35,675 bases of DNA from Oscillospiraceae bacterium (GTDB lineage: Bacteria > Bacillota > Clostridia > Oscillospirales > Acutalibacteraceae). Location of the stretch: positions 1 through 35,675 of the forward strand of contig CADABX010000017.1 in the NCBI GenBank assembly GCA_902786285.1, written 5' to 3'. The position numbers and the translations under genes were made by a program. The notes beneath the pieces were generated by a model that was not told where the DNA came from, ran no database searches, and saw only the letters and a program-made list of their open reading frames with translations. Shown piece after piece: positions 1-35,675 of this stretch. How positions within the stretch are numbered: the first letter of the stretch is position 1; each line of letters begins with the position of its first letter.

Positions 1-1302
1 AGCCCGGACGAATACGAAGCCAAAAAGGATCTCGGCTATACCCGCGACGATGTGATCGGCAAAAACGGGATCGAATATACCATGGAATCCTATCTGCGCG
101 GTACGCCAGGCGAAAAGATGATTACCACCGACGCCGACGGCAACACAACCGAAACCTATACCGTTTTGCCGCAGCAGGGGAACACCGTCGTTCTGACGAT
201 CGACAAGGGTCTGCAAAAGGTGGCGCAAAATGCATTGCGCGACCTGATCCTCGAACAGCAGATGGCCCGCAATGTGACCTCCGGCGCCGTGGTTGTGATG
301 GATACGCGCAACAACGACGTGCTCGCCGCCGCGTCGTATCCCTCGTTTGATCTGACGACCTATCAGAAGCAGGCGGGCAAGCTTAACGCCGACCCGGCAA
401 AGCCGCTTTGGAACCGCGCACTGCGCAGTACCTACGCGCCGGGCTCTACCATCAAGCCCTGTGTGGCGATGGCGGGTCTCGAAGAGGGTGTCATCACCAA
501 GGACACCTACATCACCTGCTACGGCAAATACCGCTATTTTTCCGACTATCAGCCGGGCTGCACCGGCATTCACGGCGGCCTCAACGTGGTCTATGCGCTG
601 TATAACAGCTGCAACATCTTCTTTTACGAAACCGCGCGGCTGCTCGGCATTGAAAAGCTCAACCGCTATTTCACCATGTTCGGCCTCGGCGAAAAAACAG
701 GTGTGGAGCTGAACGAGGCGGAGGGCACCGTAGACTCCTATCTGCACCGCACCTCGCTGGGCGAGATTTGGACGCCGGGTCTCACGATCCAGGCCGGTAT
801 CGGCCACGGCGACAACGCCTTCACGCCGATCCAGCTTTGCGCCTATGTGTCCACCATCGCCAACAAGGGTACGCGCTACAAGGCGCATTTCGTCAAATCC
901 GTATTGACAAGCGATTTCAGCAAAACGGTCTATCAGTCGCAGCGAGAGATTTTGTCGCAGGCGAATTTCAAAGCCGACAACTGGGATCAGGTCTGGCGCG
1001 GCATGCTGCTTGTCGGTACGCGCAGCTATGCCGACTTCACCGACGTACCGGTCCATGTGGCGGCCAAGACCGGCACAACAACGGTAGTCAAACGCATCAA
1101 CGGCTACAATGTGGACACCTACAACGGTCTGATCATGACCTTCGCGCCGTATGAGGATCCGGAGATCTGTGTGGCTGTTGTCATCGAGGGCGCCGGCTCC
1201 GGCGGTTCCACCGCACCGGTGGCGTCCAAAATCATGGAATACTATTTTTCGACCAAAACCACGCCGGAGGAAGCGCAGGAGGAAGGCACACTTCTGCGGT
1301 AA
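1..1302 (+). CDS. mrdA: Penicillin-binding protein 2-type transpeptidase (5' truncated by window)
   Basis: Peptidoglycan D,D-transpeptidase that cross-links cell wall, acting outside the membrane with the rod/elongation machinery. The frame is already open at base 1, so the N-terminal membrane anchor and most of the dimerisation domain lie upstream; about 433 residues are visible. All three active-site motifs are present: STIK with the nucleophile Ser at 445-447, SCN at 607-615, and KTGT starting at 1066. The stretch GKNGIEYTMESYLRGTPGE near the left edge is the usual lead-in to the transpeptidase domain of class B PBPs. No PASTA domain follows. A minD-type gene begins 28 bases downstream, the order expected of an mre-mrdA-min cluster, which favours MrdA over the division enzyme FtsI or the sporulation enzyme SpoVD. 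The symbol rests on that context plus similarity from memory. Confidence 0.88.
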   Translation, partial: SPDEYEAKKDLGYTRDDVIGKNGIEYTMESYLRGTPGEKMITTDADGNTTETYTVLPQQGNTVVLTIDKGLQKVAQNALRDLILEQQMARNVTSGAVVVMDTRNNDVLAAASYPSFDLTTYQKQAGKLNADPAKPLWNRALRSTYAPGSTIKPCVAMAGLEEGVITKDTYITCYGKYRYFSDYQPGCTGIHGGLNVVYALYNSCNIFFYETARLLGIEKLNRYFTMFGLGEKTGVELNEAEGTVDSYLHRTSLGEIWTPGLTIQAGIGHGDNAFTPIQLCAYVSTIANKGTRYKAHFVKSVLTSDFSKTVYQSQREILSQANFKADNWDQVWRGMLLVGTRSYADFTDVPVHVAAKTGTTTVVKRINGYNVDTYNGLIMTFAPYEDPEICVAVVIEGAGSGGSTAPVASKIMEYYFSTKTTPEEAQEEGTLLR

Positions 1303-1330
1303 CCGCAACCGGCGAAAGGAGAGACATCGG

Positions 1331-2050
1331 ATGGCAAGAAGGATCGTGATCGCGTCCGGCAAGGGCGGCGTCGGCAAAACAACGGTCTGCGTTGCGCTGG
1401 GCAAAGCGCTGGCGGGTATGCAGAAAAAAGTGCTGCTGCTCGATTTCGACAATCTGCGCAGCATCGATCTGATGCTCGGCGCAGCACAGGATGTGGTGTT
1501 CGACTGGGGCGACGCGGCAACGGGCCGCTGCAGCGCCAAAGACGCTGTGCTGGAAGCGGGTGGCGTGTCGTTTATGGCCTGTCCGCCGGATTATGACGGA
1601 ATCACAAAAGACGACGTCAAACGGCTGATACATGAACTCGAAGCCGCATATGACTTTTTGCTGTTCGACGCGCCGGCAGGCATCGGAACGGGCTTGTCGC
1701 TTGCCTGTGCCGCCGCGCAAAAGGGGTTGGTTGTTGCAACGCCCGATCTTGTTTGCGTGCGGGCCGCGTGCCGCGCTGCGCAGCAGATGGATTCGCTGGG
1801 TGTGCAAAACTGCCGCCTTGTCATCAACCGCGCGGTCTACCGCGACATCCGCCGCAAAAAGCTCTTAAACATCGACGATGTGATCGACGAGACCGGCGTC
1901 CAGCTCATCGCAATCATCCCCGAAGACAAACAACTGCGCCATGCCGGCACAAGCGGCAAACTGTTTGCGCCGCGCAATTTGTCCTATGAGCCGCTGCGTC
2001 GTCTGGCGCAGCGTATACAGGGCAAGCAGGTTTCGTTGTGGTTTGCCTGA
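1331..2050 (+). CDS. minD: MinD-family septum-site ATPase
   Basis: Membrane-associated P-loop ATPase of the MinD/ParA class, which in its family positions division inhibitors. The deviant Walker A motif GKGGVGKTT spans residues 10-18 and a Walker B/switch motif LLFDAPAG has its Asp near residue 113. The protein is 239 residues, somewhat shorter than the usual 260-270. Its C-terminus (RRLAQRIQGKQVSLWFA) could form the amphipathic membrane helix typical of MinD. The ATG at 1331 follows an AAAGGAG site at 1315-1321; an in-frame opening extends back into the PBP gene but has no better start. It probably shares a transcript with the upstream PBP gene. Neither minC nor minE adjoins it: mgsA follows with its own promoter. 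A generic MinD-like chromosome or polar-placement ATPase is the alternative. Confidence 0.85.
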   Translation: MARRIVIASGKGGVGKTTVCVALGKALAGMQKKVLLLDFDNLRSIDLMLGAAQDVVFDWGDAATGRCSAKDAVLEAGGVSFMACPPDYDGITKDDVKRLIHELEAAYDFLLFDAPAGIGTGLSLACAAAQKGLVVATPDLVCVRAACRAAQQMDSLGVQNCRLVINRAVYRDIRRKKLLNIDDVIDETGVQLIAIIPEDKQLRHAGTSGKLFAPRNLSYEPLRRLAQRIQGKQVSLWFA

Positions 2051-2108
2051 ATAAATGCAAAATTGTTACAAAAACATGACATTATTTTGTTCTTTTTTCT
2101 CAAAATGC

Positions 2109-2137
2109 TTGCCAAAGAGCAGAATCTCTGTTATAAT
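2109..2137 (+). promoter_or_regulatory. Sigma-A promoter for mgsA
   Basis: A -35 TTGCCA at 2109-2114 and a perfect -10 TATAAT at 2132-2137 are separated by 17 bases. Transcription would start about 2144, leaving a 45-base leader before mgsA with an AAAGGAGATGA ribosome site at 2171. This separates mgsA from the PBP-minD transcript. Confidence 0.8.
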
Positions 2138-2188
2138 AGGGTAAGCTGATTCAACCCTGCAACGGAATTTAAAGGAGATGACGAGGAA

Positions 2189-2593
2189 ATGAACATCGCA
2201 TTGATCGCGCACGACGCGAAAAAAGAACTGATGACACAGTTCTGCATCGCCTATTGCGGCACGCTCAGCGGCCATAATCTGTGTGCCACCGGCACCACGG
2301 GCAAGCTGGTCAGTGACGCAACCGGGCTGCAGATCACCCAATTCATGGCCGGCACACAGGGCGGTGAAGAACAGATTGCGGCGCGGATCGCGTGCAACGA
2401 GATCGACTTGCTGCTCATGTTCCGCGATCCCTTGAATCCAAAACCGAACGAACCGAACGAGGCCAATTTGCTGCGCCTTTGCGACGTTCATTCCGTGCCG
2501 GTTGCAACCAATATTGCAACGGCGGAAGCGCTGATCCATGCGCTTGAGCGCGGCGATCTCGACTGGCGTGATATCATGTATCCGAAAGACTGA
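2189..2593 (+). CDS. mgsA: Methylglyoxal synthase
   Basis: Cytosolic enzyme that converts dihydroxyacetone phosphate to methylglyoxal and phosphate, a glycolytic bypass used when phosphate is short or sugar phosphates accumulate. The 134-residue length is normal. Recognisable family blocks are IALIAHDAKKELM at the N-terminus, the phosphate-binding CATGTTGKL around residues 32-40, the catalytic-Asp region GGEEQIAARIACNEID in the middle, and a C-terminal ATNIATAEALIHALERGDLDW. The ATG at 2189 has an AAAGGAGATGA site nine bases upstream. It is transcribed from its own promoter, and the T-box leader begins directly after its stop. In many Clostridia mgsA also sits downstream of the mre-min-rodA cluster, consistent with the neighbours here. 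Confidence 0.95.
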   Translation: MNIALIAHDAKKELMTQFCIAYCGTLSGHNLCATGTTGKLVSDATGLQITQFMAGTQGGEEQIAARIACNEIDLLLMFRDPLNPKPNEPNEANLLRLCDVHSVPVATNIATAEALIHALERGDLDWRDIMYPKD

Positions 2594-2607
2594 ACAGTAT
2601 TATAAAT

Positions 2608-2837
2608 CAAAGGCGTTGACTGAAAAGAGTACCCGGACTCCGCGCCCAGAGAGGGAAGCGTATTGCTGAAAGCTTCCTGCGTTTGGAAAAGGCGAAGACA
2701 TTCACGAGCCGGCTGTTTGCCCGTTCGCCGCGTTAAGGCAATGAGTGGGGCCGTTTTGCGGCCCAATCAGGGTGGTACCGTGGAGCGCTGCTTCATCCCT
2801 GGGGCGACTATGCCCGCAGGATGAGGGGCGCTTTTTT
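2608..2837 (+). promoter_or_regulatory. T-box leader, aspartate-type, of the hisS-aspS operon
   Basis: tRNA-sensing riboswitch. Stem I begins near 2608 with a GACTGAAAAGAGTACC-type start, and the AGAGAGG bulge motif is at about 2648. The specifier-loop region reads GAAGACATTCACGAGC. Set against the known glyQS leader (GAAAGGCATTCTTGAGC), the specifier codon is GAC (Asp) at 2697-2699. The T-box proper AGGGTGGTACCG is at 2769-2780; its variable base is T (2776), which can pair with an A or G discriminator base but not with the C73 of tRNA-His. The competing terminator stem is about 2783-2831 with six Ts at 2832-2837. Uncharged tRNA-Asp should stabilise the antiterminator and allow synthesis of both synthetases. 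A TATTATAAA -10-like sequence lies at 2598-2606, but no convincing -35 is visible. Confidence 0.93.
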
Positions 2838-2838
2838 C

Positions 2839-3106
2839 TAATTCGGAATTCGGAATGCGGAATTCGGAATTATGGTCGCGCTTTTCCGCGCGGCAATCCG
2901 ACATCCTGCGCCGCGGTCGGAACGGTCTGCTGCCGGAAGCGGGCAGAATGCATCCGCCTGACGGCTCAAAATCCGAAACAGATCACCCGCCAACGAACAG
3001 AATTGTAACACTGACATGATAGAAATACACACTATCAATACACTTTGGCGCATCGCCGCAGGCGGCGCCCATCAATTCCGAATTCCGAATTCCGCATTCC
3101 GAATTA
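2839..3106. mobile_element. MITE-like element bounded by inverted heptamer repeats
   Basis: About 268 bases between the T-box terminator and hisS. The left end (2839-2872) is built of units CGGAATT/CGGAATG and the right end (3074-3106) of the reverse-complement units AATTCCG/CATTCCG, so the ends can pair over roughly 30 bases. Both ends have a TA next to the terminal ATTCGG, as a TA-target transposon would leave. The interior is GC-rich, has no convincing gene, and contains a stable hairpin at 3047-3069. Removing the element would put hisS about 60 bases from the T-box terminator, a more usual spacing. No transposase is present, so a MITE or another dispersed repeat fits. The alternative is a vertically inherited leader structure. 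Confidence 0.5.
3047..3069. repeat. GC-rich hairpin inside the repeat-bounded element
   Basis: GGCGC (3047-3051) pairs with GCGCC (3065-3069) and CGCC (3054-3057) with GGCG (3061-3064) around a GCA loop; only an AT bulge interrupts the stem. No T-run follows on either strand, so it is not a standard terminator. It would fold in the hisS leader RNA. Confidence 0.5.
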
Positions 3107-3165
3107 TTTCAATAATCACCACAGGTATTTAGATTCTCTATTTATAGATATCGGAGGACTCCAAA

Positions 3166-4515
3166 ATGGCTCTCATCACAAAATCCATCAAGGGCACACA
3201 GGATGTGCTGCCCGGCGAAAGCCACAAGATCCAGTTTCTGGAATCTGCAGCGAAAGAGATCGCCGCAAATTTCGGCTTTCGCGAAATCCGCACGCCGGTG
3301 TTTGAACACACCGAACTGTTCCAGCGCGGCGTGGGCGACACCACCGATGTGGTGCAAAAGGAAATGTATACGTTTCTCGACAAGGGCGGCCGTTCGATCA
3401 CGCTGCGCCCTGAGGGCACAGCCGGCGCGGTGCGCTCCTTCCTTGAACACGGCCTGTATAACGAGCCGATGCCGCAAAAGCTTTGCTATCTGACGAGCTG
3501 CTACCGCTATGAAAAACCGCAGGCCGGCCGTCTGCGGGAATTCCACCAGTTCGGCGTGGAGTGCCTCGGCACAGCGTCGCCGGCGGCAGACGCGGAGGTC
3601 ATCGCGCTCGCGGGCGAGCTGTTCTCGTTCCTCGGCGTGCGCGGCCTCGAGCTGCAGCTGAACTCCATCGGCTGCAAGGAATGCCGCAAGGAATACCACA
3701 AGGCGCTGCACGATTATTTCTATGGCCATAAAGATGAGCTGTGCGGCACCTGTCAGGAGCGGCTCGACCGCAACCCGATGCGTATTCTCGACTGCAAAAG
3801 CCCGGTCTGTTCGGCCATCGCCAAGGACGCGCCCAAGGTGCTCGACTATCTGTGCGACGACTGCCGCGCCCACTTCGAGCAGGTGCAATCGTTCCTCAAA
3901 ACAATGCAGATCCCGTTCACGGTCAACCCGACCATCGTGCGCGGCCTCGACTATTACACGCGCACCGTGTTTGAATTTGTCTCCACCGAAATCGGCGCCC
4001 AGGGCACTGTCTGCGGCGGCGGACGGTATGACGGCCTGGTGGAGGAGATCGGCGGCCCGCACACCCCGGCGCTCGGCTTCGGCATGGGTCTCGAACGTCT
4101 GCAGCTTTTAATGGAAGCGCAGGGTCTGCCGTTCCCCGCGCCTGAAACGTGCAATCTCTATATCGCATCGATGGGCGACAACGCGCTGCAAACAGCGGCG
4201 CAGATCGTCTCCGCACTCCGGCAGGAGGGCGTCTATGCCGAATTTGACGTGGTCGGCCGCAGCGTGAAGGCGCAGATGAAATACGCCAACAAGATCGGCG
4301 CAAAGTTCACCATGGTGCTCGGCGACAGCGAACTGGAAACCGGCAAAGCGATGCTCAAAAATATGGAGACGGGCGAACAGCAGGAGATGGCGCTCGATAC
4401 CTTCGAAGGCGATTTCATGCGCCTTTCCATCAGCGAAAGTCTCAAAGATATCGAAGCGCTCGGTGTGGACACCGATATCGATATCGACGCGATTCTGAAT
4501 ACAAATCTTTTTTAA
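3166..4515 (+). CDS. hisS: Histidine--tRNA ligase
   Basis: Class II aminoacyl-tRNA synthetase that charges tRNA-His with histidine in the cytosol. The 449 residues cover the catalytic domain and the anticodon-binding domain, slightly longer than the usual 420 because of an acidic tail (GVDTDIDIDAILNTNLF). Visible motifs are KGTQDVLPGE near the N-terminus, motif 2 CYRYEKPQAGRLREFHQFG around residues 112-130, the HisS signature VRGLDYYTRTVFEF near 258, and motif 3 ALGFGMGLERL. The ATG at 3166 follows a GGAGG site at 3153-3157. It is the first gene of a two-gene operon with aspS, 12 bases apart, under T-box control. The HisZ paralogue is unlikely because the histidine-binding signature is complete and no his biosynthesis genes adjoin. 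Confidence 0.97.
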   Translation: MALITKSIKGTQDVLPGESHKIQFLESAAKEIAANFGFREIRTPVFEHTELFQRGVGDTTDVVQKEMYTFLDKGGRSITLRPEGTAGAVRSFLEHGLYNEPMPQKLCYLTSCYRYEKPQAGRLREFHQFGVECLGTASPAADAEVIALAGELFSFLGVRGLELQLNSIGCKECRKEYHKALHDYFYGHKDELCGTCQERLDRNPMRILDCKSPVCSAIAKDAPKVLDYLCDDCRAHFEQVQSFLKTMQIPFTVNPTIVRGLDYYTRTVFEFVSTEIGAQGTVCGGGRYDGLVEEIGGPHTPALGFGMGLERLQLLMEAQGLPFPAPETCNLYIASMGDNALQTAAQIVSALRQEGVYAEFDVVGRSVKAQMKYANKIGAKFTMVLGDSELETGKAMLKNMETGEQQEMALDTFEGDFMRLSISESLKDIEALGVDTDIDIDAILNTNLF

Positions 4516-4527
4516 GAGGTGCAAACA

Positions 4528-6309
4528 ATGGATACTATGACAGGACTCAAACGAACCGATTACTGCGGCACGCTCGCCGCAAAGGACATTGACCGCGACG
4601 TGGTCGTCTGCGGCTGGGTGCAGCGTCAGCGCAACCTCGGCGCGCTGATCTTCGTCGATCTGCGTGACCGCACGGGCATCGTGCAGCTCGCGTTTGACGA
4701 CAATACCGACAAAGCGGTGTTCGACAAAGCGTTTTCCGTTCGCAGCGAATATGTGCTGATGGCGCACGGCAAAGTCCGCGAACGCTCGAGCAAAAACCTC
4801 GACATCCCCACGGGCGAAATCGAAGTTGCCGTCGACGATCTGCGCATCCTCGGCGCGAGCGAAACGCCGCCGTTCGAAATCATCGAAAACTGCCCGACGA
4901 GCGAGCTGACAAGACTCAAATACCGCTATCTCGACCTACGCCGTCCGGATCTGCAAAAGAACATCCTTTTGCGCCACAAGATCACCAAGGTGACGCGCGA
5001 CTACTTTGACGAAAACGGCTTTATCGAAATCGAAACGCCGATGCTGATCAAATCCACACCCGAAGGCGCCCGCGACTTTTTGGTGCCGTCGCGCATCCAT
5101 AAAGGCAGTTTCTACGCGCTGCCGCAGTCGCCGCAATTGTATAAGCAGCTCTCCATGGTCGCCGGATTCGACCGCTATATGCAGATCGCGCGCTGCTTCC
5201 GCGACGAGGACCTCAGAGCTGACCGTCAGCCGGAATTCACGCAGATCGACGTGGAAATGAGCTTTGTCCAGATGGAGGACGTCCTGTCCATGATCGAAGG
5301 CTTTATGAAGCGTTTGTTCAAAGAGATCCTTAACGTCGACGTGCCGCTGCCGCTGCCGCGCCTGACCTATAAGGACGCCATGGAACGCTACGGCTCCGAC
5401 AAGCCCGACACTCGCTACGGCATGGAGATCTTCGACCTCAGGGACGAAGTGAAGGACTGCGGCTTCGGCGTGTTCTCCGGCGCGATTGCAAACGGCGCGC
5501 GCGTGTGCGGCATCACCGCGAAAAAGGCGTTTTCCGTGCTCACGCGCAAGGAGATCGACAAGCTCGTCGAATTCGTCAAGGGCATCGGCGCCAAAGGCAT
5601 CGCCTGGATCCGCTATGGCGAAGACGGTTCGGTTGCGTCCTCGTTTGCCAAATTCATGACCGACGACGAGATGGCCGCCATCGCCAAAAAAGCCCAGGCT
5701 GAACCGGGCGACGTGGTGCTCATCATCGCCGACAAGGAAAGCGTCACACTGCCGGTGCTCGGCGCGCTGCGTCAAAACGTGGCCAAAAAGCTCGACATCA
5801 TCCCGAAGGATCAGTACAACCTGTTGTGGATCGTGGAGTTCCCGTTCTTCGACTGGGACGAAGAGCTCCAGCAGTTCGTCGCCATGCACCATCCGTTTAC
5901 CGCGCCGCTCGAAGAGTGTCTGCCGTATCTGGAAACCGACAAAGCCAACGTCCGCGCCACAGCCTATGACCTTGTGCTCAACGGCATCGAGCTTGCCAGC
6001 GGCTCTATCCGCATCACCGACCCGGTGCTGCAAAAGCGCATTTTCAGCCTGCTCGGCCTGTCCGACGAAGAAGCCTATCAGAAATTCGGCTTCCTCACCG
6101 ACGCGTTCAAATACGGCGCGCCGCCCCACGGCGGCATCGGTCTGGGTCTTGACCGCCTTTGCATGCAGATGCTCAAGCTCGACAACCTGCGCGACGTGGT
6201 CGCCTATCCGAAGGTGCAAAACGCCAGCGAGCCGATGACCGAATGTCCGGCGATGGTGGACACCGCGCAGCTCACCGATCTCGGCATCGGCATTCTCCCG
6301 CAGGATTGA
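4528..6309 (+). CDS. aspS: Aspartate--tRNA ligase
   Basis: Class II synthetase that charges tRNA-Asp, and possibly also tRNA-Asn if non-discriminating. At 593 residues it is the normal bacterial length, with an N-terminal OB-fold anticodon domain (CGWVQRQRNLGALIFVDLRDRTG), the catalytic core and the inserted GAD domain. Motif 2 FRDEDLRADRQPEFTQID starts near residue 223 and motif 3 GIGLGLDRL lies near 536-544. I chose the ATG at 4528: the in-frame GTG at 4519 falls inside the AGAGGTG ribosome site that serves the ATG. It is co-transcribed with hisS and shares the GAC-reading T-box, so aspartyl-tRNA shortage should raise both enzymes. A strong terminator follows at 6327. Confidence 0.97.
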   Translation: MDTMTGLKRTDYCGTLAAKDIDRDVVVCGWVQRQRNLGALIFVDLRDRTGIVQLAFDDNTDKAVFDKAFSVRSEYVLMAHGKVRERSSKNLDIPTGEIEVAVDDLRILGASETPPFEIIENCPTSELTRLKYRYLDLRRPDLQKNILLRHKITKVTRDYFDENGFIEIETPMLIKSTPEGARDFLVPSRIHKGSFYALPQSPQLYKQLSMVAGFDRYMQIARCFRDEDLRADRQPEFTQIDVEMSFVQMEDVLSMIEGFMKRLFKEILNVDVPLPLPRLTYKDAMERYGSDKPDTRYGMEIFDLRDEVKDCGFGVFSGAIANGARVCGITAKKAFSVLTRKEIDKLVEFVKGIGAKGIAWIRYGEDGSVASSFAKFMTDDEMAAIAKKAQAEPGDVVLIIADKESVTLPVLGALRQNVAKKLDIIPKDQYNLLWIVEFPFFDWDEELQQFVAMHHPFTAPLEECLPYLETDKANVRATAYDLVLNGIELASGSIRITDPVLQKRIFSLLGLSDEEAYQKFGFLTDAFKYGAPPHGGIGLGLDRLCMQMLKLDNLRDVVAYPKVQNASEPMTECPAMVDTAQLTDLGIGILPQD

Positions 6310-6326
6310 TATGAAACACAAAAATA

Positions 6327-6352
6327 CCCGCACCGTTTCGGTGCGGGATTTC
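6327..6352. terminator. Bidirectional terminator between aspS and the symporter gene
   Basis: Perfect 9-bp stem CCCGCACCG/CGGTGCGGG around a TTT loop (6327-6347). On the plus strand it runs into ATTTCTTT; on the minus strand into TATTTTTG. It serves both convergent genes. Confidence 0.9.
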
Positions 6353-6363
6353 TTTATATTGGA

Positions 6364-7980
6364 TTACTGCCGCTTTGCGGCCGGCGCATGCAGCTTGTCC
6401 TGATTCAAAAGCCCCAGCCGGTTCGCCTGCAGCACGGTCTCGATCTCCAGCATCCCGAGATTGCCGGCGCCGGCTAAAATGCCGAACAGAATGTCGAAGA
6501 TCATCGCGTCGATCAGTGCTTCGGCGGGGATGCCGAGCGTTGTAAACAGCGCTGCATAGGCGAGGATGTTGATGCCGGGCACCGGCGGCGTTGCCACAAA
6601 GAGCATAACCGCCAGTATCATCGCCAGCAGATACCAGTATGCGTCGATCTCTACCTGAAATGTCAGCGCCGCAAAAAGGGTAAAAATCAGCGTGCCGATG
6701 CCGCTGATGGGCATATACAGCACCAGCCCCTGCGGCAGACAGCTTTTGATATAGGTGCGGTCGATCCCGAGCGCACTGCTGCACGCGCTCTCCGCTTCCT
6801 GAAACGCCGTGTCCAATGTGCCGGTCTTGAGCGCGGTCACAACCGGCGGGAGCACCTTGCGCCAGCAAACAAGCGGCGACAAATGCAATCGCAGCGAAAA
6901 ATACAGCGTGAACAGCACAAACACCAAAACGGACAGCGCTGCCGAAATCACCAGCGGTTTCCACATCCCGGTCAGCGTAGCCGTCCGGCCTGTCCAGATC
7001 TCGAGACACAAAAAGATCCCGACAAAGAACGGTACCAGCAAACTCAGCCAGCGCGAAAGCTGCAGACCGAGGATGTTGACCTGCCGCACCATGCTTTTGA
7101 GCGTGTCCACGCGGCCGCTGAGCGCAATCAGCGCAGCACCCAGCAAAAACGCCAAAACCAAAAGCTGCGGCGTGTTGGCCGTGGAAAACGGCTCCACAAT
7201 GTTTTGCGGCACAAACTGCAAAAACGAATCGAGCATCTGCTGCGGGATGCTATGCGTCATCAGCGGCCCGGCGTCCCTGAGCGAGAAAAACGGCACGGCG
7301 GCAACCATCGAAATGGCCGCCACAAGAAAGCTGAGCGCAAAATAGCGAAACAGCACACGGCCGACTTTGCCGCCCTGTTTGGTCAGTTGACGGGTGTTGA
7401 GCATCGTTGTGAGCGCCATAAAAAAGATGATCGGTCCGGCCAGTGCGTTGAGGACCCGGCTCCAAAAATCGTAGAGCGGCGAAAACAAAGAATCGGTCAA
7501 CCCCTGCTGCACCGAAAGAGGCAGCAGCGCCATCCCGGCAAAGCCGAACGCCAGCCCGGCGAGCAGCGCGATCAAAATCTTCAGCGCCGGGTTCATTTGT
7601 TTCGTGGGCAGCGTCAGCCGCAGCGTGTTGCGCCCGAAGGAATAGCTGTATTTCGGATGCAGACCGATCGCCGTTAAAAGCGAACTGTTCCAATCACCGA
7701 GCTCCGTGCTCTCTTCGCGCAGCGGGTTATACGCCGCACCGTTCAGTTCGAGCCGCACCTGCCTTTGATTCAAAACGCCCTCCACGGTTGCCGTAAACGC
7801 GGCCTCTTCGCCGAAATGCGTCTGCAGCCGCAGCAACAGTTCTTCCAGCATCAGCCGCACGCGCAGCCGGTTGCGCCGCTCCATCGGCAGCGTTTCCATC
7901 TGCTGCGCCAGCCAGTCGGAAAACGCGTCTATGTCCTGCGCACAAAGGGTAAAAGATTGGGTAACCGGTTTCAGTTTCAT
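6364..7980 (-). CDS. Dicarboxylate/amino acid:cation symporter with N-terminal ATPase-like domain
   Basis: The 538-residue protein has two parts. Residues about 128-538 are a multi-helix membrane protein of the DAACS (SDF/GltP) family, which co-transports glutamate, aspartate or dicarboxylates with Na+ or H+: it has several hydrophobic helices, a serine-rich reentrant-like region and the VATPPVPGINILAYAALFTTLGIP stretch. Residues 1-127 are soluble and resemble an anti-sigma/GHKL ATPase domain: RLRVRLMLEELLLRLQTHFG looks like an N-box helix and AIGLHPKYSYSFGRNTLRLTLP like the final strands of that fold. The ATP-binding residues look degenerate, so ATP use is uncertain. The ATG at 7980 has an AAAGGT site overlapping the stop of the CDF gene, so it is the last gene of the minus-strand operon. 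The substrate cannot be read from sequence. Confidence 0.82.
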   Translation of the reverse strand: MKLKPVTQSFTLCAQDIDAFSDWLAQQMETLPMERRNRLRVRLMLEELLLRLQTHFGEEAAFTATVEGVLNQRQVRLELNGAAYNPLREESTELGDWNSSLLTAIGLHPKYSYSFGRNTLRLTLPTKQMNPALKILIALLAGLAFGFAGMALLPLSVQQGLTDSLFSPLYDFWSRVLNALAGPIIFFMALTTMLNTRQLTKQGGKVGRVLFRYFALSFLVAAISMVAAVPFFSLRDAGPLMTHSIPQQMLDSFLQFVPQNIVEPFSTANTPQLLVLAFLLGAALIALSGRVDTLKSMVRQVNILGLQLSRWLSLLVPFFVGIFLCLEIWTGRTATLTGMWKPLVISAALSVLVFVLFTLYFSLRLHLSPLVCWRKVLPPVVTALKTGTLDTAFQEAESACSSALGIDRTYIKSCLPQGLVLYMPISGIGTLIFTLFAALTFQVEIDAYWYLLAMILAVMLFVATPPVPGINILAYAALFTTLGIPAEALIDAMIFDILFGILAGAGNLGMLEIETVLQANRLGLLNQDKLHAPAAKRQ

Positions 7981-7989
7981 ATCGTACCT

Positions 7990-9138
7990 TTAGCTTTCAC
8001 TGAAATCCGTGTCGAGCACAACCGCAAATGTGTAATCGGGATAGGCTGCCTGCACCTGCGCGAGAATCTCGCGATAGACCTTTTGGCGGTCGGGCGCGTC
8101 GAAGCTGATGATCAGATCGAAACGGACGTTCTTTTTTTCTTCGTTCACATAAAACCCGTGCATCTGCAGCACGAATTCGTTCTGATGCACGATCTTGCTG
8201 ATTGTCTCGCGCATCTCGACCACATGGTCGTCTCTGGTGTTGACCGAATAGACGCCCACGGCGGTCAAAATCACATTGTGTTCTTCATACACCTTGAGCG
8301 TGATGGCGCGCAGCAGTTCGTCCAGTTCGTTGGCCGAATAGGTGTCGGGCACCTCGATATGCAGCGAGCCGTTAAACGCGTCGGGACCGTAGTTGTTGAG
8401 CACCAGATCATACACGCCGGTCACGTCAGGGAAGGAGAGGACGGTTTGCTTGATCCCTTTGGCAAGCTCGGCGTCCGCACGTTCGCCCAAAAGTTGCGAG
8501 ATCGTTTCACGCAGCATGTCGACGCCGGATTTGAGAATCACCAGCGAGATGACCGCGCCGAGATACGCTTCGAGCGAGATCCCTTTCCAAAGGAAGATGC
8601 CTGCCGCGGCGAGGGTCGACGCGGAGATGATGGCGTCCAGCGTGGCGTCGGTGCCGGAGTTGACCAGCGACGACGAATTCACCTTTTCGCCGACATGCTT
8701 GACATAGCGGCCGAGCACGATCTTGACAACGACAGCCACCGCCACAATGATGAGCGAAAGTGTGGAATAATCCGGCGTTTCCGGGTGGATGATCTTTTTG
8801 ATCGATTCCGTCAGCGACGTCAGACCGGCATACAGCACCAACACGGAGATCACCATCGCGCTCAGATATTCCGCGCGGCCGTGACCGAACGGGTGCTTGC
8901 GGTCGGGCGCTTTGCCGGCAAGACGCGTGCCGACGATCGTGATCAGCGACGAGCCTGCGTCGGTCACATTGTTGACCGCGTCCAGCACAATCGCGATGGA
9001 GTGTACGCCAAGGCCGATCACAGCCTTGAACGCCGCTAAAAAGATATTGGCGGCGATGCCGATGACGCTGGTGCGCACAATGGTTTTGCTGCGAACCAGC
9101 GCAGCGTCAGTCTGGGGTTTCTGTAAAAAGCGGGACAT
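7990..9138 (-). CDS. Cation diffusion facilitator family metal transporter
   Basis: Membrane exporter of divalent metals (Zn, Mn, Fe or Co) driven by proton exchange. The 382-residue protein has about six N-terminal helices and an extended cytosolic tail that is longer than the usual single CDF C-terminal domain. Metal-site motifs include DAVNNVTDAGSS in helix 2, HPFGHGRAEY after it and NSGTDATLDA in helix 5. The helix 2 site has Asn where zinc transporters commonly carry His, a pattern I associate with manganese-type CDFs. The ATG at 9138 has only a weak AGAAAAGAAG ribosome site. It lies 29 bases downstream of the 140-residue unknown gene and 9 bases before the symporter gene, as part of one operon. 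Confidence 0.92.
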   Translation of the reverse strand: MSRFLQKPQTDAALVRSKTIVRTSVIGIAANIFLAAFKAVIGLGVHSIAIVLDAVNNVTDAGSSLITIVGTRLAGKAPDRKHPFGHGRAEYLSAMVISVLVLYAGLTSLTESIKKIIHPETPDYSTLSLIIVAVAVVVKIVLGRYVKHVGEKVNSSSLVNSGTDATLDAIISASTLAAAGIFLWKGISLEAYLGAVISLVILKSGVDMLRETISQLLGERADAELAKGIKQTVLSFPDVTGVYDLVLNNYGPDAFNGSLHIEVPDTYSANELDELLRAITLKVYEEHNVILTAVGVYSVNTRDDHVVEMRETISKIVHQNEFVLQMHGFYVNEEKKNVRFDLIISFDAPDRQKVYREILAQVQAAYPDYTFAVVLDTDFSES

Positions 9139-9167
9139 AAGACAAAACTTCTTTTCTGAAATAGTAT

Positions 9168-9590
9168 TTACTCATAATTGCCGCGCAAAAAGCACACGGC
9201 CGTGTCGTCAAAGACAACGAAGAAAAGATCCTCCATCGTGTAAAACGGATCGTGCCGGTCACTGAGCGTGGAAATCACAGCCGCAGGATTTTCCAGTTCA
9301 TAGACCTGCTGCTCGTCGCCCAGCCGCCGGTGAAAGAGATAGTAAAGACTGTCCACCAGCTCCTGCGGCTCGTCGCCGAACCAGGCGCGCAGCATCTCGC
9401 GGAAGCTGCGGCTGCTTTCCCTGAGCGTCAGCTTCGACTGCGGCAGGCGGTAGCGCTTGCAAAACAGCGGCAAAAACGATTTCGGCGAAAAGCAGTCCAC
9501 CCGCACTTCGCTCGGCCCGCACTGCACGGACACGCACGACGCCAGCATGGTGACGCCGTTGAGATATTCTTCGTGTTCTTCCGGTCGCAT
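9168..9590 (-). CDS. Conserved-looking protein of unknown function, 140 residues
   Basis: Not recognised. The protein is soluble, with no signal peptide or membrane helix. It is rich in aromatic residues, with a central helix-prone part (SSRSFREMLRAWFGDEPQELVDSLYYLFHRRLGDE) and a C-terminal hydrophobic strand region (MEDLFFVVFDDTAVCFLRGN). Cysteines are scattered and form no CxxC motif. The ATG at 9590 is credible because a GAGGTG ribosome site overlaps the stop of the upstream MFS gene, giving tight translational coupling. The context (MFS transporter upstream, CDF exporter downstream) suggests an accessory role, but nothing in the sequence gives a function. Confidence 0.75.
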   Translation of the reverse strand: MRPEEHEEYLNGVTMLASCVSVQCGPSEVRVDCFSPKSFLPLFCKRYRLPQSKLTLRESSRSFREMLRAWFGDEPQELVDSLYYLFHRRLGDEQQVYELENPAAVISTLSDRHDPFYTMEDLFFVVFDDTAVCFLRGNYE

Positions 9591-9599
9591 CTCGTCACC

Positions 9600-11054
9600 T
9601 CATTCGGCGGCGTTCTGCTGCTCGTGCGCGGCACGCTGCAGCAAAACCTGTTCGTGGATGTCTTCCTTGGTCTTGCCGGTCAGCTTATAGAAGAAGAAGG
9701 GCACACCGGCAAGGAACATCATCAGGCCGTGGAAGATCGTGTAGAAGAACAAGAGCTTGATCTTGGAATCGAGCGATTGCGCCGTGTCGTCGACAAGGCC
9801 GGGAATATAGCCGATGATCGACTTCCAGCCGGTCGTCGGGTCGTCATACAGAATGCGCGGCGCCAGCGCACCGGCGATCGTGCCGCTGATAAACGTACCG
9901 ATACCGATGACAAACGGGAACGACGCGTCAAACCGCTTGCCTGTTTTGAACTCCAGATCCTCGAGCACGTCCGCCTGCAGCATGGAGGGCAGCAAATTGG
10001 AGGCGCCGAACTGCAGGCCGATCAGGAACAGGAACACGATAAACACGATTTGCAGCACCGGATTCGGACTCTTGAAATAGATGTAGCCGACGACAAATGC
10101 AAAAACATTGATCGTCACGGAATAGATGCCGCTGGCGATGTAGAGCACTTTGGAGTTGAACTTTTTGAGCAAAAAGTTGATGAGCAGCATACCCACGGCG
10201 GTGCCGATGCCGGTCGGCAGACCGAACAGCAAAAACTTGTCGGTGTCGCCCAGCAGCGCGCCGGCCATAAACACGCCCATGTAGGTGGCGATGCCGCGGA
10301 AGGATTTGAGAAATTCCGAAAGAATGATTGCCCACGCGTATTTGTTGGACAAAATCGCGCCGAAACCGGCGAGCGGATTCTTTTTTTCTGCGGTATAAGC
10401 CACCCGCTCGTGGACGGCCTTCATACCGATCAGCATCGCGAGGATGCCCACCACGCTGCACAGCGCAGAGCCGATGATAAACCGCGTGCCCTTGTCCTTG
10501 GCAAACAGCCCGATCACCAGCACGATCACCAGCGGCGCGGAGTTGCCCACAGCGGACACAATCCCGCGAAACGACATCACCGTGTCGCGCTCCTTAAGGT
10601 TCGGCGTCATCACCACGGCCACCATGTTGGTGGTGTTGCCGAAGTTGGTGGCAATCGACCACGCGACGGCGACGGTGACAAGATAGATCATCAGAATCGC
10701 GCCGGAAAACGATTTGGGTGTAATAAAGCTGAGCACCAGCAAAACGCCGGTGGGCACGGCGGCGATCAGCGCCAGCGGACGGAACTTGCCGGCCTTGCCG
10801 ATTTTGCGGCCGTCGATATACATCGCGATAAAAAAGTTGAGCACAAACGGGATCACGCTGATCAGCGTGTTATACAGCGACAGTCTGCCCGAGGGAATTT
10901 TCAGCACATTGACAAGGTAGTCGTTGCGATACGAGCCGATCATGCCGGTCATGTTCGTATAAAAGAACACGGCGACAAGATAGAGGATAAACTCGCTGCG
11001 TTTGATGAATTTCTGTTCTCCGGCGGCCGGAGCGGTCACGGTTGTGGTTTCCAT
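9600..11054 (-). CDS. MFS transporter of the GPH (glycoside-pentoside-hexuronide) type
   Basis: A 484-residue inner-membrane transporter with about 12 helices and several features of the MFS_2/GPH cation-sugar symporters: FFYTNMTGMIGSYRNDYLV near the N-terminus, an ERDTVMSFRGIVSAVGNSAPL block in the middle, and DVLEDLEFKTGKRFDASF in the second half, which parallels the D-x-x-x-x-x-TG-x-R loop of the family. The start is ATG 11054 with AAGGAGA upstream; an in-frame extension toward 11141 runs through the promoter and is rejected. It is the first gene of a four-gene minus-strand operon ending at 6364. Substrate unknown: no glycosidase or sugar kinase adjoins it. Confidence 0.88.
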   Translation of the reverse strand: METTTVTAPAAGEQKFIKRSEFILYLVAVFFYTNMTGMIGSYRNDYLVNVLKIPSGRLSLYNTLISVIPFVLNFFIAMYIDGRKIGKAGKFRPLALIAAVPTGVLLVLSFITPKSFSGAILMIYLVTVAVAWSIATNFGNTTNMVAVVMTPNLKERDTVMSFRGIVSAVGNSAPLVIVLVIGLFAKDKGTRFIIGSALCSVVGILAMLIGMKAVHERVAYTAEKKNPLAGFGAILSNKYAWAIILSEFLKSFRGIATYMGVFMAGALLGDTDKFLLFGLPTGIGTAVGMLLINFLLKKFNSKVLYIASGIYSVTINVFAFVVGYIYFKSPNPVLQIVFIVFLFLIGLQFGASNLLPSMLQADVLEDLEFKTGKRFDASFPFVIGIGTFISGTIAGALAPRILYDDPTTGWKSIIGYIPGLVDDTAQSLDSKIKLLFFYTIFHGLMMFLAGVPFFFYKLTGKTKEDIHEQVLLQRAAHEQQNAAE

Positions 11055-11128
11055 CGTTTTTTCTCCTTCTTTCTTATTGGGAACCTTACTGAAAACACAT
11101 CCTGCGCGTGCAGATATGCTTATTCTCA

Positions 11129-11137
11129 TTATAGCAG
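11129..11137 (-). promoter_or_regulatory. Extended -10 promoter for the MFS operon
   Basis: On the minus strand the sequence reads TGCTATAAT, an extended -10 with a perfect hexamer (TATAAT = 11134 to 11129). No good -35 is visible 16-18 bases upstream, as expected where TGn compensates. The leader to the ATG at 11054 is about 70 bases. Confidence 0.6.
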
Positions 11138-11192
11138 ACAATGCCGGAAATGCCTATCTTTTTTGCGCAAAAAATGAAAATTTTTCTCAAAT

Positions 11193-11225
11193 AAAAGCAC
11201 GCCCTGCCGCAGCGGACAGCGCGTG
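11193..11225 (-). terminator. Terminator after the KTSC lipoprotein gene
   Basis: On the minus strand CACGC (11225-11221) pairs with GCGTG (11202-11198), with further CTG/CAG pairing inside, followed by CTTTTATTT. It ends the flavodoxin-to-KTSC gene cluster. Confidence 0.75.
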
Positions 11226-11236
11226 AAAAAACAGGG

Positions 11237-11659
11237 TCAGACCTTTTCGCTCGGGAAATTGCCTTTGATCTTCGTGTTGAAATACCGCCCGAGCGAATCG
11301 GCGGCGCGAAACGACTGCCAAACCGATTCCGGCACACCGGTATAAAGATAGACGCCGCCGTTTCGAAAGACGAGCACCAGCGTCTCATGTGCGTCGCTGT
11401 AGCCGATTTTGGAAAAGCAACTGCTGTTTGGCGTTTCTGTCAGCGATACGTCGTCGAGCGAAAACGCGGCGGTTGTTGTTTCCTGTGTTGCAGGTTCCGT
11501 GGCGGTTTCTGTGGTCGTTGCGTCCGTCGTCGTCTGCGTGGACGATGGCGCCTGAGCAGTCAAAGGCGCAGTGGACGCTGTATCCGGCTGTGTGCCGCCG
11601 CACGCGCCAAGCGTGAGCAGCAGACAGAGGGCCAAAAACAAAAATACTCGTTGCTTCAT
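11237..11659 (-). CDS. KTSC-domain lipoprotein
   Basis: A 140-residue exported protein. The N-terminus MKQRVFLFLALCLLLTLGACGG is a lipoprotein signal with a GAC-type lipobox, so Cys20 is the likely lipid anchor. A Thr/Ala/Gln-rich linker (about residues 22-68) leads to a C-terminal KTSC domain: SSCFSKIGYSDAHETLVLVF, then GGVYLYTGVPESVWQSF and SLGRYFNTKIKGNF. KTSC domains occur at the end of some lysyl-tRNA synthetases and as short single-domain proteins; their role is not established. The ATG at 11659 has an AGGAGA site and starts two bases after the Nudix stop. Surface display of this domain is an inference from the signal peptide. Confidence 0.85.
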   Translation of the reverse strand: MKQRVFLFLALCLLLTLGACGGTQPDTASTAPLTAQAPSSTQTTTDATTTETATEPATQETTTAAFSLDDVSLTETPNSSCFSKIGYSDAHETLVLVFRNGGVYLYTGVPESVWQSFRAADSLGRYFNTKIKGNFPSEKV

Positions 11660-11661
11660 CT

Positions 11662-12159
11662 TTATTCTCCTGTGTTTTTCCATTTTTCGTAAAACTGCTG
11701 CATACGCGTCGTACACAGCTCATCCGGCGTCATTTGGAGCAGCCGTTCTTCGCTGACCCAGCGGTATGCGTCGGTTTCGCCGGGCTGCAGCCGAACGCTG
11801 TCTTTGTCGCAGTTCGTCACGCACAAATACAGCACATAATACGTCCGGTGGCCTTCGTGCACCATACGTCCGATTTCCGTCAGTGTTTCCGTCTGTATGC
11901 CGGTTTCCTCCAATAGCTCACGCTTTGCGCAGTCGGGCGGCGCTTCGCCCCTGATCGCGGAGCCGCCGGCGGTCGCTTCCCACATACCACCGAAATGCTT
12001 TTCCCTTGCCCGGCGCATCAACAGAAAGCTGCCGTCCCTGTGCCGTACAAGGATATCGCAGACCAGATGAAAACAGCCGTCCGGCACCGGTTCACCGCGC
12101 ACGAGCGTGACGCCGGGGATGATGGCGCCGGTTTCGTCATAGGCGTCCCAAAGCTCCAT
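11662..12159 (-). CDS. Nudix hydrolase
   Basis: A 165-residue cytosolic hydrolase that cleaves nucleoside diphosphates linked to another moiety, using Mg or Mn. The Nudix box GSAIRGEAPPDCAKRELLEETGI is complete, with the REXXEE core (RELLEE) around residues 80-85. The N-terminal part (ELWDAYDETGAIIPGVTLVRGEPVPDGCFHLVCDILV) resembles isopentenyl-diphosphate isomerase-like and YfcD-type Nudix enzymes, which often begin WDxYD. That is a resemblance only; the substrate is not readable. An AGAAAGGAG site precedes the ATG at 12159. It lies 15 bases after the membrane protein gene and 2 bases before the KTSC gene. Confidence 0.93.
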   Translation of the reverse strand: MELWDAYDETGAIIPGVTLVRGEPVPDGCFHLVCDILVRHRDGSFLLMRRAREKHFGGMWEATAGGSAIRGEAPPDCAKRELLEETGIQTETLTEIGRMVHEGHRTYYVLYLCVTNCDKDSVRLQPGETDAYRWVSEERLLQMTPDELCTTRMQQFYEKWKNTGE

Positions 12160-12174
12160 CGCGTGCTCCTTTCT

Positions 12175-12840
12175 TTAGTGAAACGGCCAGATGGGACTGA
12201 GCAGCAGCGCCAGCACAAACCCCGCCGGCAGTGAGATCAGCGTTTGCTTCGGACTGCGATACAGCACCGCTATCGCACCGAGGAAAACCAAAAGATACAG
12301 CCCGCCGCGCGGCGACGCATAGAGCCAGCCGACCGAAAAGCACGCGAGCACAAACACGGCAAAGATCGCACAGTCCAAAACAATCGACACCGCGCGTTTG
12401 CCCTTCGCATACCAGCAAACCGCCGCGAGCAGGGGAGACGCCAGCGTGATCGTGTACCACAGCATCATATACTGACGCGGGTTAAATCCGCTGAACACGA
12501 CCGTATACAGATGATACGCCGCGCACATGCCGGCGAAAAACAAAAACACCCGCACCGCCGCCTGCACAGCCGACCGGCTGAACACGGCGATCATCAGCGC
12601 CAGCAGCAGCCATACGGCGAGCTCGGAAAAGAAATTGCTGAGGTCGAGCCGTTCAATCAGCCGGTGCCATTTGATCGTACTGTCCAGCGCGAGGTCGTCG
12701 AGCCATTTGGCAAAAAAGCCGAGCGCCGCGCCGAAAATCAGCGACAAAGCGGCCAGCCCTGCCGCACGGGCGGGCGGCGTTCGTTTTGATTTGCGAATCT
12801 TTCGTAAAGATATTTGAGCCGATTTTTTCCTTGTTTGCAT
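12175..12840 (-). CDS. Integral membrane protein of unknown function, 221 residues
   Basis: A basic N-terminal tail (MQTRKKSAQISLRKIRKSKRT) is followed by about six or seven hydrophobic helices, including AAGLAALSLIFGAALGFFA, FFSELAVWLLLALMIAVFS and VFLFFAGMCAAYHLYTVV. The pattern AKWLD ... FFSELAVWLLLALMIAVFS ... ASPLLAAVCWYAKGK recalls a family of clostridial membrane proteins that I believe is catalogued as DUF6518, but I have not checked this. No transport or enzyme motif is visible. The ATG at 12840 has an AAGGAT site eight bases upstream. Flavodoxin lies 59 bases upstream and the Nudix gene 15 bases downstream, so these are probably one transcript. Confidence 0.75.
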   Translation of the reverse strand: MQTRKKSAQISLRKIRKSKRTPPARAAGLAALSLIFGAALGFFAKWLDDLALDSTIKWHRLIERLDLSNFFSELAVWLLLALMIAVFSRSAVQAAVRVFLFFAGMCAAYHLYTVVFSGFNPRQYMMLWYTITLASPLLAAVCWYAKGKRAVSIVLDCAIFAVFVLACFSVGWLYASPRGGLYLLVFLGAIAVLYRSPKQTLISLPAGFVLALLLSPIWPFH

Positions 12841-12899
12841 GGTAAAGATCCTTCATAATTTCAAAGTGTTGTAAACCACAGCCGCAGCGAACGTCTGCA

Positions 12900-13370
12900 T
12901 TATGGTTTCAGCGTTTGCGCAAACGCAGCGCTCTCTTTGCGATAGTCGTTCTCCTTCGTCCGGATGGAGACCTGTCCGGCGGAGGGCTTTTCAAGCAGAT
13001 GGTCCATGGCCTTGATCTTCGCCATATAATCGTGCGCACCCATGTGCGTCACAACAAAATAAACGTCCGCCGGCAGCCGGTCGCGGTATTTCTGAATAAA
13101 GGCTCTGCCGATCGCGCAGGGCGCTTCCGCCCACACCGGCATCCCGATCAAAACGCGGTCATACGCTGTGAGATCGACGTTGCCTTTGATCGCCACATTC
13201 GGCAGCACACGCTTGACGCTTGCGAAGCACGCGCCCACATAGCCCAAAACGCCGCTTCGGTCTTTGCCGTCGGTGTAGGCGGCAAGGTCGGCGCCGATCG
13301 CTCCGGCAATCGTTTCCATCACTTCTTTGGTCTTGTTGGTTCTGGTGTAGTATAAGCAAAGTGTTTTCAT
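12900..13370 (-). CDS. Flavodoxin family protein
   Basis: A 156-residue cytosolic flavoprotein. The N-terminal MKTLCLYYTRTNKTKEVM forms the first strand and the FMN phosphate loop (YTRTNKT in place of the classical S/T-x-T-G-N-T). A second flavin-loop motif MPVWAEAPCAIGRAFI corresponds to the PVWWGTP region of long-chain flavodoxins, and a third strand VYFVVTHMGAHDY follows. It likely carries electrons or reduces small molecules; a partner cannot be named. The start is ATG 13370, after a GAGGTG site; an upstream in-frame codon at 13388 would swallow that site. It is the first gene of the cluster running to 11237. Confidence 0.87.
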   Translation of the reverse strand: MKTLCLYYTRTNKTKEVMETIAGAIGADLAAYTDGKDRSGVLGYVGACFASVKRVLPNVAIKGNVDLTAYDRVLIGMPVWAEAPCAIGRAFIQKYRDRLPADVYFVVTHMGAHDYMAKIKAMDHLLEKPSAGQVSIRTKENDYRKESAAFAQTLKP

Positions 13371-13463
13371 AAAAAGCACCTCTTTCAAGTTGTAAGAGTA
13401 TTTCTTTTATTCGGAATCAGTGGTTGTTCTGCCTAAACGCACCACAGATTCTACATGTCTTGG

Positions 13464-13505
13464 GACAACAGCGTGAATAAAATGGCACATATTCACGCTG
13501 TTGTC
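13464..13505. repeat. Perfect 16-bp inverted repeat in a gene-free gap
   Basis: GACAACAGCGTGAATA at 13464-13479 is exactly complementary to 13490-13505, with a 10-base loop. It lies in the 247-base gap between the flavodoxin start and the metallophosphoesterase stop. Neither side has a T-run, so it is not a standard terminator. It could cap the metallophosphoesterase mRNA, bind a dimeric regulator of the flavodoxin gene, or be the remnant of an inserted element. Confidence 0.75.
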
Positions 13506-13617
13506 ACGACCCTCGACGTCAGGAATATGCCGTTGACCGGTTGCGTCAGGACACCCGGATTTATTTCATTGTCTCGCCAAACTGGAATTTGTATATCTGT
13601 ATTCTTTAACAGATCTG

Positions 13618-14712
13618 TTATCGGACAGCAAAAATCTGTCCCTCATCAGTCGCGACCATATATTGCTTTAATGTGGGTGTGACCTGCGAAACAAAGTGGG
13701 CGTGGTCATGCCCCGTGACGATTGCCTTGATATTAGGAGAATTTATAATCAGGTTGTAAAACTCGTTTGTAGCTTCATTTGCCTTTTGCTCTTCAATCCA
13801 CTGCGGCTCATAGTTATATTCCGCCATAATCTCTTCGGGCACAGCCATCAGCCAAGCAGGATGCGGATAGTCATATTTGTTCATCTGAAACTCAAATATA
13901 TCCGGGGCGTAAACCGGCACGTGCAGGGCAAGGATTACGGGCATACCGTCCGCGATTTCCTCTCTGAATCTGTCAACCTGCCACTGCTCGACCGTATGGA
14001 AAGAATTATCTACTGCAATAAATTTTACACCGTGCTCAATGCGCACGGAGAAGCGGATATCATTTGTGAATGATTCCTGCACCTTTTGCTCAACGCTCTC
14101 TCTGCGGGCAACATCGTCGCCGTCGTCCCAGATATACACGTGATATTCGTGATTACCGGCACAGGCAAAGACATCGTTATTGGCGGTGAACTCTTTTGCA
14201 ATATCAAGATTCTTCTGAGAAACGAAGTCAATCAAATCACCGGTATGAACAATAAAAGCGCCGATTTCATTTGCCTTGAAAGAGAGGTCATCGAGACATC
14301 TGAGATCATACGGGCAGTAATCAAAACGTTTTTCCGCCGTATCCACAAGCCGCGCGTCGCCGTAATCCCTCTCATCAATCAGAGAAACATGTGTATCACC
14401 GGCATGGATGAAACAGAAAGGCTCATCGGCGCCTGCGTCAACCGTATCATAGGAAAACCACATACGACCGTTCTCCGGATATTTCCCGACAATCCCGCAG
14501 AAGAAATAGGCAACATCATGGAAAAAGCGGACAAACGCGCCGCTTGTGCCTGTGTGAAGCTCGCCGCAGTAAAGGCAAAAATCAGGTCTGTCGTTAAACA
14601 TCCTCGAAATGCCGTCATTGTGATTAGAAGTGATAACATCTGCGCTTGCAGGTATAAAACAGGATGAAAGCAAAACAATAACCGAAAGCAACAGTGAAAT
14701 TTTCTTTTTCAT
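13618..14712 (-). CDS. Exported metallophosphoesterase (calcineurin-like)
   Basis: A 364-residue secreted or lipid-anchored phosphoesterase. The signal MKKKISLLLSVIVLLSSCFIPASA can be read either as a lipobox (LSSC) or as an ordinary signal with cleavage after ASA. The five metal-site motifs are present in order: AGDTHVS, TGDLIDF, AGNHEYH, LHVPVY and GHDHAHF. The substrate is unknown. The start at ATG 14712 is preceded by GAGGAGG. Base use is more AT-rich than the neighbouring rlmD and LCP genes, which may reflect transfer. It lies 30 bases downstream of rlmD and may be transcribed with it. The stop codon lies in a 14-base palindrome, TAACAGATCTGTTA (13607-13620), with no T-run. Confidence 0.9.
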   Translation of the reverse strand: MKKKISLLLSVIVLLSSCFIPASADVITSNHNDGISRMFNDRPDFCLYCGELHTGTSGAFVRFFHDVAYFFCGIVGKYPENGRMWFSYDTVDAGADEPFCFIHAGDTHVSLIDERDYGDARLVDTAEKRFDYCPYDLRCLDDLSFKANEIGAFIVHTGDLIDFVSQKNLDIAKEFTANNDVFACAGNHEYHVYIWDDGDDVARRESVEQKVQESFTNDIRFSVRIEHGVKFIAVDNSFHTVEQWQVDRFREEIADGMPVILALHVPVYAPDIFEFQMNKYDYPHPAWLMAVPEEIMAEYNYEPQWIEEQKANEATNEFYNLIINSPNIKAIVTGHDHAHFVSQVTPTLKQYMVATDEGQIFAVR

Positions 14713-14742
14713 GTTAATCCTCCTCAACAAATTCCGATTTGT

Positions 14743-16122
14743 TTATTTCCTTGTCATCAATGTCACGCACTCCACATGCACCGTCCGCGGAAACATATCC
14801 ACGGCTACAGCCTCCTGCGCATGGTACCCCAGCTCCGCAAACCGCTTGCAGTCGCGCGCGAGCGTGGCCGGGTCGCAGGACACATAGACCACCCGGTCGG
14901 GCGCCATCGCCGCCACCGCGTCGATCACGTCGAGCGCGCAGCCCTTGCGCGGCGGGTCAAGCACAATCACGTCCGGCCGCAGCCCTTCCTGCTGCAGCCG
15001 CTTTGCCGCACCTGCGGCGTCGTCGCAGAAAAAGCGTGCGTTACCAATGCCGTTGCGTTTTGCGTTTTCCTTCGCGTTTTCAATCGCCGCGTCGATCACC
15101 TCCACGCCGATGATCTGCTTCGCTTTGTGCGCCATGGAAAGTCCAATCGTGCCCGCACCGCAATACAGATCCAGCACTGTTTCGCTGCCGGTGAGCGCGG
15201 CAAAGTCGGCGGCCTGTTTATAAAGCAGCTCGCAGCCTTGCGGGTTGACCTGATAAAACGACAGGGGAGAGATCCGAAACCGCAGTCCGCAAAGGATATC
15301 TTCGATCTCGTCTTTGCCAAACAGCGTGCGGCACTGCCGCCCGAGCACGACGTTCGTTTTGTCGGGATTTACGTTTAACACAACGCTGCACACGCTGCGG
15401 TCGGTTTCCAGAAGCGACCCGATCAGCGCGTCGGCGTGCGGCAATTCGTCGCGCAGCGTGACGAGGCACACCATCGTTTCGCCGGTCGCAAAGCCCTTGC
15501 GCAGATAGATGTGCCGCAAAAGCCCTGTGTGCGATTCTTCGTCATAGATACTGACGCCGTATGCCGCCGCCCAGCGTGCGATCACGTGAAGGATCGCTTC
15601 AAATGCCGGCGGCTGCAGCCTGCAGGCGCGGCAGTCGATGACGCGGTGGCTTTTTTTGGCGTAAAAGCCAATCAGCGTTTTGCCGTCCGCCGTCATCGCC
15701 ACGGGATACTGCGCCTTGTTGCGGTAGGCGGCGGTTTCGCCGGTGGAAAGAATCTCGCGGACCTCCACGTCCAGGCCGCCGATGCGTGTCAGCGCGTCCT
15801 GCACTTTTTGCTTTTTATACCGCAGCTCCGCGTCGTAGCTGAGGGCGCGGAACGAGCAGCCGCCGCAGCGGTCGGCCACAGCGCAGTCCGGCACGATCCG
15901 GTCTTTCGACGGCTTGACCACACGCCGGATAATGCCCACGGCGTAGGTGGGCTTCACTTTGATGATGTGCGCGTCAATCACGTCGCCGGGCACCGCGCCG
16001 TCCACAAAAACGGTAAACCCCGCGTAGCGGCCGATGCCGGTGCCGAGCGCGGAAAAGGCGGTGATTTCCAGACGGATGTCGTCGTTTTTGCCGACGGGTA
16101 GGGGATTGCTTGGTTTTTTCAT
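14743..16122 (-). CDS. rlmD: 23S rRNA (uracil-C5)-methyltransferase RlmD-type
   Basis: SAM-dependent enzyme that methylates uracil C5 in 23S rRNA (U1939 in RlmD; RlmCD of Bacillus handles two sites). The 459 residues contain an N-terminal TRAM RNA-binding domain (IRLEITAFSALGTGIGRYAGFTVFVDGAVPGD, about residues 15-50), a [4Fe-4S] cysteine set (CAVADRCGGC near 80), the SAM loop VLDLYCGAGTIGLS, and the catalytic block VVYVSCDPATLARD. The ATG at 16122 starts right after the LCP stop, and its GAGGACTGA ribosome site overlaps that stop, so the two are translationally coupled. It may modify two positions, as in other Gram-positives that have a single RlmCD. Confidence 0.93.
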   Translation of the reverse strand: MKKPSNPLPVGKNDDIRLEITAFSALGTGIGRYAGFTVFVDGAVPGDVIDAHIIKVKPTYAVGIIRRVVKPSKDRIVPDCAVADRCGGCSFRALSYDAELRYKKQKVQDALTRIGGLDVEVREILSTGETAAYRNKAQYPVAMTADGKTLIGFYAKKSHRVIDCRACRLQPPAFEAILHVIARWAAAYGVSIYDEESHTGLLRHIYLRKGFATGETMVCLVTLRDELPHADALIGSLLETDRSVCSVVLNVNPDKTNVVLGRQCRTLFGKDEIEDILCGLRFRISPLSFYQVNPQGCELLYKQAADFAALTGSETVLDLYCGAGTIGLSMAHKAKQIIGVEVIDAAIENAKENAKRNGIGNARFFCDDAAGAAKRLQQEGLRPDVIVLDPPRKGCALDVIDAVAAMAPDRVVYVSCDPATLARDCKRFAELGYHAQEAVAVDMFPRTVHVECVTLMTRK

Positions 16123-16125
16123 CGG

Positions 16126-17178
16126 TCAGTCCTCATAGTTCGGGATCACGTCTTCATACATGATCTCGTGCAGATAGTCCACTTCATACGGCCAGTTCAT
16201 CAAAATGACCTCAAAATTGTCACGCAGCACGAGCTTATACGGCTTTGCCGGAATCAGATGCTGCTCAAAGTTCCAGCCGAGATAACCCACTGCCGACGCC
16301 ATCTGCAGCAGCAGTTCGCTTTTGGTAAAATCGGTGGAGACCAGCGGCAGAATCCGGTCGAGCAGCCGCATATAGTCCGTGGTGGAATAGCCGCGCGCCT
16401 TGGCCGCAAGCGAGATCAGCAGCTTGCGCTGGCGGCCGGTGCGGTCGCGGTCGGTGTCAATCTTGCGCGTGCGCACATACAGCAGCGCCTGTTCTCCGTT
16501 GAGGTTATAGCTGCCGGCGGTCTTGAATCCGCCGAAATGCGCGCGCATCACCTGCGCTTCCTTGTCGGTCAGCGCAATCGGCACGCCGCCGAACGCGTCG
16601 ATGATCTGCTTAAACGAATCAAACGAGCAGCCGACGAAATTGTCGATGCGGAACTTATAGTTCTGCTCGATGGCGCGGATGGCAAGCTCCGGGCCGCCGT
16701 AGCCGTGTGCGTGGCTGAGCCGCGTGTTTTTATAGCCGGGGATCGCCGCGTATGCGGTGCGCGAGAGCGAAATGATCTTAACCTTTTTGGCCGTTTTGTT
16801 GATCGACAGCACGATCATGGCGTCCGACCGGCCATAGGGGTACTGCTTGCTGCCGTAGTCATAGCCGAACAGCATGATGTTCATCACCTGGTCGCTGTAC
16901 CACTTTTTACTGTCGTCCAGATTTGCACGGATGGCGGCGTCGGCATCCTGCAGCGCCGCGGCGTCGTCGGCGGACAGCGCCATTTCTTCGATCTCGTCTT
17001 CCTCCTGTTGCTGCTCCTCCTCGGCATAAGTCGGCACAGTCAGCGACGGGTCGCCGGCGCGTTCAATAAACTGGATCTGCCCGAGCAGATGCCAGATATA
17101 GCCGGCGCAGACCGCGATAAAAACCAATAACGCCGTCAGCAGAATAAAAAGCACTTTGTGCCGTTTGATAAAGCGCAT
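16126..17178 (-). CDS. LCP (LytR-CpsA-Psr) family cell-wall polymer ligase
   Basis: A 350-residue type II membrane protein: cytosolic basic tail MRFIKRHK, one helix (about residues 9-34), then an extracellular LCP domain. Members transfer teichoic acids or polysaccharides from a lipid carrier to peptidoglycan. Features include a Glu-rich linker (EEEQQQEEDEIEEM, about 53-66), NIMLFGYDYG at the domain start, SDAMIVLSINKTAKKVKIISLSR, NFVGCSFDSFKQIIDAFGGVPI, and DTDRDRTGRQRKLL, which carries the conserved Arg residues for pyrophosphate binding. The ATG at 17178 has GAAAGGA upstream and a strong promoter at 17214-17242. It is the first gene of an operon with rlmD and perhaps the metallophosphoesterase. 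Confidence 0.93.
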   Translation of the reverse strand: MRFIKRHKVLFILLTALLVFIAVCAGYIWHLLGQIQFIERAGDPSLTVPTYAEEEQQQEEDEIEEMALSADDAAALQDADAAIRANLDDSKKWYSDQVMNIMLFGYDYGSKQYPYGRSDAMIVLSINKTAKKVKIISLSRTAYAAIPGYKNTRLSHAHGYGGPELAIRAIEQNYKFRIDNFVGCSFDSFKQIIDAFGGVPIALTDKEAQVMRAHFGGFKTAGSYNLNGEQALLYVRTRKIDTDRDRTGRQRKLLISLAAKARGYSTTDYMRLLDRILPLVSTDFTKSELLLQMASAVGYLGWNFEQHLIPAKPYKLVLRDNFEVILMNWPYEVDYLHEIMYEDVIPNYED

Positions 17179-17213
17179 GTGATCGGTCCTTTCAAAAGGA
17201 AATGTCTGCTACT

Positions 17214-17242
17214 ATCATACTCGAAGAGAAAGAGCATGTCAA
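17214..17242 (-). promoter_or_regulatory. Sigma-A promoter for the LCP-rlmD operon
   Basis: On the minus strand a perfect -35 TTGACA (17242 to 17237) and -10 TATGAT (17219 to 17214) are 17 bases apart. The start site would be near 17207, about 30 bases before the LCP start codon. Confidence 0.85.
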
Positions 17243-17266
17243 GCGCCGAAGCAGCGCAAAAGGCGC

Positions 17267-17295
17267 AAAAAGTGCCTGCCCCCGAAAGAGCAGGC
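17267..17295 (-). terminator. Terminator after the sensor kinase gene
   Basis: On the minus strand GCCTGC (17295-17290) pairs with GCAGGC (17279-17274) and is followed by ACTTTTTG. It separates the kinase from the LCP promoter just beyond. Confidence 0.75.
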
Positions 17296-17307
17296 GTCCG
17301 ATTGTGT

Positions 17308-18594
17308 TCAGGTATCGGCGCGCGGCAATGTGATGCAAAGCTCCAGCCCGCCGATGGACGCTTTCGACGCTTCGATCGTACCGCCGTGGGCTTCTACGAT
17401 CTCTTTGCTGATCGAAAGGCCGAGCCCGGCCACTTTCCGGCTGGTGTCGGAGGTATACAGCGGTTCAAAAATGATCGTCAGCTTATCCTCGGGCACACCG
17501 TCGCCGTTGTCCGCAAAGCGGAAAAAGACGTTTTGTTTATCGGCGTCAACGGTACAGACAATCCTGCCGCCGGGCTGCGGCACATGCTTGGCAGAATTGC
17601 CGATGATGTTGCCCGCTACACGCTTCATCTTTGCGCAGTCCACACGCAGCATGGCGTTCGGCGCACGGTTGTTCAGCTCAAACGCGATGCCGGAAAACGA
17701 AAGCTCATCCGCAAACTCCTTGCGCATGCATGCGCAAAGCTGTTCGGTCGACAAAAGCTCCGTGTGTACCGCAGTCTCCATCTGATAACTCAGGAACTCG
17801 TCAAACTCATTGATGAGCGATTGCATCTCGTTGGATTTGGCATAGATGGTCGACAGATACTGCTGCTGGCGTTCCTGCGTGAGCCCGCCCTTCTGCAGCC
17901 GTTCGGTATAGCCGAGAATCGACGTGAGCGGCGTTTTGATATCGTGCGAAATGGAGGCGATAATCTGCCGCTGGGTTTGCTGCTGCTGTTCGAGATTCTG
18001 CGTCATTTTCAAAAAACGCGCATAGATTCTGCCGACGTTGCCGCGAAAATGCTGCTCCGGCAGCGGTTCGCCGCGTTCATACTGCTCAATCAAATAATAA
18101 AATCTGCGATACGGGCGCAAAATGACCGTATAAACAACAAAAATCAGAATGCACAGCACCGACAGTCCGATCAGAAATTCAATAAAGATGAATTTGACCA
18201 GCTCGCGTGTGTGCGTGGTGTAATCGCGCAAAAGATACATGCTCGATATGATCATATAGGCGCGGTTGTGATAATCGAACGGCGTGCGGATCCTGACGTC
18301 GAGCGCCGAACGGGAGCGCCCTTCGGAACGCAGAATGATCCGGTTGTCGGAATCCTTGATCGAGATCACGATCTCGTCATACTGGTTGATGATCTGTGCC
18401 CAGTCTCCGGTGCTTTCCGTTTGCGTCAGCGCCGCGATGATCTCGGTGTTATAGTCGGTCAGCGCCTGACGGTCGTTATAGATGGCGTCGGTGACAGTCC
18501 GGGTCACAGAGGCGTTATACGCATAGCCGAACGCAACGATCACAAGCAGCGTAAACAGTGCAATGAGCAGATTGGCACGATGGCCGGCTTTCAT
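17308..18594 (-). CDS. Two-component sensor histidine kinase
   Basis: A 428-residue membrane kinase. A first helix (about 8-26) and a second (about 138-160) bracket an extracellular sensor region of about 110 residues with no recognised domain. A HAMP-like stretch and a Gln-rich helix (NLEQQQQTQRQIIASI) lead to the H-box SHDIKTPLTS with phospho-acceptor His217. The ATPase domain has N-box NIIGNSAKH, G1 DNGDGVPED and G2 GLGLSI. The ATG at 18594 is preceded by AAAAAGGAGA and lies 14 bases after the stop of its response regulator. The ligand is not readable; cell-envelope stress would fit the neighbouring LCP gene, but that is speculation. Confidence 0.92.
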   Translation of the reverse strand: MKAGHRANLLIALFTLLVIVAFGYAYNASVTRTVTDAIYNDRQALTDYNTEIIAALTQTESTGDWAQIINQYDEIVISIKDSDNRIILRSEGRSRSALDVRIRTPFDYHNRAYMIISSMYLLRDYTTHTRELVKFIFIEFLIGLSVLCILIFVVYTVILRPYRRFYYLIEQYERGEPLPEQHFRGNVGRIYARFLKMTQNLEQQQQTQRQIIASISHDIKTPLTSILGYTERLQKGGLTQERQQQYLSTIYAKSNEMQSLINEFDEFLSYQMETAVHTELLSTEQLCACMRKEFADELSFSGIAFELNNRAPNAMLRVDCAKMKRVAGNIIGNSAKHVPQPGGRIVCTVDADKQNVFFRFADNGDGVPEDKLTIIFEPLYTSDTSRKVAGLGLSISKEIVEAHGGTIEASKASIGGLELCITLPRADT

Positions 18595-18608
18595 GGCAAT
18601 TCTCCTTT

Positions 18609-19292
18609 TTAGCGGACGTTGATGAATTTATAGCCGACGCCCCAGACAGTTTTGATATATTTGTTGTCCGGGTCGATCTTGTCGCGGATGCTCTTGATGT
18701 TGACCGCAACGGTGCCGATATCGCCGAATTCCGTGTCCCAAACATGCGAAAAAATCTGTTCGCGGGTGAGCACCTTGCCCACGTTTTCCATCAGATATTG
18801 CAAAAGCTGAAATTCGCGGGTGGAAAACTGGACGCTCTTGCCGTTTTTAAACACTTCATAGGAGCCGACGCGCAGCTGGATTTCGCCCACGCGGATCACA
18901 CCCTCCTCGGGCAGCGCGTTGCTGCGCTTTTCACGTCTCAGGTGCGCCTTGACACGTGCAACGAATTCCTCCACAACAAAGGGCTTGGTAATATAATCGT
19001 CCGCGCCCATCTCGAGGCCGAGCACGGTGTCGAGCGTTTTGCCCTTGGCGGAAACAAAAATGATGGGGCAGTCCACCTTGTCGCGGATGGTCCGGCAAAG
19101 ATCCAGACCGCGGAGCTCCGGCATCATGATGTCGAGTGTGATGAGAGAAATATCCTGCGGCGACGCATAAATATAGTTTTGTGCGGCGATAGCGTCGTCA
19201 AAGACGATCGTGTCCAAATGCTCGTCCTCCAGTGCGTCGGAAATCAGACGTGCGATATCCAGATCATCGTCCACGATAACGATCTTACCCAT
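18609..19292 (-). CDS. OmpR/PhoB-family response regulator
   Basis: A 227-residue DNA-binding regulator, partner of the kinase just downstream. The receiver domain has the acidic pair VDDD near residues 8-10, phospho-acceptor Asp54 (ITLDIMMPE), the conserved Ser/Thr region FVSAKG and Lys in YITKPF. The winged-helix output domain (about 130-227) shows STREFQLLQYLMENVGKVLTREQIFSHVW and the closing IKTVWGVGYKFI. The ATG at 19292 is chosen over an in-frame TTG at 19298, which sits too close to the GGGGAG ribosome site. It is divergent from the VanR-like gene across a 234-base gap. A TTGTAA/TATAAA pair on the minus strand just upstream is a weak promoter candidate. Confidence 0.94.
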   Translation of the reverse strand: MGKIVIVDDDLDIARLISDALEDEHLDTIVFDDAIAAQNYIYASPQDISLITLDIMMPELRGLDLCRTIRDKVDCPIIFVSAKGKTLDTVLGLEMGADDYITKPFVVEEFVARVKAHLRREKRSNALPEEGVIRVGEIQLRVGSYEVFKNGKSVQFSTREFQLLQYLMENVGKVLTREQIFSHVWDTEFGDIGTVAVNIKSIRDKIDPDNKYIKTVWGVGYKFINVR

Positions 19293-19468
19293 AAACAAAA
19301 CTCCCCTTTATAAATCATTCATTTCATTTTACAATAAAAAGTGTCGAATGAAAAGCTTTTTTTCACTTTTTTACACAGCCCTTATTTTTCTTAATAATTA
19401 CACATCGCCAACCACAAGACCGTCATGAAAAATTCAGAAAGTCTTAAGGATTATTTTGGCAGTTTTTA

Positions 19469-19477
19469 TGGTACAAT
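19469..19477 (+). promoter_or_regulatory. Extended -10 promoter for the VanR-like gene
   Basis: TGGTACAAT at 19469-19477 is an extended -10 with no clear -35. It lies in the 234-base gap (19293-19526) between the divergent two-component systems, which is otherwise AT-rich with runs of A and T and no other gene. The start would be near 19484, giving a 43-base leader. Confidence 0.5.
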
Positions 19478-19526
19478 AGACGAACAAAGAGGGAAATCAC
19501 AAAAACAGAAAGGCGAATGAAAAAAC

Positions 19527-20213
19527 GTGAAACTGCTGGTTGTGGACGATGAAAAAGAAATCGCGGACCTTGTGTGTCTGTATCTGGGCAAAGAGGGCTA
19601 TGACGTCACGGTCTGCTATAACGGACAGGATGCGCTTTTTGCCATTCAAAACGAAACCTTCGACCTCGCCGTGCTCGACGTGATGCTGCCCGATATCGAC
19701 GGCTTTGCGCTTTGCCGGGCCATCCGGGAAAAGGACCGCTATCCCGTTATCATGCTCACGGCGCGTACCGGGGACAGCGACAAGATCTCCGGCCTTGCCA
19801 TCGGCGCCGACGATTATGTGACAAAACCGTTTAATCCCATGGAACTGACAGCGCGGATCAAAGCGCAGCTGCGCCGCTATACGCAGTATAATGACGGCAC
19901 GAAGCGGCAAAGCGTGTTTGAACATGCCGGTCTTATGCTGGACAACGAAACCCACCGCTGCACCCTGTTTGACGAAGAGATCGAGCTGACGCCGATCGAA
20001 TTCGGCATTCTTTCGCGGCTGTGCGCACGGGCGGGCAAGGTGGTTTCCACCGAAGAGATTTTCGAAACCGTCTGGGGCGCGCAGTACCTGGACAGCAACA
20101 ACACCGTCATGGTGCATATCCGCCGCATCCGCGAAAAACTGCACGAGCCGCCGAAAAAGCCGCGGTTCATCAAAACCGTATGGGGAGTGGGGTATAGAAT
20201 TGAAACAAAATAA
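19527..20213 (+). CDS. VanR-like response regulator
   Basis: A 228-residue OmpR-type regulator. The receiver domain begins KLLVVDDEKEIADLVCLYL, has phospho-acceptor Asp51 (LAVLDVMLPD) and Lys in DYVTKPFNPMEL; the output domain shows EIELTPIEFGILSRLCARAGKVVSTEEIFETVWG and ends IKTVWGVGYRIE. These blocks resemble VanR proteins of enterococcal glycopeptide resistance and their many chromosomal relatives. The start is GTG 19527; a nearby ATG at 19516 is out of frame. The ribosome site AAAGG sits rather far upstream. The kinase gene overlaps its 3' end by 14 bases. No vanH, D-Ala-D-Lac ligase or vanX gene is present in the window, so this is a VanR relative and not evidence of resistance. Confidence 0.9.
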   Translation: MKLLVVDDEKEIADLVCLYLGKEGYDVTVCYNGQDALFAIQNETFDLAVLDVMLPDIDGFALCRAIREKDRYPVIMLTARTGDSDKISGLAIGADDYVTKPFNPMELTARIKAQLRRYTQYNDGTKRQSVFEHAGLMLDNETHRCTLFDEEIELTPIEFGILSRLCARAGKVVSTEEIFETVWGAQYLDSNNTVMVHIRRIREKLHEPPKKPRFIKTVWGVGYRIETK

Positions 20214-21375
20214 CGAACAAACAAAGCATGCAGGCCGCCGCAGCAAACCGCCGAAGACGTTTGACCCGGGCGAACGGATCAGCACAAAGGTCGTCCGTTC
20301 CTTCTTATTGGTGCGGTTGCTGGAGCTGCTGGCGCTGCTGTTCCTTTTTCTGATTCTGTATCTCGCCAGCAAGCAGTACGACGAGGTCTATGTTGCCGTA
20401 ACCGGCACGCTGCAAAGCCTGCTGGGTGAAAAGCTGTTTTTGTGGGGGATGGAGCACAAGATCTCGGCGTTTCTGATCCTGTGGGCGGCGCTGTTTGTGC
20501 TGACTGCGTTTGTCTTTTCCGTCAGCACACTGCACAATTTCGACAAAACCTGGCGCAGCCTGTCGGCCGTGTTCAGCGACGAGCGGGAGGTGCGGCATTT
20601 TTCACGCCGGTTTTCCGATGTGGAGATCGCCCTCAAGGATATGAAACACAGCGTCTATCGCAGCAAACAGCTTGCCGCGCTGAACGAGGCGCGCAAAAAC
20701 GATCTTGTCATGTATCTGGCCCACGATCTGAAAACCCCGCTGACCAGCGTGATCGGCTATCTGACACTGCTGCAGGAAACGCCGGATCTGCCGCCGGCGC
20801 AGCGCGCAAAGTATGTGGACATCACATTGGAAAAGGCATACCGCCTCGAGATGCTCATCAATGAATTCTTCGAGATCACGCGCTACAATCTGCAGACCAT
20901 CACGCTCGAAAAAAACCGGATCGACCTCGGTATGATGGTAAACCAGATTGTGGACGAATTCTATCCGATGCTCAAGGAAAAACAGCTTTTCGTGTCTGTT
21001 GAACTTCCGCAGCGCATCGTCATGCTCGCCGACGCCGAGCGGATCGCCCGGGTGCTCGACAATCTGTTGAAAAACGCTGTGGCCTACAGCTATCCGGAAT
21101 CGACCATTCGTATCGGCGCGCAGCAAAAGGACGGCAGTGTTGTCATCCGCGTGCGCAACCAATGCGATGAGATCCCGCCGGACAAGCTGGCGCGGTTGTT
21201 TGAAAAGTTCTTCCGCGCCGACGCGTCGCGTGCCTCCGGGTCGGGCGGCTCGGGGCTGGGGCTTGCCATCAGCAAGCAGATCGTGGAGCTGCACGGCGGT
21301 ACCATCACCGCCCAAAGCACGCCGCAGTATACCGATTTTACAGTCACGCTTCCCTTTGTGGCAGCGCAAGCATAA
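20200..21375 (+). CDS. VanS-like sensor histidine kinase
   Basis: A 391-residue membrane kinase. Two helices (about 34-58 and 88-110) enclose a short extracytoplasmic loop of about 30 residues. The H-box region NDLVMYLAHDLKTPLTSVIGYL with His175 is very close to the VanS signature. The N-box NLLKNAVAYS, FEKFFRAD (F box) and GGSGLGLAIS (G2) complete the ATPase domain. The start is a TTG at 20200 inside the regulator gene: it follows a GGGG ribosome site by 7 bases and gives a full-length N-terminal anchor, and overlapping starts are common in vanRS-like pairs. The next in-frame ATG would cut the sensor domain. Transcription ends at the terminator at 21386. Confidence 0.9.
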   Translation: MKQNNEQTKHAGRRSKPPKTFDPGERISTKVVRSFLLVRLLELLALLFLFLILYLASKQYDEVYVAVTGTLQSLLGEKLFLWGMEHKISAFLILWAALFVLTAFVFSVSTLHNFDKTWRSLSAVFSDEREVRHFSRRFSDVEIALKDMKHSVYRSKQLAALNEARKNDLVMYLAHDLKTPLTSVIGYLTLLQETPDLPPAQRAKYVDITLEKAYRLEMLINEFFEITRYNLQTITLEKNRIDLGMMVNQIVDEFYPMLKEKQLFVSVELPQRIVMLADAERIARVLDNLLKNAVAYSYPESTIRIGAQQKDGSVVIRVRNQCDEIPPDKLARLFEKFFRADASRASGSGGSGLGLAISKQIVELHGGTITAQSTPQYTDFTVTLPFVAAQA

Positions 21376-21385
21376 CCGAAAAGAA

Positions 21386-21413
21386 AAAGCAGCACGTGCG
21401 CTGCTTTTTTTTT
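21386..21413 (+). terminator. Terminator after the VanS-like kinase
   Basis: AAAGCAGC (21386-21393) pairs with GCTGCTTT (21400-21407) around a 6-base loop and is followed by a long T-run to 21413. Confidence 0.92.
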
Positions 21414-21423
21414 CATTTTCCTA

Positions 21424-21451
21424 TTGACAAACGGAGGCGCGCGTGTATAAT
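21424..21451 (+). promoter_or_regulatory. Sigma-A promoter of the metal-resistance operon
   Basis: A perfect -35 TTGACA (21424-21429) and perfect -10 TATAAT (21446-21451) lie 16 bases apart. The palindromic operator starts five bases after the -10, so a bound ArsR-type dimer would block the start site. Confidence 0.85.
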
Positions 21452-21455
21452 AATA

Positions 21456-21481
21456 GTTGAAAGGTCGTTCAACCATTCAAC
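21456..21481. promoter_or_regulatory. ArsR/CadC-type operator overlapping the start site
   Basis: GTTGAA (21456-21461) and TTCAAC (21468-21473) form an inverted repeat, followed by a further ATTCAAC at 21475-21481. The same TTGAA/TTCAA half-sites recur at 21923-21946, before the HMA gene. The position directly after the -10 suits repression relieved by metal. Confidence 0.6.
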
Positions 21482-21513
21482 GATTAACGTCATCAAACAA
21501 CGGAGGAAGCAAC

Positions 21514-21882
21514 ATGTCTGCTGATTGGAACAACAACCGGGATCTTTGCGACTGCGAATCCATCCACGAAGATGTGGTCGACGCCGTGCGAAAGGTGATG
21601 CCGGAGGACGACGTGCTGATGGATCTTGCCGACGCGTTCAAGCTGTTCAGCGATTCCACCCGCGTTAAAATCCTGTATGCGCTCAAAACGCACGAGATGT
21701 GCGTGTGCGATATCTCGGTGCTGCTCGGTATGACGAAATCGTCGGTGTCCCATCAACTGCGGATTCTCAAGCAGTCCAATCTTGTCAAAAACCGCAAAAA
21801 CGGCAGGGTGGTCTACTATTCGCTCGCGGACGAGCATGTGGAAACCATCTTTTCCGCCTGCATGGAGCACATCCTCGAATAA
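21514..21882 (+). CDS. CadC/ArsR-family metal-sensing repressor
   Basis: A 122-residue winged-helix repressor that leaves DNA when it binds soft metals (Cd, Pb, Zn). Helix-turn-helix segment: DISVLLGMTKSSVSHQLRILKQSNLV; wing: KNRKNGRVVYYSL. The metal-binding cysteines match CadC: an N-terminal CDC (Cys12, Cys14) and CVC in the alpha-3 position (Cys63, Cys65). The chosen ATG at 21514 has a GGAGG site eight bases upstream; a longer in-frame opening from 21457 runs through the operator and is rejected. It is the first gene of an operon with the HMA protein and the P1B ATPase, and presumably controls itself and both. Confidence 0.92.
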   Translation: MSADWNNNRDLCDCESIHEDVVDAVRKVMPEDDVLMDLADAFKLFSDSTRVKILYALKTHEMCVCDISVLLGMTKSSVSHQLRILKQSNLVKNRKNGRVVYYSLADEHVETIFSACMEHILE

Positions 21883-21922
21883 ACAGGGCGACAGACAGTC
21901 GCCAAATCTTTTGACTATTTAA

Positions 21923-21946
21923 TTGAACGGTTGTGCAACTGTTCAA
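21923..21946. promoter_or_regulatory. Second operator-like palindrome, before the HMA gene
   Basis: TTGAACGGTTG (21923-21933) and CAACTGTTCAA (21936-21946) are inverted with one mismatch around a TG centre. It uses the same half-sites as the operator at 21456. A TTGACT at 21911-21916 could be a -35, but no matching -10 was found, so a second promoter is not shown. As RNA it would form a hairpin just before the ribosome site at 21951. Confidence 0.65.
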
Positions 21947-21964
21947 ACTTAGGGGGTCCTATTT

Positions 21965-22186
21965 ATGAAAAAGAAATTCAAACTCGACGAACTGGACTGC
22001 GCTGTTTGCGGCGCCAAAATGGAAGACGCCATCCGCAAGATCCCGGGCGTCAACGACGTACAGGTGAATTTCCTGCTGCAAAAACTGACGCTCGACGCCG
22101 ACGGCGCGCGCTTCGACGAAATCGTCCGTCTTGCGCAGGCGGCCTGCGCAAAAATCGAACCCGACTGCAAAATCGTGACAGCGTAA
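21965..22186 (+). CDS. Heavy-metal-associated (HMA) domain metallochaperone
   Basis: A 73-residue single HMA domain (CopZ-type ferredoxin fold). The metal-binding loop is DCAVCGAKME with a CxxC pair at residues 11 and 14, followed by the typical AIRKIPGVNDVQVNF. It probably passes metal to the ATPase encoded next. The ATPase itself begins without an HMA domain, so this gene looks like the domain supplied as a separate protein. Two further cysteines near the C-terminus (ACAKIEPDC) are unusual for the fold. The ATG at 21965 has AGGGGG eight bases upstream; the ATPase gene follows after 13 bases. Confidence 0.9.
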   Translation: MKKKFKLDELDCAVCGAKMEDAIRKIPGVNDVQVNFLLQKLTLDADGARFDEIVRLAQAACAKIEPDCKIVTA

Positions 22187-22199
22187 GAAGGCGAACGCG

Positions 22200-24059
22200 A
22201 TGAATCAAAAACAAAAAAAGACGCTCTGGCGCATCCTCGCCACAGCGGCGCTCTTTGCTGTGCTCGAAGTGCTGCGTCATCTCGGCGTGATGGACAGATT
22301 TCCGGTCTGGGCCGTGATCGGCTGCTACCTTGTGCCGTATCTTCTGATCTCTTATGACGTGATCCGCAAAGCGGCGCTCAATATCCGCTCCGGCGAGATC
22401 TTTGACGAAAACCTGCTGATGTTTATCGCAACGGTCGCTGCGTTTGCCATCGGCGCCTACGACGAGGCGCTGGCGGTCATGCTGTTTTACCAGGTGGGCG
22501 AACTGTTTCAAAAGATCGCCGTCGGCCGTTCGCGCGCGTCCATCAAGGCGCTGCTCGAAATCGTGCCGCAATACGCGAACCTCGAAACGGACGCGGGCGT
22601 GGCGCGTGTGGACCCGGACGATGTGGCGGTCGGACAGACAATCATTGTCAAACCCGGCGAGCGTGTGCCGCTGGACGGCGTGGTACTCGAAGGCAGCTCG
22701 CTTTTAAATACCGCCGCGCTCACAGGCGAATCGCTCCCGCGCCCGATCGACCGGGGCGAAACGATCGTTTCCGGCTGCATCAACGGCGACGGCACGCTGC
22801 GCGTGCAGGTGACAAAAGCGTTTGAGGATTCCACGGTGTCCAAGATTTTGGAGCTTGTGGAAAACGCGAGCAGCAAAAAAGCGAAAACCGAAGCGTTCAT
22901 CACCCGCTTCGCAAAGGTCTATACACCCGTCGTCACGCTAGCGGCTGTGCTGCTTTTCCTGATCCCGGTGCTGTGCGGCGGCCTTTGGAGCGACTGGCTG
23001 CGCCGCGCGTGCATCTTTCTTGTCATCTCGTGTCCGTGCGCCCTGGTGATCAGTGTGCCGCTCGGCTTTTTCGGCGGCATCGGCGCCGCCTCGCGAAAAG
23101 GCGTGCTCGTCAAGGGCAGCAACGATCTGGAAAACCTGTCGAAGCTGTCGATGATGGTCTTCGATAAAACCGGCACGCTGACCGAAGGCGCGTTCCATGT
23201 TTCGGCGGTGCATCCGGTCGGCATGGACGACGAAACGCTGCTCTCGCTTGCCGCCGCGGCGGAAAGCGGCAGCAACCACCCGATTGCAAAATCGATCGTT
23301 GCGGCCTATGGCAAAACGCCCGACCTGCCGCTCAAAAATCTGCGCGAGCTGCCCGGCCACGGCGTGTGCGCCGAACTTGACGGCAAAGCGCTGCTCGTCG
23401 GCAACGAACGGCTGATGCGGCAGTTTTCCGTGGAAATCCCTGCCGGGGAAAGCGGCGCAACGGTTGTCTTTGTGGCGCTCGGCGGCGTCTGCTGCGGCGA
23501 AATCAGCATCTCCGATACCGTCAAACCCGGCGCAAAACAATCGCTCGACGCGCTGCGGCAAAACGGTGTGCGGTCCTTGTCCATGCTGACCGGCGACCGC
23601 AAAGCGGTCGGCCAATCGGTCGCGGATGCGCTCGGGCTCGACGCGGTCTATACCGATCTGCTCCCGGCGCAAAAGGTGGAGCAGCTCGAAGCGCTGCTGG
23701 CGCAAAAGGACAGCGATGCCACGCTCGCCTATGTCGGCGACGGGATCAACGACGCGCCGGTGCTCGCCCGGGCGGATATCGGCGTTGCCATGGGTTCCAT
23801 GGGCTCCGACGCGGCGATCGAGGCGGCGGACGTGGTCATCATGGACGACGATCTGTCCAAACTGCCTTGTGTGCTGCGCCTTGCCAAAAAGACGATGCGC
23901 ATCGTCAAAGAAAACATCGTGTTTGCCCTCGCGGTCAAAGCGGTCGTTATGCTCCTCGGCGCGTGCGGCGTCGCCAACATGTGGCTGGCCGTGTTCGCGG
24001 ACGTCGGTGTGTCGATCCTTGCGATCCTCAACTCGATGCGGATGATGAAAAAAAGCTGA
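22200..24059 (+). CDS. P1B-type heavy-metal ATPase (Zn/Cd/Pb class)
   Basis: A 619-residue membrane pump that expels divalent soft metals at the cost of ATP. Landmarks: actuator-domain TGES near residues 175-178, the transport-site motif SCPCAL in helix 6 (Cys278 and Cys280), phosphorylation site DKTGT with Asp322, the P1B-specific SGSNHPIAKSI, and hinge GDGINDAP near 513-520. CPC together with a CadC-like regulator points to Zn/Cd/Pb rather than Cu. The protein has no N-terminal HMA domain; the preceding gene encodes one separately. The ATG at 22200 is preceded by AAGAAGG overlapping the end of the HMA gene. It is the last gene of the operon, closed by the hairpin at 24081. Confidence 0.95.
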   Translation: MNQKQKKTLWRILATAALFAVLEVLRHLGVMDRFPVWAVIGCYLVPYLLISYDVIRKAALNIRSGEIFDENLLMFIATVAAFAIGAYDEALAVMLFYQVGELFQKIAVGRSRASIKALLEIVPQYANLETDAGVARVDPDDVAVGQTIIVKPGERVPLDGVVLEGSSLLNTAALTGESLPRPIDRGETIVSGCINGDGTLRVQVTKAFEDSTVSKILELVENASSKKAKTEAFITRFAKVYTPVVTLAAVLLFLIPVLCGGLWSDWLRRACIFLVISCPCALVISVPLGFFGGIGAASRKGVLVKGSNDLENLSKLSMMVFDKTGTLTEGAFHVSAVHPVGMDDETLLSLAAAAESGSNHPIAKSIVAAYGKTPDLPLKNLRELPGHGVCAELDGKALLVGNERLMRQFSVEIPAGESGATVVFVALGGVCCGEISISDTVKPGAKQSLDALRQNGVRSLSMLTGDRKAVGQSVADALGLDAVYTDLLPAQKVEQLEALLAQKDSDATLAYVGDGINDAPVLARADIGVAMGSMGSDAAIEAADVVIMDDDLSKLPCVLRLAKKTMRIVKENIVFALAVKAVVMLLGACGVANMWLAVFADVGVSILAILNSMRMMKKS

Positions 24060-24080
24060 CGGCTGTCAGCCATCAGCGAA

Positions 24081-24115
24081 AAAGTCTGTGATTTATGCAA
24101 ATCGCAGACTTTTTT
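24081..24115. terminator. Bidirectional terminator between the metal ATPase and XRE genes
   Basis: AAAGTCTG (24081-24088) pairs with CAGACTTT (24105-24112), with more A-T pairs inside (GATTT/AAATC) and T-runs on both strands. The stop codon of the minus-strand XRE gene lies in it. It also marks the left edge of the AT-rich island. Confidence 0.88.
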
Positions 24116-24335
24116 ATAATGCTTCTTCTATCATTGCCATTAATTCACTGGGTTTGATGTTTAATGCTTCGCTAAGACGAAAGAAGGTTTCTAAAGTTGG
24201 TTTCCGTTCGCCCCGTTCAATTGCACTCAGATGTGTCCGACCTATTCCGGCAAGACCACTGACAACTTCTTGTGATAATCCGCGTTGCTCTCTGTATTGT
24301 TGTATTACTAAACCAACTACTTTTGCATCTAACAT
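24114..24335 (-). CDS. XRE-family HTH regulator
   Basis: A 73-residue single-domain Cro/C1-type DNA-binding protein. The helix-turn-helix is clear: YREQRGLSQEVVSGLAGIGRTHLSAIERGERKPTLETFFRLSEALNI, which spans most of the protein. Such small XRE proteins usually bind as dimers and often control themselves and a divergent neighbour. The ATG at 24335 has an AAGGAAG site 9 bases upstream. The gene is much more AT-rich than those outside the island. The divergent secreted-protein gene begins 130 bases away, across a promoter flanked by 12-base direct repeats that may be its binding sites. A solitary restriction-modification or phage-type controller is another possibility. Confidence 0.9.
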   Translation of the reverse strand: MLDAKVVGLVIQQYREQRGLSQEVVSGLAGIGRTHLSAIERGERKPTLETFFRLSEALNIKPSELMAMIEEAL

Positions 24336-24383
24336 AACACCACTTCCTTATGGAATAAGTGTAATGTGCTCTCTTGCATTTGA

Positions 24384-24415
24384 TGAATACATATGTTGAC
24401 AAATGAATACAAATG
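24384..24415. repeat. Operator-like 12-base direct repeats around the island promoter
   Basis: TGAATACATATG (24384-24395) and TGAATACAAATG (24404-24415) match at 11 of 12 positions with a 20-base period, about two helical turns. They bracket and overlap the -35 of the secreted-protein promoter, so a protein bound here would control it. The adjacent XRE regulator is the natural candidate. Confidence 0.6.
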
Positions 24416-24424
24416 TGATACGAT
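24396..24424 (+). promoter_or_regulatory. Promoter for the secreted island protein
   Basis: TTGACA (24396-24401) and TACGAT (24419-24424) are 17 bases apart, with a TG at 24416-24417 that makes an extended -10. The start would be near 24431, 35 bases before the start codon. Confidence 0.75.
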
Positions 24425-24465
24425 TATTAAAATGTTGGCGAACAATAAACGCAGGAGGTATATGT

Positions 24466-25740
24466 ATGAGAAAACTATTGGCGACGTTTGTGATGTTTTG
24501 TTTATTGTTAGGTAGTCTTATGATACCATCATATGCGGCATCAAACTATTACGATGAAGATTTGTTTTTAAGTAAGCTAGGAGAGTTAGAAAACATTATT
24601 AAAACTGATGGCCTTATTAACTCATATAATGAAAAGCTTTTAGAATATGATATTACTTTTAAAGACAGAGAGGATAATTCTCTAATTATTTTAGAAAGAG
24701 ACGGAATTCATTTTTTGTACTATTATGGCGATACAGCCAAAATTGAAATGACATTTAATAAAGATGAGATCCAGTATGTGGATGTCGAAGTGATTACATC
24801 AGATGTATTTGTGTTTAAGGCAAATGCAAGAATTGACGCTCTGAATTTTACTACTGATGAAGATGATCTTTATAGATTCGCTTACGACAATACCAAAGGA
24901 CCGAAGACTAATTCAAATCATTTTGCTAACTTACTTTTTAATCTTGCTTTTACCGCATGGAACATGCATTTGAGAAGAGATGCGGGAATGTCTATTTCGG
25001 AACTTGGATTTGCTAATTATTGCCCTGGACATACCGAACTAGTTCCTGGTTATATTGTTCAACAGCCAAGTTGTAATCAAGAAGGCAGACAGAAATACGT
25101 ATGCAATTTTTGTGGTTTGGTATATGAGGAGAGAATTATCCCAAAAACTAATCATACTTATAAAACAAATATAGTTCCTGCAACCGACAAAGAAGATGGA
25201 AGAACAGAGAGAATTTGCAAAGTTTGTGGCGATACTCAAGAAACTGCAAGCATTGCTAGAATAGCAAGCGTCGAGCTTGAAAAAACAACTTTCGTTTGTG
25301 ATGGGAAAAAGAAAAAACCAGCAGTCATTGTGAAAGATGCGAATGGAAGAGTTATTTCAAACAAGAATTATTCGATCGAATACTCTGGTTCTGGGAAAAA
25401 AGTTGGTGTATATAACGTTACGGTGATTTTTAAAGGTAACTATTCCGGTACATTTATTTTGCCTTTCAAAGTAATGCCTGCTAAGGCAACAGAATTGAAA
25501 AAAAGTGGGAAAAAGATGATGTGGACAGAAGCAAAAGGAGCACAAAAATACATCGTTTACTATTCAGAATCGAAAGACGGTACATATAAGAAGCTGGGAA
25601 GTACATCGAAAACTGTACTAAGCTTGAAAAAGCTTGAACTCGGAAAAACTTACTATTTTAAAATTAGAACCTTTGCAAAAGTTGATGGAAAAGCTTTGTA
25701 TGGTGCTTATTCTAATATCCTAAAAGCGAAATTAAAATGA
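24466..25740 (+). CDS. Secreted multidomain protein (Cys-pair repeats, Ig-like and FN3-like domains)
   Basis: A 424-residue exported protein with a clear signal peptide, MRKLLATFVMFCLLLGSL to about SYA. The N-terminal half (about 25-195) is not recognised and is charged, with alternating strands and helices. A cysteine-rich segment follows (about 198-275): CPGH, CNQEG, YVCNFCG, then ICKVCG, zinc-ribbon-like modules common in clostridial surface proteins. Next comes an Ig-like domain (KTTFVCDGKKKKPAVIVKDANGRVI ... GVYNVTVIFKGNYSG) and a C-terminal fibronectin type III-like domain (MMWTEAKGAQKYIVYYSES ... YYFKIRTFAKV). No sortase motif is seen. The ATG at 24466 has AGGAGG seven bases upstream; an in-frame opening from 24403 overlaps the promoter. 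Base composition is strongly AT-rich compared with both flanks, suggesting recent acquisition. Confidence 0.85.
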   Translation: MRKLLATFVMFCLLLGSLMIPSYAASNYYDEDLFLSKLGELENIIKTDGLINSYNEKLLEYDITFKDREDNSLIILERDGIHFLYYYGDTAKIEMTFNKDEIQYVDVEVITSDVFVFKANARIDALNFTTDEDDLYRFAYDNTKGPKTNSNHFANLLFNLAFTAWNMHLRRDAGMSISELGFANYCPGHTELVPGYIVQQPSCNQEGRQKYVCNFCGLVYEERIIPKTNHTYKTNIVPATDKEDGRTERICKVCGDTQETASIARIASVELEKTTFVCDGKKKKPAVIVKDANGRVISNKNYSIEYSGSGKKVGVYNVTVIFKGNYSGTFILPFKVMPAKATELKKSGKKMMWTEAKGAQKYIVYYSESKDGTYKKLGSTSKTVLSLKKLELGKTYYFKIRTFAKVDGKALYGAYSNILKAKLK

Positions 25741-25742
25741 AT

Positions 25743-25767
25743 AAAAAGCCGCAGTTAGCGGCTTTTT
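25743..25767. terminator. Bidirectional terminator at the right edge of the AT-rich island
   Basis: AAAGCCGC (25745-25752) pairs with GCGGCTTT (25758-25765) around AGTTA, with T-runs on both strands. The stop codon of the minus-strand CofE-like gene is at 25766-25768. Confidence 0.92.
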
Positions 25768-26470
25768 ATAATGCCCGCCGCACCACACAAAGCGGCGTGC
25801 TTTCGTGCGACTGGCCGAGCGGATTGTCGCGGAACACCTGCTTGCAAAAGGAAGTCGGGATACTGCTGCTGCTTTTGCCGAGCACCTCCACACCCAGATC
25901 GTTTGCGTCAATGATCACCACGCTGCACCCAACCAGACCCGAAAGCCGCCGCGCCACCCGGTCGGGATCCTTCGGCGCCTTTTTCGCATAGTGGTTATAC
26001 GGCGGGATCGTGCAATCGCACGGGCCGTCAATCGCGCGCGCCGCCGTGCCGGCAATGCGGTAAAACACACCGCGAACGCCGAAGGGCTTGGTCAGCGCGG
26101 AACACGCGGCGGCAAACAGCAGCCGCAAAACACCGACCTCCTCGATGGCAAGCTGCATCGTCCAGGGCGACCCGAGTCCGATCCCGTAGGGCGACCGGTA
26201 GACAAACCGGCTGAGCACTCTGGCGAGCAAAGACGGCTGGATCTCGCTGATATCCCACGCGCGGCCCTGACAGATGGCGACGATCTTTTCGCTGACAAAC
26301 AGGTAATCGCCCTTTTGAAGCGGCGTCGGCGTATAGCTTTGCATCACATCCTCGAGATTTTCCCCGCGCATAATCACATGCGTGCGGATCGGGAAACGGT
26401 CAAAACGGCCAAATGCCGTTTCGATCGCGCGCGCCTTGCCGCTGTTTGGGGAAAAGACAGAAAGATCCAT
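25766..26470 (-). CDS. CofE-like (coenzyme F420-0:L-glutamate ligase family) protein
   Basis: A 234-residue cytosolic protein that resembles the gamma-glutamyl ligase domain of CofE. Matching blocks are RTHVIMRGENLEDVM near residue 29, KGDYLFVSEKIVAICQGR (about 53-70), SRFVYRSPYGIGLGSPWTMQLAIEEVG, RGVFYRIAGTAARAIDGP and the TIPPYN motif, plus an SVVIIDANDLG segment. In actinobacteria and archaea the enzyme adds glutamate to F420-0. Firmicutes of this type are not known to make F420, and no cof gene adjoins it, so the true substrate is unknown. The ATG at 26470 follows AAAGGATG. It appears to be transcribed alone. Confidence 0.82.
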   Translation of the reverse strand: MDLSVFSPNSGKARAIETAFGRFDRFPIRTHVIMRGENLEDVMQSYTPTPLQKGDYLFVSEKIVAICQGRAWDISEIQPSLLARVLSRFVYRSPYGIGLGSPWTMQLAIEEVGVLRLLFAAACSALTKPFGVRGVFYRIAGTAARAIDGPCDCTIPPYNHYAKKAPKDPDRVARRLSGLVGCSVVIIDANDLGVEVLGKSSSSIPTSFCKQVFRDNPLGQSHESTPLCVVRRAL

Positions 26471-26564
26471 ATCTCGACATCCTTTGCTGTTTGATCCCCG
26501 TTAGTATGTCGCGCTTTGGCGAAAAAGATACGTTTTATGCGCCTCCAAATCCAGGCAAAAAAAG

Positions 26565-26587
26565 AAAACCGCCGCGGCGGTTTTTTG
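26565..26587 (-). terminator. Terminator after the small Cys-rich gene
   Basis: AAAACCGCC (26565-26573) and GGCGGTTTT (26576-26584) form a near-perfect palindrome with GC at its centre. On the minus strand it is followed by CTTTTTTTG. On the plus strand Ts also follow, but no plus-strand gene ends here. Confidence 0.8.
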
Positions 26588-26592
26588 TTATT

Positions 26593-26811
26593 TTACAGCG
26601 CAAAGTCCTCCGGACTGTAGTCGGACCCGAGCGTTTGACGCTGCGGCTTGCGTTTGAGCGGGTCGTATGTGTATTTGCTGCAGCAGTCGTCCGGCTGCAT
26701 CACCCCGTTGCGGGAACACAACACCTCGGTATCGCCCTCCACTGTGCTGCCGAAGGCGCAGTTAGCGCATTTTTTCGGGTAATCCTTGGCCCGCGTGAGC
26801 TTTTGTCTCAT
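26593..26811 (-). CDS. Small cysteine-rich protein, 72 residues
   Basis: Not recognised by name. It is soluble, with five cysteines: CANC near residue 14, a single Cys in VLCSRNG, and an adjacent pair in DDCCSKYTYDP. The spacing suggests a zinc or iron-sulfur site. The tail KRKPQRQTLGSDYSPEDFAL is polar. The start ATG 26811 has GAGGA upstream; an earlier in-frame codon at 26859 would run through that site. It lies downstream of the ylbJ-like gene on the same strand in the order ylbJ, this gene, but 63 bases separate them. Proteins of this shape occur in many gut Clostridia, to my recollection. Confidence 0.75.
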   Translation of the reverse strand: MRQKLTRAKDYPKKCANCAFGSTVEGDTEVLCSRNGVMQPDDCCSKYTYDPLKRKPQRQTLGSDYSPEDFAL

Positions 26812-26874
26812 AGCAAGTCCTCTTTCCTCTTTCAATCTTCCTGTATTGTAGCATACCAAGGCGAAAAATGCAAG

Positions 26875-27957
26875 CTATTTCGTGCGGCCGAGCCGGATCG
26901 AACAGCGCGAACCGACCAGCAGCAGCGCGCACATCATACACATGCAGAACGAGAGCAGATAGCTGTGCTGCACTGCCGGACGGACGGGGCTTTGCATCAT
27001 CGCACCGGCCGGGAGACGGACAACCGCCAGCAGCGCCCGGCAGCAAAGAAAGCTGCACCCGGCGTGGACGGCGCGAAAAAGAGAAAACTTCCAAAACGGC
27101 AGCTCCAGCGCACCGAGGAAGGGCGAAAGCTGACAATGGGTACAAACGCCGCCCCAGGCGACAGCCAGTGCGAGCACCGGCAGCGGCATAAGCGGCGACA
27201 ACAGCCGGCACGCGTTCGTCACCTCCAGCACCGCCGCCGCAAAGGGGAGCATCTGTTGCGGCAATCCCGACGCCTGCAGCAGCGCCAGCAGTCCGCCAAA
27301 CAGCGCAACAAACCCGCAAATGAGCACCATCGTCTGCACACTTTCCCGCACGGCGCGGTCCACGCTTTCGGCAACCGGCAGCGGCTGCACCTGCGGCGGT
27401 TCTGCGGTTGCCGCATCTGTCTGTTTCCCGAAGCAAAGCCGTGCGATGATCCCGGTCAGTACCGCGCCGGCAACGACCGACGCATAGAGCACCGCGCCGG
27501 CTTTTGCGCTTCCGAGCATCCCGGCGCCGACGGCGGAAACCGCAAACGACGGCCCTGGCCCGACGCAAAACAGCAGCAGACGCTGCGCCTGCTTTCGGGT
27601 GATGCTGCCGTCTTTCCAAAGATCCGTCGCCATCGACGCGCCGACCGGATAGCCGCCGATCATCGAAAATACGAATACGGCATTGCATACATCCGGCAAA
27701 CGCAGCACCCGTCGCATGAAAAATAACGAACGGCGGGTCAGCACCCGCTGCAGCCCGCGCAGCAAAAACAGCTTTGAAACGACCAGAAACGGCAAAATCG
27801 ATCCGATCAGCGACGAAAAACAAAGCTGCAGCCCCTGCGTTACGCCGAGCGACACCTGCTTCGGAAAAAGCAGCAGCAACACGGCGAGCGCGCCGAAACA
27901 CAGCGCCTGTATCAAAAACGAAACGCTTTCCAGCGAAAAAGCAGTTTGTTGTTTCAT
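26875..27957 (-). CDS. ylbJ: YlbJ-like sporulation integral membrane protein (nucleoside-recognition/gate family)
   Basis: A 360-residue membrane protein with about eight helices. Characteristic stretches: SSLIGSILPFLVVSKLFL, the conserved SMIGGYPVGASMATDLWKDGSITRKQAQRLLLFCVGPGPSF, and a C-terminal half with LICGFVALFGGLLALL. YlbJ (SpoVV) is needed for dipicolinate movement during spore maturation in Bacillus, which fits dpaA-dpaB in this same window. The ATG at 27957 is chosen over an in-frame GTG at 27966 because GCGGTGA supplies its ribosome site. It is divergent from yqfC-yqfD across an 83-base gap. Another gate-domain membrane protein, such as SpoIIIAF-unrelated YjiH types, is the alternative. 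Confidence 0.82.
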   Translation of the reverse strand: MKQQTAFSLESVSFLIQALCFGALAVLLLLFPKQVSLGVTQGLQLCFSSLIGSILPFLVVSKLFLLRGLQRVLTRRSLFFMRRVLRLPDVCNAVFVFSMIGGYPVGASMATDLWKDGSITRKQAQRLLLFCVGPGPSFAVSAVGAGMLGSAKAGAVLYASVVAGAVLTGIIARLCFGKQTDAATAEPPQVQPLPVAESVDRAVRESVQTMVLICGFVALFGGLLALLQASGLPQQMLPFAAAVLEVTNACRLLSPLMPLPVLALAVAWGGVCTHCQLSPFLGALELPFWKFSLFRAVHAGCSFLCCRALLAVVRLPAGAMMQSPVRPAVQHSYLLSFCMCMMCALLLVGSRCSIRLGRTK

Positions 27958-27989
27958 GTCATTCACCGCTAAGATATATGCAGCCGGAC

Positions 27990-28019
27990 GGATAACTAGA
28001 AGCGTTTCGGCATAAGCAT
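27990..28019 (+). promoter_or_regulatory. Possible sigma-E-like promoter for yqfC
   Basis: GGATAAC (27990-27996) and CATAAGCAT (28011-28019) are 14 bases apart, loosely matching the ATA ... CATA pattern of the mother-cell sigma-E. The -10 is imperfect. yqfC and yqfD are sigma-E genes in Bacillus, which is why I looked. Confidence 0.3.
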
Positions 28020-28040
28020 GAAAAAGAAAGGGGCGGTGTC

Positions 28041-28313
28041 ATGGTACATCAATGGAAACAGCGGCTCGCGTCGTTGTCTGCCTTCGGGTCCGAAGCCGAG
28101 CTTTCCGCGCCGCGGGTGGAACTTTGCGCAAACAAGCAGGCTGTGATCGAAGGGTGTGCGGGCATTGTGGAATACAGCGAAACACATGTCAGGCTCAATT
28201 GTAAAACAATCGTGCTCGAGCTGGAGGGGTTCGAGCTGTGTTTGGATCATCTTTCGTCGTCGCAGCTTTGTGTCAGCGGACAGTTGACGCTGCTGCGGTT
28301 TTTGCAAGTGTGA
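28041..28313 (+). CDS. yqfC: Sporulation protein YqfC (YabP/YqfC family)
   Basis: A 90-residue protein of the YabP/YqfC family, needed for normal sporulation in spore-formers and expressed in the mother cell. The core strands are visible: PRVELCANKQAVIEGCAGIVEYSETHVRLNCKTIVLELEGFEL, then LSSSQLCVSGQLTLLRFL, which is the typical C-terminal sequence in which a conserved Gly precedes the last strand. The ATG at 28041 has an AAGGGG site. The yqfD gene begins 12 bases downstream, the same pairing as in Bacillus. Confidence 0.9.
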   Translation: MVHQWKQRLASLSAFGSEAELSAPRVELCANKQAVIEGCAGIVEYSETHVRLNCKTIVLELEGFELCLDHLSSSQLCVSGQLTLLRFLQV

Positions 28314-28325
28314 AAGGAGCAATCT

Positions 28326-29498
28326 ATGTTAGAGTTTCCGCTGCTGCGCTGGTTGTTCGGCGTGCTGCTGTTTCGTGCGACGGGCGGTTTTCCGGCGCGG
28401 TTTTTAAATCTGTGCGACAGTGAAAACCTGCGCGTGTGGCATTTGCGGCAAGACAAAGGCGGCGTTTCAGCCCTTGTTTCTCCCCGTGACTACCGCCGGC
28501 TGCGGCTCGCCGCGCGGCAGGCGGGGATGACGGTCCGCTGTCTGGAAAAACGCGGACTGCCGTTCTTTTTGCATCAGAACCGGAACCGCACGGGACTGTT
28601 GGCGGGCGCCGTTGTCTGTGCGGTGCTCGCCGTGTTTTGCTCCGGTTTTTTGTGGACAGTGGAAACAACGGGCAACGAACGCGTCAGCGATTCCGAGATC
28701 CTTGCCGCCGCCGCGAAGATCGGCCTGTATCCCGGGGCAAAAAAACCGAAGGACAATGGCGAAGTGCTGGCGATCCGGCTGCAGCAGGAGCTGGACGGCG
28801 CGCTGTCGTGGGCGGCGGTGAACCTCATCGGTTCGCGCTGTGTGATCGAAGTGCGCGACGCCGAACGGCAAACGACGTTGCCCGACCCGCCATACGGCGC
28901 ACCGGCCGATCTGGTGGCCGACTTTGACGGGCAGATTCTCTCGCTCGAAGTCCACAGCGGCGTCAAGGCGAACGAAGTTGGCAACGGGGTCAAAAAGGGC
29001 GATCTTTTGATCAGCGGCACCCGCAAAGACCGCGAAGGAAAGCCCTATTACTACGAAGCGCGCGGCGTTGTGACGGCGCTGCATAACGACCGGCGCAGCA
29101 TGGAAGGCGCTTTGCGTCCCGCGCTTTACGCGCCGCGGGCGGTTCGCCGTGTCTGCGTTCTGCATCTTTGGCATCTGTCGATCCCGCTCGGTCTGTTTCC
29201 GCGCGGCAAAGACTATACGGCATACAGCCATACGTCCGCTTTGACGCTGCGCGGCGTCAAACTGCCGTTTGCGTTGGAAACCAAAACGCGGATCTATTGG
29301 GCAAAACAGCCGGCCGACGGCACCGGGTTGCTGTTTGATTCGTTCGTTCTTTCGTGTGCCGACGCCTACCGCAATACGCGGGTGCTTTCGGGCGAAGTGA
29401 CGGTGCAAACAAAAGGCGAAAGCTGCACCGTGATCCAGCAAAGCCGCGTGATCGACTTTATGGGCGTTTCGCGTGTGCTGCAGGCGAAAGAAGATTGA
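28326..29498 (+). CDS. yqfD: Sporulation protein YqfD
   Basis: A 390-residue sporulation protein. The N-terminal domain (about 1-90) carries FLNLCDSENLRVWHLRQDKGGVSALVSPRDYRRLRLAARQAGM, which matches the family. One membrane helix follows (about 96-113, LLAGAVVCAVLAVFCSGF), and then a large extracytoplasmic part with ETTGNERVSDSEILAAAAKIGLYPGAKKP and RCVIEVRDAERQ. The ATG at 28326 has GAAAGGAG upstream and lies 12 bases after yqfC. The phoH-like and ybeY genes that often follow in Clostridia are absent; a MATE gene with its own promoter follows instead. Confidence 0.92.
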   Translation: MLEFPLLRWLFGVLLFRATGGFPARFLNLCDSENLRVWHLRQDKGGVSALVSPRDYRRLRLAARQAGMTVRCLEKRGLPFFLHQNRNRTGLLAGAVVCAVLAVFCSGFLWTVETTGNERVSDSEILAAAAKIGLYPGAKKPKDNGEVLAIRLQQELDGALSWAAVNLIGSRCVIEVRDAERQTTLPDPPYGAPADLVADFDGQILSLEVHSGVKANEVGNGVKKGDLLISGTRKDREGKPYYYEARGVVTALHNDRRSMEGALRPALYAPRAVRRVCVLHLWHLSIPLGLFPRGKDYTAYSHTSALTLRGVKLPFALETKTRIYWAKQPADGTGLLFDSFVLSCADAYRNTRVLSGEVTVQTKGESCTVIQQSRVIDFMGVSRVLQAKED

Positions 29499-29523
29499 CA
29501 TTCCGTCGCGTTTCCTTTATAAT
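29495..29523 (+). promoter_or_regulatory. Sigma-A promoter for the MATE gene, overlapping the yqfD stop
   Basis: Perfect -35 TTGACA (29495-29500) and perfect -10 TATAAT (29518-29523) with a 17-base spacer. The yqfD stop codon TGA is inside the -35. No terminator separates yqfD from it. Confidence 0.88.
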
Positions 29524-29556
29524 AGACAGGATATTATCAAACAAAGGAATCATCTT

Positions 29557-30996
29557 ATGAAACTGACGGATTATCTCGGCGACCGGGGATTCTGGCGCGA
29601 TACTGTGCGTCTTGCGCTGCCGATCGCCGTACAGAATATGCTGGCCAGCTCCTTTTCGCTGATCGACACACTGATGGTCAGCCGTCTGGGCGATCTCGCG
29701 CTGTCCTCTGTGGGCATGGCAGGGCAGTGGAGCTGGTTTTTAAATCTCATCACCTTCGGCGTCGCGTCGGGCATGTCGGTCTTCGGCTCGCAATACCGCG
29801 GGGTGAAAAACCACACCGCCATGCGCCGCGTGCTCGGTTTGTCGCTGCTCATCATTTTGTGCGTATCTGCGGTGTTCACCGTGAGCGCTGCGGTGTTCCC
29901 AACCGGCATCATCTCCATCTTCAACAAGACGCCCGCCGTCATCGAAAGCGGCACCGCTTATCTCAAAATCGCCTGCATCTCCTATCCGGCGGTCGGGCTG
30001 ACGGTGATCTTGTCCACCTTTCTGCGCACGATCGAGCAGCCGCGTGTGCCGATGTATGTTTCGCTCTTTACCACCGCGCTCAACGCGTTTTTGAACTATA
30101 CGCTGATCTTCGGCCATTTCGGCGCGCCGGCGCTTGGGGTGCGCGGCGCCGCGGCGGCAACGTGTATTTCCTCGTGGACGGGCCCGGTGCTGCTGCTATT
30201 GATCTCCCTTGTGCAGCACAACCACATGGTGCGCCATCCGCGCGATCTGGTGTCGTTTACCCGGCAGGATGCTGCTTCGTTTGTCCGCCGTGCGTTTCCC
30301 GTGGTACTCAACGAAACGGTCTGGGCGCTCGGCACGCTGGCGCTGCAGTCGATCTATTCCAACATGGGATATGAATACTACGCTGCAGTTTCCATCGTCA
30401 AAACATTTATGGAGCTGTCGTTCGCGTTCATCGTCGGCCTCGGCAACGCCTGCGTCATCATGGTCGGCAAATCCGTCGGCGCGGGCAGAATCGAACAGTG
30501 CCTGCGCGACGCAAAGCGGTTTTCGCTGCTGGTGCCGCTGGGTACGGCCGGTATCGGTTTGCTGATGATCCTGCTGCGCCGGCCGCTGATCTCGATCTTC
30601 ACCTTCGGCGACAACATTTCCGATCTGACGATCCGGACCGCACTGTTCATCACGTTGTTTGTGGCGATCGAGCTGCCGCTGCGCAATATCCCGTATATCC
30701 AGATCGTCGGCATCTACCGCTCCGGCGGCGACACACTGTACGGGATGCTGTGCGACGTGGGAACCTTGTGGGTGTTTGCCGTGCCGGTCGCGTTTCTGGC
30801 CGCCAACGTGTGGCATCTGCCGTTCGTCTGGGTCTATATGCTCGCGTATCTGACGGAGGATCTGCCGAAGGTGGTCATCTGCCTGCAGCGCTTCTTTTCC
30901 AAAAAATGGCTCAAGCCCGTCACTCCAGAGGGCATCGAGGGGCTTGCGCAGTGGCGACGCCAACACGAAAAGCATAAAATACAGGAGGGAACCTGA
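29557..30996 (+). CDS. MATE family multidrug/metabolite exporter
   Basis: A 479-residue membrane protein with about 12 helices, an Na+- or H+-driven antiporter of the NorM/DinF type. It starts with the family's usual PIAVQNMLASSFSLIDTLMVSRLGD and repeats the pattern in the second half (FPVVLNETVWALGTLALQSIYSNMG, GNACVIMVGKSVGAG). The C-terminus is polar and basic. The ATG at 29557 has AAAGGAA upstream, and an in-frame extension back to 29473 overlaps yqfD. It is the first gene of a likely operon with the GH3 gene, which starts one base after its stop codon. Confidence 0.93.
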   Translation: MKLTDYLGDRGFWRDTVRLALPIAVQNMLASSFSLIDTLMVSRLGDLALSSVGMAGQWSWFLNLITFGVASGMSVFGSQYRGVKNHTAMRRVLGLSLLIILCVSAVFTVSAAVFPTGIISIFNKTPAVIESGTAYLKIACISYPAVGLTVILSTFLRTIEQPRVPMYVSLFTTALNAFLNYTLIFGHFGAPALGVRGAAAATCISSWTGPVLLLLISLVQHNHMVRHPRDLVSFTRQDAASFVRRAFPVVLNETVWALGTLALQSIYSNMGYEYYAAVSIVKTFMELSFAFIVGLGNACVIMVGKSVGAGRIEQCLRDAKRFSLLVPLGTAGIGLLMILLRRPLISIFTFGDNISDLTIRTALFITLFVAIELPLRNIPYIQIVGIYRSGGDTLYGMLCDVGTLWVFAVPVAFLAANVWHLPFVWVYMLAYLTEDLPKVVICLQRFFSKKWLKPVTPEGIEGLAQWRRQHEKHKIQEGT

Positions 30997-30997
30997 A

Positions 30998-33447
30998 ATG
31001 AGCATCCGTAAAACCATCACCACCAAAGCCAACCGCCTGATCTCGATGGCGGTCAATTCCGTGGCGCAAAAGGGGAGCGAACGGTTTCTCGGCGCCGAAA
31101 GCGCCGACGCGCTGCGTCTGCTTGCGCGGCAAATGGGCGCCGAAGGCATCGTCCTTTTGAAAAACGAAAAACAAACCCTGCCGCTGCCGAAAGACAAAAC
31201 GGTCAGCGTGTTCGGCCGCGTGCAGGTCGACACGTTCTATGTCGGCTACGGCTCCGGCGGCGACGTCAACGCACCGTATAAGGTGAGCATCCTGGAAGGT
31301 CTGCGCAATTGCGAAAAGATTCAGATCAACGAAGAGCTTGCGGCGGTCTATGAGGACTGGTCGAAAAACCATCCGGTCGATGAGGGCTACTGGGGCCACT
31401 GGCCGATGTGCTTTGACGAGATGCCCGTGAGCGAAAAACTGATCCGGCAATCCGCCGCAAAAGGCGACACCGCGCTGGTCGTTATCGGCCGCGCCGCCGG
31501 CGAAGACCGCGAAAACACGCTGACAGAAGGCAGCTATTATCTGACCAAGGAAGAAAGAGCCCTGCTCGACGCGGTAACGGCGGCGTTCGACAAGGTCACC
31601 GTGCTGCTAAACGTCGGCTCCATTCTGGACATGCACTGGCTCGAAGATTACGGCGACGCCATCTCCGCCGTGTGCTATATCTGGCAAAACGGCATGGAGA
31701 CCGGCAACAGTGTGGCCGACGTGCTGTGCGGCGACGTGACGCCGAGCGGCTGCCTTTGCGACACCATTGCCCGCCGCTATGAGGACTACCCATCCTCGGC
31801 GCATTTCGGCGGCAAGGCGTATAACGAATACGCCGAAGACGTCTTTGTGGGCTACCGCTTTTTCGAAACCTTCGCGCCCTCACGTGTGCTGTTTCCGTTT
31901 GGCTTCGGCCTGAGCTATACCACATTTTCCATCAGCGTCACCCAGACGCGCATCAGCGGCGACGACTGCCGCGTGTGGGTCAAGGTCAAAAACACCGGCA
32001 ACACCTACAGCGGCAAACAGACCGTGCAGCTCTATCTGCAAAAGCCGCAGGGCGTACTCTCCCAACCGGAACGGATGCTCGTTGCGTTTGAAAAAACCCG
32101 GACGCTGCAGCCGGGCGAAGAGGAAAAGCTCTGCCTGCACTGCAAGCTTTCCGATTACGCGTCCTATGACGATACGGGCCTGAGCGGACACACCAGCGCG
32201 TGGATCTATGAAGCGGGGGAATACAATCTTTATGTCGGCGAAGACGTGCGCTCCGCGGCGTTTTGCCGCTCGTTTACCGTGCGTGCGCTGCAGGTGGTGC
32301 GCCAATGCAGCCAGATCTGCGCGCCCGATCCCAATCATCCGTTTGAACGGCTGGTGCTGCGCAAAAACGAAAACGGCGACAACGTCCCGATGACCCAGCG
32401 CGCACCGACGATGAAAATCTCGCTGCGCGATCGGATTTTGCGCAATTTGCCGCAGGATCTTGAGCTGACCGGCGACTGTGGGATCAAATTGCAGGACGTC
32501 AAGGAAGGCAAAGCGACGCTCGAAGCGTTCACGGCGCAGCTCAGCGTAGACGAGCTCGAAGCGATCACCCGCGGCGACTACAGTATGGACAGTCCGCTCG
32601 GCGCCAAAGGCAACGCCGGCGCCATCGGCGGCGTGCTGCCCTCGCTGCGCGAAAAGGGCGTGCCGGCTGTGATTACAACCGACGGCCCGAGCGGTATCCG
32701 ATTGTCGGAAACCTGCTCTCTGTTGCCAAACGGCGCCGCGCTCGCGTGCTCATTTAACCGTCTGCTGGTCCAAACGCTGTTTGCTGCCCTCGCCCAGGAG
32801 ATGGCATCGCGCGGCAGCGATATCCTGCTCGCGCCCGGCATGAACATCCACCGCAATCCGCTTTGCGGCCGCAACTTCGAATACTTTTCGGAAGACCCGT
32901 GCCTGAGCGGTCTGATCGCGTCGAGCTATGTGCAGGGCATTCAGTCCGGCGGCCTGTCGGCGTGTCCCAAGCATTTTTGCTGCAACAATCAGGAATTCAA
33001 CCGCACCCACAACGACTCCCGCGTGAGCGAACGCGCGCTGCGTGAGATCTATCTCAAGGGCTTTGCAAGGGCTTTGAGCTTTGCGTGCGCGAGGCGCAGC
33101 CGCACAATATCATGACCTCCTACAACAAGGTCAACGGTGTTTGGAGCCACTATAACTACGATCTTTGCACCACGGTGCTGCGCAAGGAATGGGGCTTCCT
33201 CGGCGCGGTGATGACCGACTGGTGGATGCGCAAGGACGAATCCCACGAATTCCCCGGCGTCCACGACCAGGGCTACCGTGTGCGCGCCGGCGTCGATGTG
33301 CTGATGCCGGGCGGTGCCAGAGGCGGCAAACGCAAGCCCGACGGCACGCTGAAAAAGAGCATGAAAGCCAAAGACGGCGTCACGCTCGGCGAACTGCAAA
33401 GCTGCGCCATGCATGTGCTGAAAATGGCGATGAATTATCTTGATTAA
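30998..33447 (+). pseudogene. Domain-permuted GH3 beta-glucosidase broken by an 11-bp duplication
   Basis: Glycoside hydrolase family 3 enzyme, by relatives a beta-glucosidase. The order is reversed, as in the Ruminococcus albus and Butyrivibrio enzymes: a GH3_C-type alpha/beta domain first (about residues 60-300, with RAAGEDRENTLTEGSYYL carrying the acid/base region), a fibronectin-like domain (about 310-420), then the GH3_N-type barrel (VITTDGPSGIRL, APGMNIHRNPLCGRNFEYFSEDP, CPKHF). CAAGGGCTTTG is tandemly repeated at 33055-33076. The reading frame then fails and stops at 33113-33115 after 705 residues. Without one copy the protein would read on (KGFELCVREAQPHNIMTSYN) to 33447, 812 residues, including the nucleophile Asp of VMTDW (codon 33217-33219). 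The present product lacks that Asp. The ATG at 30998 has AGGAGGG. A sequencing or assembly error is the main alternative. Confidence 0.88.
33055..33076 (+). repeat. 11-bp perfect tandem duplication (CAAGGGCTTTG x2)
   Basis: Copies at 33055-33065 and 33066-33076 are identical. Eleven bases shift the frame by two; deleting either copy restores the GH3 frame. Replication slippage would make or reverse it. Confidence 0.95.
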
Positions 33448-33477
33448 GTCGATAGTCAATCGCCGTTATTTGACAGC

Positions 33478-33504
33478 GAAAGCCGCCCGTTCGGGCGGCT
33501 TTTC
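33478..33504 (+). terminator. Terminator after the GH3 gene
   Basis: GCCGCCCG (33482-33489) pairs with CGGGCGGC (33492-33499) and is followed by TTTTCT. On the minus strand it may also end dpaB, with a weaker T-run. Confidence 0.88.
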
Positions 33505-33506
33505 TA

Positions 33507-33534
33507 TGCACTGCGCACTGTGCACTGTGCACTA
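33507..33534. repeat. Four tandem heptamers TGCACTG
   Basis: TGCACTG, CGCACTG, TGCACTG and TGCACTA lie end to end from 33507, overlapping the stop codon end of dpaB at 33532. They have the same 7-base unit length as the inverted repeats at 2839-3106 but a different sequence. Confidence 0.8.
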
Positions 33535-34104
33535 GAGAACTATCGGCGTCAACTGCCGTCCCTCGAGCGCGGCTTCCACGGCGTCTTTCGTCCGTTCAAA
33601 CAAACACACCATCGAGCGCGGCTTGCCCTGCGGCGCGTCCTGTGCCATCGGCAAAAAGTACACGTTGCGCATCGGCAAAAGCGTGCCGAGCGACCGCGCG
33701 GAGCCGGACAGCGCGTCGTTGGTGGAAACGCCGAGCAAAACGGGCCGTTCGGCGCGCAGCTGCGATTTGACAGCGAGCGTTACGGGCGTGTCGTAGATCC
33801 CGGCGGCAAGCTTGCCGAGCGTGTTGCCCGTGCAGGGCGATACCACCAAAAGATCGCACAGCTTTTGCGGCCCGATCGGTTCGGCGTCCGCAATCGTACA
33901 GATCACCTTGCGGTTGGTGCGTGCGTGCAGCTCACGGCGAAAATCCTCCGCCTTGCCAAACCGTGTGTCAATCGAAACGGCGTTGAACGACATCATCGGC
34001 AATACATGATAGCCGTGATCCAGTAAAATCTGCATCTGTTCGATGCTTTTGCGAAATGTGCAAAACGAGCCGGTCAGCGCATAGCCGATAACGGGCATAT
34101 CCAT
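33532..34104 (-). CDS. dpaB: Dipicolinate synthase subunit B
   Basis: A 190-residue flavoprotein-like subunit that with DpaA makes dipicolinic acid from dihydrodipicolinate-pathway intermediates in the mother cell, for spore heat resistance. It shows the family start PVIGYALTGSFCTFRKSIEQM and flavin-type loops VVSPCTGNTLGKLAAGIYDTPVTLAVK and VLLGVSTNDALSG. The ATG at 34104 has GGAGG eight bases upstream; a GTG at 34113 and ATG at 34110 are too close to it. It lies 33 bases after dpaA, with a palindrome in the gap, and is presumably co-transcribed. Confidence 0.94.
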   Translation of the reverse strand: MDMPVIGYALTGSFCTFRKSIEQMQILLDHGYHVLPMMSFNAVSIDTRFGKAEDFRRELHARTNRKVICTIADAEPIGPQKLCDLLVVSPCTGNTLGKLAAGIYDTPVTLAVKSQLRAERPVLLGVSTNDALSGSARSLGTLLPMRNVYFLPMAQDAPQGKPRSMVCLFERTKDAVEAALEGRQLTPIVL

Positions 34105-34118
34105 AATCATCACCTCCC

Positions 34119-34137
34119 GGGCAGCCGGTCCGGCTGC
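34119..34137. repeat. Palindrome between dpaA and dpaB
   Basis: GGCAGCCGG and CCGGCTGCC flank a single central base. There is no T-run, so termination is unlikely; it sits just before the dpaB ribosome site and could affect RNA stability or subunit ratio. Confidence 0.65.
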
Positions 34138-34956
34138 CTAAGTAGCGTCGATGCAATGTTTCATCGCTTCTGCCGCCGCCTGTGGACAAAACCGTCCGGG
34201 CAGCCCTTTGCCGTCGATATAGCACAGTCCGCACTGTAAAGCGGCATCCTTTTCAGCGCCGAACGGTGCACTCGCAAGCTCCAGATAGACGCCGCCCGGT
34301 TTCGCGCCGGACAAACTCTTTGCGTCCAGCCACCGAGCCGGGATCGTGTTGATAAGCACGTCAAACCGCCCGATCGAGCGTTTGGCTTCGTCCGGTGCAA
34401 TCGCGCCGCAGCCGGAGTTTTCAGCTCTTTTTCGCTGCGATGCGCTTCTGGCGGCAACGGTACACCGGCACCCGACACCGCAAAGCCACTTTGCCGTTTC
34501 CTGCCCGACGTTGCCATATCCCGCGATCAGCACCCGCTGCTGCGGCAAATATTGCGCCGTGTTTTCGAGCAGCAGCCGCAGCGCACCCTGTGCGGTCAGC
34601 GCCGCGTTGAAGCGCACAAACTGTGCGCAGTCCAGAAAATCCGTATATGAAATGCCGGCCGCTTGCAGCGTTTCCCGCTGGTTTGCGGAAAATCCGCCGC
34701 CGAAAACCCGCTGCCGCGGCGAAAGAAGCCGGAATACCGTCTGCCACGGCGTCTGCGACCGGTCGCCGGTGATTGTTTCGCCGCGCGAGACCGGCGTTGG
34801 CAAAACGAGGATGCCTACCTGTTCGATCGCTGTGCGCAGCGCGTCGCCGTCGGGCAGGGCAGGGAGATGCCGCACCGGGCGGCCGTCGGTTTCCATCAGG
34901 CGGCAAAGCTGTTCGTTTCGCGCGTCGCCGCCGAGGATCAGAATCGTTTCTTTCAT
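34138..34956 (-). CDS. dpaA: Dipicolinate synthase subunit A
   Basis: A 272-residue NAD(P)-binding subunit of dipicolinate synthase (SpoVFA). The N-terminal part reads ETILILGGDARNEQLCRLM; the nucleotide-binding motif is VLIAGYGNVGQETAKWL (GxGxxG, about residues 147-163), followed by TVAARSASQRKRA. The C-terminal part has DVLINTIPARWLD and GGVYLELASAPFG, both usual in the family. The ATG at 34956 follows an AAGGAGG site; the longer open frame to 35139 overlaps murC and is rejected. First gene of the dpaA-dpaB pair and divergent from murC. Confidence 0.94.
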   Translation of the reverse strand: MKETILILGGDARNEQLCRLMETDGRPVRHLPALPDGDALRTAIEQVGILVLPTPVSRGETITGDRSQTPWQTVFRLLSPRQRVFGGGFSANQRETLQAAGISYTDFLDCAQFVRFNAALTAQGALRLLLENTAQYLPQQRVLIAGYGNVGQETAKWLCGVGCRCTVAARSASQRKRAENSGCGAIAPDEAKRSIGRFDVLINTIPARWLDAKSLSGAKPGGVYLELASAPFGAEKDAALQCGLCYIDGKGLPGRFCPQAAAEAMKHCIDAT

Positions 34957-34974
34957 CGGAAACCTCCTTCGCGT

Positions 34975-35003
34975 CATCCTATGATCGGAAAAATATTTCG
35001 TGA
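34975..35003 (-). promoter_or_regulatory. Possible sigma-K promoter for dpaA-dpaB
   Basis: On the minus strand TCACG (35003 to 34999) is followed 16 bases later by CATAGGATG (34983 to 34975), close to the sigma-K pattern AC-N16-CATAnnnTA. The start site would fall inside or next to the ribosome site, an unusually short leader, which lowers confidence. Confidence 0.35.
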
Positions 35004-35008
35004 ATGTA

Positions 35009-35037
35009 TTTACAGACGGCGAAAAAAGGAATATAAT
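35009..35037 (+). promoter_or_regulatory. Sigma-A promoter for murC
   Basis: TTTACA (35009-35014) and perfect TATAAT (35032-35037) are 17 bases apart. The start would be about 35044, 25 bases before the start codon. Confidence 0.8.
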
Positions 35038-35068
35038 AATATGAACTTTTTGCAAGGAGCATAAGGAC

Positions 35069-35675
35069 ATGCAACAATTTGACAAACTTTTAGAATCGGT
35101 CAAGCATGTGCATTTCATCGGCATCGGCGGCTCGGGCATGTGTCCGCTGGCCGAAATTTTGCACGACTGGGGTTATACAGTGACAGGCTCGGACAACAAC
35201 CCGGGCGACAATATCGACCATCTGCGTGCGCTCGGCATCGACGTGACGATCGGCCAAAGGGCGGAAAACCTTCTCGGCGCGGAGCTGATCGTCTATACCG
35301 CAGCGATTTTGCCCGACAACCCGGAGCTGGTTGCGGCAAAGGAAGGCGACATCCCGGCGGTGGAACGCGCGGTGCTGTTCGGCGCGATCACCCGGCGCTA
35401 CAACAACTGCATCGGCGTTTGCGGCACCCACGGCAAAACGACCGTGACGGCCATGCTCACCCAGGTGCTCGTGATGGCGAAAAAGGATCCCACGGCGGTC
35501 ATCGGCGGCGTGCTGCCGCTCATCGGCTCGCACGGCCTGTCGGGCAAAAGCGACACGATGGTGTGCGAAGCGTGCGAATTCAACGACCACTATCTGGAAC
35601 TGTCGCCCGACGTGGCGGTGATCCTCAACGTCGACGAAGACCATCTCGAATACTTCAAAAATCTCGACAACATCA
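35069..35675 (+). CDS. murC: UDP-N-acetylmuramate--L-alanine ligase (3' truncated by window)
   Basis: Cytosolic ATP-dependent ligase that adds L-alanine to UDP-MurNAc, the first step of the peptidoglycan stem peptide. The first 202 residues are visible. The N-terminal nucleotide-binding motif HFIGIGGSGMCPLAEIL is at about residues 14-31, the ATP loop GVCGTHGKTTVTAML near 117-131, and the Mur-specific region ending VILNVDEDHLEYF near 190-200. The ATG at 35069 follows an AAGGAG site at 35055. It has its own promoter and is divergent from dpaA. The frame is open to the window edge. Confidence 0.95.
   Translation, partial: MQQFDKLLESVKHVHFIGIGGSGMCPLAEILHDWGYTVTGSDNNPGDNIDHLRALGIDVTIGQRAENLLGAELIVYTAAILPDNPELVAAKEGDIPAVERAVLFGAITRRYNNCIGVCGTHGKTTVTAMLTQVLVMAKKDPTAVIGGVLPLIGSHGLSGKSDTMVCEACEFNDHYLELSPDVAVILNVDEDHLEYFKNLDNI

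Follow-up and report, generated by a model that had tools for sequence, protein, structure and literature searches.

As reported previously, GlyA1 (PDB 5k6l) is a ruminal GH3 beta-glycosidase whose domains follow the permuted order C-domain, FnIII, N-domain, and in the accessible text of PMC5104943 the activity of its nucleophile mutant D709A was below detection. BrGH3A, a rumen GH3 beta-glucosidase of 814 residues that its authors put in Spirochaetales, has the same domain order (PMC11233000). The beta-glucosidase of PDB 5wug comes from Paenibacillus barengoltzii according to the accessible text of the same source. All three enzymes are intact. For bacteria more generally, reversible frameshift indels and scars have been described, in which a frame-shifting indel silences a gene and could reverse (PMC8339072). 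The literature on such breaks, covered by general topic, provided general comparisons only.

Here, a GH3 gene was analyzed in a window of 35,675 nucleotides, the whole stretch of DNA under study, from the draft genome of an Oscillospiraceae bacterium (contig CADABX010000017.1). Its features lie on the forward strand. The truncated reading frame (30998-33115, 705 residues) contains a GH3 C-domain (PF01915, residues 51-307), a fibronectin type III-like domain (PF14310, residues 342-416), and the first part of the GH3 barrel (PF00933, residues 553-693). The rest of the barrel lies in a detached open frame at 33067-33447, where PF00933 was matched at residues 2-81. The order C-domain, FnIII, N-domain is that of the permuted GH3 subfamily, and the gene is of the same type as GlyA1 and BrGH3A. 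Neither part reached an NCBIfam equivalog cutoff, each being only a piece of what the full-length models target. The label "glucosidase" is therefore a family-level assignment for a predicted GH3 enzyme.

Both catalytic positions of GlyA1 are conserved in the gene (PMC5104943). The acid/base residue Glu143 of GlyA1 aligns to Glu169 in the C-domain (codon 31502-31504), which is retained in the truncated product. In an ungapped alignment, the nucleophile Asp709 of GlyA1 pairs with residue 51 of the 3' part, whose codon (33217-33219) lies beyond the premature TGA at 33113-33115; the nucleophile is thus absent from the translated product. The counterparts of Tyr677 and Trp710 of GlyA1 are lost as well. 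Unlike GlyA1, which also has an additional domain at its C terminus, the window gene stops before its nucleophile. Given the loss of activity in D709A and the position of the nucleophile codon beyond the stop, the truncated product is very probably inactive.

The break is caused by CAAGGGCTTTG, an 11-bp unit present in 2.0 exact copies head to tail at 33055-33076. The first copy occupies 33055-33065 and the second 33066-33076, and either of them may be the extra one. A further copy of the unit is located at 15489-15499, on the other strand of the window. Compared with the 814-residue counterpart in the closest relative, the truncated product has 689 native residues followed by a foreign tail of 16 residues from the shifted frame (33065-33112), and 125 residues are missing. 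The initial annotation had described an exact tandem repeat at this site, a frame from the ATG at 30998 that stops at 33113-33115, and an open frame continuing to 33447 with the nucleophile codon beyond the stop. All of this was confirmed, and its reading of a GH3 gene disrupted by the duplication was supported by the Pfam domains and by the open, single-unit gene of the closest relative. In the predicted structure of this intact relative, which was too weak for a fold search (mean pLDDT of 64.3, pTM of 0.73), the break falls inside the helix at 678-696, before the strands at 700-703 and 733-736. Programmed frameshifting was considered and rejected, as no XXXYYYZ slippery heptamer was found in 32998-33115.

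The premature TGA overlaps an ATG at 33112-33114 (ATGA), and this ATG shares the reading frame of the 3' part; translation from it would yield a product of 111 residues carrying the nucleophile. A terminating ribosome could thus restart at 33112, and the 705- and 111-residue pieces could assemble into a split enzyme. If this were true, a small duplication could convert one gene into a two-gene operon. However, the only purine-rich motif found upstream of this ATG was GAGG, 17 bases away, and twelve native residues would be missing between the two pieces. In addition, the Met-Thr pair behind the ATGA was invariant in a ten-sequence alignment of relatives, so the overlap would arise as a by-product and no selection is needed to explain it. 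Restart followed by assembly is thus highly improbable, and it is equally hard to credit that the duplication made two coupled genes yielding a working two-chain GH3 enzyme.

The closest relative was found in the metagenome-assembled genome RUG10646 (Ruminococcaceae, a relative among rumen bacteria), at a locus designated L006, with 97% protein identity. Here, the 11-bp unit occurred once, and the gene, which begins at the same start as in the window, was open over 814 residues. Among solved structures, the intact L006 protein matched best with 5wug (9.2e-221) and 5k6l (phmmer, 8.6e-192). The 5wug protein is longer than the window gene product (955 residues in the chain). BrGH3A equals L006 in length and, like it, has no extra C-terminal domain; it is likened to the window gene by description (PMC11233000). 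In an alignment of 28425-35551, the 11-bp insertion was the sole indel between the window and L006 from 30998 to 33442. After 33442, the 3' ends of the two genes diverge (34-base gap).

The gene was compared with relatives at 104 loci, of which 80 came from a first set and 24 from a second set of 25, the window's own locus (L086) being left out; two of the 104, L006 and L087, are one contig. Both parts of the gene lay in one frame in 101 loci and in different frames in none, and 3 loci were cut by contig ends. Among the genus loci, a closed frame with the TDW motif was found in 23 of 24, and the remaining one (L107) was cut by a contig end. The two-copy array (at most 2 mismatches) was present in 1 of 34 genus genomes, which was the source genome itself.

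These results bear on a reversible on/off switch, or contingency locus, in which the copy number would flip by slippage, as the initial annotation had suggested. Recombination or slippage between the two exact, adjacent copies could restore a single unit, and the lost 3' part is still open. However, the array is confined to the source genome and has only two copies with no hairpin signal, and a locus out of frame was not seen in any assessable relative. A repeat tract with varying copy number among relatives, as expected for a phase-variable gene, was not found. The locus resembles the reversible indels of PMC8339072 in that a frame-shifting indel silences a gene and could reverse; unlike the cases in the accessible text of that source, it shows neither a second indel nor a polymorphism. 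Any duplication of this kind could revert by slippage, and nothing here indicates that reversion occurs or is selected. The switch was thus left without support, and we consider it very unlikely.

An ordinary, recent loss-of-function mutation in one of several GH3 genes is the probable explanation. In this reading, 11 bp encoding part of a barrel helix in the permuted-domain GH3 enzyme were duplicated in tandem, probably by a replication error, with a replication slip or template switch as the likely origin, and the duplication shifted the frame. We do not propose a function for the disrupted gene. The source genome has other GH3 matches in open frames of 872, 826, and 689 residues, so the loss may be tolerated.

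The exact 11-bp array is more than chance. In 40 simulations with an order-3 Markov model, 0.025 exact tandem duplications with periods of 11 to 60 were expected per window. To place the array in its genome, exact tandem duplications with periods of 8 to 60 were surveyed over 275,675 bases in all; the window contained 2, and the other 24 came from 12 additional 20-kb stretches of its genome. Five of these 26, including the array at 33055-33076, had a period of at least 11. Two of the five had a period of 12, which keeps the frame, and lay under long open frames; two others (periods of 11 and 21) were not spanned by an open frame of at least 150 residues. At L116:14442-14484 (G000:C2), an exact 11-bp array of 3.9 copies was observed, with no spanning open frame of at least 150 residues.

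The junction of the array has no slack, as the base preceding the unit is not the same as the last base of the unit, and the base following the array is not the same as the first base of the unit. Thus, no preexisting microhomology accounts for the slip. A hairpin hot spot was rejected, as the DNA at the site folded no better than shuffled sequences (z of -0.30 on one window strand, -0.47 on the other, and 0.67 for L006). The two-copy junction gave 0 matches against viral contigs, which are uninformative for a chromosomal gene.

The age of the break was approached through the substitutions relative to L006. The 5' part had a Ka/Ks of 0.055 (Ks of 0.225) and the 3' part a Ka/Ks of 0.088 (Ks of 0.231); rows L091, L095, and L097 were left out of this comparison. 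Changes were polarized by a simple majority of three relatives (L088, L089, and L090), which left 5 amino acid and 16 silent differences ambiguous. The window lineage had 8 amino acid and 39 silent changes and the L006 lineage 10 and 49 (Fisher P = 1). Selection is thus not relaxed in the window lineage. If the gene had been unconstrained for 5% of this lineage, 14.0 amino acid changes would be expected, and the probability of 8 or fewer is 0.06; for 10%, the expectation is 20.1 and P is 0.002. When all ambiguous changes were assigned to the window, P for 10% became 0.06, so that the upper limit on the age rises from about 5% of the lineage to about 10%.

Given the unrelaxed ratio of amino acid to silent changes, the break either is very young, dating from within the last 5 to 10% or so of the window lineage, or does not exist in the organism and reflects the assembly; it may also be a variant among strains. 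The initial annotation had called the event recent because the lost 3' part had gathered no stop codons. Its recency stands, on the ratio of amino acid to silent changes. The lack of stops is weak as an argument: only 42 of the 1,134 possible single changes in the 3' part create one, so few stops would be expected even if the gene had been dead since the split.

The sequence is without a trace of decay, which fits an assembly error as well as a young mutation. In the former case, the true sequence would have one unit and the gene would be intact. Unrelaxed selection fits such an artifact, and the source genome is a draft of 67 contigs with 90.32% completeness. Furthermore, many putative bacterial pseudogenes are described as assembly errors in the accessible text of PMC11017572. 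Frame breaks were counted against G027, whose contig C99 was taken as one with L006. The comparison covered 52 reading frames of G027 with at least 200 residues that matched the window or three further stretches of the source genome at 75% identity or more across 60% or more of their length. The load was low, with 3 of 52 frames matching in more than one frame: the GH3 gene itself, a frame that overlaps the reverse-strand frame 9600-11141 and is probably not a gene, and one frame in L115. Other indels not divisible by three were present in putative window frames, and most of them were close pairs that cancel. Frame breaks are thus not widespread in the assembly, although a single error may be present. 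Moreover, an exact 11-bp duplication is a less usual type of error than single-base errors. On balance, an error in the draft consensus has a minor but real chance of being the answer, and we infer that the event was biological. A minority strain variant carrying the duplication is a further reading of the same data. Taken as a mutation, the locus would neatly capture a gene loss at a very early stage in a multicopy glycosidase family. It also calls for caution, as a single draft genome does not allow a loss of this kind to be told apart from an error of assembly.

Upstream of the GH3 gene and separated from it by a single base between stop and start, a MATE-type transporter gene is open at 29473-30996 and matches PF01554, in agreement with the initial annotation, which had called it intact. 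Among the 104 loci, 9 had a MATE match next to the GH3 gene, a count in which L006 and L087 are one contig and which is limited by short flanks. The other neighbors in the window are YqfD upstream and, downstream, a DpaA_N protein and a flavoprotein, which we take to be DpaB. At L089 (G018:C116), YqfD is directly upstream of the GH3 gene; MATE was unmatched in this locus and seems absent there. Compared with window positions 33448-33531, L006 has about 490 extra bases between the GH3 and flavoprotein genes, and these contain a frame at 5123-5575 of L006 that looks helix-turn-helix-like by eye.

Elsewhere in the window, an open frame at 26413-27726 had no Pfam match and, at less than 75% identity, did not enter the G027 comparison. 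In G027, the corresponding sequence switches frame near residue 55, next to a difference of 31 bases, and the true start may lie further downstream. Positions 13045-13316 of L115 (G000:C2) contain a dispersed repeat, about 270 bases long, with many matches in G027. Its ends (about 13045-13078 and about 13284-13316) match in reverse too, as in a MITE-like element.
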